DNA of 48,788 nucleotides, from assembly GCA_913041135.1 (NCBI GenBank), contig CAJWIF010000005.1, positions 1 to 48,788 of the forward strand, read 5' to 3'. The translations under genes and the position numbers were made by a program. The notes beneath the pieces are model-generated. The model had not been told where the DNA came from and made no database searches. It saw only the letters and a program-made list of their open reading frames with translations. The stretch is from an uncultured Flavobacteriales bacterium (GTDB lineage: Bacteria; Bacteroidota; Bacteroidia; Flavobacteriales_D; Sanyastnellaceae). Numbering within the stretch: the first letter of the stretch is position 1; each line of letters begins with the position of its first letter. Below are positions 1-48,788 of this stretch, piece by piece.

Positions 1-1463
1 TATACGACGGACTTTCAGCGGCCTATGATTATGGCCAATTGGGTGCAGAATTGAAAAACAACATCAAGCACTATTGGTGGACCGCCATGGTGCGCATGCA
101 TGACAACATTGTGGGGCTCGACGCCTCCATTTTCATGCACCCCAAGACGTGGAAAGCTTCAGGACACATTGACGCATTCAATGATCCTTTGATTGATAAC
201 AAGGATTCGAATAAGCGCTACCGCGCGGATGTTCTTGTCGAGGATCACATCGGGAAAATTGAAGCCAAAATCCAGAAGGATGTGGCGAAGGCGCTGAAAC
301 GATTTGGGGATGCCTTTGATGAAGCTGAATTTCGCTCGACCAACGGACGGGTTTTGGATCGGCAGAAACAAATTGATGACATCAATGTCCGGTTTAAATC
401 AGCCATGGAAGCGGAGGACTTGGCGGCCGTCAAGCAATTGATTGTAGACCTGGACATTGCTGATCCGGATACAGGAAGCCGCAATTGGACGGACGTGCGC
501 CAGTTCAATCTGATGTTCAAGACGGAATTGGGAGCGGTGAGTGGAGAAAGTGGAGTCATCTACTTGCGTCCAGAAACGGCCCAGGGGATTTTTGTTAATT
601 TCCTCAATGTGCAGAAAAGTGGGCGGATGAAAATCCCCTTTGGAATCGCTCAAATTGGCAAGGCGTTTCGCAACGAGATCATTGCCCGTCAGTTCATTTT
701 CCGCATGCGGGAGTTTGAGCAGATGGAGATGCAGTTTTTTGTCAAGCCAGGCACGCAAGCAGAGTGGTATGCTTACTGGAAGGAGGCCCGAATCAAATGG
801 CATAACGCATTGGGGTTGGGAGAGGACATGTACCGTTTTCACGACCACATTAAGTTGGCCCACTATGCAGATGCGGCGTGTGACATCGAGTTCAACTTTC
901 CCATGGGCTTTAAGGAGCTTGAAGGGGTGCATTCACGAACAGATTTTGACCTGAATCAGCACGAGGCGCATAGCAATAAGAAGTTGCGCTATTTCGACCC
1001 AGAGACGCAAGAGAGCTACGTTCCTTATGTCGTAGAGACGTCGATTGGATTGGATCGAATGTTCTTAGCGACGCTGAGCGCTGCGCTTCAAGAAGAAACC
1101 TTAGAAGACGGCTCTACCCGAACGGTTTTGCGGATTCCGGCACCTTTGGCTCCGGTTAAGGTGGCGATTTTACCGCTCCTTAAAAAGGATGGTTTGCCTG
1201 AGAAAGCACGTGAAATCATGGCCATGCTGCAAATGGATCACAATGTTCAATACGATGAAAAGGATGCCATTGGCCGACGCTACCGTCGACAGGATGCCAT
1301 TGGAACGCCGTTGTGTATTACGGTGGACCACGATACGTTGATAGACCACGCCGTGACCATCCGGGATCGTGACACCATGACCCAAGAACGCGTTGCCATT
1401 GACCAATTGGTTGCCGTGGTTGCGGGGAAAGTTAGCTTGTCTCAATTGTTTAAAGCATCCTAA
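1..1463 (+). CDS. glyS: Glycyl-tRNA synthetase, eukaryote-like alpha2 type (5' end cut by window)
   Basis: Charges tRNA-Gly with glycine in the cytoplasm. The frame is open from base 3, with codons reading YDGLSAAYDYGQLG before the first possible internal start at 39, so the true start lies outside the window and roughly the first 20-30 residues are missing. Class II motifs are visible: the YLRPETAQG segment near base 565, an FRNEI motif 2 region near 670, and the ETSIGLDR motif 3 near 1035. The C-terminal anticodon-binding domain starts near 1145 (PLAPVKVAILPL). The family is the single-chain homodimer used by Bacteroidota, not the alpha2beta2 enzyme. The stop codon is 2 bases before the pgk start, so the two genes are probably co-transcribed. 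Confidence 0.96.
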   Translation, partial: YDGLSAAYDYGQLGAELKNNIKHYWWTAMVRMHDNIVGLDASIFMHPKTWKASGHIDAFNDPLIDNKDSNKRYRADVLVEDHIGKIEAKIQKDVAKALKRFGDAFDEAEFRSTNGRVLDRQKQIDDINVRFKSAMEAEDLAAVKQLIVDLDIADPDTGSRNWTDVRQFNLMFKTELGAVSGESGVIYLRPETAQGIFVNFLNVQKSGRMKIPFGIAQIGKAFRNEIIARQFIFRMREFEQMEMQFFVKPGTQAEWYAYWKEARIKWHNALGLGEDMYRFHDHIKLAHYADAACDIEFNFPMGFKELEGVHSRTDFDLNQHEAHSNKKLRYFDPETQESYVPYVVETSIGLDRMFLATLSAALQEETLEDGSTRTVLRIPAPLAPVKVAILPLLKKDGLPEKAREIMAMLQMDHNVQYDEKDAIGRRYRRQDAIGTPLCITVDHDTLIDHAVTIRDRDTMTQERVAIDQLVAVVAGKVSLSQLFKAS

Positions 1464-1465
1464 TT

Positions 1466-2653
1466 ATGCAACTCGAATCACTTGAACTCGCGGGTCGCCG
1501 TGCTTTGATCCGTGTGGATTTCAATGTTCCACTGAACGAGAATCGCGAAGTCACCGACGACACGCGAATTCGTGCGGCGATTCCAACCATTGATTACGTG
1601 CTGGCGCAAGGCGGTTCCGTCGTGCTGATGTCCCATCTTGGAAGGCCCAAGGGCATTGACCCTGAATGGAGCTTGCGGCACATCGTTCCCACCTTGGAAA
1701 AATTACTGGGCCTTTCGGTTCAATTCGCTGCGGATTGCGTGGATGACGTCGCGCTGGACGTGAGTCAATCACTGAAGCCCGGTGAAGTAGCGTTGCTGGA
1801 AAACCTACGTTTTCACAAAGAGGAGAAAGAAGGGGATGAATTCTTCGCAGGCCAGCTGGCTGAGAACGGAGATGTTTACATCAATGATGCCTTTGGCACG
1901 GCTCACCGCGCTCATGCCTCCACCGCGATCATCTCGCGCTTCTTCCCAGAAGACAAGGCCTACGGCAGGCTCTTGGCATCCGAAATTGATGCGTTGAAGA
2001 AAGTATTGGCTCATCCTGAAAAACCACTGACAGCGATCATTGGCGGTGCAAAAGTGAGCTCAAAATTGGGCATCATCGAGCACCTCATTGGTCGTGTGGA
2101 CCGCCTCATCATCGGCGGTGGCATGGCATACACATTCGTTCAGGCCCAGGGCGGTAGCATCGGCAATAGCTTGGTCGAATCGGAGATGCACACCCAAGCG
2201 TTGAACATATTGAGAAAAGCAGAAGAGACGGGGACCGAATTGTTGTTGCCAACGGATACGCTCGTGGCGGATCAGTTTGCGCCGGACGCCGCGACTCAAG
2301 TCGTCCCTACAGACGCGATACCGGACGATTGGATGGGATTGGACATCGGCCCAGCGACACGTGTGAAATTTGTAGAGGCTGTTTCCACGTCACGAACGAT
2401 TTTATGGAACGGGCCCATGGGTGTGTTTGAGATGGAAGCGTTTGCGGCCGGAACCAACCAAGTCGCGGAAGCCTTGGCCCGAGCAACCGAAGAACACGGT
2501 GCGTTCACGTTGATCGGCGGTGGCGACTCCGTTGCGGCCATCAACCAAGCAGGGCTGGCTGATCGTGTGAGCTATGTGAGCACAGGAGGGGGAGCGATGT
2601 TGGAGTATCTCGAAGGCAAGGAATTGCCGGGCATTGCAGCGATGGAATCATGA
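1466..2653 (+). CDS. pgk: Phosphoglycerate kinase
   Basis: Transfers phosphate between 1,3-bisphosphoglycerate and ADP in glycolysis. The 395-residue length is standard for bacterial PGK. The N-terminal substrate motif RVDFNVPLN lies near residue 16 and the SHLGRPKG motif near residue 56. The hinge and nucleotide-side sequence GGAKVSSKLG lies near residue 190. The C-terminal glycine-rich GGGDSVAA and STGGGAMLEYLEGK motifs are intact. The start is the ATG 2 bases after the glyS stop. The 3' end overlaps the next gene by 4 bases (ATGA), which points to translational coupling with an exported protein of unknown role. Confidence 0.98.
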   Translation: MQLESLELAGRRALIRVDFNVPLNENREVTDDTRIRAAIPTIDYVLAQGGSVVLMSHLGRPKGIDPEWSLRHIVPTLEKLLGLSVQFAADCVDDVALDVSQSLKPGEVALLENLRFHKEEKEGDEFFAGQLAENGDVYINDAFGTAHRAHASTAIISRFFPEDKAYGRLLASEIDALKKVLAHPEKPLTAIIGGAKVSSKLGIIEHLIGRVDRLIIGGGMAYTFVQAQGGSIGNSLVESEMHTQALNILRKAEETGTELLLPTDTLVADQFAPDAATQVVPTDAIPDDWMGLDIGPATRVKFVEAVSTSRTILWNGPMGVFEMEAFAAGTNQVAEALARATEEHGAFTLIGGGDSVAAINQAGLADRVSYVSTGGGAMLEYLEGKELPGIAAMES

Positions 2654-3153
2654 AGTTCGCGGGGACATGGTTGGTCTTGGTGGCTTGCTTGACGAGCCTC
2701 GGAACCTGGGCCCAGGGTCGTGTGGAAGTGTACCCCAACGACCGCTTGATCTGGAGTGAAACGTTGTTTCATGCGGAGAACGGCTTGGTGCGTGAAGGCA
2801 ATCAATGGAGGGGACAGGTTCTGTGGACGTTGCAACCGGGAAAGATATTCGCTGGCTACTCTTCGAGTTCGTTTGACTTGGCTTTTACGGTCCAGAATGA
2901 CCAGCTGATTCAAGGCGATAGCCAATTCAGTGACGCCATTTTGTATACCCTGGATGGTCCCAACGTTTACATCGGAGACAGCACCTTCCCATTGGATTTG
3001 GTATACACCTTGCGGCCAGCGCCCTTCGATCCGCTGGTCATTGGCTTGTACACAGAAGACAGTATCAGCACGTTTGATCGGGTGTGTGTTTTTCAAGGAG
3101 TCCCGAGTACAGAACAACTGTTTGCGTTGCTCCTTGCGCAAGGGTTGCTTTGA
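2650..3153 (+). CDS. Small exported beta-repeat protein of unknown function
   Basis: I do not recognise the family. The 167-residue product begins with a signal peptide (MKFAGTWLVLVACLTSLGTWAQ, cleavage probably after AQ). The body holds imperfect repeats of about 23 residues containing the core hxYTL....hYhGDS....Dh, seen near residues 55-120 (for example VLWTL, ILYTL and LVYTL, each followed by a Gly-Asp-Ser or similar turn). This suggests a small beta-solenoid or beta-sandwich outside the cytoplasm. The ATG overlaps the pgk stop codon, so expression is probably coupled to glycolytic genes. No sorting domain, lipobox or enzyme motif is visible. Confidence 0.8.
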   Translation: MKFAGTWLVLVACLTSLGTWAQGRVEVYPNDRLIWSETLFHAENGLVREGNQWRGQVLWTLQPGKIFAGYSSSSFDLAFTVQNDQLIQGDSQFSDAILYTLDGPNVYIGDSTFPLDLVYTLRPAPFDPLVIGLYTEDSISTFDRVCVFQGVPSTEQLFALLLAQGLL

Positions 3154-3189
3154 GGCATCAATCGGTCGATTTCGCCCGAACTTGCGGAC

Positions 3190-4425
3190 ATGAATGAATT
3201 GGAAACCCGCGCAATGTTCGCGGGGTACCACCCTGCTTCTGGGGATGGTGCCGTCAAGCCGGCCATGCAGCCGAGCTCTACGTTTGTCTTCCCAACCGCC
3301 GAAGCGGGCGCTGCCATGATGGCCGCGGCTTATGGCTTACCGACGGGCTTGGAACCCAATGCCCCCCCTCAAGGCCACATTTACAGTCGGCTCACGAACC
3401 CCACAGTTGACGTTGCGGAAGCGCGTTTAGCCGCTTGGGATGAAGCGGAGGATGCGGCCTTCTTCTCCACGGGGATGGCGGCGATTACAACAGCAATTTT
3501 AGCGGGAACGGGTCCAAATCGACCCCTTTGGTTTTGTTCGCCACTCTATGGAGGAACAGAGCATTTCGTTCGGGAAATTCTCCCCACCATGGGAGTCACT
3601 GTGCGCGAACTTGAAAGTTTGGATGAGCTCGAAGCCAAGGCGGCAGAATGGAATGAAACCCCAGGTGTGATCTACATGGAGACCCCTGCTAACCCAACGA
3701 TGCAACTGCATCGCATGCGGACGGCGGTGGGATTTGCCCATCGGCATCGCACCGAGGAACATCCGGTGTGGACCTATGTCGACAACACGTACCTCGGCCC
3801 CATTCTCCAGCGTCCGTTGGAATTGGGAGTGGACCTGCTCTTGTATTCGGCAACCAAATACTTGGGGGGCCACAGTGATCTCGTCGCGGGAGCGGCTAGC
3901 GGGAAAAAGGAATTGATGGGTGGAGTGAAAGCTTACCGCACATTTTTGGGCGGAATGATTGATTCGTGGACAGCTTGGATGTTGAGCCGAAGCATGGAAA
4001 CCTTGCATGTACGCGTGGAGCGGCAGCAGGAAAATTGCAAGCATGTCGCGGCTTTCCTGCGTGTGCATCCGGCCATTGAATTGTTGCAATCCGCCTGGAA
4101 CGAAGACCTGCCTGCAGCGGATCAAGCCATTGCAGCAGAACAAATGACGGGTGGAGGAGCCATGTTGGCCATCACCGTTCGTGGTGGAAGAGAAGGAGCG
4201 TTTCGCGTATTGAATCGTCTCAAAACCTTCCAGCTTGCGGTGAGTTTGGGGTCCTCAGAATCGTTGGCCCAGCACCCGGCTTCCATGACACACGTGGCGG
4301 TGCCCGATGAGGTGAAGCAGAAATTCGGAATCTCAGAAGGATTGATTCGACTGAGCATCGGCTTGGAAAACCCGAAGGACCTCATCCAAGACTTGGACCA
4401 AGCCTTAGAGGGTTCGGCCCATTAG
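3190..4425 (+). CDS. Cystathionine gamma-synthase family PLP enzyme (methionine gamma-lyase-like)
   Basis: A PLP-dependent enzyme of Cys/Met metabolism, 411 residues. The Schiff-base lysine is K223 in SATKYLGGHSD. The phosphate-binding YSR motif is at 65-67, and the PLP-stacking tyrosine is probably Y120 in PLYGGTEHF. Canonical methionine gamma-lyases carry a cysteine just after that tyrosine (LYGC). Here it is glycine, so a lyase acting on methionine is not assured. The reaction could be cystathionine synthesis, cystathionine cleavage or a related elimination. The N-terminus has the long insert after TFVFPTAEAG that is typical of a Bacteroidota subgroup of this family. It lies 36 bases after the previous gene and converges on purS. 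Confidence 0.9.
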   Translation: MNELETRAMFAGYHPASGDGAVKPAMQPSSTFVFPTAEAGAAMMAAAYGLPTGLEPNAPPQGHIYSRLTNPTVDVAEARLAAWDEAEDAAFFSTGMAAITTAILAGTGPNRPLWFCSPLYGGTEHFVREILPTMGVTVRELESLDELEAKAAEWNETPGVIYMETPANPTMQLHRMRTAVGFAHRHRTEEHPVWTYVDNTYLGPILQRPLELGVDLLLYSATKYLGGHSDLVAGAASGKKELMGGVKAYRTFLGGMIDSWTAWMLSRSMETLHVRVERQQENCKHVAAFLRVHPAIELLQSAWNEDLPAADQAIAAEQMTGGGAMLAITVRGGREGAFRVLNRLKTFQLAVSLGSSESLAQHPASMTHVAVPDEVKQKFGISEGLIRLSIGLENPKDLIQDLDQALEGSAH

Positions 4426-4439
4426 GCAAATCAGTCAGA

Positions 4440-4703
4440 TTAGGCGACCGTCTCGACGGCTTCCATCGTGAAGGTGAACGCCTCCATGATTTGGTTGGCC
4501 AAAAGCTTCTCACAAGCCTCTTTCACTTGAGCTTCAGCGCTCGCTTGATCAGCGGCTTCGACTTCCAAAGTGATGTGCTTGCCAATGCGCACATTGGAAA
4601 TGCTTGCCAATCCGATGTTGTGCATGTTGCTTGAAACGGCCTTGCCTTGCGGGTCGAGCAATGCAGGAAGCGGCATGATGTCAATGGAAGCGCGAAAAGT
4701 CAT
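4440..4703 (-). CDS. purS: Phosphoribosylformylglycinamidine synthase subunit PurS
   Basis: The small scaffolding subunit of the PurLQS complex, which makes FGAM in purine synthesis. The 87-residue product has the family pattern: MPLPALLDPQGKAV near residue 10, VRIGKHITLEVEA near residue 38, and a C-terminal CEKLLANQIME. A frame upstream could add 12 residues, but the family begins at the MTFRASID start used here. The gene lies 13 bases downstream of pssA on the same strand, so the two probably share a transcript. Presence of PurS implies separate small PurL and PurQ subunits elsewhere, not the single large PurL found in some relatives. Confidence 0.95.
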   Translation of the reverse strand: MTFRASIDIMPLPALLDPQGKAVSSNMHNIGLASISNVRIGKHITLEVEAADQASAEAQVKEACEKLLANQIMEAFTFTMEAVETVA

Positions 4704-4716
4704 GGTAGTAACGTCT

Positions 4717-5547
4717 TTAGGTTTTGGCGGAAGGCACAATGAATTTACCTCCCAACACGTACAAAAGTAAAGCGGCTTGCAAACCCAATCCTACTGCCCG
4801 AGCGGAAATTGCTACCACTGTTCCAACAATGATCAACAAGCTCAACCAGAGGATGCGTTTTCGGTCATAAGCGGGATTTTTCTTCCAGCCTTTTAAATCC
4901 ATCATGGGGACGCGGCTGATCATGAGCAAAGGAATGATGGTGCTGCCCAAAACAATGCTCCCCACCACGGCCACCACACCGCCCATCCCGTACAAGCCAA
5001 ACGATCCAAACATCTCGTATTGCGCTCCAGTGAGCAAGACGCCAATCCACCACAGGGCTCCCGCCGGAGCCGGCATGCCGGAAAAGCCTTGTGCTGCAGT
5101 TGGAGCATGGACCTCCACATTGAATCTAGCCAAACGCCAGGCGGCTGCCATGGCCATGGTCAAAGGAAGGAACTTGGCGGCTGTTGGAAGGGCCGGCGCC
5201 CACGTGTGCAAAAACGCAATGCCCGCCACAGCCGGCGCAATGCCGCTGGAAACCAGGTCGGCCATACTGTCCAGTTGAATGCCCATGGGCCCTTCGGTCT
5301 TCGCCCATCGTGCTGCGATCCCATCGAGCAAGTCACAGAGCTGCCCTGCAATCCAAATTAGCGCCAGCGCCAGCATGCCTTGTCCATGAAGCCGTTGCGA
5401 GAGCGCACCGATTTCGGAGATTTGCGCGCCTTGAAACTCATTGAGTTGAGCCCCATACGGCCAAATAAACAGTCCGACGATGACCAACACTCCGGAAAGT
5501 AAATTCCCCATTGTCAGAGCGTTGGGGAGGTATCGGCGAACTTGCAT
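4717..5547 (-). CDS. pssA: CDP-diacylglycerol--serine O-phosphatidyltransferase
   Basis: Makes phosphatidylserine from CDP-diacylglycerol and serine in the inner membrane, the first committed step to phosphatidylethanolamine. The CDP-alcohol phosphatidyltransferase signature DGx2ARx8Gx3Dx3D is complete (DGIAARWAKTEGP, then GIQLDSMAD) at about residues 77-100. About seven hydrophobic helices can be seen. I chose the MQVRRYLPNALT start. An ATG 15 bases upstream is possible but would fall on a -7-like TATTTTCG sequence. The gene precedes purS by 13 bases. It is transcribed away from tRNA-Cys. Confidence 0.95.
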   Translation of the reverse strand: MQVRRYLPNALTMGNLLSGVLVIVGLFIWPYGAQLNEFQGAQISEIGALSQRLHGQGMLALALIWIAGQLCDLLDGIAARWAKTEGPMGIQLDSMADLVSSGIAPAVAGIAFLHTWAPALPTAAKFLPLTMAMAAAWRLARFNVEVHAPTAAQGFSGMPAPAGALWWIGVLLTGAQYEMFGSFGLYGMGGVVAVVGSIVLGSTIIPLLMISRVPMMDLKGWKKNPAYDRKRILWLSLLIIVGTVVAISARAVGLGLQAALLLYVLGGKFIVPSAKT

Positions 5548-5601
5548 GGTGCGAAAATACATTTGCCTAGACTAGAATGTAACCTCTGCTAAGGGTTTTC
5601 G

Positions 5602-5609
5602 TATATTTG
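5602..5609 (+). promoter_or_regulatory. Possible -7 box for tRNA-Cys
   Basis: TATATTTG matches the Bacteroidota TAnnTTTG -7 consensus and lies 29 bases upstream of the mature tRNA. No convincing -33 TTG is visible at the right distance, so this is a weak call. Confidence 0.35.
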
Positions 5610-5638
5610 CAAACCCAATCCAATAGGAAAGGGTCTTT

Positions 5639-5709
5639 GGTCCGATGGCCGAGTGGCTAGGCTCAGCTCTGCAAAAGCTGCTACAGCGGTTCGAATCCGC
5701 TTCGGACCT
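5639..5709 (+). tRNA. tRNA-Cys (anticodon GCA)
   Basis: A full cloverleaf can be drawn by hand. The seven-pair acceptor stem GGTCCGA/TCGGACC is perfect. There is a D arm with GCC/GGC. The anticodon stem CAGCT/AGCTG holds loop CTGCAAA with anticodon GCA, and the T arm is AGCGG-TTCGAAT-CCGCT. The discriminator base is T (U73), a known identity element of tRNA-Cys. CCA is not encoded. A strong terminator follows 15 bases downstream, so it is probably a single-gene unit. It marks the left edge of the accessory segment that runs to about 8650. Confidence 0.97.
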
Positions 5710-5724
5710 CAACGATTAAAAAGA

Positions 5725-5758
5725 AAGCCCCGTTATCATTGCGATAGCGGGGCTTTTT
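5725..5758 (+). terminator. Rho-independent terminator after tRNA-Cys
   Basis: The hairpin GCCCCGTTATC...GATAGCGGGGC (one G-T pair, short loop) is followed by six T residues. A nearly identical copy, one mismatch in 41 bases, lies at 8613-8653. Confidence 0.9.
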
Positions 5759-5942
5759 TGATTTGGTGTGCTTACGAGCGTGTATGCATGTTGTGACGAA
5801 AGAAAAAATCAACTCAAATTTTTTCGAATCGCTGAAAGTTGCTCGGCTATTAACCCTAAGAGGAAAACAATGGTCTTTTCATAGGTTTTGGAGTTATTCT
5901 TCTCCAACGCAGCGAATCGATTGGAAATACATGGGCTGACAT

Positions 5943-6314
5943 TTAGGAACTCAAGACACTTCGCGCGCTAGTCATTTGGGCAGCATTCGTGGTTTCTCCG
6001 GAGGACCAACAGCGCCCCAAGTAGCCTTCACCATAAAAGACATCGTCTAAAAAAGGAGTGTCGACTCCAGGATAAATGGAACTGGTCAAGGTGAAGTTGT
6101 CCAGCGTGATATGGCTCCATTCGAAATACGTTACGACCCACTCGAATTGGATGGTGGCTGCTGAGTAAGAGCTCAGATCGTAATTTCGGGCCCCCTGGAA
6201 TTCGCAGGTTGGTGAATCCAATGAAATCCATTCGCCTGATTCGTCCTGCTGTGCATACAGCGGATAATCATAGTTGCAATGACTCGACCATTCGACATTT
6301 ATGTTGAAACTCAC
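5943..6314 (-). pseudogene. Possible remnant of an exported protein domain
   Basis: An open frame of 123 codons from a GTG, with no signal peptide and no ribosome binding site. The protein-like sequence begins upstream of the GTG (TQSASESPLA) and is cut by an in-frame TAA at about 6345, so a longer reading frame seems to have been broken. The middle (YDLSSYSAATIQFEW, then HITLDNFTL) resembles the beta-sandwich 'choice-of-anchor' or MAM-like domains of Bacteroidota exported proteins. The last 20 codons look unrelated to that domain. The surrounding DNA, 5765-6500, is more AT-rich than its neighbours and holds no other gene that I can support. It could also be chance coding. Confidence 0.3.
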
Positions 6315-6506
6315 AGCGAGGGGAGATTCCGAAGCGGATTGAGTTTACTGCCACTCTCAACGCATGATATGGAAACGCTTAAGTGAATTGCCTTTTCAGC
6401 AGAAATCGTTTATCCAAATGGGTTCTTATCTAATTTAAACGACACTAAATAAATGTTTATGTGTTATATTTACAAACCTGTATTGATTATACGAAATTAT
6501 TTTCCC

Positions 6507-8510
6507 ATGAAAAAGTTATTGTTTGTCTTAATTTGTTGCAGTTGGATGCTCAATTCGAATGCACAAGTCAATCGGACATTAATCGGAAACGATATGCACA
6601 TGAATTTGAATCTCGTGGAGTTGGAAGAGGTGCTTTCAAATCTTCAAACCCAAATCGATCAGTTGGAAAACATAGCGAGTGTATCTGGCGGAACAGCAGA
6701 TCTCACAGCGTTGTGGGAAGCCGTGAATGCGAACACAGCGAAGACAGGCATTACAGAGGATCAGGCTAATGCCATTACGGCGAACACCGCCAAGATCACC
6801 TACCCACTTGTGGATGCAACGAAATTAGCAGATGTTGCAGAAGGCGCTACGGCAAACGATACCGATGCCAACTTAAAGAATCGATCCAACCATACGGGAA
6901 GCCAAATAGCAAACACCATTTCGGACTTTGATACGGAGGTGACTAGCAACCTGGCCGTCGCAGCCAACACAGCGAATTCTGTGCCAGGCTTAGGAACATA
7001 CCTTGCTGTTGATGCGAACGAGAATGAAATCCAAATATCAGGAGCAAATCTGCTTGTCAATAATGGAGAAGGAACGACCGACGGGGCAGTAAATGGAGTT
7101 GGAAACATCATCATCGGATATGATGAAAACAGCGGCACCGATGACCTCTCAGAGGATTGGGATTCCAAAACAGGTTCTCACAATTTGGTTGTGGGCATGA
7201 ACCACACCTATTCCTCATTTGGAGGTTTGGTTGCAGGTCATGATAACGCGATCAGCAGCGGATCCGCATCTGTTTTGGGTGGGGAGGCGAATTCCGCATC
7301 TGGCTGGGCTTCGACCATTCCAGGAGGTTTGTTGAATAAAGCAACATCAAACCATACGACGACGTCAGGAGGTGAAGACAATTTGTCTTCCGGCTATGCA
7401 TCCGTCGTTGCTGGTGGCAAAAAAAATGTCGCATCGGGTGATTATTCCTCCATAGCGGGCGGATTCAACAACACGGCATCTGGAGATAATGCCTCCATCT
7501 CTGGCGGAGCCGACAATACAGCGAGCGGTCTTTTCGCTTCTATTTCTGGGGGATCCCGTAACACAGCTTCGGGAGATTCCTCTTCTGTTTCAGGAGGAAA
7601 AGTGAATACAGCAAGTGGCCTTAATTCCTCCATATTAGGAGGAGAATTGAACGAGGCAAGCCAAACTTTGGCCACCGTGTCAGGAGGTTTGTTGAACAAA
7701 GCCGATGGTGTACATGCTTCCATTCTTGGAGGGCAGGAGAACGAGGCAACCGGGACTGGAAGTTCCGTTTCAGGAGGGTGGAGGAACATCGCAAGTAGCA
7801 ATTTGACTTCCGTTTTAGGAGGAGAATTGAACGAGGCAAGCTGGACTTTAGCTACCGTGTCAGGAGGTTTTAAGAACAAAGCCAGTTTTGTACATGCTTC
7901 CATTCTTGGAGGGCAGGAGAACGAGGCAACCGGGGCTCAAAGTTCCGTTTCAGGAGGGTATATGAACATCGCTTCAGGCGCTCAAAGTTCCGTTTCAGGA
8001 GGGTATATGAACATCGCTTCAGGCCATGTTTCGTCGGTTTCAGGAGGTGCGGATAACGTTGCAAATCAATATCTAACTTCGGTGATTGGTGATTACGACA
8101 ATTCGTATATGGGCAATTTGGCAGGTGCAGATGATATTTATGCAGTTGTCGGCACCTATATGTTAGCAGGCTGTACGGACTCCGCTGCAGAAAACTATAA
8201 CGAATTTGCTGAATATGATGATGGGAGTTGTTACGTGTGCAGCACCATTGGTGCATTGACTTTCATTACTGACGATAATTCAGCATGCGGCGGACTAGGG
8301 GGATCCATCAACATCTCAGTAGAAGTCGATGAACCTGCGACAACAACGTACCAAGTCAACTGGGAGGGCCCCGACGACTTCACCAGTACTGAAGAACAAA
8401 TCAGCAACTTGAATTACGGCCAATATACCGTGACGGTCACCGACAGCAACAATTGCATTGCAACGACCGTTTTCGAGGTAAATCAAGAAATCTGCTCTGG
8501 GAGCCAGTGA
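6507..8510 (+). CDS. Exported adhesin-like protein with 19 head-type repeats and an SprB-like domain
   Basis: 667 residues, taken from the ATG giving signal peptide MKKLLFVLICCSWML...AQ; an upstream in-frame ATG would spoil the signal. Order of parts: a short coiled-coil-like stretch (about 30-65); ITANTAK repeats and a SNHTGSQ motif (near 130) of a kind common in phage tail fibres; a conserved block with SHNLVVGMNHTYSS (about 225-240); then 19 tandem units of 15 residues, xASGxxSSVSGGxxN (248-532), which resemble trimeric-autotransporter head repeats. After these come a GCTDSAAENYN...DDGSC calcium-loop-like motif and an SprB-type repeat (about 580-660) ending near Cys664. No T9SS sorting domain or membrane anchor is seen. 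It probably acts as a surface or secreted fibre. It sits between two copies of the same terminator, in AT-rich DNA. Confidence 0.85.
   Translation: MKKLLFVLICCSWMLNSNAQVNRTLIGNDMHMNLNLVELEEVLSNLQTQIDQLENIASVSGGTADLTALWEAVNANTAKTGITEDQANAITANTAKITYPLVDATKLADVAEGATANDTDANLKNRSNHTGSQIANTISDFDTEVTSNLAVAANTANSVPGLGTYLAVDANENEIQISGANLLVNNGEGTTDGAVNGVGNIIIGYDENSGTDDLSEDWDSKTGSHNLVVGMNHTYSSFGGLVAGHDNAISSGSASVLGGEANSASGWASTIPGGLLNKATSNHTTTSGGEDNLSSGYASVVAGGKKNVASGDYSSIAGGFNNTASGDNASISGGADNTASGLFASISGGSRNTASGDSSSVSGGKVNTASGLNSSILGGELNEASQTLATVSGGLLNKADGVHASILGGQENEATGTGSSVSGGWRNIASSNLTSVLGGELNEASWTLATVSGGFKNKASFVHASILGGQENEATGAQSSVSGGYMNIASGAQSSVSGGYMNIASGHVSSVSGGADNVANQYLTSVIGDYDNSYMGNLAGADDIYAVVGTYMLAGCTDSAAENYNEFAEYDDGSCYVCSTIGALTFITDDNSACGGLGGSINISVEVDEPATTTYQVNWEGPDDFTSTEEQISNLNYGQYTVTVTDSNNCIATTVFEVNQEICSGSQ
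7248..8102 (+). repeat. 19 tandem units of 45 bp inside the adhesin gene
   Basis: Each unit encodes 15 residues ending in GG-x-x-N, with Ser-Gly and Ala-Ser-Gly cores. Units 9-12 (from about 7608) and 13-16 (from about 7788) are related by a 180-bp shift and are nearly identical over long stretches. This points to a recent four-unit duplication. Confidence 0.9.
7935..8024 (+). repeat. Perfect 45-bp tandem duplication
   Basis: Bases 7935-7979 and 7980-8024 are identical, each starting GCTCAAAGTTCCG. They encode units 16 and 17 of the head-repeat array. Identity at synonymous sites indicates very recent duplication or slippage. Confidence 0.95.
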
Positions 8511-8540
8511 TAACTGCAGTGTGTTAGCGTAGAGATAACC

Positions 8541-8583
8541 TTTGCTCAACTATCCGAGAGAATGAGTCTCGTAATTGAGCAAA
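8541..8583. repeat. Inverted repeat downstream of the adhesin gene
   Basis: TTTGCTCAA and TTGAGCAAA form perfect 9-bp arms around a 25-base centre that holds a second, inner 5-bp pair (CGAGA/TCTCG). It lies 30 bases after the adhesin stop. There is no T tract, so it is not a standard terminator. Confidence 0.6.
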
Positions 8584-8612
8584 CAACCTCAATGCCCCCC
8601 TTGGAATTATGA

Positions 8613-8650
8613 AAAGCCCCGTTATCATTCCGATAGCGGGGCTTTTTTGA
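8613..8650 (+). terminator. Rho-independent terminator after the adhesin gene
   Basis: The hairpin GCCCCGTTATC...GATAGCGGGGC plus six T residues matches the tRNA-Cys terminator at 40 of 41 positions. It ends the plus-strand adhesin transcript and could also serve the minus-strand gene ending at 8732, since A residues flank the other arm. Confidence 0.88.
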
Positions 8651-8731
8651 TTTTGCTGGTATGAACGGCCTTTGCGAGGCCTTTTGACCAGCCCGAACCT
8701 CCTAACCGATATTCAATGGAAATGCGCGGGC

Positions 8732-9355
8732 CTACTCCACAATGAATTTGTGCGTTTCGCCTGCTTGCGTTTTGACCGTGTAGAGCCCTTTTTCCCAGGC
8801 ACTGACATCGACAACCCAACGTGCAACTGCGCTTGTTTCCTCCACCAACTTCCCAACAGCATCAAACACCTGAAGCTCAGAGGAGGAGTCCATGGTGATG
8901 GTCAAAATGGCCGCAACGGGGTTGGGGAAGATTGAGATGGACGCGTCACCGAGTTCCTGAACGGCGTTCGCGATTTCATTGCAAGTCACACTGCCGACCA
9001 TCCCGGATGAGGCGTGACCGTAGGAGCTGCAATCATAGAGATACACTCCGGGGACGGTAAACGTGTAGGTTCCGATACAAATGCCTTCTTTGGTGCCGTT
9101 GTTGGCCTCAAATGAAAACGACTCGGGATTGTCAAATGGCAGTTGCGTGATGGAACTCTCCGTGCCATTGACATCGTGATAACCGTCGTAATTCACCCAG
9201 CCCACGACCGTTCCAGCATCGACAACGAGATCTTGGGGACTGTACGCCATACCGGCAGCCGATACGAGGACATCAGCCCCAGGACAGATTTCATCTTGTG
9301 TAAAGCCAATGGTTGAGATGGCGACGAAACCCAGTGCAAATAGTAGTTCTTTCAT
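8732..9355 (-). CDS. Exported cupredoxin (plastocyanin-like) with T9SS type A sorting domain
   Basis: 207 residues. A signal peptide (MKELLFALGFVAISTIGFTQ) is followed by a cupredoxin domain at about 25-125. Type 1 copper ligands appear complete: His60 (GYHDVNG), Cys109, His114 and Met119 in the C-x4-H-x4-M arrangement (YDCSSYGHASSGMVG). The tail from about residue 138 (SIFPNPV...GKLVEE...GLYTVKT...HKFIVE) is a T9SS type A sorting domain, so the protein is probably moved across the outer membrane and attached or released at the surface. The role could be electron transfer or copper binding. A weak promoter, TTG-N22-TACATTGT, lies upstream at about 9406-9438. Confidence 0.9.
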   Translation of the reverse strand: MKELLFALGFVAISTIGFTQDEICPGADVLVSAAGMAYSPQDLVVDAGTVVGWVNYDGYHDVNGTESSITQLPFDNPESFSFEANNGTKEGICIGTYTFTVPGVYLYDCSSYGHASSGMVGSVTCNEIANAVQELGDASISIFPNPVAAILTITMDSSSELQVFDAVGKLVEETSAVARWVVDVSAWEKGLYTVKTQAGETHKFIVE

Positions 9356-9484
9356 AATCTATGGAATTGTTTCTTGTGTGTAAGGTCTCTTTGACAGCGT
9401 GGTGACAATGTAGCTTGCATTCACTGAGTTTGCTCAAAATAGGAGGATAGAGTTGAGGCGTGCGTCATTCGCTCACTCAAGGAT

Positions 9485-9605
9485 CCGTTCTGAGCAGAAC
9501 CGTTCTATACCTACAAAAGACATTTTGTTTTCAAGAGGGTTTTGAGGTGTTTCAGTCTAAAAAAGGACGTTTTACGCGATTATTGGACCATTTTAGGACA
9601 TTTTG
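9485..9605. promoter_or_regulatory. Intergenic cluster of short repeats, possible regulator sites
   Basis: The gap 9356-9728 holds no gene. It contains a direct repeat CCGTTCT-N8-CCGTTCT at about 9485-9506, which includes palindrome AGAACcGTTCT. It also has four copies of a GGAC-(A/G/CA)-TTTT-type word at about 9519, 9564, 9584 and 9595. These lie 130-250 bases upstream of the cupredoxin start on the minus strand, a possible activator region. The regulator is unknown. Confidence 0.35.
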
Positions 9606-9682
9606 TTGATTGTGTGAAGCCCTGATGTTTTGATTTTAAGCGCTTGATTGTCCAGTAAGAAAAGGCCGAAATGATGGAAATA

Positions 9683-9708
9683 AAAAAAGGGGCGTGAGCC
9701 CCTTTTTC
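9683..9708 (-). terminator. Terminator after the duplicated-domain T9SS protein
   Basis: AAAAAGGGGC-GTGA-GCCCCTTTTT forms a perfect hairpin with A/T tracts on both sides, 21 bases after the stop codon at 9729. It can work in both directions. Confidence 0.85.
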
Positions 9709-9728
9709 TATTTCGTTCTAGGTTAGAA

Positions 9729-11057
9729 TTACTTCTGAACCTGCACACGCACCACTCCAGATGTGTTTTCAGTTGCAATCTGCAACGTGTACATTCCGAC
9801 TGGTAAGCCCAAGTCGTGTTGTTGTCCACGCTGAACATTTGGATAGAAACCGACAGCTTTTCCTGTGACATCGAAAGCAGTGACATCCGCATGAGTTGCC
9901 GCGTCAGACCAGGTGATGGTTACGCCACCTGCTGTTGGATTTGGAAATGCTTCAAATTCAGACTGAACAAGTTCACCCACATTGATGGGGTTGTTGCTTT
10001 GTTCAGCAGTCAAACAAAAAGTACCCTCGGCTGACCAATCGTATAAACCGTTGTTCCAATGGAATCCATCGAGTCGGACGAAATACTCGACTCCTTCTTC
10101 CGTGTCAATTCCAACGACTGGCCAATACTGGGTGTTTTCTTCGTCGAAGTCTTCACCGCATGCGACAGGCACCAATTCGTTGCAGTCGCCACGGTAAACA
10201 GCCATTTGACCGTCATAAGCAAAATAATAAACGAACGTTGCTCCATTGGAAGAACATTGGTTCATGCTCAAGTAGTAGGAATTGCCATCTCCGATGAACG
10301 AAAACCACACCGAACCATCATCCAGATCGTCATTCCAACATGCTGTACCCACCATGTCGGCTTCGTAATCCACACCAAGACCGGTTACGGATTCTGAATC
10401 ATCGAATGGTCCGATAACACCGTCCTCAAAGACGGCGTCAATTGCTCGGGCATTGTCACATACTCCGCGTTCGATCATCGGTTCGGTATTCATCGCGCGA
10501 AGGGAAAAAGACCCTTCAGCAACGCCCTGGTAGTTGTCTCCTTCATAGTGATTGAAACCATCGACCATGACCCAATAGCTCACTCCAGCTTCAGCTGTAA
10601 AGCTCACTGTTGAATACCACCATCCATTTGCTGAAGACCAAAACGGCATCATGTCGTCATTGCCTTGAAGGAAGGTCAAGTCGTCGCATGTCCCAGAATA
10701 CAACGCCATCTGAGTGTCATTAGCGTACATCGCAGAGCCCATCCCCTTGAACGTCATCAATTGATACGTTTCACCGTTTCCTGTGAAGCTAAACCAGACC
10801 GACTGGTCGATTGTTGGGGCTGTTTCACCTGAAGCAACATCAAACCAGATGTCGGTCAGCTCTGCAGCGAGTTCTGCTTCACCTGTTGCTTCTTCATTTG
10901 AAAAAGGACCCTCTTCCAGTTGCACACCTACTTCAGTACTGAAAAGACTATTGATGTCAATAGCATCGATGCAAAGGTCATTTCCAGGCTGAGCGAAGCC
11001 GGCTGTCGCCATGAGTAGCATCGCGAAGACGCTCGTTGTTTGTAGAAATCGAATCAT
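9729..11057 (-). CDS. Exported protein with two related domains and a T9SS type A sorting domain
   Basis: 442 residues from MIRFLQTTSVFAMLLMATAGFAQ, a clear signal peptide; the frame extends upstream but without signal-like sequence. Two homologous segments follow, each beginning with an NDLC or RGVC-type cysteine and containing SVWFSF(T/I)G(N/D)G..Y, then MA(L/V)Y.G.C..L and a later YWVMVDGF or YFVRLDGF strand. Each is about 170 residues and looks like a beta-sandwich. The tail from about 365 (FEAFPNPTAGGVTITW...GMYTLQIATEN...VRVQVQK) is a T9SS type A sorting domain. The exact role is unknown; a cell-surface binding protein is likely. It is transcribed divergently from the giant adhesin gene. 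Confidence 0.85.
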   Translation of the reverse strand: MIRFLQTTSVFAMLLMATAGFAQPGNDLCIDAIDINSLFSTEVGVQLEEGPFSNEEATGEAELAAELTDIWFDVASGETAPTIDQSVWFSFTGNGETYQLMTFKGMGSAMYANDTQMALYSGTCDDLTFLQGNDDMMPFWSSANGWWYSTVSFTAEAGVSYWVMVDGFNHYEGDNYQGVAEGSFSLRAMNTEPMIERGVCDNARAIDAVFEDGVIGPFDDSESVTGLGVDYEADMVGTACWNDDLDDGSVWFSFIGDGNSYYLSMNQCSSNGATFVYYFAYDGQMAVYRGDCNELVPVACGEDFDEENTQYWPVVGIDTEEGVEYFVRLDGFHWNNGLYDWSAEGTFCLTAEQSNNPINVGELVQSEFEAFPNPTAGGVTITWSDAATHADVTAFDVTGKAVGFYPNVQRGQQHDLGLPVGMYTLQIATENTSGVVRVQVQK

Positions 11058-11235
11058 GAAAAAATTATTTAAGAATTGAGGCGAAAATATGCTGTTCAGC
11101 AAGAAGCAAAGGTGATGAATGTTACAAAACCGTGGATTTTTCACTCCTTACGGTAGGATAAAAAAAGCTGCAGGCAACCGACTGCGAGACTCCTAGGTTA
11201 TTAGATTGTACATTGAAAGCTATTGTGATCAACTG

Positions 11236-14200
11236 ATGTCTATCCAAATCCTTCTTCGTGGGTTGTTTACCACGCTGACCTTAGCGGTTGTGTGCGGTGC
11301 TTGTGGACAGTTGGGAACGACTTTCCCAACGGACCATCGAACGATGCAAACGCCAACACCGGCAACGGGGGTTTGGTTTGTCCCCAATGAAGGCCAGTGG
11401 AACTCGGAAGTCAATGCCTCAGCAAGGGTGCATGGAGGAGACCTTTGGTTGACGGACCAAGGCTGGAAAATTGCGATGCTGGGTCCGGGATATGATGCGA
11501 TTGGTCGGCACGAAACACCGGTGGGGCCGCTCACTCAATTCGTTTTGAATGCGCAGTGGGTGGGAGCCAATGCAGTAGAGGCTACTCCGGAGTTTCAAAA
11601 CCCATCACCGCATCACGTGTCCTTCTTTAAAGGCGATAATCCCATCCATTGGGCGGCAGGTGTTCAACCTGCTGGAAGGTTCAAGCAGCATCAAGTGTGG
11701 TCTGGAGTGACCTGGGTCATGAACGGACAGTTGGGCAGAACAGATCGGGTCAAATACGACTGGGTGGTTGCCCCTGGAGCTGACCCGACCCAAATTGCCA
11801 CGCGTTACGACGGCATGGAAACGCTGTTGCTGGACGACGGATCCTTGCGGCACTTGGTCGGTCCTTCCGTCGGGGAAGGCTCTGAGAAAACCGGTGTTTG
11901 GGGCCAGTTGGTCGAGCGGGCTCCATTTGCCTACCAAATGAACGGGTCGATCTTGGAAGAGGTCGACTGCTCGTATCGGTTGGAGTCGACGGAAGATGGG
12001 GCTGCACAAATCGGTTTTGACATTGGTCCTTATGATGTCTCTCGACCGCTCATCATCGATCCGGAAATTGAGTTTGCATCCTTCGTCGGTTCTTCTGCAG
12101 ATAGTTGGGGGTTCACGGCAGCATACGACAACGACGGCAGATTGATTGGAGGCTCAGGCGTTCGTGCGGCGGGTTATCCAACCACCGCCGGAGCGTTCGA
12201 TGCTACGTTCAACGGCGGTGATTTTGATTTTGGGATCAGCGTATTCTCTTCGGACGGCACGACCCTAGAATACAGCACGTACCTCGGCGGAACTCAGAGG
12301 GAATATCCCCACAGCATCGTCACCAACGAGGCGGGTGATATTTATGTGATGGGGACATCAGGCTCTTTCGATTTTCCGACGACGATCGATGCCTTCCAAG
12401 CGGACTTCAATGGGGGGCCTTTTATCGATTTGGGAGTGAATAGTTTCTACGGGTCATTTGACGCGGGGTGCGACATCGTTGTTTCCAAAATCAACGGAAC
12501 AACAGGCGCTCTGGATGCGTCGACATTTGTCGGCGGAACGGACAACGATGGGCTTAACCTCGGAGCCAAGTTGAACTACAACTATGGCGATGTGTGTCGA
12601 GGTGAAATCAACGTGGATGGTACGGGTAATATCTGGGTGGCGTCCAGCACGCGGAGTGCCGATTTTCCGACGGTTCAGGCCTTTGATCCGGCGCTCAATG
12701 GGACGTGCGATGCCGTTGTTTTTCGACTGAACGAAAGCTTAGAAGAACTGGAGTTTTCGAGCTATTTCGGCGGCAACGATGACGATGCGGCTTTCGGTAT
12801 TCAGTTTGCCGCCAATACGGACGGGCTCGCCTACTTCACTGGCGGAACGAAAAGCAACGACCTGCCTGCAACGCCGGGAGCGTATCAACCAGATTTAGCG
12901 GGTGACGTGGACGGATACATTGCATCCGTTGATTACTCCGGCCCATTTCCAGCCCTGTCGGTGGTCACTTACTTTGGAACCGATGATTATGATCAAGCCT
13001 ATTTTGTACAGCTGGACACGGAGGACCGACCACACCTTTGCGGGCAAACCACAGGTTCGAGCATGGCCCTGATTGGAGATGTTTACAGCGATAATCCCAA
13101 TGGCAGCACCTTTGTTGTCCGTTTAACAGAAAACTTGGAAACGGCGGACTGGATTACCCGAATCGGCTTGCCCATGTCGGGAGTCGATATCAGTCCAACA
13201 GCGTTCTTGGTTTCGGATTGTGACGAGATGTATTTGAGCGGTTGGGGCGGCGATACGCAAGGAAATAGCGCTTTCGCTTTCGGCTCGACCACGAGCGGAA
13301 TGCCTGTCACCACGGATGCGTATCAGATGTCTACGGATGGCAGTGATTTTTGGCTGGGAGTCTTGTCTCCGAATGCCGCTGACCTCACTTACGGTTCGTT
13401 TTTCGGAGGGACGTTTTCCAATGAACACGTCGATGGCGGCACCTCTCGGTTTGATAAGAATGGCACCGTATACCAGGCCGTGTGTGCGGGGTGTGGAGGC
13501 TGGGATGATTTTCCGACAACAGCGGGTGCCTGGGAGGACATCAATGGATCATCGAATTGCAACCTCGGAGTCTTTAAATTCAATTTGGGCTCTTTGACGG
13601 CTGACATCGAAATTGACGCACCGGATATTATTTGTGCGGGTGAACCGATTCAGTTCGTCAACACGAGCATCGGAGGGACGAGTTTCGATTGGTTCTTCGG
13701 AGATCTGAGCAGCAGCGATGAGGAGAATCCGGAATACATCTATGCCACACCAGGTGAATGGGAGGTGATGCTGATTGCCTCAGATGTGAGTGGCTCTGGG
13801 GGTTGTTTGGAACCGGATACGGCCTTTGCCACCTTGTTCATTCAAGAAACGCCCAACCCCTTGATCGATGAGGTTCCAGTATTGTGTCCAGGAGAAGAAG
13901 TGACCTTGCAGGCGTATGGAACCGACGCCTTGATCTGGCAACCGGACCCCACATTGAGTGACCCGACTATTTCCAATCCCTTGGCTTCGCCGGTTGAAAC
14001 AACAACGTATACGGTTGAAGATTCGAATGACTGTGGAACGGAAACAGCCTCTGTTACGGTTGAGGTGGAGGTGATGTTCACGGAAGTGACCAATGACCAA
14101 TCGATTTGCATAGGTGACGTAACTGACTTGGAAGTAACAGGTGGAGAAAGCGCTACTTGGAGCCCAATTGGGGGCTTAGGGTCGCCTTCGGACCTCGTGA

Positions 14201-15261
14201 CTACCGCAAGTCCAACGGCGACAACCACCTATACCGCGACGGTTGTTTCGCCAGCGGGCTGCACTTCAGAAGAGTCCGTTACCATTTATGTGGTGAGCTC
14301 ATTTCCGGGTGGGCAGGTTTACCCAACGGTGAGTCTTTGCGCGGGCCAAGGAGTATTCTTATCCGCAGCAGATGGAGATACGTACCTCTGGTCACCGGCC
14401 AACTTGGTAAGCAATCCCTTGGTTCAAAACCCTTACGTGACACCAACGGAAAACACAACATTCACGGTGAGCATAGCCAATATCTGCGGTGTTGGTGTCG
14501 ACTCTGTTTCGGTAGAGTTGATCACACCGACAGCTTCGGGGACTGGAGGGGGCTGGATGTGCCGTGGCGAGACCATGATCTTGAGTTCTTCGGAGGGAGT
14601 GAACTACACGTGGTCTCCACCAGCATTGGTTGCCAACCCGTATGCACAGACGACTGAAGTATTCCCCCTTGAAACAACCACATTTACGGTGTATGTAACC
14701 GATGGATTTGGCTGTCAAGGGAGTACAGAAATAGAGGTCAATGTATTGCAACCACCTTATGTCAATGCGGGGCCAGACCGGAAAGTCGACTGGTTGGATC
14801 GGGTACGTTTATTTGGGTCAGCAGACGCAGACACGATGTGGTGGACACCCGCTGATTGGTTGAGTTGCAGTAATTGCCCTACGCCAGAGGTAGAGGTTCA
14901 AGGCCCTGGTTGGTTTACCCTTCAAACAATTTCTCCTGAAGGATGCACCGCTTCGGACAGTGTGTTCATCGATGTCTTTTATCCAGTTTATGTACCGAAT
15001 GCTTTCTCACCGAACAATGACGGTGTCAACGATGCTTTTATCATCGAGGGTCTGGACCCGAGGGGATACCGATTGGAGATATTTAACCGGTGGGGTGATG
15101 TGCTTTTCTACAGTGAAAATCCAAAGGAGCCGTGGATTGGTCAGAACCAGTTGGCTGGGGCTGAATACTTTGTTCCTGATGGAGTTTACATTTGGAAATT
15201 GCGCTATGAAATGCGCGATGGTCCGCGCCTTTTAGACGGCACGATCACGTTGATTCGGTGA
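11236..15261 (+). CDS. Giant surface adhesin: beta-propeller repeats, PKD/Ig-like domains and gliding-motility C-terminal domain
   Basis: 1341 residues. I start at MSIQILLRGLFTTLTLAVVCG, which gives a signal peptide; the upstream TTG start is less likely. Residues about 45-275 resemble the N-terminal DUF7948-type domain (PNEGQWN...). About 280-790 carry SBBP-type beta-propeller blades (repeated YSTYLGG, DASTFVGGT, FSSYFGGN, YGSFFGGT). A PKD domain follows at about 800-870 (FVNTSIGGTSFDWFFGD), then several Ig-like segments of about 85 residues with a repeated (T/S)Y.W.P...(L/V).(N/D)P motif to about 1240. The end, from 1250 (YVPNAFSPNNDGVNDAF...FNRWGD...PDGVYIWKLRY), is the gliding-motility-associated, T9SS type B sorting domain. 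A role in adhesion or gliding is likely. Confidence 0.92.
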   Translation: MSIQILLRGLFTTLTLAVVCGACGQLGTTFPTDHRTMQTPTPATGVWFVPNEGQWNSEVNASARVHGGDLWLTDQGWKIAMLGPGYDAIGRHETPVGPLTQFVLNAQWVGANAVEATPEFQNPSPHHVSFFKGDNPIHWAAGVQPAGRFKQHQVWSGVTWVMNGQLGRTDRVKYDWVVAPGADPTQIATRYDGMETLLLDDGSLRHLVGPSVGEGSEKTGVWGQLVERAPFAYQMNGSILEEVDCSYRLESTEDGAAQIGFDIGPYDVSRPLIIDPEIEFASFVGSSADSWGFTAAYDNDGRLIGGSGVRAAGYPTTAGAFDATFNGGDFDFGISVFSSDGTTLEYSTYLGGTQREYPHSIVTNEAGDIYVMGTSGSFDFPTTIDAFQADFNGGPFIDLGVNSFYGSFDAGCDIVVSKINGTTGALDASTFVGGTDNDGLNLGAKLNYNYGDVCRGEINVDGTGNIWVASSTRSADFPTVQAFDPALNGTCDAVVFRLNESLEELEFSSYFGGNDDDAAFGIQFAANTDGLAYFTGGTKSNDLPATPGAYQPDLAGDVDGYIASVDYSGPFPALSVVTYFGTDDYDQAYFVQLDTEDRPHLCGQTTGSSMALIGDVYSDNPNGSTFVVRLTENLETADWITRIGLPMSGVDISPTAFLVSDCDEMYLSGWGGDTQGNSAFAFGSTTSGMPVTTDAYQMSTDGSDFWLGVLSPNAADLTYGSFFGGTFSNEHVDGGTSRFDKNGTVYQAVCAGCGGWDDFPTTAGAWEDINGSSNCNLGVFKFNLGSLTADIEIDAPDIICAGEPIQFVNTSIGGTSFDWFFGDLSSSDEENPEYIYATPGEWEVMLIASDVSGSGGCLEPDTAFATLFIQETPNPLIDEVPVLCPGEEVTLQAYGTDALIWQPDPTLSDPTISNPLASPVETTTYTVEDSNDCGTETASVTVEVEVMFTEVTNDQSICIGDVTDLEVTGGESATWSPIGGLGSPSDLVTTASPTATTTYTATVVSPAGCTSEESVTIYVVSSFPGGQVYPTVSLCAGQGVFLSAADGDTYLWSPANLVSNPLVQNPYVTPTENTTFTVSIANICGVGVDSVSVELITPTASGTGGGWMCRGETMILSSSEGVNYTWSPPALVANPYAQTTEVFPLETTTFTVYVTDGFGCQGSTEIEVNVLQPPYVNAGPDRKVDWLDRVRLFGSADADTMWWTPADWLSCSNCPTPEVEVQGPGWFTLQTISPEGCTASDSVFIDVFYPVYVPNAFSPNNDGVNDAFIIEGLDPRGYRLEIFNRWGDVLFYSENPKEPWIGQNQLAGAEYFVPDGVYIWKLRYEMRDGPRLLDGTITLIR

Positions 15262-15328
15262 ACAGGCGCGTTGGAAGTTGCAACAATCAGGGGTTGTGGT
15301 TACTTTCGGACTTGGATACCCGTTCACA

Positions 15329-16426
15329 ATGAATCACATCGACACCCATCTTCACCGTCTTTTTTTGGATCACGACTGTGTCGTCGTGCCAGGATTGGGA
15401 GGGTTTGTTTGCAATCGTGTTCCAGCACGGTACGACGTGACGCGAGAAGAGTTGGTTCCCCCAACACGGGATGTCATGTTCAACGAACGCTTGATTCATC
15501 ACGATGGTGTTTTGGCTCAAGCGGTGGCAATGAACGAAGGTCTGGTGTATGCTGACGCCATGCAGTCGATTGAGCAGGAGGCGAGTGAACTGAAGCGGCG
15601 GGTGCAGTCGGGAGAAACCGTTACCATTGAACATGTGGGACGCTTGTACCGTGGGCAGGATGGTGGAATGCTGTTCATGCCAGAAGAAGTTTTGGAGCGG
15701 ATGCTGCGGTCTTTTGGTTTGCAGCGGATCCCTTTGCGACCCTTGGTACAGCCTGTGATAGAGAAGAAAGAACCAGCGCGCATTTTAGAGATGACTCCCG
15801 CGAATCCAGGGTCTGTGGATCGCCCTTGGGCTCGGATTGCGGCTGCAATGGCCGTTCCGATTTTGGGTGGCGCAGGCATGTTCATAGCGGACCAATGGCA
15901 GACAGAAGCGTCACTGATGAGTGCGATTCCATCCGTGTATCAGCACGTAGAAACCACTGCGTTTCAACCTCGATTCGAGGAGGAAGCGATCCTATCTGCA
16001 GGGGTTTCTTTTGACCCTGTCTTTGAAGCGACGATGGAGGCTGTAGAAGGAGCTTCTGTGGTGCACTATGACTTCACCGAGGAAAAGTTATCTCCCACAG
16101 GAGTCCCCATAGTGTTGAATGGATTAGAGTCTGTTCCATTGGAATCACCCGTCGAGGTAAAGGCCAATCCGGGTGTCAACTCGGTAGAATCTGCTCGCAT
16201 GTTTGCACTTGTTGCAGGCGCGTTTTCAGTCGAAGACAATGCGCATAGATTGGCTGATAAGTTGCGGTTAGAAGGGTTTGGTGCTGAAATATTCCTTCAG
16301 GATAACGGACTGCACGTGGTGACGTATGCGGCGTTTGATCAAGAGGCTGATGCCCGTGAGAAACTCGCTGAATTGCGAAAGAACACGCGTTGGGCTACCG
16401 CTTGGTTGAAGCGTTTCGAGGCCTGA
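15329..16426 (+). CDS. Membrane protein with N-terminal HU-CCDC81-like domains and C-terminal SPOR domain
   Basis: 365 residues from MNHIDTHLHRLFLDHDCVVVPGLGGFV, a start typical of the Bacteroidota 'HU domain CCDC81-like' family. Two such domains appear to fill residues 1-130 (PTRDVMFNERLIHHDGVLA in the first). One membrane helix lies at about 169-187 (IAAAMAVPILGGAGMFIA). A long linker follows, and the SPOR domain is at about 289-365 (ALVAGAFSVEDNAHRLADKL...), which binds denuded septal peptidoglycan. The protein therefore probably links a cytoplasmic DNA-binding-like module to the division-site cell wall. It is followed by a HAD phosphatase after only 5 bases, so the two are co-transcribed. 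Confidence 0.88.
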   Translation: MNHIDTHLHRLFLDHDCVVVPGLGGFVCNRVPARYDVTREELVPPTRDVMFNERLIHHDGVLAQAVAMNEGLVYADAMQSIEQEASELKRRVQSGETVTIEHVGRLYRGQDGGMLFMPEEVLERMLRSFGLQRIPLRPLVQPVIEKKEPARILEMTPANPGSVDRPWARIAAAMAVPILGGAGMFIADQWQTEASLMSAIPSVYQHVETTAFQPRFEEEAILSAGVSFDPVFEATMEAVEGASVVHYDFTEEKLSPTGVPIVLNGLESVPLESPVEVKANPGVNSVESARMFALVAGAFSVEDNAHRLADKLRLEGFGAEIFLQDNGLHVVTYAAFDQEADAREKLAELRKNTRWATAWLKRFEA

Positions 16427-16431
16427 TAGAG

Positions 16432-17100
16432 ATGGCACAGCACCCCCTTCCAGAAGCCCTCATTCTTGATTTTGGCGGCGTACTCTACGACATTGATTAT
16501 GACGCTCCTGTTAACGCTTTTCGCGCCTTGGGATTGGACGATTTTGCGGGACTATATCATCAAGCAGCCCAGTCACCGGCTTTCGATGAATTGGAGTGTG
16601 GTCAGATTGCCCCTGATGCATTCTATTCTTTTTTGGAAGAGCACTGTCGGCCTGGAACACGACGGGATGAGGTGGTCGCTGCTTGGGACAGTATTTTGAC
16701 TGGAATGCCGGCTTGTCGCATTCCGCTGGTGCAAGCCTTGAGTACGCAAACCCGGCTCTTTATTTTCAGCAACACCAACGTGATTCACGCGCGGGTTTTT
16801 GAGGCTTGGATGGAAAAACACATCGGTTTGTCCGCTTTTCGTGGGGCATTCGAAGGGATCCATTACAGCCACGAGTTGGGACAACGTAAGCCCGAACCGG
16901 AGGCGTTTCTAACGTTGTGCCGACAGCACCGGTTGGACCCGAGCAACACGTTATTTATCGACGATAGCGAGCAACATGTTGGCGGTGCAGCACGCGCTGG
17001 ACTGCAAACACATTGGCACAACCCAGTGAGCGACGATGTCGCAATTTGGTTGCAGAGCAGAGGGTTTACATTGCCAGAATCGGCTTTCAGGTCGGCTTAA
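16432..17100 (+). CDS. HAD-superfamily hydrolase, subfamily IA (YihX-like phosphatase)
   Basis: 222 residues from MAQHPLPEALILDFGGV, where the HAD motif I is LDFGGVLYDIDY (nucleophile Asp11 region). Like YihX-type sugar phosphatases it has glycine in place of the second motif I aspartate. Motif II is FSNTN near residue 110, the motif III lysine lies in GQRKPEPEAF near residue 149, and motif IV is FIDDSEQHVGGA near 176. It probably removes phosphate from a small sugar or nucleotide phosphate; the substrate is unknown. The start is 5 bases after the SPOR gene stop. The stop overlaps the convergent DUF6495 stop. Confidence 0.9.
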   Translation: MAQHPLPEALILDFGGVLYDIDYDAPVNAFRALGLDDFAGLYHQAAQSPAFDELECGQIAPDAFYSFLEEHCRPGTRRDEVVAAWDSILTGMPACRIPLVQALSTQTRLFIFSNTNVIHARVFEAWMEKHIGLSAFRGAFEGIHYSHELGQRKPEPEAFLTLCRQHRLDPSNTLFIDDSEQHVGGAARAGLQTHWHNPVSDDVAIWLQSRGFTLPESAFRSA

Positions 17101-17525
17101 TTCAGGCCCGCAATCATTTCCTCGCGGACCGCGTTGAAACGTTCAAGTTCGCATGGCTGAGCCCCTTGTTCAAGCAATAGAAAGATCTCCCTGCCGCGGG
17201 CCTCAGGCTCGTAAGTCTTGCCACCTTGTGACCAATGAGCGATGCCATTGTCTTTTTTACAATGAATGACATCTGCAGAACGCTCCCCGAAGTTGAATAC
17301 GTAGAGATCAAACTCGGAAGGCCGGTGTTCAATGGATTGGATTGCTCCAGTAGCGCCGTCCCAAAAAACCTCACTGAACTCGTCAAAACAGGCATCCACG
17401 TCAGGTGATTGGGCGTCAAGTTTACACTTCCAATCATCAGCAGTGATGCCTTCAGAAGCGAGGTAGCGAATGAATTCAGCTTCTACCCCTTCAAACTCTT
17501 CTTGGGTCAGGCGTCTGTAGCGCAT
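17097..17525 (-). CDS. DUF6495-family protein of unknown function
   Basis: 142 residues, start MRYRRLTQEEFEGVEAEF. A longer frame exists but would overlap the preceding oligopeptidase gene, and the family begins at MRYRRL or MKYRRL. It is acidic and soluble, with no signal or membrane helix. Visible conserved features are EFIRYLASEGITADDWK near the N-terminus, FDLYVFNFG in the middle and a C-terminal amphipathic helix. From memory this matches a Bacteroidota-restricted family listed as DUF6495. It follows oligopeptidase B by 16 bases and is probably last in that operon. Confidence 0.8.
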   Translation of the reverse strand: MRYRRLTQEEFEGVEAEFIRYLASEGITADDWKCKLDAQSPDVDACFDEFSEVFWDGATGAIQSIEHRPSEFDLYVFNFGERSADVIHCKKDNGIAHWSQGGKTYEPEARGREIFLLLEQGAQPCELERFNAVREEMIAGLN

Positions 17526-17541
17526 AGGTCCACCTAAAGCA

Positions 17542-19752
17542 TCATTCTTCAATGCCCTCGAGCATCATAAAGAAAGCGTATTCCATAGCTGTTTCACGCA
17601 ATCGCTTGAACCGACCTGAAGCTCCTCCGTGGCCCGTCTCCATGTTGCAATGCATGATCAATAGATTGTCGTCTGTTTTCGTATCGCGCAATTTGGCCAT
17701 CCACTTAGCGGGTTCCCAATATTGAACTTGACTGTCCCAATATCCAGTGGTGACAAGCATGTGGGGATAATCCTGTGCAACGACATTGTCATACGGGCTG
17801 TATGAGCGCATGTAATCAAAAGAATCCTTGTTCTTGGGATTGCCCCATTCGTCAAATTCTCCTGTTGTCAAAGGAATGGTCTCGTCGAGCATCGTGTTGA
17901 TGACGTCGACAAAAGGAACAGCAGCGATGATGCCGTTGAACAACTCTGGGGCCATGTTGATGACTGCACCCATGAGCAATCCACCTGCTGAACCACCCAT
18001 AGCGTAAAGATGCTCTGGGGAAGTAAACCCGAGATCAACCATGGCTTGACCGCAGTCAATAAAGTCGGTAAAGGTGTTCTTTTTGTTGAACATCTTGCCG
18101 TCTTCATACCATTCTCGTCCCATTTCTTGACCGCCTCGGATGTGCGCGATAGCGTAGACGAACCCTCGATCTAAAAGACTCAAGCGTGTGCTAGAAAAGC
18201 CCGCATCCATGCTGTATCCGTAGCTTCCATACGCATACAGGAGAAAGGGATTCGAGCCATCCTTTTTGATTCCGTTACGGTAGACAATGGATACGGGAAC
18301 TTCCGAACCATCCGTTGCTTTTACAATGACGCGTTCGCTGGTGTAATTGGCCGGGTCAAATGTCCCCCCAAGAACCTCCTGCTGCTTGAGCAAGTCAACG
18401 GACTTGTCCGACATGTCCATTTCAAATACGGAGCTAGGCGTGGTCATGGAGTTGTAGCCATAACGCAAACGTCCCGTCTCAAAATCGGGATTCGCCCCCA
18501 CATACGCGGAGTAAGCTGGGTCGGGAAATTCCAAGTAATAATCCTCTTGGTCATCCCACCGCTTCACGCGAATTTGGTTCAAACCACCGGTGCGCTCTTC
18601 CACCACCAAGTAGTCTTTGAAAATCTCGATTCCTTCTAGCAACGTCGCTTCCCGATGTGGCAAAACGTCTACCCAATTGTCCATACCTGTGGCACTGACT
18701 GGCGTACGAACAAGTTTGAAATTCTTTGCGTCACGGTTGGTGACGATATAGAAATCATTTTGGTAATGGCTACAGCTGTACTCTAAGTTTTCCTGACGTT
18801 CTTGAACGACTTGCCAATCTCCATTGGGGTTGTTTGCATCCAAATAGCGCCATTCGTTGCTCATCGTTGAGTAGCTAGCAATCATCAAGTATTGGTCGCT
18901 CTTTGATTTGCCAATGCCACAGCTGAACGTTTCATCACCCTCTTCAAACACCAATTCATCTTGAGCAGCATCCGTTCCCAATACGTGCTTGTATATGCGG
19001 GATGATCGCAATGTCACTGGGTCTTTCTTCGAATAGAATACGGTGCGGTTATCATTGGCCCAAGTGGCACCGCCTGTGGTGAGTGGAATTTGATCTTCGA
19101 GCATTTCACCCGTCGTCAAGTTTTTAAACTGGAGGGTATACTCTCGTCGGCTAACAGTGTCTACGCTGAACGCTAAAATTTCATTGTTGGTGCTCACTGC
19201 TTGGCCACCAACGGCATAGTAGCTAAAGCCCTCAGACATCTCATTGACGTTGAGCATGACCTGTTCTTCAGCGTCAAGGCTGCCCTCTTTTCTGCAATAA
19301 ATGGCGTACTCTTTTCCTTCCTCGTAGCGGCTGTAATAATGGTAGCCATTGTCCTTGAGGGGAACACTTTGATCATCTTGCTTGATCCGGCCAACAATCT
19401 CATCGAAGAGCGATTCCTGAAAGGACGCTGTTGATTTTAAAACAGCTTCTTTGTACGTGTTTTCATTGTTGAGGTAGTCGACCACAGCTGTGGTTTGCTC
19501 ATCGGAAGTTTCGGCTTCTTTTTGTGCGTCGCTTAAACGCATCCAGAAGTAATCATCCTCCCACGATACCCCGTGAATTTCGGTGGAATGCGATTGTTTA
19601 GGCGCAACAGGCGGCGCATCGAATTGGCTTTGATTGAGCACGGGTTGAGAATGTGAGGACATGGAAGAATCTGTCGATAAGCCGCATGAAGTAAGCAGAA
19701 CGGCGACGAATGTAAAAGCACCAAGGGCTTTTGAGAAACGAGCTAAGATCAT
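17542..19752 (-). CDS. ptrB: Oligopeptidase B-like S9A serine peptidase, predicted lipoprotein
   Basis: 736 residues. The chosen start gives a lipoprotein signal, MILARFSKALGAFTFVAVLLTSCG, with lipobox LTSC, so mature processing is at Cys25. The longer frame has no signal at its front. An N-terminal seven-bladed propeller region is followed by the alpha/beta hydrolase domain. The catalytic triad is Ser588 (GGSAGG), Asp673 (YWDSQVQYWEP) and His708 (TGHGG). The spacings of 85 and 35 match those I recall for E. coli protease II. It should cut peptides after Arg or Lys in the periplasm. It lies 28 bases after kdsB. Confidence 0.93.
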   Translation of the reverse strand: MILARFSKALGAFTFVAVLLTSCGLSTDSSMSSHSQPVLNQSQFDAPPVAPKQSHSTEIHGVSWEDDYFWMRLSDAQKEAETSDEQTTAVVDYLNNENTYKEAVLKSTASFQESLFDEIVGRIKQDDQSVPLKDNGYHYYSRYEEGKEYAIYCRKEGSLDAEEQVMLNVNEMSEGFSYYAVGGQAVSTNNEILAFSVDTVSRREYTLQFKNLTTGEMLEDQIPLTTGGATWANDNRTVFYSKKDPVTLRSSRIYKHVLGTDAAQDELVFEEGDETFSCGIGKSKSDQYLMIASYSTMSNEWRYLDANNPNGDWQVVQERQENLEYSCSHYQNDFYIVTNRDAKNFKLVRTPVSATGMDNWVDVLPHREATLLEGIEIFKDYLVVEERTGGLNQIRVKRWDDQEDYYLEFPDPAYSAYVGANPDFETGRLRYGYNSMTTPSSVFEMDMSDKSVDLLKQQEVLGGTFDPANYTSERVIVKATDGSEVPVSIVYRNGIKKDGSNPFLLYAYGSYGYSMDAGFSSTRLSLLDRGFVYAIAHIRGGQEMGREWYEDGKMFNKKNTFTDFIDCGQAMVDLGFTSPEHLYAMGGSAGGLLMGAVINMAPELFNGIIAAVPFVDVINTMLDETIPLTTGEFDEWGNPKNKDSFDYMRSYSPYDNVVAQDYPHMLVTTGYWDSQVQYWEPAKWMAKLRDTKTDDNLLIMHCNMETGHGGASGRFKRLRETAMEYAFFMMLEGIEE

Positions 19753-19780
19753 GGAGTTGGGCGTGATGTGAAAGGCGAAG

Positions 19781-20536
19781 TTACGTGAGTTCTCCTGATT
19801 TGAGAAGCGTTTCAAGATGGGCAAGATCTTCAGGGGTGTCAACGGCGTATGTAGCGTGGGAAGTGTTGCCTACATGGATGTGCCATCCGTGTTCAAGCCA
19901 GCGCAATTGCTCCAAACGCTCGCGCTTTTCAAGGGGGGAAGGATGGAGAAACGACAGGGCTTCTAAAGCTCCGCGAGTAAAAGCATAAAGCCCCACATGC
20001 TCAAACCATGGGCCTGGGCTGGACGGAACAGCAGCGCGGCTGAAGTACAGCGCTCTTCCGTTTAAATCACAAACAACTTTGACGCGATTCGGGTTGTTTC
20101 TTTCCGGATGATCGGCTTCTTTGGGGCGAGCTAAAGTTGCAATGGAGGCTCCTGGTAAGCGAATGAGCTGTGCGAGTTTTTGCAATTGTTCTGGATGCAC
20201 AAAAGGTTCATCTCCTTGAATATTGAGTACCGCATCCGCTTCGATGTTGTGCAACGCTTCCCATTGCTTGAGCGCATCATGACTACGCAAAGTGCCGTTG
20301 GCGAATTGTGGATCCGTAAGGAAAGCTTCCGCTCCTGCTTCGCGCGCTTCATGAGCGATTCGCTCATCATCAGTAGCTACTAGAACATGCTGACAAACGC
20401 CAGATTCCAAAGCCCTCTCAACGACCCTTGCGATAATCGCTTTGTTGCCTAAAGGCGCCAATGGCTTTCCTGGAAACCGAGTCGATCCTATGCGAGCAGG
20501 GATGATTCCCACCAAAGAAACGCGAGGTATTTCCAT
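19781..20536 (-). CDS. kdsB: 3-deoxy-manno-octulosonate cytidylyltransferase
   Basis: Activates Kdo with CTP for lipopolysaccharide inner-core synthesis. 251 residues, normal length. The nucleotide-binding motif IPARIGSTRFPGKPLA lies at about 11-26, the QGDEP motif is intact near residue 108, and the C-terminal EQLRWLEHGW...VDTPEDLAHLE matches the family. An odd point is the usual H-Q-SGT(D/E)R segment, which reads F-A-NGTLR here, so conserved polar and acidic residues are changed. The ATG overlaps the stop codon of the upstream TonB receptor (TAATG), so translation is coupled. Confidence 0.93.
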   Translation of the reverse strand: MEIPRVSLVGIIPARIGSTRFPGKPLAPLGNKAIIARVVERALESGVCQHVLVATDDERIAHEAREAGAEAFLTDPQFANGTLRSHDALKQWEALHNIEADAVLNIQGDEPFVHPEQLQKLAQLIRLPGASIATLARPKEADHPERNNPNRVKVVCDLNGRALYFSRAAVPSSPGPWFEHVGLYAFTRGALEALSFLHPSPLEKRERLEQLRWLEHGWHIHVGNTSHATYAVDTPEDLAHLETLLKSGELT

Positions 20537-22977
20537 TACTTGATTTCGTACGTGTACATGATTTGCGTCAAACGCGGTGCTTCAATCGCGAGTGGACGGA
20601 TCACGTATTCAGCGTTGGCCAGATTGCTGACAATGATGGACAATCGATGGTGCTCATTCCATTGTCGTCCAATTCGGATGTCAACCAACCAGGGAGAACG
20701 GGGGTGGGTATCCAACCAGTCAGCAAGACCCCACTCTATGTCAGCAATGTCTTCGGCTTCGAATTTGATAAATGCTTCATCAAAGTTTTTAAGTTGGGAT
20801 TGATACCGAACACTCACGCCGCCGAACCATTTGGCAGCAGTGGCCTGTAAATCAAAGCGGACAAGGTGAGGAGATCTGTATTTTAAAATCAGATTGGTGG
20901 TGTCGTGACTCGTGTTGTAATATGTCGTCACCGTACCATCGGGGTCTGGATTGTAATTGTAATCGGGAGATAGGCTGATCGGTCGGGTGTAGGTGTAACC
21001 CGCGATTAAATCCAAGCGCACACGATCAGTTTCATACCTGCCCATGATGCTGATCTCGGCTCCTGTAACGCGACTCTTCCCGGTGTTGATACTTTTAAAG
21101 CCCAAACCCAAAGCATTATCCAAGCTAGGAGCTTCTCCATCATCGGGTCCCCACTGTCCGAATGTAAATTCAATGTAATCGTCAAAATCTTGACGGAATA
21201 GGGCCATGTCCAGAAACCCTTTGAACCGTCCGATTTTCAGTCCTTGTTTGAGTCCGATTTCACCTGAAGTGGCAAATTCCGGATTCAACTCTTCATTCGG
21301 GTACACCTGCAACGAACCCAATCCCGTCCGGATATAGCGTTCTGCGATGGTTGGAAATCGGAAGCCCTGTCCAAAACTGCTCCGCAAAAAGGTAGCTTCT
21401 GCGAGTTGATAATTGGCTCCGGCGCGAAACACGGGCTTCCCGGCGCCCTTGCCATTGACGGTAAAATGCTCATAACGCATTCCAGCGGAGAGATTCAAAC
21501 GGTCTGCAACGGCCTGGTCGACTTGGAGGTAAGCGGCAACATTGCGCGCTTTGTTATTTCCGTCAGAGGAACCCCCGCTGTAAAGTTCAGCGTTACTAAA
21601 GGCCATGAGGTTGACCAATCCTGCGGAGAAGTTGAGTCCCGTAAGTCCCCAGTTTTCACCATGCCCATTGAGCTGATACTCGGAGTAGAAGACATGCGAC
21701 GCATTGGACTGGTCGTTGTCATTGTCGTTGTTTAGGTACTGCCAGCGGTTCCTAAACGCGTGACGGAATCCAGAAGGGGCGACGTACTCGACATACGGAT
21801 CAACTGTTCCGATGGTCTGGTTTACCTGAGTTGTGGCCCCTTGATAGCTGCCGTAAATATTGTCTGGAGCACTCTCCCAGATCAAGGTGTTCTGCGATTC
21901 TCCGCGCTGCCAGTTGGTGTTCAAACCGTATGTCAATCCCGCGACCCCCGTTTCTCGACGGCGAATATTGGCGTTGACACGTGCCCGATTTTCAGCGCCG
22001 TAGCGGTCGACTTGCCAAGGGCGATACCCAGATGAAGTAGTGTCTGTCTCGTTCTCGGTCACAGGAGACAAATAACCGTCTGAACCGAGGACATTTCCGG
22101 CGACGACGATGTCCCATTTGCCTGCACGTTGACTATGAACGAACCGAAAGTTGGACTGTTGACTGAATCCATCCCAGGTTTTGGCTTGTGCGCTTTGCGG
22201 CGTCGAAAAAACACCGTGTTGCACGGTCACTCGTGTGAGAGGCCGAGCGTCTGGGTAGCGTGTTCGGATATTGATCACACCGCTTAACGCAGCGCTACCA
22301 AACAAAACAGAGGAGGCTCCTTTTATGATCTCAATTTGCTCAATATTTTCCAAGGGAAGAAAGCCCCAAGTCGGTCGCCCGGCGTCGCCGCTCAACACAG
22401 GCAAGTCATCTACCAACATCATGACCCGTGACCCCGCGCCATAGCTAAAGCCGCTTCCGCTTCGGATTTGCGGCTCACCATCCACAAAGCTCACTCCAGG
22501 AGTTTGCTCCAATGCGGTTTCTAAGGACGTCGTGCCTCTTGATTCAATGATCCGAGGAGGCAGTACGTCAACAGAAACGGTTACTTTTTTGGCAGATTGT
22601 TCAAACCGACCTGCACTGACGATGACGTGATCCAATAGTTCAGAGGATGCCTTAAGAGCCCAGTCGACGGTATATGTCCGGTCCGCTAAGTTTTTCAGTT
22701 TTACCTGCTGTTTTTCCAATCCGATGTAGCTGCAGGTGACCAGTACGTCGGTTCCTAGAAAGGTGCCAACTTCAGCGGAGTACGTGCCGTCTATAGAGGT
22801 AACGACACCAATCAATTGGGAGCTGAAGGGGTCATTTACTGGAGCAATGGTTATGGTGGCGCCTGGAAGCAGCACACCTTGCTCATCAGCAACAGATCCA
22901 ACAATCGTTTGGCTTTGTAGGTCAGTCAACCCCCCAAATAGGACCAAACCAAAGGAGACAAGTATCGATTTCCTCAT
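20536..22977 (-). CDS. TonB-dependent receptor with carboxypeptidase-like N-terminal domain
   Basis: 813 residues from MRKSILVSFGLVLFGG, a signal peptide. Residues about 25-105 form the carboxypeptidase-regulatory-like domain (IVGSVADEQGVLLPGATI). The plug at about 120-240 has DVLPPRIIESRG, QTPGVSFVDGEPQIRSGSGFSYGAG and IEIIKGASSVLFGSAALSGVINIRT. A 22-strand barrel follows, ending YVIRPLAIEAPRLTQIMYTYEIK. It imports an unknown ligand across the outer membrane; the plug resembles siderophore and vitamin receptors more than SusC. It heads the operon with kdsB and oligopeptidase B and is divergent from dprA. Confidence 0.93.
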   Translation of the reverse strand: MRKSILVSFGLVLFGGLTDLQSQTIVGSVADEQGVLLPGATITIAPVNDPFSSQLIGVVTSIDGTYSAEVGTFLGTDVLVTCSYIGLEKQQVKLKNLADRTYTVDWALKASSELLDHVIVSAGRFEQSAKKVTVSVDVLPPRIIESRGTTSLETALEQTPGVSFVDGEPQIRSGSGFSYGAGSRVMMLVDDLPVLSGDAGRPTWGFLPLENIEQIEIIKGASSVLFGSAALSGVINIRTRYPDARPLTRVTVQHGVFSTPQSAQAKTWDGFSQQSNFRFVHSQRAGKWDIVVAGNVLGSDGYLSPVTENETDTTSSGYRPWQVDRYGAENRARVNANIRRRETGVAGLTYGLNTNWQRGESQNTLIWESAPDNIYGSYQGATTQVNQTIGTVDPYVEYVAPSGFRHAFRNRWQYLNNDNDNDQSNASHVFYSEYQLNGHGENWGLTGLNFSAGLVNLMAFSNAELYSGGSSDGNNKARNVAAYLQVDQAVADRLNLSAGMRYEHFTVNGKGAGKPVFRAGANYQLAEATFLRSSFGQGFRFPTIAERYIRTGLGSLQVYPNEELNPEFATSGEIGLKQGLKIGRFKGFLDMALFRQDFDDYIEFTFGQWGPDDGEAPSLDNALGLGFKSINTGKSRVTGAEISIMGRYETDRVRLDLIAGYTYTRPISLSPDYNYNPDPDGTVTTYYNTSHDTTNLILKYRSPHLVRFDLQATAAKWFGGVSVRYQSQLKNFDEAFIKFEAEDIADIEWGLADWLDTHPRSPWLVDIRIGRQWNEHHRLSIIVSNLANAEYVIRPLAIEAPRLTQIMYTYEIK

Positions 22978-23087
22978 GGATGCAAGATGCAACAAATGCC
23001 GCGATACAGGTGCATTTACAAAGCCACTTGTGAAATCTATGAAGTTGAAACAATCAATAACGGGAACTTTGTCAACTTGCCGGGAAG

Positions 23088-24167
23088 ATGGAGCGATTGA
23101 AAAAATGGATGACGCTAGCAGCGTTGCCGGGTTGGGGGGCCATACGAGTCAAGAAAACGGTGGCTTCTCTGGGATCGTTGGATTTGGCTTGGGAGCGAGT
23201 GGCGAGAACAACCGCCGGGTTCGATCAGGCGATCAGGCATGTTGAGGAAATATTGGCGTGTGCAGACGAGCGCGGCGACTGGTCGATGTCCTGGGAGGAT
23301 CCCCGATACCCTTCAACATGGAGGTCGATAGCCGATGCTCCGGTGGTGTTGCACGGCCGAGGCCGGAAGGATGTCGGACAATTGGGGCCTTTTGCAGCCG
23401 TTGTTGGCACACGAAAATGTTGCGAAGAGGCGGCTAATGTGGCGTTCAGAATTAGCCGAATGTTAACGAATCGGGGCTGGGCTATTGCAAGCGGTTTGGC
23501 GCGCGGCGTTGATGCCGCTGCGCACCGAGGTGCTTTGTACGAAAACGGCACTACAGTGGCTTGTTTAGGACATGGCTTGGACCGGATTTATCCCATTGCA
23601 CATGAAAAACTAGCCCATTCAATGATTCAAGGAGGGGGTGCCTTGCTGTCTGAATATTTACATGGAAGCCTTTCCGCTCCGTGGCAATTTGCTTCAAGGA
23701 ATCGTTTGGTTGTTGGCTTGAGCGAAGCGCTTGTTCTTATCCAAAGCCCTCGAAAGGGCGGGGCCATGGTGTCAGCGTCATGTGCAATAGACTCTGGACG
23801 CGATATGTGGGTTTATCGCCCTAAAACATGGGGCAGGAGATGGGAAGGAAACCAAAATTTGATTGAAGCTTTCCCTGATACGGCATGGTCGGATCCAGAA
23901 GAGTTGATGGAGCGCATGGGATTGGCTCTTTCTATGCGTTCCAGTTCTACGCAGGAGGAAATGCAGGTCTCTCCCACGCTGAGGCCGTTGTGGCTTTCTT
24001 TGGTTGGCACATCTGGAAAGTTATTGGATCAGTTGATGTTGGAGCACAACTTGACACGCGAGCAAACGCGAAAACGGTTGTTTTTACTGGAGTTGTCAGG
24101 AAAAGTGCAACGCTTGCCAGGGGGGTGGTACGTCCCTTTGGTTTCAACTTGGGGAGATGTCTGTTGA
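23088..24167 (+). CDS. dprA: DNA-processing protein DprA
   Basis: Loads RecA on single-stranded DNA taken up during natural transformation. 359 residues: an N-terminal helical region with a GWGAIRVKK helix-hairpin-helix-like sequence (15-25), then the Rossmann-like domain with VVGTRK (105-110), SGLARGVDAAAHRGAL (135-150), FASRNRLVVGLS near 210 and the GGAMVSAS segment near 225. A C-terminal winged-helix DML1-like domain (about 290-355) is present. The ATG start fits the family. It is divergent from the TonB receptor and overlaps the convergent antiporter gene by 24 bases. Confidence 0.94.
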   Translation: MERLKKWMTLAALPGWGAIRVKKTVASLGSLDLAWERVARTTAGFDQAIRHVEEILACADERGDWSMSWEDPRYPSTWRSIADAPVVLHGRGRKDVGQLGPFAAVVGTRKCCEEAANVAFRISRMLTNRGWAIASGLARGVDAAAHRGALYENGTTVACLGHGLDRIYPIAHEKLAHSMIQGGGALLSEYLHGSLSAPWQFASRNRLVVGLSEALVLIQSPRKGGAMVSASCAIDSGRDMWVYRPKTWGRRWEGNQNLIEAFPDTAWSDPEELMERMGLALSMRSSSTQEEMQVSPTLRPLWLSLVGTSGKLLDQLMLEHNLTREQTRKRLFLLELSGKVQRLPGGWYVPLVSTWGDVC

Positions 24168-25514
24168 ATCGTCAGACTCCAGACCGCGCTCTCGTATGGA
24201 CGGAGGCGTTTGTTCTTGAACCTGCCCCTCGATGGAGTCTTCAGGAACGATTTCAGGCAACACCGTGACTCCGCGCAGTGTAATGCCATTTTGAACCAGT
24301 GCGATGGTCATCACGATACTCGTCACCAAAATGATCACCAACAGAATACCCTGGTTAAAATCAGGTTGCAGGTACTGTGGATATGTGCTTTGTATTTGGA
24401 AGAACAAGAGGATGGTGATCAACCCGCGAGGAGCGATGTAAAGAAGCGGGAACACCGCACGGCGTTGCAACAATAAGAGACAAACAAAACGCACAACATA
24501 GAGCAGACAGCAGATAACCAACCCTTCTGTAATGACATGAATGTCGGCCAAAGCAGCGAGCGAGACGGTCATTCCAAAGAGGACGAAAAAGAACGTTCGG
24601 ATGACAAAGGCACTTTCCAGAGTGAGCAGATGATAGTCGCGGTGCAGATCATGCATGCGGTTATCGTCGAGGAGCCTTTCTGGCCAGGTACGTCCGGCAG
24701 CGTTTGGTTTGAAAATATTCAATTTCGGAAAAAACAAGCGGTGGTTGTTCAACATCAAACCAAAAACCAAAATCAACACCAGCGGGCTGAGGTGAAGTAG
24801 TTTTTGGATGGCGTAAATAAGCAACAACACCGCGATGCTCAGAAATAACTTGACTTTGCTGGTGATTTTCTGTAGGACGTAAACGAGCATATAGCTTACG
24901 AAAACGGCAAGAAGGAGGGTGACGAACAGGTTGGTTCCGATGCTCCAAATCACAGTCTCAGTGCTTTCTGCATCAGAATTTCCCAAGAGCAAATAAAATG
25001 CCATGATGCCGAAAATGTCCGAAAATGTGCTTTCATACACCATGAATTCCTTGGAGTTTGCGCTGAGGCTAGAAACACTAGGAATGATGATGGCGCTGCT
25101 CATGATGGACAACGGAATGGCGTAAACCAGTCCTTCATACCAAGGCATTCCCATAGAATAACCTAAAAATGCAGCAATGGCGGCTGAACTTCCGCCGAGT
25201 GCGATCAATGCTACTGAAGCACTGCGAAAGATCAGGGGCATTTTCTCTCTCGAGAGATTCAAATCCAATGCGGCCTCCAAAACGATGAAAATTAGACCAA
25301 TGGTCCCGAGCAATTCCAAAACCAAGCCTTCAAATGGAATGGATGTGAGACCCATGGCATTCAGGCCCTGCCGAATGGCAATTCCCATCCCGATTAAAAC
25401 GAGAACACTCGGGATGTTTGTGCGCTTCGCAAGCAAATTTGCGAAGTAGCTCAGAATGATCACCAGTGAACCACCGATAACGAGTCCGTAGGCGTTGATG
25501 TCGGAAACTGTCAT
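24144..25514 (-). CDS. Cation:proton antiporter (CPA family)
   Basis: 456 residues with about 12 hydrophobic segments between residues 8 and 410 and a soluble acidic tail (VPEDSIEGQVQEQTPPS...). Conserved points are FIVLEAALDLN near residue 80, IMSSAIIIPSV near residue 140 and ESTFSDIFGIMAFY near 165, the region that carries the ion-binding Asp in this superfamily. It probably exchanges Na+ or K+ for H+ across the inner membrane for pH and ion balance; the ion is not certain. It lies 27 bases after rseP on the same strand, so they may share a transcript. Confidence 0.9.
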   Translation of the reverse strand: MTVSDINAYGLVIGGSLVIILSYFANLLAKRTNIPSVLVLIGMGIAIRQGLNAMGLTSIPFEGLVLELLGTIGLIFIVLEAALDLNLSREKMPLIFRSASVALIALGGSSAAIAAFLGYSMGMPWYEGLVYAIPLSIMSSAIIIPSVSSLSANSKEFMVYESTFSDIFGIMAFYLLLGNSDAESTETVIWSIGTNLFVTLLLAVFVSYMLVYVLQKITSKVKLFLSIAVLLLIYAIQKLLHLSPLVLILVFGLMLNNHRLFFPKLNIFKPNAAGRTWPERLLDDNRMHDLHRDYHLLTLESAFVIRTFFFVLFGMTVSLAALADIHVITEGLVICCLLYVVRFVCLLLLQRRAVFPLLYIAPRGLITILLFFQIQSTYPQYLQPDFNQGILLVIILVTSIVMTIALVQNGITLRGVTVLPEIVPEDSIEGQVQEQTPPSIRERGLESDDSTDISPS

Positions 25515-25541
25515 GAAAAGCTTTGTTCAAAAATAGCGAAC

Positions 25542-26879
25542 TCAGCTAAACTGTCCTGTGAGCAGACGCCAAACATCATTTCCCAGAGCATAGACCATGA
25601 GGGTGAGCAACAAAACGATGCCGACCATTTGGGCGCGTTCAAGGAATTTTTCAGGGGCAGGTTTTCCTGCGACCATTTCATACAAGAGGAAGACGACGTG
25701 CCCTCCGTCAAGCGCAGGGATTGGAAGTAGATTCATGAATGCCAGGATCAGGGAGAAGAAGGCGGTATTGCGCCAAAAGATTTCCCAGTCCCATCCGGCA
25801 TCGAAAATGCTGCCAAAAGTGACCAAACTGCCTACCTGAGATGCTCCAGATTTGCTGAATAAAAACCGCATGGAGAGCACATATTCCTGCAAAGTGGTCG
25901 AAGCCAATGCGAATCCACTGATCAGTGCTTCACCTACGCCGTAAGTCCGCTCCTGAAGTTGGAATTCACTCATGTCCATGGCGTTCACGGATAAAAACCC
26001 AAGTGCGCCGAGGCTATCTGTTTGGCACGTGAGCTGGGACAATGTTCCATTCATGCGCTGGACCTCCACCTCAATGGATTCATTGGGGTGCGCTTGAAGA
26101 AATGAGGTAACCTCACCATAAAACCTTCGAGGCTCTCCATTGAGTCCCAAAATGCGATCTCCGGCCATCAGGCCTCCAATAGCAGCTCCTTTTCCTGGAT
26201 CAAGAGTTTGTATGATACACGGTGCCCGCAAACCAAAAGGCCGTCGAATCGCACTGTCAACGAGCAGTTGCCCCAAGTCGTTTTCAAAAGTGAGGGTGAC
26301 TTCTTGACCGTCGCGCTTGACGACCACTTCCCGAACAGGGTCGAAGAAAAGAGAGCGGCGAATTTGAGTGAATGTCTCTGGGACCTCACCATTGATTGCT
26401 AACACGTTATCGCCGTCTTGGAAACCAACAGATTCCAGGCGATCGTCTACTTCAAGACCATATGGAATGCGGTCTGCTGGAAGGACTGTTTCTCCCCAGA
26501 CCAGCAATACCATGCTATAGATCGCAAAGCCTAAAATGAGGTTAACGATGATTCCCCCGAGCATGATAATGAGACGTTGCCAAGCGGGTTTGGATCTGAA
26601 TTCCCAAGGCTGGGGCTCAGCCGCCAACTGCTCGGTGTCCATGGACTCATCGATCATACCCGCGATTTTGACGTATCCACCAAGTGGCAACCAGCCAATT
26701 CCCCACTCCGTTTCTCCAATTTGCTTTTTGAAAAGCGAGAAACCGGGGTTCATGAAGAGGTAAAACTTCTCTACGCGTGTTTTGAAAAAACGGGCGGCCC
26801 AATAGTGTCCAAACTCATGCAAAACGACGAGAATCGATAGGCTAAGAAGGAGTTGAGCTGCTTTGATGAGTGCGACCAT
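25542..26879 (-). CDS. rseP: Site-2 (RseP-type) intramembrane metalloprotease
   Basis: 445 residues. The zinc motif HEFGH (21-25) is in the first membrane helix, and the third ligand is in NLLPIPALDGGH near residue 393. Two PDZ-like domains fill about 125-310 (GDNVLAINGEVPETF and GDRILGLNGEPRRF). The 'NPGFSLFKKQIGETEWGIG' stretch after the first helix is typical of the family. It cuts membrane-bound anti-sigma factors or signal peptides in the inner membrane. A well-spaced promoter lies directly upstream. Confidence 0.95.
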   Translation of the reverse strand: MVALIKAAQLLLSLSILVVLHEFGHYWAARFFKTRVEKFYLFMNPGFSLFKKQIGETEWGIGWLPLGGYVKIAGMIDESMDTEQLAAEPQPWEFRSKPAWQRLIIMLGGIIVNLILGFAIYSMVLLVWGETVLPADRIPYGLEVDDRLESVGFQDGDNVLAINGEVPETFTQIRRSLFFDPVREVVVKRDGQEVTLTFENDLGQLLVDSAIRRPFGLRAPCIIQTLDPGKGAAIGGLMAGDRILGLNGEPRRFYGEVTSFLQAHPNESIEVEVQRMNGTLSQLTCQTDSLGALGFLSVNAMDMSEFQLQERTYGVGEALISGFALASTTLQEYVLSMRFLFSKSGASQVGSLVTFGSIFDAGWDWEIFWRNTAFFSLILAFMNLLPIPALDGGHVVFLLYEMVAGKPAPEKFLERAQMVGIVLLLTLMVYALGNDVWRLLTGQFS

Positions 26880-26895
26880 GGTGCAAATTGAAGGC

Positions 26896-26924
26896 CAAAG
26901 GTAGTGAGCATTGTAAAGGCCAAA
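26896..26924 (-). promoter_or_regulatory. Promoter of rseP
   Basis: On the minus strand TTTG (26924-26921), 17 bases, then TACCTTTG (26903-26896) fits the Bacteroidota -33/-7 consensus. It ends 16 bases before the rseP ATG. Confidence 0.7.
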
Positions 26925-27005
26925 GGCATGTCATCCGTGAATATGCGTGAAAGGTTTCGCGGAATGAAGCCGCAATGCGGGGGATGTAGTAATCTTGCAA
27001 TTGGA

Positions 27006-29504
27006 ATGGCAAAAACGCAACGCAAATCAACACCCAAGTCGACCGCTAAGCCCAAAACCGGTTCGAAAGGGAAGCAGATCGTCAAGAAATATCCCCGCCA
27101 GCGTGCGTGGATGTGGCTTTTGGGGTTGGCTCCACTCATGGGAATCGCGGGCTTGTTGGTGTTGGCATCCTTCCGGGATTTGCCGAACACGGAAACATTG
27201 GCCAATCCCAAAACCGAATTGGCAACGCGGGTTTATTCCGCTGATGGGCGTGTGATTGGGCGATATTATTCAGAAAATCGTGCAGACGCGCGTTTTGAAG
27301 AACTTCCGAAAGTCCTGGTCGATGCTTTGATCAGCACAGAAGACGCGCGCTTCGAAAGCCACAGCGGGATTGATTTCATTGGACTGACTCGGGCAATCGT
27401 CTACCTCGGTCAACGCGGCGGAGGAAGTACGGTGACCCAACAATTGGCCAAGCAGTTGTTTACCGACCAATACGATCGGACATTTTGGTTGGAACGGGTG
27501 TTGCTGCAAAAACCCAAAGAATGGATTATTGCAGCGCGATTGGAACGGTTCTACACCAAGGGCGAGATTATCGCATTGTACTTGAATCGCTACGACTTCT
27601 TAAACCAAGCAGTGGGCATCAAGTCAGCGGCCAATATTTATTTTGATAAAAAGGTTGAAGAATTGGATTTGCATGAAGCGGCGATGTTGGTGGGGATGCT
27701 CAAAAACAGCTCGTTATACAACCCTTTGCGTCGCCCAGAATCTGTTCAGAACAGGCGAAATGTGGTGTTCAAGCAAATGGCGAGGTACGATTTGCTTACC
27801 GCAGTAGAGGTCGACTCCTTGAGGCAACTTCCTTTGGGATTGGATTACCAGCGTGTGAGTCACGATGCGGGAACAGCTCCTTATTTTCGTGAAATTCTGA
27901 GAGCGAAACTGAAGAAGTTATTGGGAAATAAGGACGCTTCTGGAGACTGGCTTATTCACCAATCTGACGGGTCACCGTATGACCTTTACCGCGATGGAAT
28001 CCAGGTGCATACAACCATCGATAGCCGACTTCAAAAGGCCGCAGAAGAGGCGGTTCATGAGCATTTGGGCAATGAATTGCAGACCACGCTAAACCGGGAT
28101 TTGAGGTCACGAAGTTCATCTGAATGGCCGTTCTATGAGGGCATTGAACGGGCCGACCGAGAACGCATCATCAATTCAGCAATCAAGCAGAGTACCCGCT
28201 ATTTGAGGTGTGCCGGAAAGCAATGCCCTGAATGCGAACGGCCTGGTTTTTACATCGATAAAAGCACAGATGATTCCGGGGATACGTGGACTTGTGATGC
28301 GGAAAAAGGAGGGTGCAGCCACACGTGGCACCGCCCGAGTAAAAAAGAGATTGACCGGTCTTTTCGCGAACCCGCGAAGATGAAGGTATTCACCCACCAG
28401 GGCCCACGAGACACGACGCTGACTCCGTTGGATTCTATTCTGTATCACAAGAGTTTGCTGCATGCAGGACTGATGTCCATCGAACCGAAAACAGGTCACA
28501 TCAAGGCATGGGTTGGAGGCATCGATTACCGGTACTTCAAGTATGACAACGTATCGCAGTCCCGCCGTCAAGTGGGATCCATCTTCAAGCCTTTTGTGTA
28601 TGCGACTGCACTGCGGCATGGAATGTCACGTTGTTCGGAGTTGCCCAACCAGCGCATTTGTGTTGAAATGCCGGGGGATCAACCCGACTGGTGTCCAGAC
28701 AATTCGGATTTTAAATACGGTGAAGTTGTGAATTTGGAATACGCGTTGGCCAACTCCATGAACACGATTTCAGCCAAGTTGATCAAAGATTTTGGTCCAG
28801 AACGCGTGATTGAATTGGCACATGCGCTGGGAATAGAAAGCGAAATTCCGGCGGTTCCTTCCATTGCGTTGGGTTCAGCACAACTCACACTCAAAGAAAT
28901 CACTGTTGCCAATGCGGCTTTGGTCAACGGCGGTGTGCACATATCCCCCACCATTATTGCTAGGATTGAGGACAAGTATGGAAATGTCATTTGGACACCA
29001 GAACCTGAAATCCGCCAAGGATTGGACAAGCGCACGGCCTTCACGGTTGTGGACATGATGAAGGGAGTCGTGGACGGAGCGTACAATGCGGAAACAGGAA
29101 AGCGAAAGGGGACGGGCATCCGGTTGCGCATGGATTTGGACCGTCGGAAATACGACGGCATAAAAGTACCGATGGCGGGAAAAACGGGAACGACGCAAAA
29201 CCACACTGACGGATGGTTCATGGGCATGACTCCGGAATTGGTCACGGGGGTGTGGGTCGGCGCGCTGGATCCAACCGTTCGCTTTAGCACAATTGCGAAC
29301 GGGCAGGGAGCCAATACGGCTTTGCCAATCTATGGATATTACATGAAGTCAGCGTATGCCAACACGGCCCTCAATTTGAGCACGGCAGACTTCGATCGTC
29401 CAGAAGGAATGGGATTGGATTCATTGGATTGTCGACAACTCAAGGAACTTCAACAAGCCACTTTTGGAGGGGCTGGATTCGATGATGAGGATTTGTTTGA
29501 ATAA
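27006..29504 (+). CDS. mrcA: Class A penicillin-binding protein 1A with cysteine-cluster insertion
   Basis: A bifunctional peptidoglycan glycosyltransferase/transpeptidase, 832 residues from MAKTQRKSTPK. A basic cytoplasmic head (1-33) and membrane helix (34-56) precede the GT51 domain, with catalytic Glu112 in EDARFESHSGID and the GGSTVTQQLAKQL motif. The transpeptidase has Ser525-x-x-Lys528 (GSIFKPF), Ser584-Met-Asn586 and Lys726-Thr-Gly. Between the two domains sits an unusual cluster, Cys402, Cys407, Cys410, Cys430, Cys437 and His439, spaced like a zinc ribbon (Cx2C-x19-Cx6C). The upstream frame extension lacks family sequence. It is divergent from rseP. Confidence 0.94.
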   Translation: MAKTQRKSTPKSTAKPKTGSKGKQIVKKYPRQRAWMWLLGLAPLMGIAGLLVLASFRDLPNTETLANPKTELATRVYSADGRVIGRYYSENRADARFEELPKVLVDALISTEDARFESHSGIDFIGLTRAIVYLGQRGGGSTVTQQLAKQLFTDQYDRTFWLERVLLQKPKEWIIAARLERFYTKGEIIALYLNRYDFLNQAVGIKSAANIYFDKKVEELDLHEAAMLVGMLKNSSLYNPLRRPESVQNRRNVVFKQMARYDLLTAVEVDSLRQLPLGLDYQRVSHDAGTAPYFREILRAKLKKLLGNKDASGDWLIHQSDGSPYDLYRDGIQVHTTIDSRLQKAAEEAVHEHLGNELQTTLNRDLRSRSSSEWPFYEGIERADRERIINSAIKQSTRYLRCAGKQCPECERPGFYIDKSTDDSGDTWTCDAEKGGCSHTWHRPSKKEIDRSFREPAKMKVFTHQGPRDTTLTPLDSILYHKSLLHAGLMSIEPKTGHIKAWVGGIDYRYFKYDNVSQSRRQVGSIFKPFVYATALRHGMSRCSELPNQRICVEMPGDQPDWCPDNSDFKYGEVVNLEYALANSMNTISAKLIKDFGPERVIELAHALGIESEIPAVPSIALGSAQLTLKEITVANAALVNGGVHISPTIIARIEDKYGNVIWTPEPEIRQGLDKRTAFTVVDMMKGVVDGAYNAETGKRKGTGIRLRMDLDRRKYDGIKVPMAGKTGTTQNHTDGWFMGMTPELVTGVWVGALDPTVRFSTIANGQGANTALPIYGYYMKSAYANTALNLSTADFDRPEGMGLDSLDCRQLKELQQATFGGAGFDDEDLFE

Positions 29505-29519
29505 TCAGAACACAACGCC

Positions 29520-30221
29520 ATGGCGATTTCAAAACAAGTAAAAGACGTAACGGCGGCATGTTCCGGCGTTGAAAGTGGGATGACCCTCATGTTGGGGGGA
29601 TTCGGCCTTTGCGGAATTCCTGAATGCAGCATTGCGGAATTGGTACGGCTCGGAATTCAGGATGTGACGTGCATCTCCAACAATGCAGGAGTGGATGACT
29701 TTGGCCTCGGCCTGCTGCTGCAGCAACGCCAAATACGCAAGATGATTTCCTCTTATGTAGGCGAAAACGATGAGTTTGAACGCCAAATGCTCAGCGGTGA
29801 ATTGGAGGTGGATTTGATTCCCCAGGGCTCTTTAGCGGAACGGTGCCGTGCTGGCGGTGCTGGAATTCCAGCATTCTATACACCGGCAGGATATGGAACG
29901 GAGGTTGCTGCTGGTAAAGAAGTGCGGGATTTCAATGGCAAGCCACATATTTTGGAGTCTGCGTTGACCGCGGATTTTGCCTTTGTCAAAGCGTGGAAAG
30001 GAGACGCTTCAGGCAACCTAATTTTCAAAGCCACAGCGAGAAACTTCAATCCAATGATGGCCATGGCAGGAAAAATCACAGTAGCGGAGGTTGAGGAACT
30101 CGTTCCTGAGGGGGAACTAGATCCCAATTCCGTTCATACGCCTGGGATTTTTGTGCAACGCATTTTTCAAGGCTCAGGCTACGAAAAACGCATCGAACAG
30201 CGGACTGTTCAATCACGGTAA
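29520..30221 (+). CDS. scoA: 3-oxoacid CoA-transferase subunit A
   Basis: The alpha subunit of a two-chain class I CoA-transferase that moves CoA between succinyl-CoA and acetoacetate or a similar acid. 233 residues. The CoA-binding [10 protein letters not shown] motif is near residue 22, followed by [12 protein letters not shown] near 58 and the family pattern [14 protein letters not shown] near 162. The start follows the PBP1A stop by 15 bases and the B subunit follows after 20 bases, so A and B are one operon. It may feed ketone bodies or branched-chain acid products into the TCA cycle, whose sdh genes lie nearby. Confidence 0.94.
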
Positions 30222-30241
30222 ACGAATCAAATCAACACTCC

Positions 30242-30898
30242 ATGTTGGACAAAAATGGCATTGCACAGCGCATCGCGCAGGAAGTTAGAAACGGCTGGTA
30301 CGTGAATTTGGGCATTGGGATTCCCACGTTGGTGGCCAACTACATTCCTTCGGGAATGGAAGTGGAATTTCAATCGGAGAATGGCATCTTGGGTATGGGT
30401 CCTTTTCCGATGGAGGGAGATGAGGATGCTGATTTGATCAACGCGGGCAAGCAGACCATTACGGCGATGCCCGGAGCGGCCTATTTCGATAGCGCAACAT
30501 CGTTCGCCATGATCCGTGGACAACACGTTCAGTTGACCGTATTGGGAGCCATGGAAGTTTCACAAAATGGGGACATCGCCAATTGGAAAATTCCGGGTAA
30601 AATGGTCAAAGGGATGGGCGGAGCAATGGATCTCGTAGCGAGTGCTGAAAACATCATCGTAGCGATGATGCACACGAACCGAGCAGGCGAGTCCAAGTTG
30701 CTTTCAAATTGCTCCTTGCCATTAACGGGTGTGGCATGCGTGAGACGCGTGGTGACCAATCTTGCCGTATTGGACATTCGCGATGGCGCCTTCCATTTGG
30801 TGGAAGTGGCTCCTGGAATTTCGGTCGAACAGGTAGTTGCCGCGACTGCCGGCAAACTAGTGGTACCCGAGTCGGTTCCTGAGATGCAGATTAGCTGA
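30242..30898 (+). CDS. scoB: 3-oxoacid CoA-transferase subunit B
   Basis: The beta subunit that carries the catalytic glutamate of class I CoA-transferases. 218 residues. The active-site Glu46 lies in [11 protein letters not shown], the [12 protein letters not shown] motif at 23-34, and GGAMDLV near 125. Substrate preference (acetate, butyrate or 3-oxoacid) cannot be settled from sequence. The last 8 bases overlap the convergent gltX 3' end. Confidence 0.95.
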
Positions 30899-32408
30899 CT
30901 TTAGCCAGTCCAAGATCGATGCGGCGCATCGTTTCTTCACGGCCTAAAAAAGAAGCGAAATCAAACATGGATGGCCCACCTCCTTTGCCCGTAAGAACCA
31001 GTCTAAAGGGCAATAAGACGGCTCCAAACCCCAAGTTATTTTCTTCTAGGAATGCTTTGAATACCGTTTCTATGCTGCTCGAATCAAAAGACTCGACGGA
31101 TGCCAAAACCGCTTTTAATTGAAGCACATAGCCTGCTGTCTCAGGCTTCCACTTTTTAGCCACAAGCTTCTCGTCTAACGTTGCAGGCGCCTCAAAAAGA
31201 TACCGATGTGCGCTGATCTCGTGCATGAAGCTGACGCGTTCGAGCATCATATCCAATACATGGATACACCGGGCATCATCCCATTGATCGACTTCGCCCT
31301 TCGCGCATTCTCGGAACGCAGCAACCGCAGCGTCCGTTGGAAGTTGACGCAAGTACTGTTCGTTGAACCACTTGGTTTTATCCGGATTGAAACGTGCCCC
31401 AGATTTGGTGACGCCTTCCAATTCAAATGCGGCGATGGCTTCTTCCATCGAAAACAACTCTTTCTCATCACCGCTGCTCCATCCCAAGAGGAGGAGCATG
31501 TTGATGAAAGCCTCGGGAAGATAGCCTTGCTCTCGATAACCGCTTGACACCACACCTGTTTGCGGATCTTCCCAATTCAAAGGAAAGATGGGGAAGCCTC
31601 CTTGATCGCCATCGCGCTTGCTCAACTTTCCGTTTCCGGTTGGTTTCAAGATCAATGACAAATGTGCAAAGACGGGAGCATCCCATCCAAAGGCTTCATA
31701 CAGTAGGCCGTGAAGAGGTGCGCTTGGAAGCCACTCTTCTCCTCGAATAACGTGACTGATTGCCATGTGATGATCATCGACAACGTTGGCGAGATGGTAG
31801 GTGGGCAATCCATCTGTTTTCATCAGGACCTTGTCGTCGAGGACACCCGTTGAAACGATAATATGGCCGCGTATGGCATCGTTGAACCCATAATCTCGAG
31901 CGGCGTCCGGCATGCGAAAACGGATGGTGTAGGGGGTGTTGTTTTCCTCCAATTGAGCCAATTGGTCAGCGCTTAATGACAAGGAATTCCGCATGGACAT
32001 CCGCGTACTGGCGTCGTATTGCCAGACATCTCCGTTTTTCTCGGCGGCCTTTCGAAGGACATCCATTTCTTCGGACGTATCGAAGGCTTTGTATGCGTTG
32101 CCTGTCTCCAGCAATCGGTTCAATTCGGTGGCATACAACGCACTGCGATCGGATTGTTTATACGGCCCGTGTTCACCTCCGATACCATCGCCCTCAGAAG
32201 CGGGGATCCCGCACCATTCAAGGGCTTTTTGGATGTACGTATCCGCTCCCGGTACGAAGCGTTTTTGATCGGTGTCTTCGATGCGAAGCAAGAAATCGCC
32301 CCCGTGTTTCTTGGCGAAGAGGTAATTGTATAAAGCCGTTCGGACACCGCCCATGTGCAGAGGGCCGGTCGGGCTAGGAGCGAAACGGACGCGGATTTTA
32401 GAAGCCAT
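30891..32408 (-). CDS. gltX: Glutamyl-tRNA synthetase
   Basis: Charges tRNA-Glu. 505 residues, the usual length in Bacteroidota. The class I HIGH-type motif is [16 protein letters not shown] at about 9-24, and the KMSKS-type motif is GKLSKRDGD near 260. The catalytic core contains [11 protein letters not shown] near 41. A C-terminal helical anticodon-binding domain completes the protein. A strong promoter lies 22 bases upstream. The gene is divergent from ssb. Confidence 0.97.
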
Positions 32409-32430
32409 TGAAACTGTTCAGATGTGGGGG

Positions 32431-32459
32431 CAAAGATACACGCTCGTCGCGCCGACAAA
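32431..32459 (-). promoter_or_regulatory. Promoter of gltX
   Basis: Minus-strand TTTG (32459-32456), 17 bases, TATCTTTG (32438-32431) is a full match to the Bacteroidota -33/-7 consensus. It ends 22 bases before the gltX ATG. Confidence 0.75.
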
Positions 32460-32547
32460 CCCCTTGTGTCAATTGGTGAATGTATCCGTTCGGGTTACGA
32501 CTAGATGCAAGTGACCGTCGGATGTTTGGCCAAGAATAATTAACCAA

Positions 32548-32904
32548 ATGAATGCACTTAGAAATAAGGTCCAATTGATTGGACGTCTCGGGAAAGATCC
32601 CGAATTGATGAGCTTCGATGAAGGCAAGACCAAATGCTCTTTTCCGGTAGCGACCAACGAAATCTTCCGCAATGGTGAGGGTGAACGTGTGGAGCGCACA
32701 CAGTGGCACGATGTGGTCACGTGGGGCGCGCTGGCGGATGTCGCTGGTCAATACCTCAAAAAGGGCGCGGAGATTGCCGTCGAAGGCCGTCTGGCTTACC
32801 GCACTTACGAAGATGGTGAGGGGCATACGCGTTACGTCACGGAGATCGTGGCGAGCGAAATGTTGATGCTTGATCGCCGTCCAGTGGAGTCTGTGGAGTC
32901 CTGA
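32548..32904 (+). CDS. ssb: Single-stranded DNA-binding protein
   Basis: 118 residues. The N-terminal OB fold is complete: MNALRNKVQLIGRLGKDPEL, then WHDVVTWGALADVAGQYLKKG near 52-72, and VEGRLAYRTYEDGEGHTRY. The C-terminus is short (MLMLDRRPVESVES) and lacks the acidic DDDIPF-type tail that recruits partner proteins in longer SSBs. The protein may therefore be an accessory SSB, or the shorter kind common in this phylum. It has its own strong terminator. Confidence 0.93.
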   Translation: MNALRNKVQLIGRLGKDPELMSFDEGKTKCSFPVATNEIFRNGEGERVERTQWHDVVTWGALADVAGQYLKKGAEIAVEGRLAYRTYEDGEGHTRYVTEIVASEMLMLDRRPVESVES

Positions 32905-32908
32905 TGGT

Positions 32909-32942
32909 GGGGGCGCTTCGATAACCGAGGCGCCCCCTTTTC
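32909..32942 (+). terminator. Rho-independent terminator after ssb
   Basis: GGGGGCGCTTCG...CGAGGCGCCCCC (one G-T pair, 5-base loop) is followed by a run of T residues. The hairpin starts 5 bases after the ssb stop. Confidence 0.88.
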
Positions 32943-32985
32943 ATCCCGAAGGAGGATAGCCTTGCGGCCTTCGTCTGTTGATGCG

Positions 32986-33016
32986 TTGGTAGCCGGAGGT
33001 CATCATGTTATCTTTG
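32986..33016 (+). promoter_or_regulatory. Promoter of sdhCAB
   Basis: TTG (32986-32988), 20 bases, then TATCTTTG (33009-33016) matches the Bacteroidota promoter consensus. The sdhC ATG follows 22 bases later. Confidence 0.75.
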
Positions 33017-33038
33017 AAGAATCCAATTGGATTCTACC

Positions 33039-33728
33039 ATGAGTAACTCAGGAATTTTGCGTTCGTCTCTTGCCAAGAAATATGTAATGGCCCTGTCAGG
33101 GCTTTTTCTATGCCTTTTCCTTTTGGGACACTTAGTTGGCAACTTGCAGCTTTTCAATACAAGCGCTGAAGGGCAATTGGCCTTCAACGAATACGCTCAT
33201 TTTATGACCACCTTCCCGCTGGTCAAGTTACTCAGCTACCTGACGTATGCGGCGGTTTTGTTCCACGTTGTGGATGGCATTGCGCTCACAATGCAGAATC
33301 GCAAAGCGCGACCAACGGGGTATGTGAAAGAAAAAGGTTCTGCCAACGCCTCATGGTCCAGCCGAAACATGGGCATCCTGGGAACCATCATCTTGGTGTT
33401 CTTGGTGAGTCACATGCAAAACTTTTGGTACGTAATGCACTTTGGTCCCATTGGCGAATCCGATGGACTGAAAGATTTGCATACGGTTGTCATGACCTTT
33501 TTTGGACCTGAAAACGGGTTGGCAGGTCTAGCCGTCGCGGGATATGTCTTGGCGCAATTTGCCTTGGGCTTTCACTTGATTCATGGTTTTCAAAGTGGCT
33601 TTCAATCCTTGGGATTGCGCCATTCAAAATATTCTCCGCTGATTGAGCGGGCAGGGTTGTTGTTTGGCATCGGCGTTCCGACGCTTTTTGCTAGCATTCC
33701 AGTTTATCTTTTCTTTATCCAGCTTTAA
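33039..33728 (+). CDS. sdhC: Succinate dehydrogenase cytochrome b subunit
   Basis: The membrane anchor of complex II (b558 type, single subunit with five helices). 229 residues from MSNSGILRSSLAKKYVMALSG; a TTG four codons upstream is less likely. Candidate heme-ligand histidines are H30 (LLGHLVGN), the one in VLFHVVDG, H in LVSHMQNFWY and H in FHLIHGFQSGFQS. It passes electrons from the SdhB clusters to menaquinone in the inner membrane. It is the first gene of sdhCAB, with a 12-base gap to sdhA. Confidence 0.94.
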   Translation: MSNSGILRSSLAKKYVMALSGLFLCLFLLGHLVGNLQLFNTSAEGQLAFNEYAHFMTTFPLVKLLSYLTYAAVLFHVVDGIALTMQNRKARPTGYVKEKGSANASWSSRNMGILGTIILVFLVSHMQNFWYVMHFGPIGESDGLKDLHTVVMTFFGPENGLAGLAVAGYVLAQFALGFHLIHGFQSGFQSLGLRHSKYSPLIERAGLLFGIGVPTLFASIPVYLFFIQL

Positions 33729-33740
33729 AGTTTCGAAACG

Positions 33741-35738
33741 ATGCTCGATTCCAAAATTCCAGAAGGCCCATTGGCCGACAAGTGGACGAAGTACAAGGAT
33801 GACATTCAGCTGGTAAACCCGGCCAATAAGCGCTCCATTGACGTCATCGTTGTAGGAACAGGACTTGCCGGCAGTTCTGCTGCGGCATCCCTTGCGGAGA
33901 TGGGGTACAATGTCAAGGCGCTGTGTTTCCAAGACTCCCCACGACGGGCTCACTCAATCGCTGCTCAGGGCGGAATCAACGCTGCGAAAAACTATCAAAA
34001 CGATGGGGACTCGGTGCACCGCTTATTCTATGACACGGTCAAAGGAGGAGATTACCGAAGCCGAGAGGCCAACGTACATCGCTTGGCGGAGGTTTCAACC
34101 AACATCATTGACCAATGCGTCGCACAGGGTGTTCCGTTTGCGCGTGAGTACGGAGGTCTGTTGGACAACCGATCCTTCGGAGGAGTTTTAGTCTCACGAA
34201 CCTTCTATGCGAAGGGCCAGACAGGCCAGCAGCTCTTGTTGGGAGCCTATTCAGCGTTAAGCCGCCAGATTTCCAAAGGCAAGGTCGACATGTTGACCCG
34301 CCACGAAATGATGGATGTGGTTATGGTTGATGGTAAATGTCGTGGAATCATCGCTCGGAATTTGGTTACGGGAGAATTGGAGCGTCACGCAGCGCACGCG
34401 GTTGTATTGGCAACCGGCGGTTACGGTAATGTGTTCTTCTTGAGCACGAATGCCATGGGATCGAATGTGTCGGCAGCTTGGAAGGCGCATAAAAAAGGCG
34501 CTCACATGGCCAACCCGTGCTTCACACAAATTCACCCGACGTGCATTCCGGTGTCTGGTGAGCATCAATCGAAACTGACATTGATGTCGGAGTCGTTGCG
34601 CAACGATGGTCGCATTTGGGTTCCGGCGAAGAAGGAAGATGCGGAAGCAATTCGGAAGGGAACGATAAGAGCACTGGACATTGCAGAGGCTGATCGGGAT
34701 TACTATTTGGAACGTCGATATCCGGCATTCGGAAATTTGGTCCCACGGGACGTCGCTTCTCGTGCCGCCAAGGAGCGCTGCGACGCGGGCTTTGGCGTGA
34801 ATAAGACGGGGGAAGCCGTCTTCTTGGATTTCGCCAGCGCGTTCAATCGTTACGGCAAAACAGAAGCGAGCATCCGCGGGCTGTCTGAACCATCGACTGA
34901 AGAGATTGTCACATTGGGCAAGGAGGTGGTGAAAGCGAAGTATGGCAACCTCTTCGACATGTACAAGCAGATTGCAGCGGATGATCCTTACGAAACACCG
35001 ATGAAGATTTATCCTGCGGTCCACTATACCATGGGGGGGCTTTGGGTGGATTACAATCTGATGACCTCCGTATCGGGGTTGTATGCAACAGGCGAATCCA
35101 ACTTTTCCGATCACGGAGCGAATCGATTGGGCGCTTCTGCTTTGATGCAAGGACTGGCTGACGGCTATTTCGTATTGCCTTATACCATTGGGGATTACCT
35201 AGCAAATGACATTCGCACTGGGGCGATCTCATCAGATTCAGCCGAGTTTGAAGCGGCAGAAAACGCGGTTCAGGAGCGCATTGACCATCTCATCAACAAC
35301 AACGGGTCCAAGCCAGTCGATGATTTCCACCGACGTTTAGGCCGCATCATGTGGAACGAATGTGGAATGTCGCGAAACGAAGCCGGTCTCAAAAAGGCGA
35401 TCATGGACATTCGTGCATTGCGTGAGGAATTTTGGAAGGACGTTCGTGTTCCAGGAAATGCGACGAGCTACAACCCAGAACTGGATAAGGCAGGGCGTGT
35501 CGCTGATTTCTTGGAGCAAGGAGAGTTGATGTGCATGGACGCATTGGCTCGAGAGGAATCGTGTGGAGGACATTTTCGTGAAGAGCATCAAACCCCGGAA
35601 GGAGAGGCTCTTCGGGATGACGAGAATTTTGCTTTTGTGTCGGCTTGGGAATTCGCGGGAGACCCGAGTGAATCCAAGTTGATCAAGGAAGATTTGGTTT
35701 TTGAAAACATCGAGTTGAAGCAACGCAGCTACAAGTAA
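33741..35738 (+). CDS. sdhA: Succinate dehydrogenase flavoprotein subunit
   Basis: Oxidises succinate to fumarate on the cytoplasmic face of complex II. 665 residues. The FAD-binding [12 protein letters not shown] lies at 37-48, and the covalent-FAD histidine is probably His71 in [11 protein letters not shown]. The active-site region includes [12 protein letters not shown] near 265 and [12 protein letters not shown] near 430; the C-terminus has the long extension typical of Bacteroidota and epsilon-type enzymes. The gene is between sdhC and sdhB with 12- and 7-base gaps. Confidence 0.97.
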
Positions 35739-35745
35739 GAAGGTC

Positions 35746-36498
35746 ATGAATCTGACATTGAAAGTTTGGCGCCAAAACGGCCCGGAAGTGAAAGGACACA
35801 TGGACACGCATGCATTGGAAGGGGTGTCTCCGGACATGTCGTTCCTCGAAATGATGGACATGCTCAACGACCAGATTATTCGCGCTGGCGGAGAGCCGGT
35901 TGCGTTTGATCACGATTGCCGTGAAGGCATTTGCGGAATGTGTTCCATGTTCATCAACGGTGAAGCACATGGTCCGGGGCGTGGAGTAACCACGTGCCAA
36001 TTGCACATGCGGTCATTCAATGATGGAGATACCATTGCCATTGAGCCTTGGCGAGCACAAGCGTTTCCGGTAATCAAGGATTTAACGGTCGATCGCAGTG
36101 CTTTTGACCGGGTTATTCAAGCGGGGGGGTACATCTCTGTCAACACCTCGGGCAACACGATTGATGCCAATGCGATTCCCGTTCCGAAGGAACAAGCTGA
36201 TGACGCGTTTAGTGCGGCGACATGCATTGGTTGTGGAGCATGTGTTGCTTCGTGCAAGAATGCTTCAGCCATGCTCTTTGTGTCCGCGAAAGTCTCTCAA
36301 TTTGCGCTCTTACCTCAAGGCCAGCCTGAAAGGGAGTCACGTGTTCAACGCATGGTGGAGCAGATGGATAAGGAAGGCTTTGGCAATTGCACGAATACGG
36401 GAGCTTGTGCTGTGGAATGCCCCAAGGGGATTGACTTGAGTAACATAGCACGCATGAATCGTGACTTCATGAGTGCTACAGTGAAGAGCAAGAAATAG
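35746..36498 (+). CDS. sdhB: Succinate dehydrogenase iron-sulfur subunit
   Basis: 250 residues. The N-terminal [2Fe-2S] domain has CREGICGMC near 62-70 with a fourth Cys in GVTTCQ. The C-terminal domain has [11 protein letters not shown] near 160-170 for [4Fe-4S] and [15 protein letters not shown] near 215-229 for the second cluster pair. It carries electrons from SdhA to the membrane anchor. It is the last gene of sdhCAB; no clear hairpin terminator follows. Confidence 0.97.
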
Positions 36499-36575
36499 GT
36501 TCTCGGCGACGCTGTTTTGAACTCTTGGCTATTACATGAGAAGTGAATGGAGCGATCCATTCGTACCTTAGAAAA

Positions 36576-36935
36576 ATGAAGTACTTTATTGCATTCAGTC
36601 TTTTCTGCTTTTCATGTGCTGCATTCGGACAAAAAAAAGCAGAGCTGACCTTCAATGTTGATGGTGTTTGTGGAATGTGCGAAACGCGCATAGAAAAGGC
36701 CTATGACTTGCCGGGCATTCTCAATGCAGAGTGGGACCTTGAGACCAAGAAGTTGACTGTCGCGTACAAAACTGATAAATTTTCTGTGGAACAATTGCAC
36801 GCGATTGCGGCCAGAGCAGGACACGATACGGATATAGCCAAAGCCACGGTTCAAGAATATGCTGGATTGCATGGGTGCTGCAAATACAGAGATGGTGCGT
36901 CATGTGGTTCTGAGGGCCATGACAAAGACCACTAA
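36576..36935 (+). CDS. Exported heavy-metal-associated (HMA) domain protein
   Basis: 119 residues from MKYFIAFSLFCFSCAAFGQ, a signal peptide. An HMA fold fills about 22-90, with metal-binding CGMC (GVCGMCETRIEKA) near residue 33-36. The tail is rich in metal ligands (HGCCKYRDGASCGSEGHDKDH, in parts). It probably binds copper or another soft metal in the periplasm. The 3' end overlaps the TonB receptor gene by 17 bases, so they are coupled. A possible -7 box TACCTTAG lies just upstream. Confidence 0.88.
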   Translation: MKYFIAFSLFCFSCAAFGQKKAELTFNVDGVCGMCETRIEKAYDLPGILNAEWDLETKKLTVAYKTDKFSVEQLHAIAARAGHDTDIAKATVQEYAGLHGCCKYRDGASCGSEGHDKDH

Positions 36936-39297
36936 CCCATTGAGGTTTATTTATTTGATGGTGCTGATTCTTGGATTAGTCACTGCAGTGGATGCACAGA
37001 CGAACAATCTTAGAGGGAAAGTTCTTTACGAGTCTCATGAGGGCCATGACCAATCGGAAGGCGGGGTACATGAACCGGAATATGTTTCACTGCCTGGGGC
37101 GTATGTCCGTTGGTCGAGTGCTCCAGAAAATATTGAGATTAGCGATGGTTTTGGGTTTTTTAAGATCAATTCATCCCATTTAGGAGACACGCTATTGGTC
37201 AGTATGGTGGGGTACCAAACGGCAGGGTTGGTTTTTTCGGGCCAGTCATATGTCGATATCCCACTCGAATCAGGAGTTAGCTTGGGATCTGCCGAGGTCA
37301 CAGCCGAGCGAAGTTCCACAAGAATTTCTCTTTTAGATCCGCTCAACATTCAGTCGTTAAATCGAAAGGAGTTGGCCAAGGCAGCTTGCTGCAATTTGTC
37401 CGAAGCCTTTGAGACCAATGCATCTGTGGATGCCTCGTTTACCGATGCTGTGACGGGTACGCGGCAGATCCGCATGTTGGGACTCGATGGAAAGTACAGC
37501 CAAATACAAGTTGACAACTTGCCAGGACCGCGAGGTTTAAATGTCATTCAAGGATTGATGTTTATCCCGGGAGATTGGATTCATGAGATTCACATCAGCA
37601 AGGGAGCTGGGACGGTGACGCAAGGTTATGAGAGCATGACAGGCCAGATTAATGTAGCATTGAAAAACCCAGAGAGTGCCGATCCTCTTCACGTTAATGT
37701 CTATGGAAATGCGTCAGGGCGGTTGGAGTGGAACCACGTCAGTAAGCACCGAATTAGTCGGCGATGGAGCACGACACTTTTGTCGCATGCTGTGCGAAAC
37801 AACCAGTTGAATGACCGCAATTCTGACGGATTTTTAGATGGTCCACTGAAGCGAAACTACATCGGGCGCAGCGAATGGAAGTTCATCGGTGATCGTGGAA
37901 TTCGTGGTGAATATGCCGTGAATTGGATCCAGACGGAATCCGCTGCCGGCCAGGTCGCGGCCTTTGATCAAGACGTGCCTTGGTCAGGCGTCATGGACAT
38001 GTTGGCATCCCCCTCAGATTCCGGGTGGTCGGCCGTTACGGCCATAGACCGGATGGAGGTTTCAGCGAAAACAGGGTTTGTTTTCCCAGATGCCGAATGG
38101 AGAAGTATTGGAACCCAGTTTGTGTATTCAGATCACCAACATGCGCACCAGTTTGGTCGTCAGAAGTACACGGGCAGCGAACGTTTTTTCCGAGGGAATG
38201 TTTTGTACTCAGGAATTTTAGGCAACACCAATCGCGCGTTCACGACAGGGATTAGCTTTGTTTCAGATCAGTTTGACGAGAAGGTACATCGATCAGACAC
38301 ATTGAGCGTTGCCCAACAGCGGGATGAGGTCGTTCCTGGCGCCTTTTTCGAATTCACCCTGAATCATGCGGAGCGTTTGAGCGTGGTGGCTGGAGTGCGC
38401 TATGATCAGCATAATTTGTTTGGGGGATTTTGGAGTCCTCGATTGCACGCCCGTTGGAGCGCTACTGAAAACACATCACTCAAATTGGCCGCTGGCCGCG
38501 GCTTCAGGACGTCGAATCCATACATGGAACAACTGGGTTCTTGGGCGAGCCAGCGAACTTGGAATGTTAATGTATACGGTGATTTCCAGCCGGAAATTGC
38601 GACGAATGCCGGACTGAATTTGACCAGTAAATTTCGGTTGAATTATCGGGATGCATCCCTCGCTTTAGACGTATACAACACGTGGTTTGAAAATAAGGTG
38701 GTGGTGGATCTCGATGCGGATGCCCAGCAGATTCGACTGTACAATTTGGATGGCGAGTCCTTTGCACGATCCGCTCAGGCAGAATTCAATTGGGATGTGC
38801 ATCGCCGGGTTGATTTGCGCATAGCTTATCGTTGGGTCGACGCTCAAACAGATCGGGCCTTTGGGAATCCCACACAGGATCCCTTTGTCTCAAAACACCG
38901 CTCTTTTGTTCAATGGAGCTATGCTTCGGCGCTCTCAGAAAATCAGAGCCAGTGGCTTGCAGATGCAACGTTTCAGTGGGTGGGCTCGCAGCGATTGCCA
39001 GGAACGGGTTCGAACCCGGAGTTGTTTCAGCGTCCAAGGGAGGCACCGGGCTTTGCTCAGTTGAATTTGCAGGCTACGCGTCAATTCTCGCCGTCATTCT
39101 CCCTCTATGCCGGTGTCGAGAACGCTTTGAATTACAAGCAAGATCGTCCGATCATCGGAGCGGTTTATGATGACTCACCGGTTTCGGCCAGTGATTTCAA
39201 CCAGTACTTTGATGCTAGCTTGGTGTACGCTCCCATTTTTGGACGGATGCTCTACGCGGGATTGCGCTGGAACATCTTGCCTCCTGAAGTGAATTAG
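36919..39297 (+). CDS. TonB-dependent receptor linked to metal handling
   Basis: 792 residues from MTKTTNPLRFIYLMVLILG, a signal peptide ending near AVDAQ. The N-terminal carboxypeptidase-like domain contains a His/Glu-rich loop (SHEGHDQSEGG, VHEPE). The plug has an AACCNLSEAFETNASVD stretch with two adjacent cysteines near residue 154 and MLGLDGKYSQIQVDNLPGPRG near 190, typical of a Bacteroidota receptor group found beside HMA proteins. The barrel has another His-rich loop (DHQHAHQF) near 410. The ligand is probably copper or zinc, free or chelated. It converges on dnaE. Confidence 0.92.
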   Translation: MTKTTNPLRFIYLMVLILGLVTAVDAQTNNLRGKVLYESHEGHDQSEGGVHEPEYVSLPGAYVRWSSAPENIEISDGFGFFKINSSHLGDTLLVSMVGYQTAGLVFSGQSYVDIPLESGVSLGSAEVTAERSSTRISLLDPLNIQSLNRKELAKAACCNLSEAFETNASVDASFTDAVTGTRQIRMLGLDGKYSQIQVDNLPGPRGLNVIQGLMFIPGDWIHEIHISKGAGTVTQGYESMTGQINVALKNPESADPLHVNVYGNASGRLEWNHVSKHRISRRWSTTLLSHAVRNNQLNDRNSDGFLDGPLKRNYIGRSEWKFIGDRGIRGEYAVNWIQTESAAGQVAAFDQDVPWSGVMDMLASPSDSGWSAVTAIDRMEVSAKTGFVFPDAEWRSIGTQFVYSDHQHAHQFGRQKYTGSERFFRGNVLYSGILGNTNRAFTTGISFVSDQFDEKVHRSDTLSVAQQRDEVVPGAFFEFTLNHAERLSVVAGVRYDQHNLFGGFWSPRLHARWSATENTSLKLAAGRGFRTSNPYMEQLGSWASQRTWNVNVYGDFQPEIATNAGLNLTSKFRLNYRDASLALDVYNTWFENKVVVDLDADAQQIRLYNLDGESFARSAQAEFNWDVHRRVDLRIAYRWVDAQTDRAFGNPTQDPFVSKHRSFVQWSYASALSENQSQWLADATFQWVGSQRLPGTGSNPELFQRPREAPGFAQLNLQATRQFSPSFSLYAGVENALNYKQDRPIIGAVYDDSPVSASDFNQYFDASLVYAPIFGRMLYAGLRWNILPPEVN

Positions 39298-39318
39298 GCC
39301 GAATAGTGAACCGGTCTC

Positions 39319-42300
39319 CTAGCGAGATTTGGACTGCATTTGCCGTTTGAGTTGGCCACCACTGCTATTGGCTCGCATGGTGGGACGACGCTTTGAAGAG
39401 GCATTGGTAGGTCGTGCGTCACGCCCGGGCAATCCCCCCTCGGCGTAGCGTGGATCGGGGATGTAAGCGAGCTTTTCCATCCACAACGCCTCGACGTGGT
39501 AGCAACCGTACTCCTCACGTACGGGACCGCGAATCCGATAGATGCCTTTGCCTCGAAACCCATAGGTGCGCAGTGAGGGAGGAAAGTGCACCGTGTCGAG
39601 CCAAGCACCTTCTCGGTCGACAAAACACCCAAAACACATCCGATCTCCTTTCGATGTGGCGGTTTCCTTGACCGTAACGAGGTACCCGACGACTTCCACC
39701 GTTTGTCCAATGCAATCAGATAGCGCGTCGCTTCTCACACTGCGTTGCGCCACTACTTGCGCCTCCTGAGTGAGCAGTAGAAAGGGCGAAACCAAGGGAA
39801 AGCCAAACAACTCGATTTGATCGAAGGCATCTTCGAGTATCCCCGATTCCAAAGCGGGCAGTGTGAAGCGTCGTGCTTCGGGAGCGAACAGCGTGATTTC
39901 GGGGGCGGAGCGTGATCGGTGTCCAAGCAAAAAATGGGCCTCCCACAGCAGTTGCTGTTTGCTCAAGTCCGTAAACCGAAATCCGCCACAACGGATCAGA
40001 AGCAAGCATTGCTCCAAAGCCAATCCGAGCCGTTCAATGGCGTCTTCCAGTGAAGTGAACGGACCGCATTGCGCGCGATTTTGCATCACAGCCTCGACTG
40101 TTTGTGCCTCGATGCCGCGGACGAGGTTGAACCCCAAATAGATTCGAAGTTCTGACGGATAAACGGTGGCTTCCCAGTGGCCTCGGTTGATGCACGGCTC
40201 CTCCATACGGGCACCGACCATACGCGCTTCATGCACATAAAACTCGGTGCGATAGAACCCCCCGAAATTGTTGATGCAAGCCGTCATGTACTCCAGGGGC
40301 CAATGGGCCTTGAGAAAGAGGCTTTGATAGCTCTCAACAGCGTAAGAAGCAGAATGCCCTTTGGCAAAGGCGTACCCGGCAAAGCTTTCCACTTGGTCCC
40401 AGACTTCATGAACCAATGAAGTCGGCCGGCCGCGTTCCAAGGCCTTTTCAATGAAGGTGTCTCGGGCTTTTGCAAACTCGTTGCGCGATCGAAACTTCCC
40501 GCTCATACCACGGCGCAAGACATCGGCTTCCCCGAGATCGAGCCCAGCGAAGTGGTGGGCCACCTTGATCACGTCTTCTTGATAGACCATCACGCCATAG
40601 GTTTCTGGCATCAATTTCAGAAGGACGGGGTGGGCTTCTTTTCGCCGTTTGGGATCTCGGTGCCGTTCGATGTAGGTGCGCATCATGCCACTTTTGGAAA
40701 CTCCAGGTCGGATGACGGAACTGGCGGCAACCAACCCCAGATAGGTATCGACTTGTAACTTGCGCATGAGCATCCGCATGGCAGGCGATTCGACATAAAA
40801 ACAACCGACAGCCAATGCTTCGCGCAGCAGGTGTTGAATTTTGGGATCGGCTTTGAACCGCTGCATGTCGTGGATATCAAGGGACGCGACAACGGCCGGC
40901 GAGTGGACTGCGATGAGGTCCAAGGTGTCCCGGATCTTTCCGAGTCCCCGCTGACTCAGAATATCAAACTTGAAAAGCCCCACGTCTTCCGCCACGACCA
41001 TATCGAATTGGGTGGTCGGGAACCCCTTGGGTGGCATGAATGTACCGCCATAGTGATGGATGGGATGTTCAGCAATCAGAATGCCACACGAATGGACCGT
41101 CAGTGCGTTGGGAAACTCCCGGAGGTGGCCGGAATAACGCACGACGTATTGGGCCATATCGCTGAGTTGATTGGGGTTGAATTTCCCGTCGGCAAGGGCG
41201 TCGATTTCATGCTTTGGAAGGCCGAATACCTTGCCCAATTCTCGGACGATGGCGCGGTGTTGAAAGGTGCTGTATGCGCCGACGAGGGCGACGTGTTCAA
41301 AGCGCTCGAAAATGTACCGCGTAACGTCATCCCGGTCGGTCCAGGAGAAATCAATGTCAAAGTCGGGGGGATTCGTCCGGTAGAGGTTGATGAACCGTTC
41401 GAAGTACAGATCCAATTCGATCGGGTCCACATCGGTGATGCGCAGGAGATAGGCCACCAAGCTGTTGGCTCCACTTCCTCGGCCGACATAGAAATACCCC
41501 TTACTTCTGGCATAACTGGTGATGTCCCAATTGATCAAGAAATAGGCGAGATAGCCTTGCTTTTGAATGATATGAAGCTCATTCTCCATCCGTTCCAAAA
41601 CGGCCTCCTCATGATCGGGATACCGGTAAGCAAGCCCTTCAGCACACAGGCTACGGATTAGAGATTCATCCCCCTCTTCGCTTTCGGTATAGGTGTGCTG
41701 GTTGTTGTGCATCCGCCCAGCTTCCGGTTCAGGCAATGCGATGGTGCATTGACTTAGAAGTGCTTTGGACCGCTGAATCCACTCGGGGCGTTCTGCGAAT
41801 GCCTGGTGAAGATTGGCTGCGTCCAACAACCGGTCATAGGCATGGCCCGTGGCATCGATGGAAAGCTTACTGAGCAAGGTGTTGTGGTCAATTGCCCGCA
41901 AAAGACGGTGGCAATTCCAATCCCGCTTGTGACGAAACGTAAACGTTTGCAGCGCAAGCAATTTATCCCACGGAATGCGTGATCGCCGTGCGTGATTGCC
42001 TTCTAGGATTCGGAATTCGGCTTGTTCCCATGGGCGCACACCAATCCATTCATGTTCGCGCAGGGGCAGTAAATCGAGGTGCTTGGCTGTACCCCACGGA
42101 TAGATCACGGAGGCATGGGCAAAATCGGGGGCGCGGTCAGGAAAGGGGGTGCCCGAGTGGAGGTGCTGTGAGAGGTGCGCGCAGAGTTCGTGATAACCGG
42201 CGACGTTGTGAGCCAAAGCGATGTACTGCATGTGCCCGTTGTTTCGAAAATCCGTACCCAAAACGGGCCGAATTCCATAACGCGGGGCCAGTCGGACAAA

Positions 42301-42438
42301 ATCCCAGTTGGCCGAAGTGTTGTTGATGTCGGTCAACGCCAGTTCCGTGATCCCAACCGCTTGCGCTTCGGCAAGAAGCTCTTCGGGCCGCATGAGTCCA
42401 TGGCGCAGACTAAACCACGAGTGGCAGTGCAAGTGCAT
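39319..42438 (-). CDS. dnaE2: Second, short DNA polymerase III alpha subunit (DnaE2/ImuC-like, damage tolerance)
   Basis: 1039 residues, far shorter than a replicative DnaE. The PHP domain starts at residue 1 (MHLHCHSWFSLRHG). The polymerase aspartates are in PPDFDIDFSW near 352-361 and KFDILSQRG near 490. Also visible are GRGSGANSLVAYLL near 312, the HHYGG region, RPGVSKSGMM near 580 and GYAFAKGHSASYA near 690. An OB domain lies at about 910-985. A QIELF sequence at about residue 874 could be a clamp-binding site. It is the last gene of the dinB-SRAP-dnaE operon, 11 bases after the SRAP stop. Its place beside DinB argues for translesion synthesis. Confidence 0.92.
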   Translation of the reverse strand: MHLHCHSWFSLRHGLMRPEELLAEAQAVGITELALTDINNTSANWDFVRLAPRYGIRPVLGTDFRNNGHMQYIALAHNVAGYHELCAHLSQHLHSGTPFPDRAPDFAHASVIYPWGTAKHLDLLPLREHEWIGVRPWEQAEFRILEGNHARRSRIPWDKLLALQTFTFRHKRDWNCHRLLRAIDHNTLLSKLSIDATGHAYDRLLDAANLHQAFAERPEWIQRSKALLSQCTIALPEPEAGRMHNNQHTYTESEEGDESLIRSLCAEGLAYRYPDHEEAVLERMENELHIIQKQGYLAYFLINWDITSYARSKGYFYVGRGSGANSLVAYLLRITDVDPIELDLYFERFINLYRTNPPDFDIDFSWTDRDDVTRYIFERFEHVALVGAYSTFQHRAIVRELGKVFGLPKHEIDALADGKFNPNQLSDMAQYVVRYSGHLREFPNALTVHSCGILIAEHPIHHYGGTFMPPKGFPTTQFDMVVAEDVGLFKFDILSQRGLGKIRDTLDLIAVHSPAVVASLDIHDMQRFKADPKIQHLLREALAVGCFYVESPAMRMLMRKLQVDTYLGLVAASSVIRPGVSKSGMMRTYIERHRDPKRRKEAHPVLLKLMPETYGVMVYQEDVIKVAHHFAGLDLGEADVLRRGMSGKFRSRNEFAKARDTFIEKALERGRPTSLVHEVWDQVESFAGYAFAKGHSASYAVESYQSLFLKAHWPLEYMTACINNFGGFYRTEFYVHEARMVGARMEEPCINRGHWEATVYPSELRIYLGFNLVRGIEAQTVEAVMQNRAQCGPFTSLEDAIERLGLALEQCLLLIRCGGFRFTDLSKQQLLWEAHFLLGHRSRSAPEITLFAPEARRFTLPALESGILEDAFDQIELFGFPLVSPFLLLTQEAQVVAQRSVRSDALSDCIGQTVEVVGYLVTVKETATSKGDRMCFGCFVDREGAWLDTVHFPPSLRTYGFRGKGIYRIRGPVREEYGCYHVEALWMEKLAYIPDPRYAEGGLPGRDARPTNASSKRRPTMRANSSGGQLKRQMQSKSR

Positions 42439-42449
42439 CGATTTGCGGG

Positions 42450-43280
42450 TTAGGAGAACAGCGCTCCTTGTTCCCCAGAACGGCGATTGCGCGCGCGTGA
42501 CTCTCCCATGCCAAACAGCTCGAGTTCCTGGTGGAGCATGAATTCGTGTTCAACGTGAATGCGTTGGCCAATGGGCAGCAGCAAGTCGGAACCGTTGACC
42601 CGGGGGTCTCGGATTTCGGGTGAAATGGGGTAAGCGTTGAACGCGTTACTGGGAAACGGCCCGAGCATGGCCGTAATGTCCGCGAGGGGCGTGGAAAGGT
42701 CGAGCCAAGCGTGCTCGTTTTCTTCTGGCAATAGCACGGGTGAGCGGTGGTGCCCGATAGTTTGCAGGAGGGTGTTGGCCACCGTGGTGAGGATGGCAAA
42801 CGACCGAATGATTTCTCCGGTTTTGGGATCTGCCCATTCGTCCCAAATCCCCGCCATGGCAAACGGCCTGACACCATTGCGTGGATAGACGAGGTAGGGC
42901 TTGGTGAGTTTTTGCTGCTTGGGACCTTCGATCACAGCATCGGCGAGAATCAGGCACCTCCGGTCGCGGATGGATTGGCGAAACATGGGCTTTTGAATGA
43001 TGCCCATGGCACCCGTGTAGCGCGGATCGTCCTCTTTGTTGTGGTCTCCTTCGGATCGGGCATTGATCATGTAAAACTGCTTCTTGGCCCAGCGCGGTGT
43101 AAAGCCGAACTGCTGCATTTGAAGTGTTTGAGGAGCGTCGCTGGCAATGACGGGAGCCTGTTCTCCGTGAGAAACGTTGGCGTTGGGGCGCCAAGCTGCG
43201 GTGACTTCGGGAGTCGATTGCACGTTGAAGCGTTTTTCGATGGCTTGAACAGAAGAGACGGTGACGTAGCGACCACACAT
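42450..43280 (-). CDS. SRAP (YedK/HMCES-type) abasic-site-crosslinking protein
   Basis: 276 residues. SRAP proteins form a stable covalent link with abasic sites in single-stranded DNA and so protect them. The catalytic Cys2 is exposed after loss of Met1 (MCGRY). The active-site NARSEG is near residue 73 and the conserved histidine segment GHHRSPVLL near 178. The last residues read QGALFS, a fit to the Qxx(L/M)F clamp-binding pentapeptide. A second candidate, QELELF, is near residue 250. Gaps of 12 and 11 bases to dinB and dnaE place it inside the mutagenesis operon. Confidence 0.95.
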   Translation of the reverse strand: MCGRYVTVSSVQAIEKRFNVQSTPEVTAAWRPNANVSHGEQAPVIASDAPQTLQMQQFGFTPRWAKKQFYMINARSEGDHNKEDDPRYTGAMGIIQKPMFRQSIRDRRCLILADAVIEGPKQQKLTKPYLVYPRNGVRPFAMAGIWDEWADPKTGEIIRSFAILTTVANTLLQTIGHHRSPVLLPEENEHAWLDLSTPLADITAMLGPFPSNAFNAYPISPEIRDPRVNGSDLLLPIGQRIHVEHEFMLHQELELFGMGESRARNRRSGEQGALFS

Positions 43281-43292
43281 GATGCGATGAAT

Positions 43293-44525
43293 TTACTGAT
43301 GACGGTTGGCAAGAAGCAAGGGCGCTTCTCCATTAAAAGGATTGGGACGGCCGATGGTACGCGCTTCAAGGCCCGCGGCAGCGACAATGCTGCGGTCGCC
43401 ATATTGGTTGCGAATGCGGTCTAAAGCGCGGTAGAGGTGCAAGCGCTCATCCGTGTCTTCGAAGAGATCCATTTGACAGGCTCCTTCGAGGAGGTTGGTA
43501 TATCGGACGCCAATGAGTCGAACCTGCACCCTGCGATCGTACAGCTGCTCGAAGAGCGCCTTGATTTTGGGCAACAGGATGTGGTCGGATGCGGTATACG
43601 CAATACGGGATTGCAGTGAGCGGGTGTCGAAATCGGCGTACCGAATTTTCACCGAGATGCAAGCAGTGAGCTTGTTGCCGCGCCGCAATTGGTAGGCGAG
43701 GTTTTCCGCCATGGCAATCAAAATTCCGCGAAGCTTTTCGATATCCGTGGTGTCTTTGGCAAAGGTCCGTTCTGTAGAAATGGACTTGCGCTCGTTGAAA
43801 GCCACCACAGGACTGGTATCGATCCCATGGGACTTTCGCCAAATAGCACTGCCGTTTTGACCCAAGACCTGCTCCATCAATTCCACGGGCATCTCTTGGA
43901 TGGTATGGATACGACGAACGCCTAGATTCCGTAACGTTTGGTAAGTTTTGGTCCCCACCTGGGGAATTTTCCGAATGGAAAGAGGTCCGAGAAAGGGGCG
44001 TTCCGTGCCGCTATCGACCCGGATGTTCCCGGAGGGCTTGGCTTCCCCCGTAGCGACCTTACTCACCGTTTTACTCGTGCTAAGGCCGAATGAAATGGGC
44101 AACCCGGTCTCGCGAATCACTTTCTGCCGCAATTCACGTGAGAAATCCCAGCAGCCATAAAACCGATCCATGCCGCTGAGGTCGGCATAAAATTCATCGA
44201 TGGAAGTTTTCTCGCAAACAGGGACGGCTTCGCGTACAATTTCGGTTACCAAATCCGAGTGCTTCATGTAGTTGCTCGAATGCCCGCGAATCACAAGCGC
44301 TTCGGGGCACATGGCGCGGGCTTGCCGCATCGGCATTCCCGAGTGGACACCAAACGCTCGGGTCTCATAGCTGCAGGCAGCAACCACTCCTCGATCACCC
44401 GTTCCGCCAATCAGAATGGGCTGGCCGTTGAGGCGACGGTCCATGAGCCGTTCGACCGACACAAAAAACGTGTCGAGATCAAGGTGGAGAATAGCCCGTT
44501 GAGGGGATGTTGGATTTGTTTTCAT
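43293..44525 (-). CDS. dinB: Y-family DNA polymerase (DinB/UmuC-like)
   Basis: A translesion polymerase, 410 residues. Metal-binding Asp16 lies in HLDLDTFF, with Asp110-Glu111 in KTSIDEFYADLSG. The steric and nucleotide-site motif is AACSYETRAFGVHSGMP (49-65). The thumb and little-finger regions contain IPQVGTKTYQTLRNLGV and ISTERTF. The tail has QMDLF at about 351-355, a good clamp-binding pentapeptide, followed by a UmuC-like ALDRIRNQYG segment. It is the first gene of the operon, with a perfect operator palindrome 5 bases upstream of the start and a promoter further up. Confidence 0.95.
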   Translation of the reverse strand: MKTNPTSPQRAILHLDLDTFFVSVERLMDRRLNGQPILIGGTGDRGVVAACSYETRAFGVHSGMPMRQARAMCPEALVIRGHSSNYMKHSDLVTEIVREAVPVCEKTSIDEFYADLSGMDRFYGCWDFSRELRQKVIRETGLPISFGLSTSKTVSKVATGEAKPSGNIRVDSGTERPFLGPLSIRKIPQVGTKTYQTLRNLGVRRIHTIQEMPVELMEQVLGQNGSAIWRKSHGIDTSPVVAFNERKSISTERTFAKDTTDIEKLRGILIAMAENLAYQLRRGNKLTACISVKIRYADFDTRSLQSRIAYTASDHILLPKIKALFEQLYDRRVQVRLIGVRYTNLLEGACQMDLFEDTDERLHLYRALDRIRNQYGDRSIVAAAGLEARTIGRPNPFNGEAPLLLANRHQ

Positions 44526-44529
44526 CGGG

Positions 44530-44552
44530 ATTTGCTAAAATACGTAGCAAAT
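44530..44552 (-). promoter_or_regulatory. Operator O1 in the dinB leader
   Basis: ATTTGCTA-N7-TAGCAAAT, perfect 8-bp arms around AAATACG. The core TTGCTA-N7-TAGCAA (44532-44550) is identical in arms and spacing to the palindrome upstream of the XRE-S24 regulator gene. It would block the ribosome binding region or early transcription of dinB. Confidence 0.8.
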
Positions 44553-44572
44553 CCATGATAAATAGCAAAAAA

Positions 44573-44604
44573 GCTAAAATTTATAGCATACAGGGTTGTC
44601 CAAA
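44573..44604 (-). promoter_or_regulatory. Promoter of the dinB operon with second operator O2
   Basis: Minus-strand TTTG (44604-44601), 17 bases, TAAATTTT (44583-44576) fits a Bacteroidota promoter except for the last base. The -7 box lies in the spacer of GCTA-N7-TAGC (44573-44587), a shortened form of the TTGCTA-N7-TAGCAA operator. It overlaps the end of the metalloprotease gene. Confidence 0.6.
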
Positions 44605-46023
44605 AGCGGAAAGGATCGCTAAAACATCCTCGATTGTGCTCGCTCCATCGCCTGTGACATCACCCGAACACTCCTCCAAACAACCAAAATCAGCCAGTAG
44701 AAGAAGCACATCTTGTACTTCGGTGAGGCCGTTCCCGCTCAAATCGGTCAGGCAACCGCATGAAATGGGAGCAATAAAGGCGTTTTCATACACCGCGTTA
44801 CAGGAGGCCTCAGCGGTAAATTGAACGCTGATGTCTACAGGCAATCCGTTGGCTTCTAGCCCTGTGAGATTGATTGTTTGCGGGCTTTCAGTCGTCAGAT
44901 AGAGCGCTCCGTTCACTTGAATCAGACCGGTGGCTGGTCCGGCTTGATAGCTGAGTGTAATTTCTTGGCTATAGGTTCCTAGATCTTCATTGCATGACGT
45001 TTGTGGCCCAAGGGTGATGTCCGTCCACTCACAACCGCCAATGACCCACCCCATGTCTTCGAACATGCCTAAGATGGCGGGTCCCGGGTTGTGATTCGAT
45101 TCGGCTGCGTTCAAAGCAGGTGTCATCAAGGCATTGGGACTTCCTGCCGGATAGGTCGATTCGTTCAGGTGGGAATAGCTCGATCCAGGTTCGTAATTGG
45201 AAGGGGCGTGCAAACGCGGCCGTCCTCCACCCACGCCCTCAGCACCACTGCTCCCGTTCCAATAGAGTTGGTTGGACGTGAGGGCATTCCCCAGTGCAGA
45301 GGAACCATTACTGAGATCCAACAAGGCAATGGAGTCGATGGTTTCCGTAAAGTGATCATACACATACGGGGTGTTGGCTGTGCCTAAGAATCCGAATCCG
45401 TTGGTGAAGTATGCGCTTCCAATGAATCCGATCCCATGCCCAATTTCATGCAAAGCGGCGGTGATGAAATCGTAATGACCAGCCGGAGCTTGACCGTCTA
45501 AGCCGAAATACCAGTTGGCCGTGCTGTTAAACGAACACGCGATATCGGACTGGGGGCTGAGGTCATTTCCGTTGAGCGCATTGGCCAGAGCTGCCGCATA
45601 ATAGGTGTCTGCAAAAGCGGCACCTTGAAAATTTTCATGCAAGTTGTTTGGGCCAGCTTGCGCTAAGGTTCCTACGGTCAACGTTTCCCACGAGGCGTCA
45701 ATGCATATGGTGATGTCAGAAGTTAAAAAGGCCGACCAGAGGTCAACGGCGGCATCAAAAGCGAGTATTGCTTCGGCTGGAAAGTTGCTGTAAGTCACGA
45801 GAAACGAGGCGTCTCGTTCGGTAAATTCATCGATCCATGCCGGTGCAGGGGTGTAGCTGAATGCGTTCTCTTCCAGGGCCATCAGTCCGTCTCCACATGC
45901 GCTCGGGTGACTGCACGCGTGTTCAATCCCAAAGTATCGCTGTGCGAACAGGGAGTGTCCCCAAACGGAAGCGAGTGCAAACAGAACGTATGAGGCGAGA
46001 AATGAGCGCGGCATCAAAGGCAA
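44581..46023 (-). CDS. Secreted zinc metalloprotease-like protein with dockerin-type repeat
   Basis: 480 residues (or 477 from the second Met). The signal peptide is MPRSFLASYVLFALASVWGHSLFAQ. The protease-type domain has HEIGHGIGF at 192-200, an HExxHxxG zinc motif. Position +10 from the first His is Gly, not the third His of standard metzincins, so the third ligand is unclear. A later MFEDMGW motif near 345 fits a Bacteroidota family of secreted proteins. The C-terminus has two dockerin-like, EF-hand-like stretches (DLSGNGLTEVQDVLLLLADFG and DVTGDGASTIEDVLAILSAFG, each about 21 residues), and ends PCML. No T9SS domain is evident. It lies between the mutagenesis operon and its likely regulator. 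Confidence 0.82.
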   Translation of the reverse strand: MPLMPRSFLASYVLFALASVWGHSLFAQRYFGIEHACSHPSACGDGLMALEENAFSYTPAPAWIDEFTERDASFLVTYSNFPAEAILAFDAAVDLWSAFLTSDITICIDASWETLTVGTLAQAGPNNLHENFQGAAFADTYYAAALANALNGNDLSPQSDIACSFNSTANWYFGLDGQAPAGHYDFITAALHEIGHGIGFIGSAYFTNGFGFLGTANTPYVYDHFTETIDSIALLDLSNGSSALGNALTSNQLYWNGSSGAEGVGGGRPRLHAPSNYEPGSSYSHLNESTYPAGSPNALMTPALNAAESNHNPGPAILGMFEDMGWVIGGCEWTDITLGPQTSCNEDLGTYSQEITLSYQAGPATGLIQVNGALYLTTESPQTINLTGLEANGLPVDISVQFTAEASCNAVYENAFIAPISCGCLTDLSGNGLTEVQDVLLLLADFGCLEECSGDVTGDGASTIEDVLAILSAFGQPCML

Positions 46024-46044
46024 TTTGGCTTAATGAAGATAAAT

Positions 46045-46052
46045 CAAATTTA
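46045..46052 (-). promoter_or_regulatory. -7 box of the metalloprotease gene
   Basis: TAAATTTG on the minus strand is a full match to TAnnTTTG and ends 21 bases before the ATG at 46023. No -33 TTG at the usual spacing is seen. It lies 22 bases from the regulator operator. Confidence 0.45.
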
Positions 46053-46074
46053 TTTAGGTACCTTTTCGTTTGCA

Positions 46075-46093
46075 TTGCTACATTTGATAGCAA
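46075..46093 (+). promoter_or_regulatory. Operator and -7 box of the XRE-S24 regulator gene
   Basis: TTGCTA-CATTTGA-TAGCAA has perfect 6-bp arms and 7-bp spacing, the same as O1 at dinB. The -7 box TACATTTG (46079-46086) is embedded in it, so a bound repressor would cover the promoter. A further half-site TAGCT follows at 46096. The ATG of the regulator is 14 bases after the palindrome. This implies autoregulation. Confidence 0.8.
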
Positions 46094-46107
46094 AATAGCT
46101 CAAAAAT

Positions 46108-46914
46108 ATGTCCAATACCTCGCTTCCATTGTTCGCTAAGAACCTCAAGTCCTTGCGGAAAGCGAAGGGCTGGACGCAACAAGAGCTGGCGGACCGCATG
46201 GGAATCAAGCGCGCTGCCCTAGGCGCTTATGAGGAGGGTCGATCTGAGCCGCGGTTGGCAAATGTTCTAGCCATGGCCGACTTGTTAGGGGTGTCGACTG
46301 ATGCCATGATGCGCGGGGTGAATGCCAAGGAAATTCAGGAAAGTCGAACCAACGGGCATCGCCTACGGGTACTTACCGTTCCTGTGAACAACGAAACGAA
46401 CGAGGAGCATGTGGCCGTGGTTCCTGTTCGCGCCGCTGCGGGTTATTTGGAGGGCTACAGCGATCCGGACTTTGTGCAAACCCTTCCGACCTTTGATTTG
46501 CCCATCCCCGAAGTGTCCCCGTATCGAACGTATCGCTTGTTTCAAATAGAAGGGGATAGCATGTTGCCCATCCCAAGCGGTAGTTACATTTTGGCGTCGT
46601 TCGAACCGGATTGGAATCATTCGGGGGGTATGCGACCGTATATCGTGGTCACGCGAAACGATGGGATTGTTTTCAAGCGCATCGAAAATCGATTGGATAC
46701 GGATCACGAGGATTTCCGGATGATTTCGGACAATCCAGATTACCCTCCCTATGCGGTCCAACCCGATCAGATTTCAGAAGTGTGGCGCGCTCAAGCGTAT
46801 CTCGCTTTCGATTGGCCAACACCGGCATTTTCTGGAATGGAACGGATTCAAGGAACCCTGGATGCGTTGCGCCAGGAGATTGGCTCCATGAAAGGAGAGG
46901 TCTCCAACAATTGA
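46108..46914 (+). CDS. XRE-family repressor with S24 (LexA/CI-type) autocleavage domain
   Basis: 268 residues. The helix-turn-helix fills about 8-65 (LRKAKGWTQQELADRMGIKRAALGAYEEGRSEPR). The S24 peptidase-like domain follows: a predicted cleavage site Ala111-Gly112 (VRAAAGYLEGY), catalytic Ser151 (EGDSMLPI) and Lys190 (GIVFKRI). This is the LexA and lambda CI plan, so DNA damage and RecA filaments should trigger self-cleavage. The C-terminus (GTLDALRQEIGSMKGEV) looks like a short coiled coil. It carries the TTGCTA-N7-TAGCAA operator in its own promoter and at the dinB operon. No phage genes are near, so it is unlikely to be a prophage repressor. Confidence 0.93.
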   Translation: MSNTSLPLFAKNLKSLRKAKGWTQQELADRMGIKRAALGAYEEGRSEPRLANVLAMADLLGVSTDAMMRGVNAKEIQESRTNGHRLRVLTVPVNNETNEEHVAVVPVRAAAGYLEGYSDPDFVQTLPTFDLPIPEVSPYRTYRLFQIEGDSMLPIPSGSYILASFEPDWNHSGGMRPYIVVTRNDGIVFKRIENRLDTDHEDFRMISDNPDYPPYAVQPDQISEVWRAQAYLAFDWPTPAFSGMERIQGTLDALRQEIGSMKGEVSNN

Positions 46915-46930
46915 AGGCGCGTCTTCTCGT

Positions 46931-47575
46931 TTAAACCCCGAGAGCAACAACCTCTTCCACAGCGTCAAGTTTCGACGTGAGCAATTGCTCGATGCCGCCT
47001 TTCAAGGTTTGCATACTGGAAGGGCAGCCACTGCAAGCGCCTCGCATGTGAACATAGACCTTCCCTTCTTTGAAGGCTTTAAAATCAATGGCACCACCGT
47101 CCTGTTCTACCGCTGGACGAACGAATTCATCCAAAAGATCTTTGATTTCATCATCGTACTCGCTTGGTGACATTTCCGATTCATCCAAAAAGGCAACGTT
47201 GCTAGAAGCCGATGGGCTGGCGGCTTGTACATCGGGTTTAGCCAATTGCTCCATGACTTTTTCGAAGGCCTTGGTGTCAATAGCAACCGGGTTTTCCATG
47301 AGCCACTCACGGATGTATTCACGCAATTGTTGAACAATCATTTCCCAGCCCAAACTCTCGTCTTTGGTCACAGAAACAAAGTGTCCACTGATGAAAATGC
47401 CTGTTACAAAAGGAAAGTTGAACAATTCTTCGGCAAGCGGCGAACACAAGGAGGCCTCATTTTGTGAGCGCAACTCGGCCTGATATCCGCCTTCAATCAA
47501 TAGACGATCGGCGACAAATTTCATGACGGCCGGATTCGGCGTCATTTCTGCGTAAACACTTGTTGGAATAGCCAT
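46931..47575 (-). CDS. nfuA: NifU-like Fe-S cluster scaffold (Nfu type)
   Basis: 214 residues. The N-terminal Nfu domain (about 1-90) contains EMTPNPAVMKFVADRLL and FPFVTGIFISGHFVSVT. A linker follows, and the C-terminal NifU domain at about 140-214 has the cluster-binding CSGCPSSMQTLKGGIE motif (CxxC). It delivers Fe-S clusters to client proteins, possibly including SdhB encoded in this window. It converges on the repressor gene with 16 bases between the stops and is divergent from the amidohydrolase. Confidence 0.93.
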   Translation of the reverse strand: MAIPTSVYAEMTPNPAVMKFVADRLLIEGGYQAELRSQNEASLCSPLAEELFNFPFVTGIFISGHFVSVTKDESLGWEMIVQQLREYIREWLMENPVAIDTKAFEKVMEQLAKPDVQAASPSASSNVAFLDESEMSPSEYDDEIKDLLDEFVRPAVEQDGGAIDFKAFKEGKVYVHMRGACSGCPSSMQTLKGGIEQLLTSKLDAVEEVVALGV

Positions 47576-47579
47576 GTGA

Positions 47580-47587
47580 CAAAGGTA
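47580..47587 (-). promoter_or_regulatory. -7 box of the nfu gene, possible leaderless transcript
   Basis: TACCTTTG on the minus strand matches TAnnTTTG and ends only 4 bases before the ATG at 47575. Transcription would begin at or beside the start codon. The -33 element is not clear. Confidence 0.45.
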
Positions 47588-47631
47588 GTTTGCACCGCTT
47601 AACTTGCCATTTCTTTTTGAATCATTTCCAA

Positions 47632-48788
47632 ATGAACAATCCCAATCGATTTCGAGTGTTGCGCGGTGTAACAGCGAGTCTGTACCTCACCGTCTTGGCG
47701 GCATTAACGGTGACTGCGCAGGAGACATTTCCTGTAAATGGCGTTGTCGACAAGGCGTTGGTGCGCACTGTTTTCGATCACGCAATCATACATACGCAGT
47801 CTGGAGAGGTTTTAGAAGACGCTTCTGTGGTTGTTTTTAAAGGCCGCATCGAAGCGGTGGGTCCGACAGCTACCCTGCAAGTGACCGGTCCAGCAGTTCG
47901 CGAAGATTTGACCGGTTTTCATGTGTATCCATCCTTTGTAGAGTTGAGTTCACGCTGGGGAATGCCTTCGGCTCAAGAGGAACGCTACTCTCGGGGCTCT
48001 CAAGACCTCAGCGATAAGAAAGGCGCCTATGGATGGAATGAGGCCATTCGCCCTGAGACCCTCGCGGCGGCAGTGTTAGACCCCTCGATGGCTGGGGCTG
48101 AAAAGAAAAGAGAGGCGTATTTAAAGGCAGGGTTTGGAACGGTTCTATCGCATGTTCAGGATGGCATTGTCCGTGGAACGGGTGCGCTAGCTGTTTTGTC
48201 CGAAGATCCCCGACGAGCCCTGCTCATCCCTGATGCTTCAGCGCATTTTAGTTTTCGAAAAGGCTCTTCCTCTCAGGATTACCCGCGTTCGCTCATGGGA
48301 GCGACGGCCTTGCTCAAGCAAACTCATTTTGATGCCACATGGTACGCCGATGCCAGCCGATTGAATGAACGCTTGGAAACCAACCTGTCCTTAGAAGCAT
48401 TCAATGGTCAACGCGATTTGCCTGCGTTTTTTCATGCTGGTGGATGGCAAGACATCTTGCGGGCTTCGGCGGTCGCAGACGTGGTCGAGTTGAAGACCCC
48501 CTACATCATGTTTGCTGGAAACGACACGTACCAGCGTTTGGAAGAGGTGCAGGCAACCGGATCTGACTTGGTGCTTTCCTTGAATTTCCCCACGCCTTTT
48601 GATGTGAGCGACCCGTATTTGAGTCGGCTCATTGGATTGGATGAATTAAAGCATTGGGAATTGGCTCCGTCCAACGCTGCACGTGTTCATATGGCGGGCA
48701 TTCGATTTGCGTTTACCACCGATGGATTGAATGATGTTGGATCGACGTGGTCTGCGGTGCGGAAATGCATCCAACATGGCTTACCTGC
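47632..48788 (+). CDS. Exported amidohydrolase-family protein (3' end cut by window)
   Basis: The frame is open from ATG 47632 to the last base, 385 complete codons. A signal peptide (SLYLTVLAALTVTAQ) is followed by the typical FPVNGVVDKALVRT start and the amidohydrolase N-terminal beta-sandwich (AIIHTQSGEVLEDASVVVFKGRIEAVGP, about 50-80). HVYPSFVELSS near residue 107 is where metal-dependent members have HxH. Here the first pair is not present, so this half may be inactive, as in the long tandem amidohydrolase proteins of Bacteroidota. The substrate is unknown. The rest of the protein is outside the window. Confidence 0.85.
   Translation, partial: MNNPNRFRVLRGVTASLYLTVLAALTVTAQETFPVNGVVDKALVRTVFDHAIIHTQSGEVLEDASVVVFKGRIEAVGPTATLQVTGPAVREDLTGFHVYPSFVELSSRWGMPSAQEERYSRGSQDLSDKKGAYGWNEAIRPETLAAAVLDPSMAGAEKKREAYLKAGFGTVLSHVQDGIVRGTGALAVLSEDPRRALLIPDASAHFSFRKGSSSQDYPRSLMGATALLKQTHFDATWYADASRLNERLETNLSLEAFNGQRDLPAFFHAGGWQDILRASAVADVVELKTPYIMFAGNDTYQRLEEVQATGSDLVLSLNFPTPFDVSDPYLSRLIGLDELKHWELAPSNAARVHMAGIRFAFTTDGLNDVGSTWSAVRKCIQHGLP

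What the first reader, a model, noticed from the sequence alone, without database searches (positions are those of the whole stretch)
44530..46093. Shared TTGCTA-N7-TAGCAA palindrome defines a candidate SOS operator
The same 6-bp arms with the same 7-bp spacing occur just upstream of dinB (44532-44550, arms extend to 8 bp) and of the XRE-S24 repressor gene (46075-46093). A degenerate copy (GCTA-N7-TAGC, 44573-44587) sits on the -7 box of the dinB promoter, just as the regulator copy contains its own -7 box TACATTTG. Two perfect gapped palindromes at exactly the expected places are unlikely by chance. The motif does not resemble the E. coli or Bacillus LexA boxes as I know them. It would be the operator of a lineage-specific damage response.
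Basis: partly seen in the sequence, partly recalled or inferred. Interest (0 to 1): 0.85.

Follow-up and report, generated by a model that had tools for sequence, protein, structure and literature searches.

The report
Diverged SOS operator of Bacteroidota LexA
The repeated palindrome is very probably the switch by which a self-cleaving repressor keeps an error-prone DNA copying operon silent until DNA is damaged; it is a locally changed form of a switch already known from this phylum, and here it does not include the main repair gene recA.

Summary
TTGCTA-N7-TAGCAA occurs at 44532-44550 (arms run to 10 bp) and 46075-46093, and nowhere else in the 2.3-Mb draft genome (about 0.13 expected). In the genus a site lies just upstream of 18 of 18 S24 genes and 16 of 16 dinB genes examined, the latter with a relaxed pattern. 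The S24 protein keeps the Ala-Gly bond and Ser-Lys dyad. It fits the published non-canonical LexA family of Bacteroidetes (PMC8565304), whose CTAA-N5-TTAG operator is in exact register: TTG-CTAx-N5-xTAG-CAA. So this is a derived operator of a known repressor family.

The regulon looks tiny: the repressor gene and dinB-SRAP-dnaE2. It carries another palindrome, GTAA-N5-TTAC (64 of 69 recA upstreams examined), found also beside a WYL-regulator gene and in genera without S24. In S24-less genus g12, dinB carries that operator instead (6 of 6 examined). The family's damage response thus seems split, with dinB able to change hands. Binding, cleavage and damage induction are inferred.

The parts
44528..44554 (.). 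dinB operator: 10-bp arms GGATTTGCTA / TAGCAAATCC with 7-bp spacer; core TTGCTA-N7-TAGCAA 44532-44550, ending 6 nt before the dinB ATG
   Evidence: site at the same distance (-25) in 16 of 16 genus dinB upstreams examined, relaxed pattern
46075..46093 (.). S24 operator TTGCTACATTTGATAGCAA; contains the -7-like box TACATTTG (46079-46086); ends 14 nt before the S24 ATG, in the divergent region shared with the metalloprotease-like gene
   Evidence: found in 18 of 18 genus S24 upstreams, 17 exact and one with 1 mismatch
44571..44589 (.). degenerate second copy AAGCTAAAATTTATAGCAT upstream of dinB (weak candidate)
   Evidence: 3 mismatches, background level; GCTA-N7-TAGC core kept in three close relatives, L089, L091, L092
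46108..46914 (+). XRE-S24 repressor, 268 aa, non-canonical LexA type: HTH_3, Ala111-Gly112 bond, Ser151/Lys190 dyad
   Evidence: Pfam HTH_3 5.8e-17 and Peptidase_S24 1.4e-6; the four residues identical in 62 of 62 aligned; model and fold matches
43293..44525 (-). dinB, Y-family (Pol IV-like) polymerase, 410 aa, first gene of the controlled operon
   Evidence: Pfam IMS 3.4e-41
42450..43280 (-). SOS-response-associated peptidase (SRAP), second gene, 12 nt after dinB
   Evidence: Pfam SRAP 7.6e-45
39319..42438 (-). DnaE-type polymerase (error-prone DnaE2-like by its place; the subtype is inferred), third gene, 11 nt after SRAP
   Evidence: Pfam DNA_pol3_alpha 8.8e-59; NCBIfam polc superfamily over its cut-off; its error-prone DNA polymerase model 3.9e-131 is below cut-off and ranks third
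44581..46023 (-). secreted metalloprotease-like protein with dockerin-like end, between repressor and dinB; diverges from the repressor across the 46075 operator, so possibly controlled too
   Evidence: NCBIfam NF038122 3.2e-18, below cut-off; no Pfam match; within 600 bp of S24 in 45 of 61 loci

Best explanation
The palindrome is the operator of the S24 repressor encoded at 46108-46914, a member of the Bacteroidetes non-canonical LexA family. A repressor dimer binds the two half-sites at each copy. At 46075 it covers the -7 box of its own promoter (autorepression); at 44532 it covers the start region of the dinB-SRAP-dnaE2 operon. When DNA damage makes RecA filaments, the repressor cuts itself at Ala111-Gly112 with Ser151/Lys190, leaves the operators, and the translesion operon and the repressor gene are switched on. 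Shown here: the sites, their conservation, the gene order, the intact cleavage residues, the register with the published CTAA-N5-TTAG operator. Inferred: binding, one transcript for the three genes, RecA-driven cleavage, damage induction. The regulon in this genome is probably just these two promoters (perhaps also the divergent metalloprotease gene); recA is not in it.
For: Exact motif only at these two promoters in 2.3 Mb (0.125 expected). Genus: site in 18 of 18 S24 and 16 of 16 dinB upstreams examined (dinB pattern relaxed after seeing the sequences); the G063 dinB, on another contig, has it too. Test that fixes only a GC in each arm (NNGCNN-N7-NNGCNN, at least 5 of 6 arm pairs, 100 b): S24 g1 16 of 17, shuffled mean 0.28; S24 g18 5 of 7, 0.09; dinB g1 12 of 15, 0.47; dinB g20 11 of 13, 0.29. 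Arms change by genus with one geometry: TTGCTA/C in g1, TTGCTC-N7-GAGCAA in g18, ATGCCA-N7-TGGCAT in g20. Same register as CTAA-N5-TTAG, found within 150 b upstream of 27 of 80 wider S24 relatives and of dinB in 6 of 14 S24-bearing genomes, with complete TTGCTAA-N5-TTAGCAA in G039 and G040, against 0 of 20 S24-lacking genomes. Cleavage residues identical in 62 of 62. Fold matches: lambda CI, 186 CI, LexA. PMC8565304 (parts read) shows binding by EMSA and mitomycin induction for members of the family.
Against: No binding or expression data. Relaxed patterns show no genome-wide excess. In g20 the S24 gene lies behind nfu with no site of its own (0 of 12); g14 has none by that test at either gene (0 of 2 each), g7 none at S24 (0 of 1). 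In g18 only 1 of 7 dinB sites passes 5 of 6 arm pairs. 8 of 14 S24-bearing genomes lack exact CTAA-N5-TTAG at dinB, though 4 of those 8 keep a TTTTAGCA half-site. Flanks of these related genomes are also partly conserved (0.57 to 0.77), and the column conservation is of sites picked by pattern. CTAA-N5-TTAG also occurs once upstream of recA of G025, a genus-g8 genome without an S24 match. Four of 22 genus drafts show neither S24 nor dinB.
Confidence: 0.84

Rival explanations
1. The palindromes bind a different regulator (for instance one responding to another stress), and the S24 protein is only a neighbour.
For: Binding was not tested; HTH-family regulators often sit beside unrelated targets (general knowledge).
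Against: S24-lacking genera have dinB but 0 of 20 examined carry CTAA-N5-TTAG there; the site lies at the S24 gene's own promoter in 18 of 18 genus members; members of the protein family bind a motif in the same register (PMC8565304).
Confidence: 0.07
2. The dinB copy acts in RNA: a hairpin just before the start codon limits translation, and the S24 copy is an operator or a promoter feature only.
For: The dinB leader strand folds with a 10-pair stem ending just before the ATG, z -4.4, 1 of 200 shuffles as good.
Against: The S24 copy does not fold unusually (z 0.4); a perfect DNA palindrome always yields an RNA hairpin; same arms at both promoters; 12 of the 16 genus dinB sites have an unpaired arm position, TTGCTC against TAGCAA or the like.
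Confidence: 0.05
3. Chance or plain promoter conservation: conserved -7 and start regions that happen to look palindromic.
For: The spacer is conserved too (0.90 and 0.93) and carries TAnnTTTG at the S24 site; no excess of near-matches in the genome.
Against: 0.125 expected exact hits against 2, both at these promoters; shuffled controls; arms that keep their symmetry while changing between genera.
Confidence: 0.04

Closest known systems
Non-canonical LexA of the Bacteroidetes, CTAA-N5-TTAG group (PMC8565304)
   Same: S24 domain with Ala-Gly bond and Ser-Lys dyad, CI-type HTH, extra C-terminal helix in the model, palindrome with fixed spacer in the same register, own gene and error-prone polymerase as targets
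   Different: Inner arm position relaxed (CTAx), outer TTG/CAA fixed; the window sites are CTAC-ATTTG-ATAG and CTAA-AATAC-GTAG, not exact CTAA-N5-TTAG; regulon of two promoters, without recA
Elizabethkingia anophelis SOS regulator with TTAC-AAATT-GTAA (same paper)
   Same: Diverged palindrome of the same family, beside an oppositely oriented error-prone polymerase gene
   Different: Other arms; there tested by EMSA and RT-qPCR
HdiR and UmuDAb minimal SOS systems (as described in PMC8565304)
   Same: S24 repressor controlling mainly error-prone polymerases
   Different: Separate origins according to that paper (phage repressor clade; UmuD clade)
Canonical LexA
   Same: Function (inferred) and C-terminal peptidase fold
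   Different: No LexA winged-helix domain among the Pfam matches; other box (recalled)

Membership tests
Bacteroidetes non-canonical LexA (protein family) | CI-type HTH (PF01381) at the N terminus | tested here: met
   HTH_3 5.8e-17; the HTH part matches C.AhdI (rmsd 1.1 over 62 columns) and lambda CI
Bacteroidetes non-canonical LexA (protein family) | S24 domain with Ala-Gly bond and Ser-Lys dyad | tested here: met
   Peptidase_S24 1.4e-6; A111, G112, S151, K190 identical in 62 of 62
Bacteroidetes non-canonical LexA (protein family) | Extra C-terminal helix absent from LexA and CI | tested here: met
   Helix 244-266 in the model, but local pLDDT only about 53-69
Bacteroidetes non-canonical LexA (protein family) | Clade with the characterised members | tested here: inconclusive
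   The two characterised proteins were not in the tree. The tree splits 47 sequences with the window (15 with CTAA-N5-TTAG upstream) from 24 others: 16 of the order, mostly SGYEN-type (support 1.0), and 8 with two Pontibacter. So the window is not especially near Pontibacter
Bacteroidetes non-canonical LexA (protein family) | Operator on own gene and on an error-prone polymerase gene | tested here: met
Bacteroidetes non-canonical LexA (protein family) | Specific binding and damage-induced derepression | not testable with these tools
   needs protein and cells
CTAA-N5-TTAG operator (DNA motif) | Exact CTAA-N5-TTAG consensus | tested here: not met
   Window sites are CTAC-N5-ATAG and CTAA-N5-GTAG in register; filed as a derived variant, not as this motif
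Canonical LexA | Winged-helix LexA DNA-binding domain | tested here: not met
   Only HTH_3-type Pfam families match the N terminus

The most novel reading that the evidence does not exclude
This family of Flavobacteriales runs a split DNA-damage response. A non-canonical LexA holds only the translesion operon through the TTGCTA-type operator. recA and a small gene or operon beside a WYL-domain regulator (PafBC/DriD-like, sensing single-stranded DNA) answer to a second operator, GTAA-N5-TTAC. When a lineage loses the S24 repressor, dinB can be rewired to the second operator, as in genus g12.
Probability: 0.45. Interest if true: 0.75.

Novelty: new variant of a known kind. Interest (0 to 1): 0.5.

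Why it matters
It extends the known non-canonical LexA family to a derived operator with a series of related forms (CTAA-N5-TTAG, TTGCTAA-N5-TTAGCAA, TTGCTA-N7-TAGCAA, TTGCTC, ATGCCA), which makes co-evolution of repressor and operator testable. It also suggests an SOS regulon shrunk to one mutagenic cassette, with recA under a separate, more widely conserved operator. If the WYL link is right, it answers how recA is controlled in Bacteroidota that lack a LexA, and shows a polymerase gene passing from one damage regulator to another.

Tried and rejected
Genome-wide regulon by relaxed motif: rejected; no excess at 2 mismatches. Off-target places inspected: 13 of the 64 non-exact places in the own genome and 7 of the 16 off-target places of the genus search; 20 of these 20 lie inside an ORF of at least 100 aa. 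An eighth of those 16, in G063, lies inside dnaE2 coding sequence; the other 8 were not inspected. recA under the same operator: rejected for the genus.

Assignment to the published GGA-N5-TCC group: no such site within 200 b upstream of any of 20 order-level relatives, so that group could not be anchored. The tree (the first run failed in its display step) was midpoint-rooted and lacks the two characterised proteins; it does not join the window with Pontibacter, as I had first expected. Sigma-70 promoter scan: no site; it does not cover Bacteroidota promoters. uvr and other single repair genes were not looked up by family; only the motif was scanned genome-wide.

Papers: PMC8565304: abstract, most of Results and the first part of the Discussion. 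PMC6789036 and PMC13148647: passages only. Others: search listings. Searches for WYL with recA and Bacteroidetes (22 papers, 12 listed), Bacteroidota (26, 8 listed) and Flavobacterium (none): no listed title or abstract start names a GTAA-N5-TTAC element; I did not read these papers through, and supplements were not available. The window motif itself was not searched as text.

Full report
What is there. The two perfect copies of TTGCTA-N7-TAGCAA are at 44532-44550 and 46075-46093. The first has 10-bp arms, GGATTTGCTA/TAGCAAATCC. In the genome as held (2,295,495 bases, 174 contigs, 95% complete) the exact motif occurs at these two places only, the backwards control at none; the window's base composition predicts 0.125. 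With up to 2 mismatches the motif is not in excess (66 against 119 backwards), and in the window at up to 3 mismatches it is at the shuffled level (15 against 14.8). So the case rests on the exact pair, its places and its conservation, not on a large set of sites.

Neighbourhood. The + strand gene 46108-46914 codes for an XRE-S24 protein (HTH_3 5.8e-17, Peptidase_S24 1.4e-6). On the - strand lie dinB (43293-44525), SRAP (42450-43280) and a DnaE-type polymerase (39319-42438), 12 and 11 nt apart, which reads as one operon; an intervening metalloprotease-like gene (44581-46023) diverges from the repressor gene.

Conservation. Of 114 genomes of the family, 67 have a match to the S24 protein at E 1e-3. 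By the listed E-values 62 of these are strong (3.4e-40 or better), in 14 of 21 genera, and 5 are weak matches of the HTH part (about 1e-4). In the genus, the site lies within 80 bp upstream in 18 of 18 S24 genes (17 exact, one with one mismatch) and 16 of 16 dinB genes in the stretches examined (pattern TTGCT[AC]-N7-TAG[CT]A[AG], relaxed after seeing them); the dinB of G063, on another contig, has it too. Four of 22 genus drafts have neither an S24 nor a dinB match (G050, G056, G057, G066; 64-87% complete). A count that fixes only a GC in each arm, with shuffled controls, agrees for g1 (S24 16 of 17, dinB 12 of 15), g18 S24 (5 of 7), g20 dinB (11 of 13) and g7 dinB (1 of 1), and fails for g20 S24 (0 of 12), g14 (0 of 2 at each gene), g7 S24 (0 of 1) and most of g18 dinB (1 of 7). 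Arms differ by genus with one geometry.

Relation to the known motif. Sanchez-Osuna et al. 2021 (PMC8565304; parts read) describe S24 repressors in Bacteroidetes with CI-like DNA-binding domains that bind GGA-N5-TCC or CTAA-N5-TTAG, are induced by mitomycin C, and have diverged palindromes in some lineages. The window motif is in exact register with the second: TTG-CTAx-N5-xTAG-CAA. Exact CTAA-N5-TTAG stands within 150 b upstream of 27 of 80 S24 relatives fetched with titles, two Pontibacter among them, and the full TTGCTAA-N5-TTAGCAA stands upstream of dinB in G039 and G040.

The protein. Ala111, Gly112, Ser151 and Lys190 are identical in 62 of 62 aligned sequences (invariant also in the 20). 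The model (mean pLDDT 78, pTM 0.56) has a recognition helix at 35-42 and a C-terminal helix at 244-266 as the paper describes, though that helix is of low confidence. Best PDB matches are lambda CI, a lambda-186 hybrid, and LexA (E 1.9e-8 to 1e-5), but over the whole chain with TM-scores (by query) of only about 0.3-0.4 and large rmsd, as expected if the two domains are placed differently; the single domains fit better (C.AhdI HTH rmsd 1.1; LexA C-terminal fragments TM by target 0.6-0.7). In a 71-sequence tree (midpoint root) the window is in a group of 47, of which 15 have CTAA-N5-TTAG upstream in the set. The other side has 24: 16 order-level sequences, mostly SGYEN-type (support 1.0), and 8 others with the two Pontibacter, whose own upstreams also carry CTAA-N5-TTAG. 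CTAA-type sites thus lie on both sides, and the tree does not by itself place the window in the paper's CTAA cluster.

How it works. The S24 copy spans a -7 box of Bacteroidota type (consensus recalled) in 18 of 18 cases, so a bound repressor would block its own promoter; the dinB copy ends 6 nt before the start codon. Loss of binding after self-cleavage would induce both. Cleavage and induction are inferred from the family.

Extent of the regulon. In 21 genus recA upstreams (150 b) the closest match to TTGCTM-N7-KAGCAA has 3 to 5 mismatches, and CTAA-N5-TTAG is absent. They carry CGTAA-N5-TTACG instead. Of 98 family genomes with a recA match, 69 recA upstreams were examined, and 64 contain GTAA-N5-TTAC, shuffled mean 0.19 and maximum 2. 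These include 16 of 16 in the seven genera without S24. The five misses are in g2, g10 (two), g11 and g18. One S24-less genome, G025, has in addition CTAA-N5-TTAG before recA, which my reading does not explain. The exact element CGTAA-N5-TTACG occurs one to three times per genome in 22 of 22 genus genomes, in 18 of them fewer than the backwards control, so it is its places that speak, not its number. One place is recA (22 of 22). The other recurrent one (21 of 22, by the places) lies next to a WYL-WCX regulator gene, before a gene for a protein of about 95-100 aa without a Pfam family above cut-off. The site lies between the WYL gene and that small gene in 20 of 20 genus loci and 17 of 30 other loci examined; in 3 of the 13 misses the small gene itself was not found. 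The WYL gene is in 98 of 114 genomes, S24-lacking genera included. In the single-contig genome G047 the narrower pattern CGTAAATNNNTTACG has three places: recA and two in the WYL operon. In G048 it has seven: recA, two in the WYL operon, and four others, one of them 39 bp before a calcineurin-like phosphoesterase gene that looks SbcD-like (SbcD by eye).

Change of hands. dinB upstreams (260 b) were examined in 34 genomes outside g1, g18 and g20. CTAA-N5-TTAG: 6 of 14 with S24, 0 of 20 without. GTAA-N5-TTAC: 0 of 14 with S24, 6 of 20 without, all six from genus g12 (6 of 6 examined, of 8 g12 genomes; for G031 the site is seen with the start taken from the alignment, not with the start codon chosen). 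S24-lacking g3, g6, g8 and g9 have neither at dinB (0 of 14). That the WYL protein is the regulator of the second operator is inferred from neighbourhood and from PafBC (PMC6789036, passages), whose own site is non-palindromic, a point against a simple analogy; presence of WYL and of the recA element could not be contrasted, since nearly every genome has both.

Verdict. An operator of a known repressor family in a derived form, ordinary in kind; its small regulon and the separate recA operator are the interesting part.

Noticed in passing
L213 (G000:C29), about 50 bp upstream of recA: recA carries a palindrome CGTAA-GTTCA-TTACG unrelated to the S24 operator; GTAA-N5-TTAC is in 64 of 69 recA upstreams examined in the family, with and without S24.
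   Followed up: yes
L308 (G000:C117) 1369-2791, site 1725-1739: The same element lies between a WYL-WCX regulator gene and a small unknown gene; this arrangement in 20 of 20 genus loci examined.
   Followed up: partly
L392-L394, L405-L407 (dinB upstreams of genus g12): In S24-less g12, dinB carries GTAA-N5-TTAC in 6 of 6 genomes examined: apparent change of regulator.
   Followed up: partly
window 44581-46023: A secreted metalloprotease-like gene with dockerin-like end lies within 600 bp of the S24 gene in 45 of 61 loci, also in 9 fetched stretches that hold no dinB (in G045 and G047 dinB lies just beyond the stretch). Why is unknown.
   Followed up: partly
window 44520-44600, - strand: The dinB leader folds into a 10-pair hairpin before the ATG, z -4.4.
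   Followed up: partly
L115 and L125: Contigs titled Chryseobacterium gleum (same length and match place as G024:C51) and Sphingomonadales carry S24 genes of this Bacteroidota group; the record titles may be wrong.
   Followed up: no
L437 (G048), site 1501-1515: CGTAA-N5-TTACG 39 bp before a calcineurin-like phosphoesterase gene that looks SbcD-like.
   Followed up: partly
L264 (G025), 38 bp upstream of recA: A genome without an S24 match has CTAA-N5-TTAG as well as GTAA-N5-TTAC before recA; unexplained.
   Followed up: no
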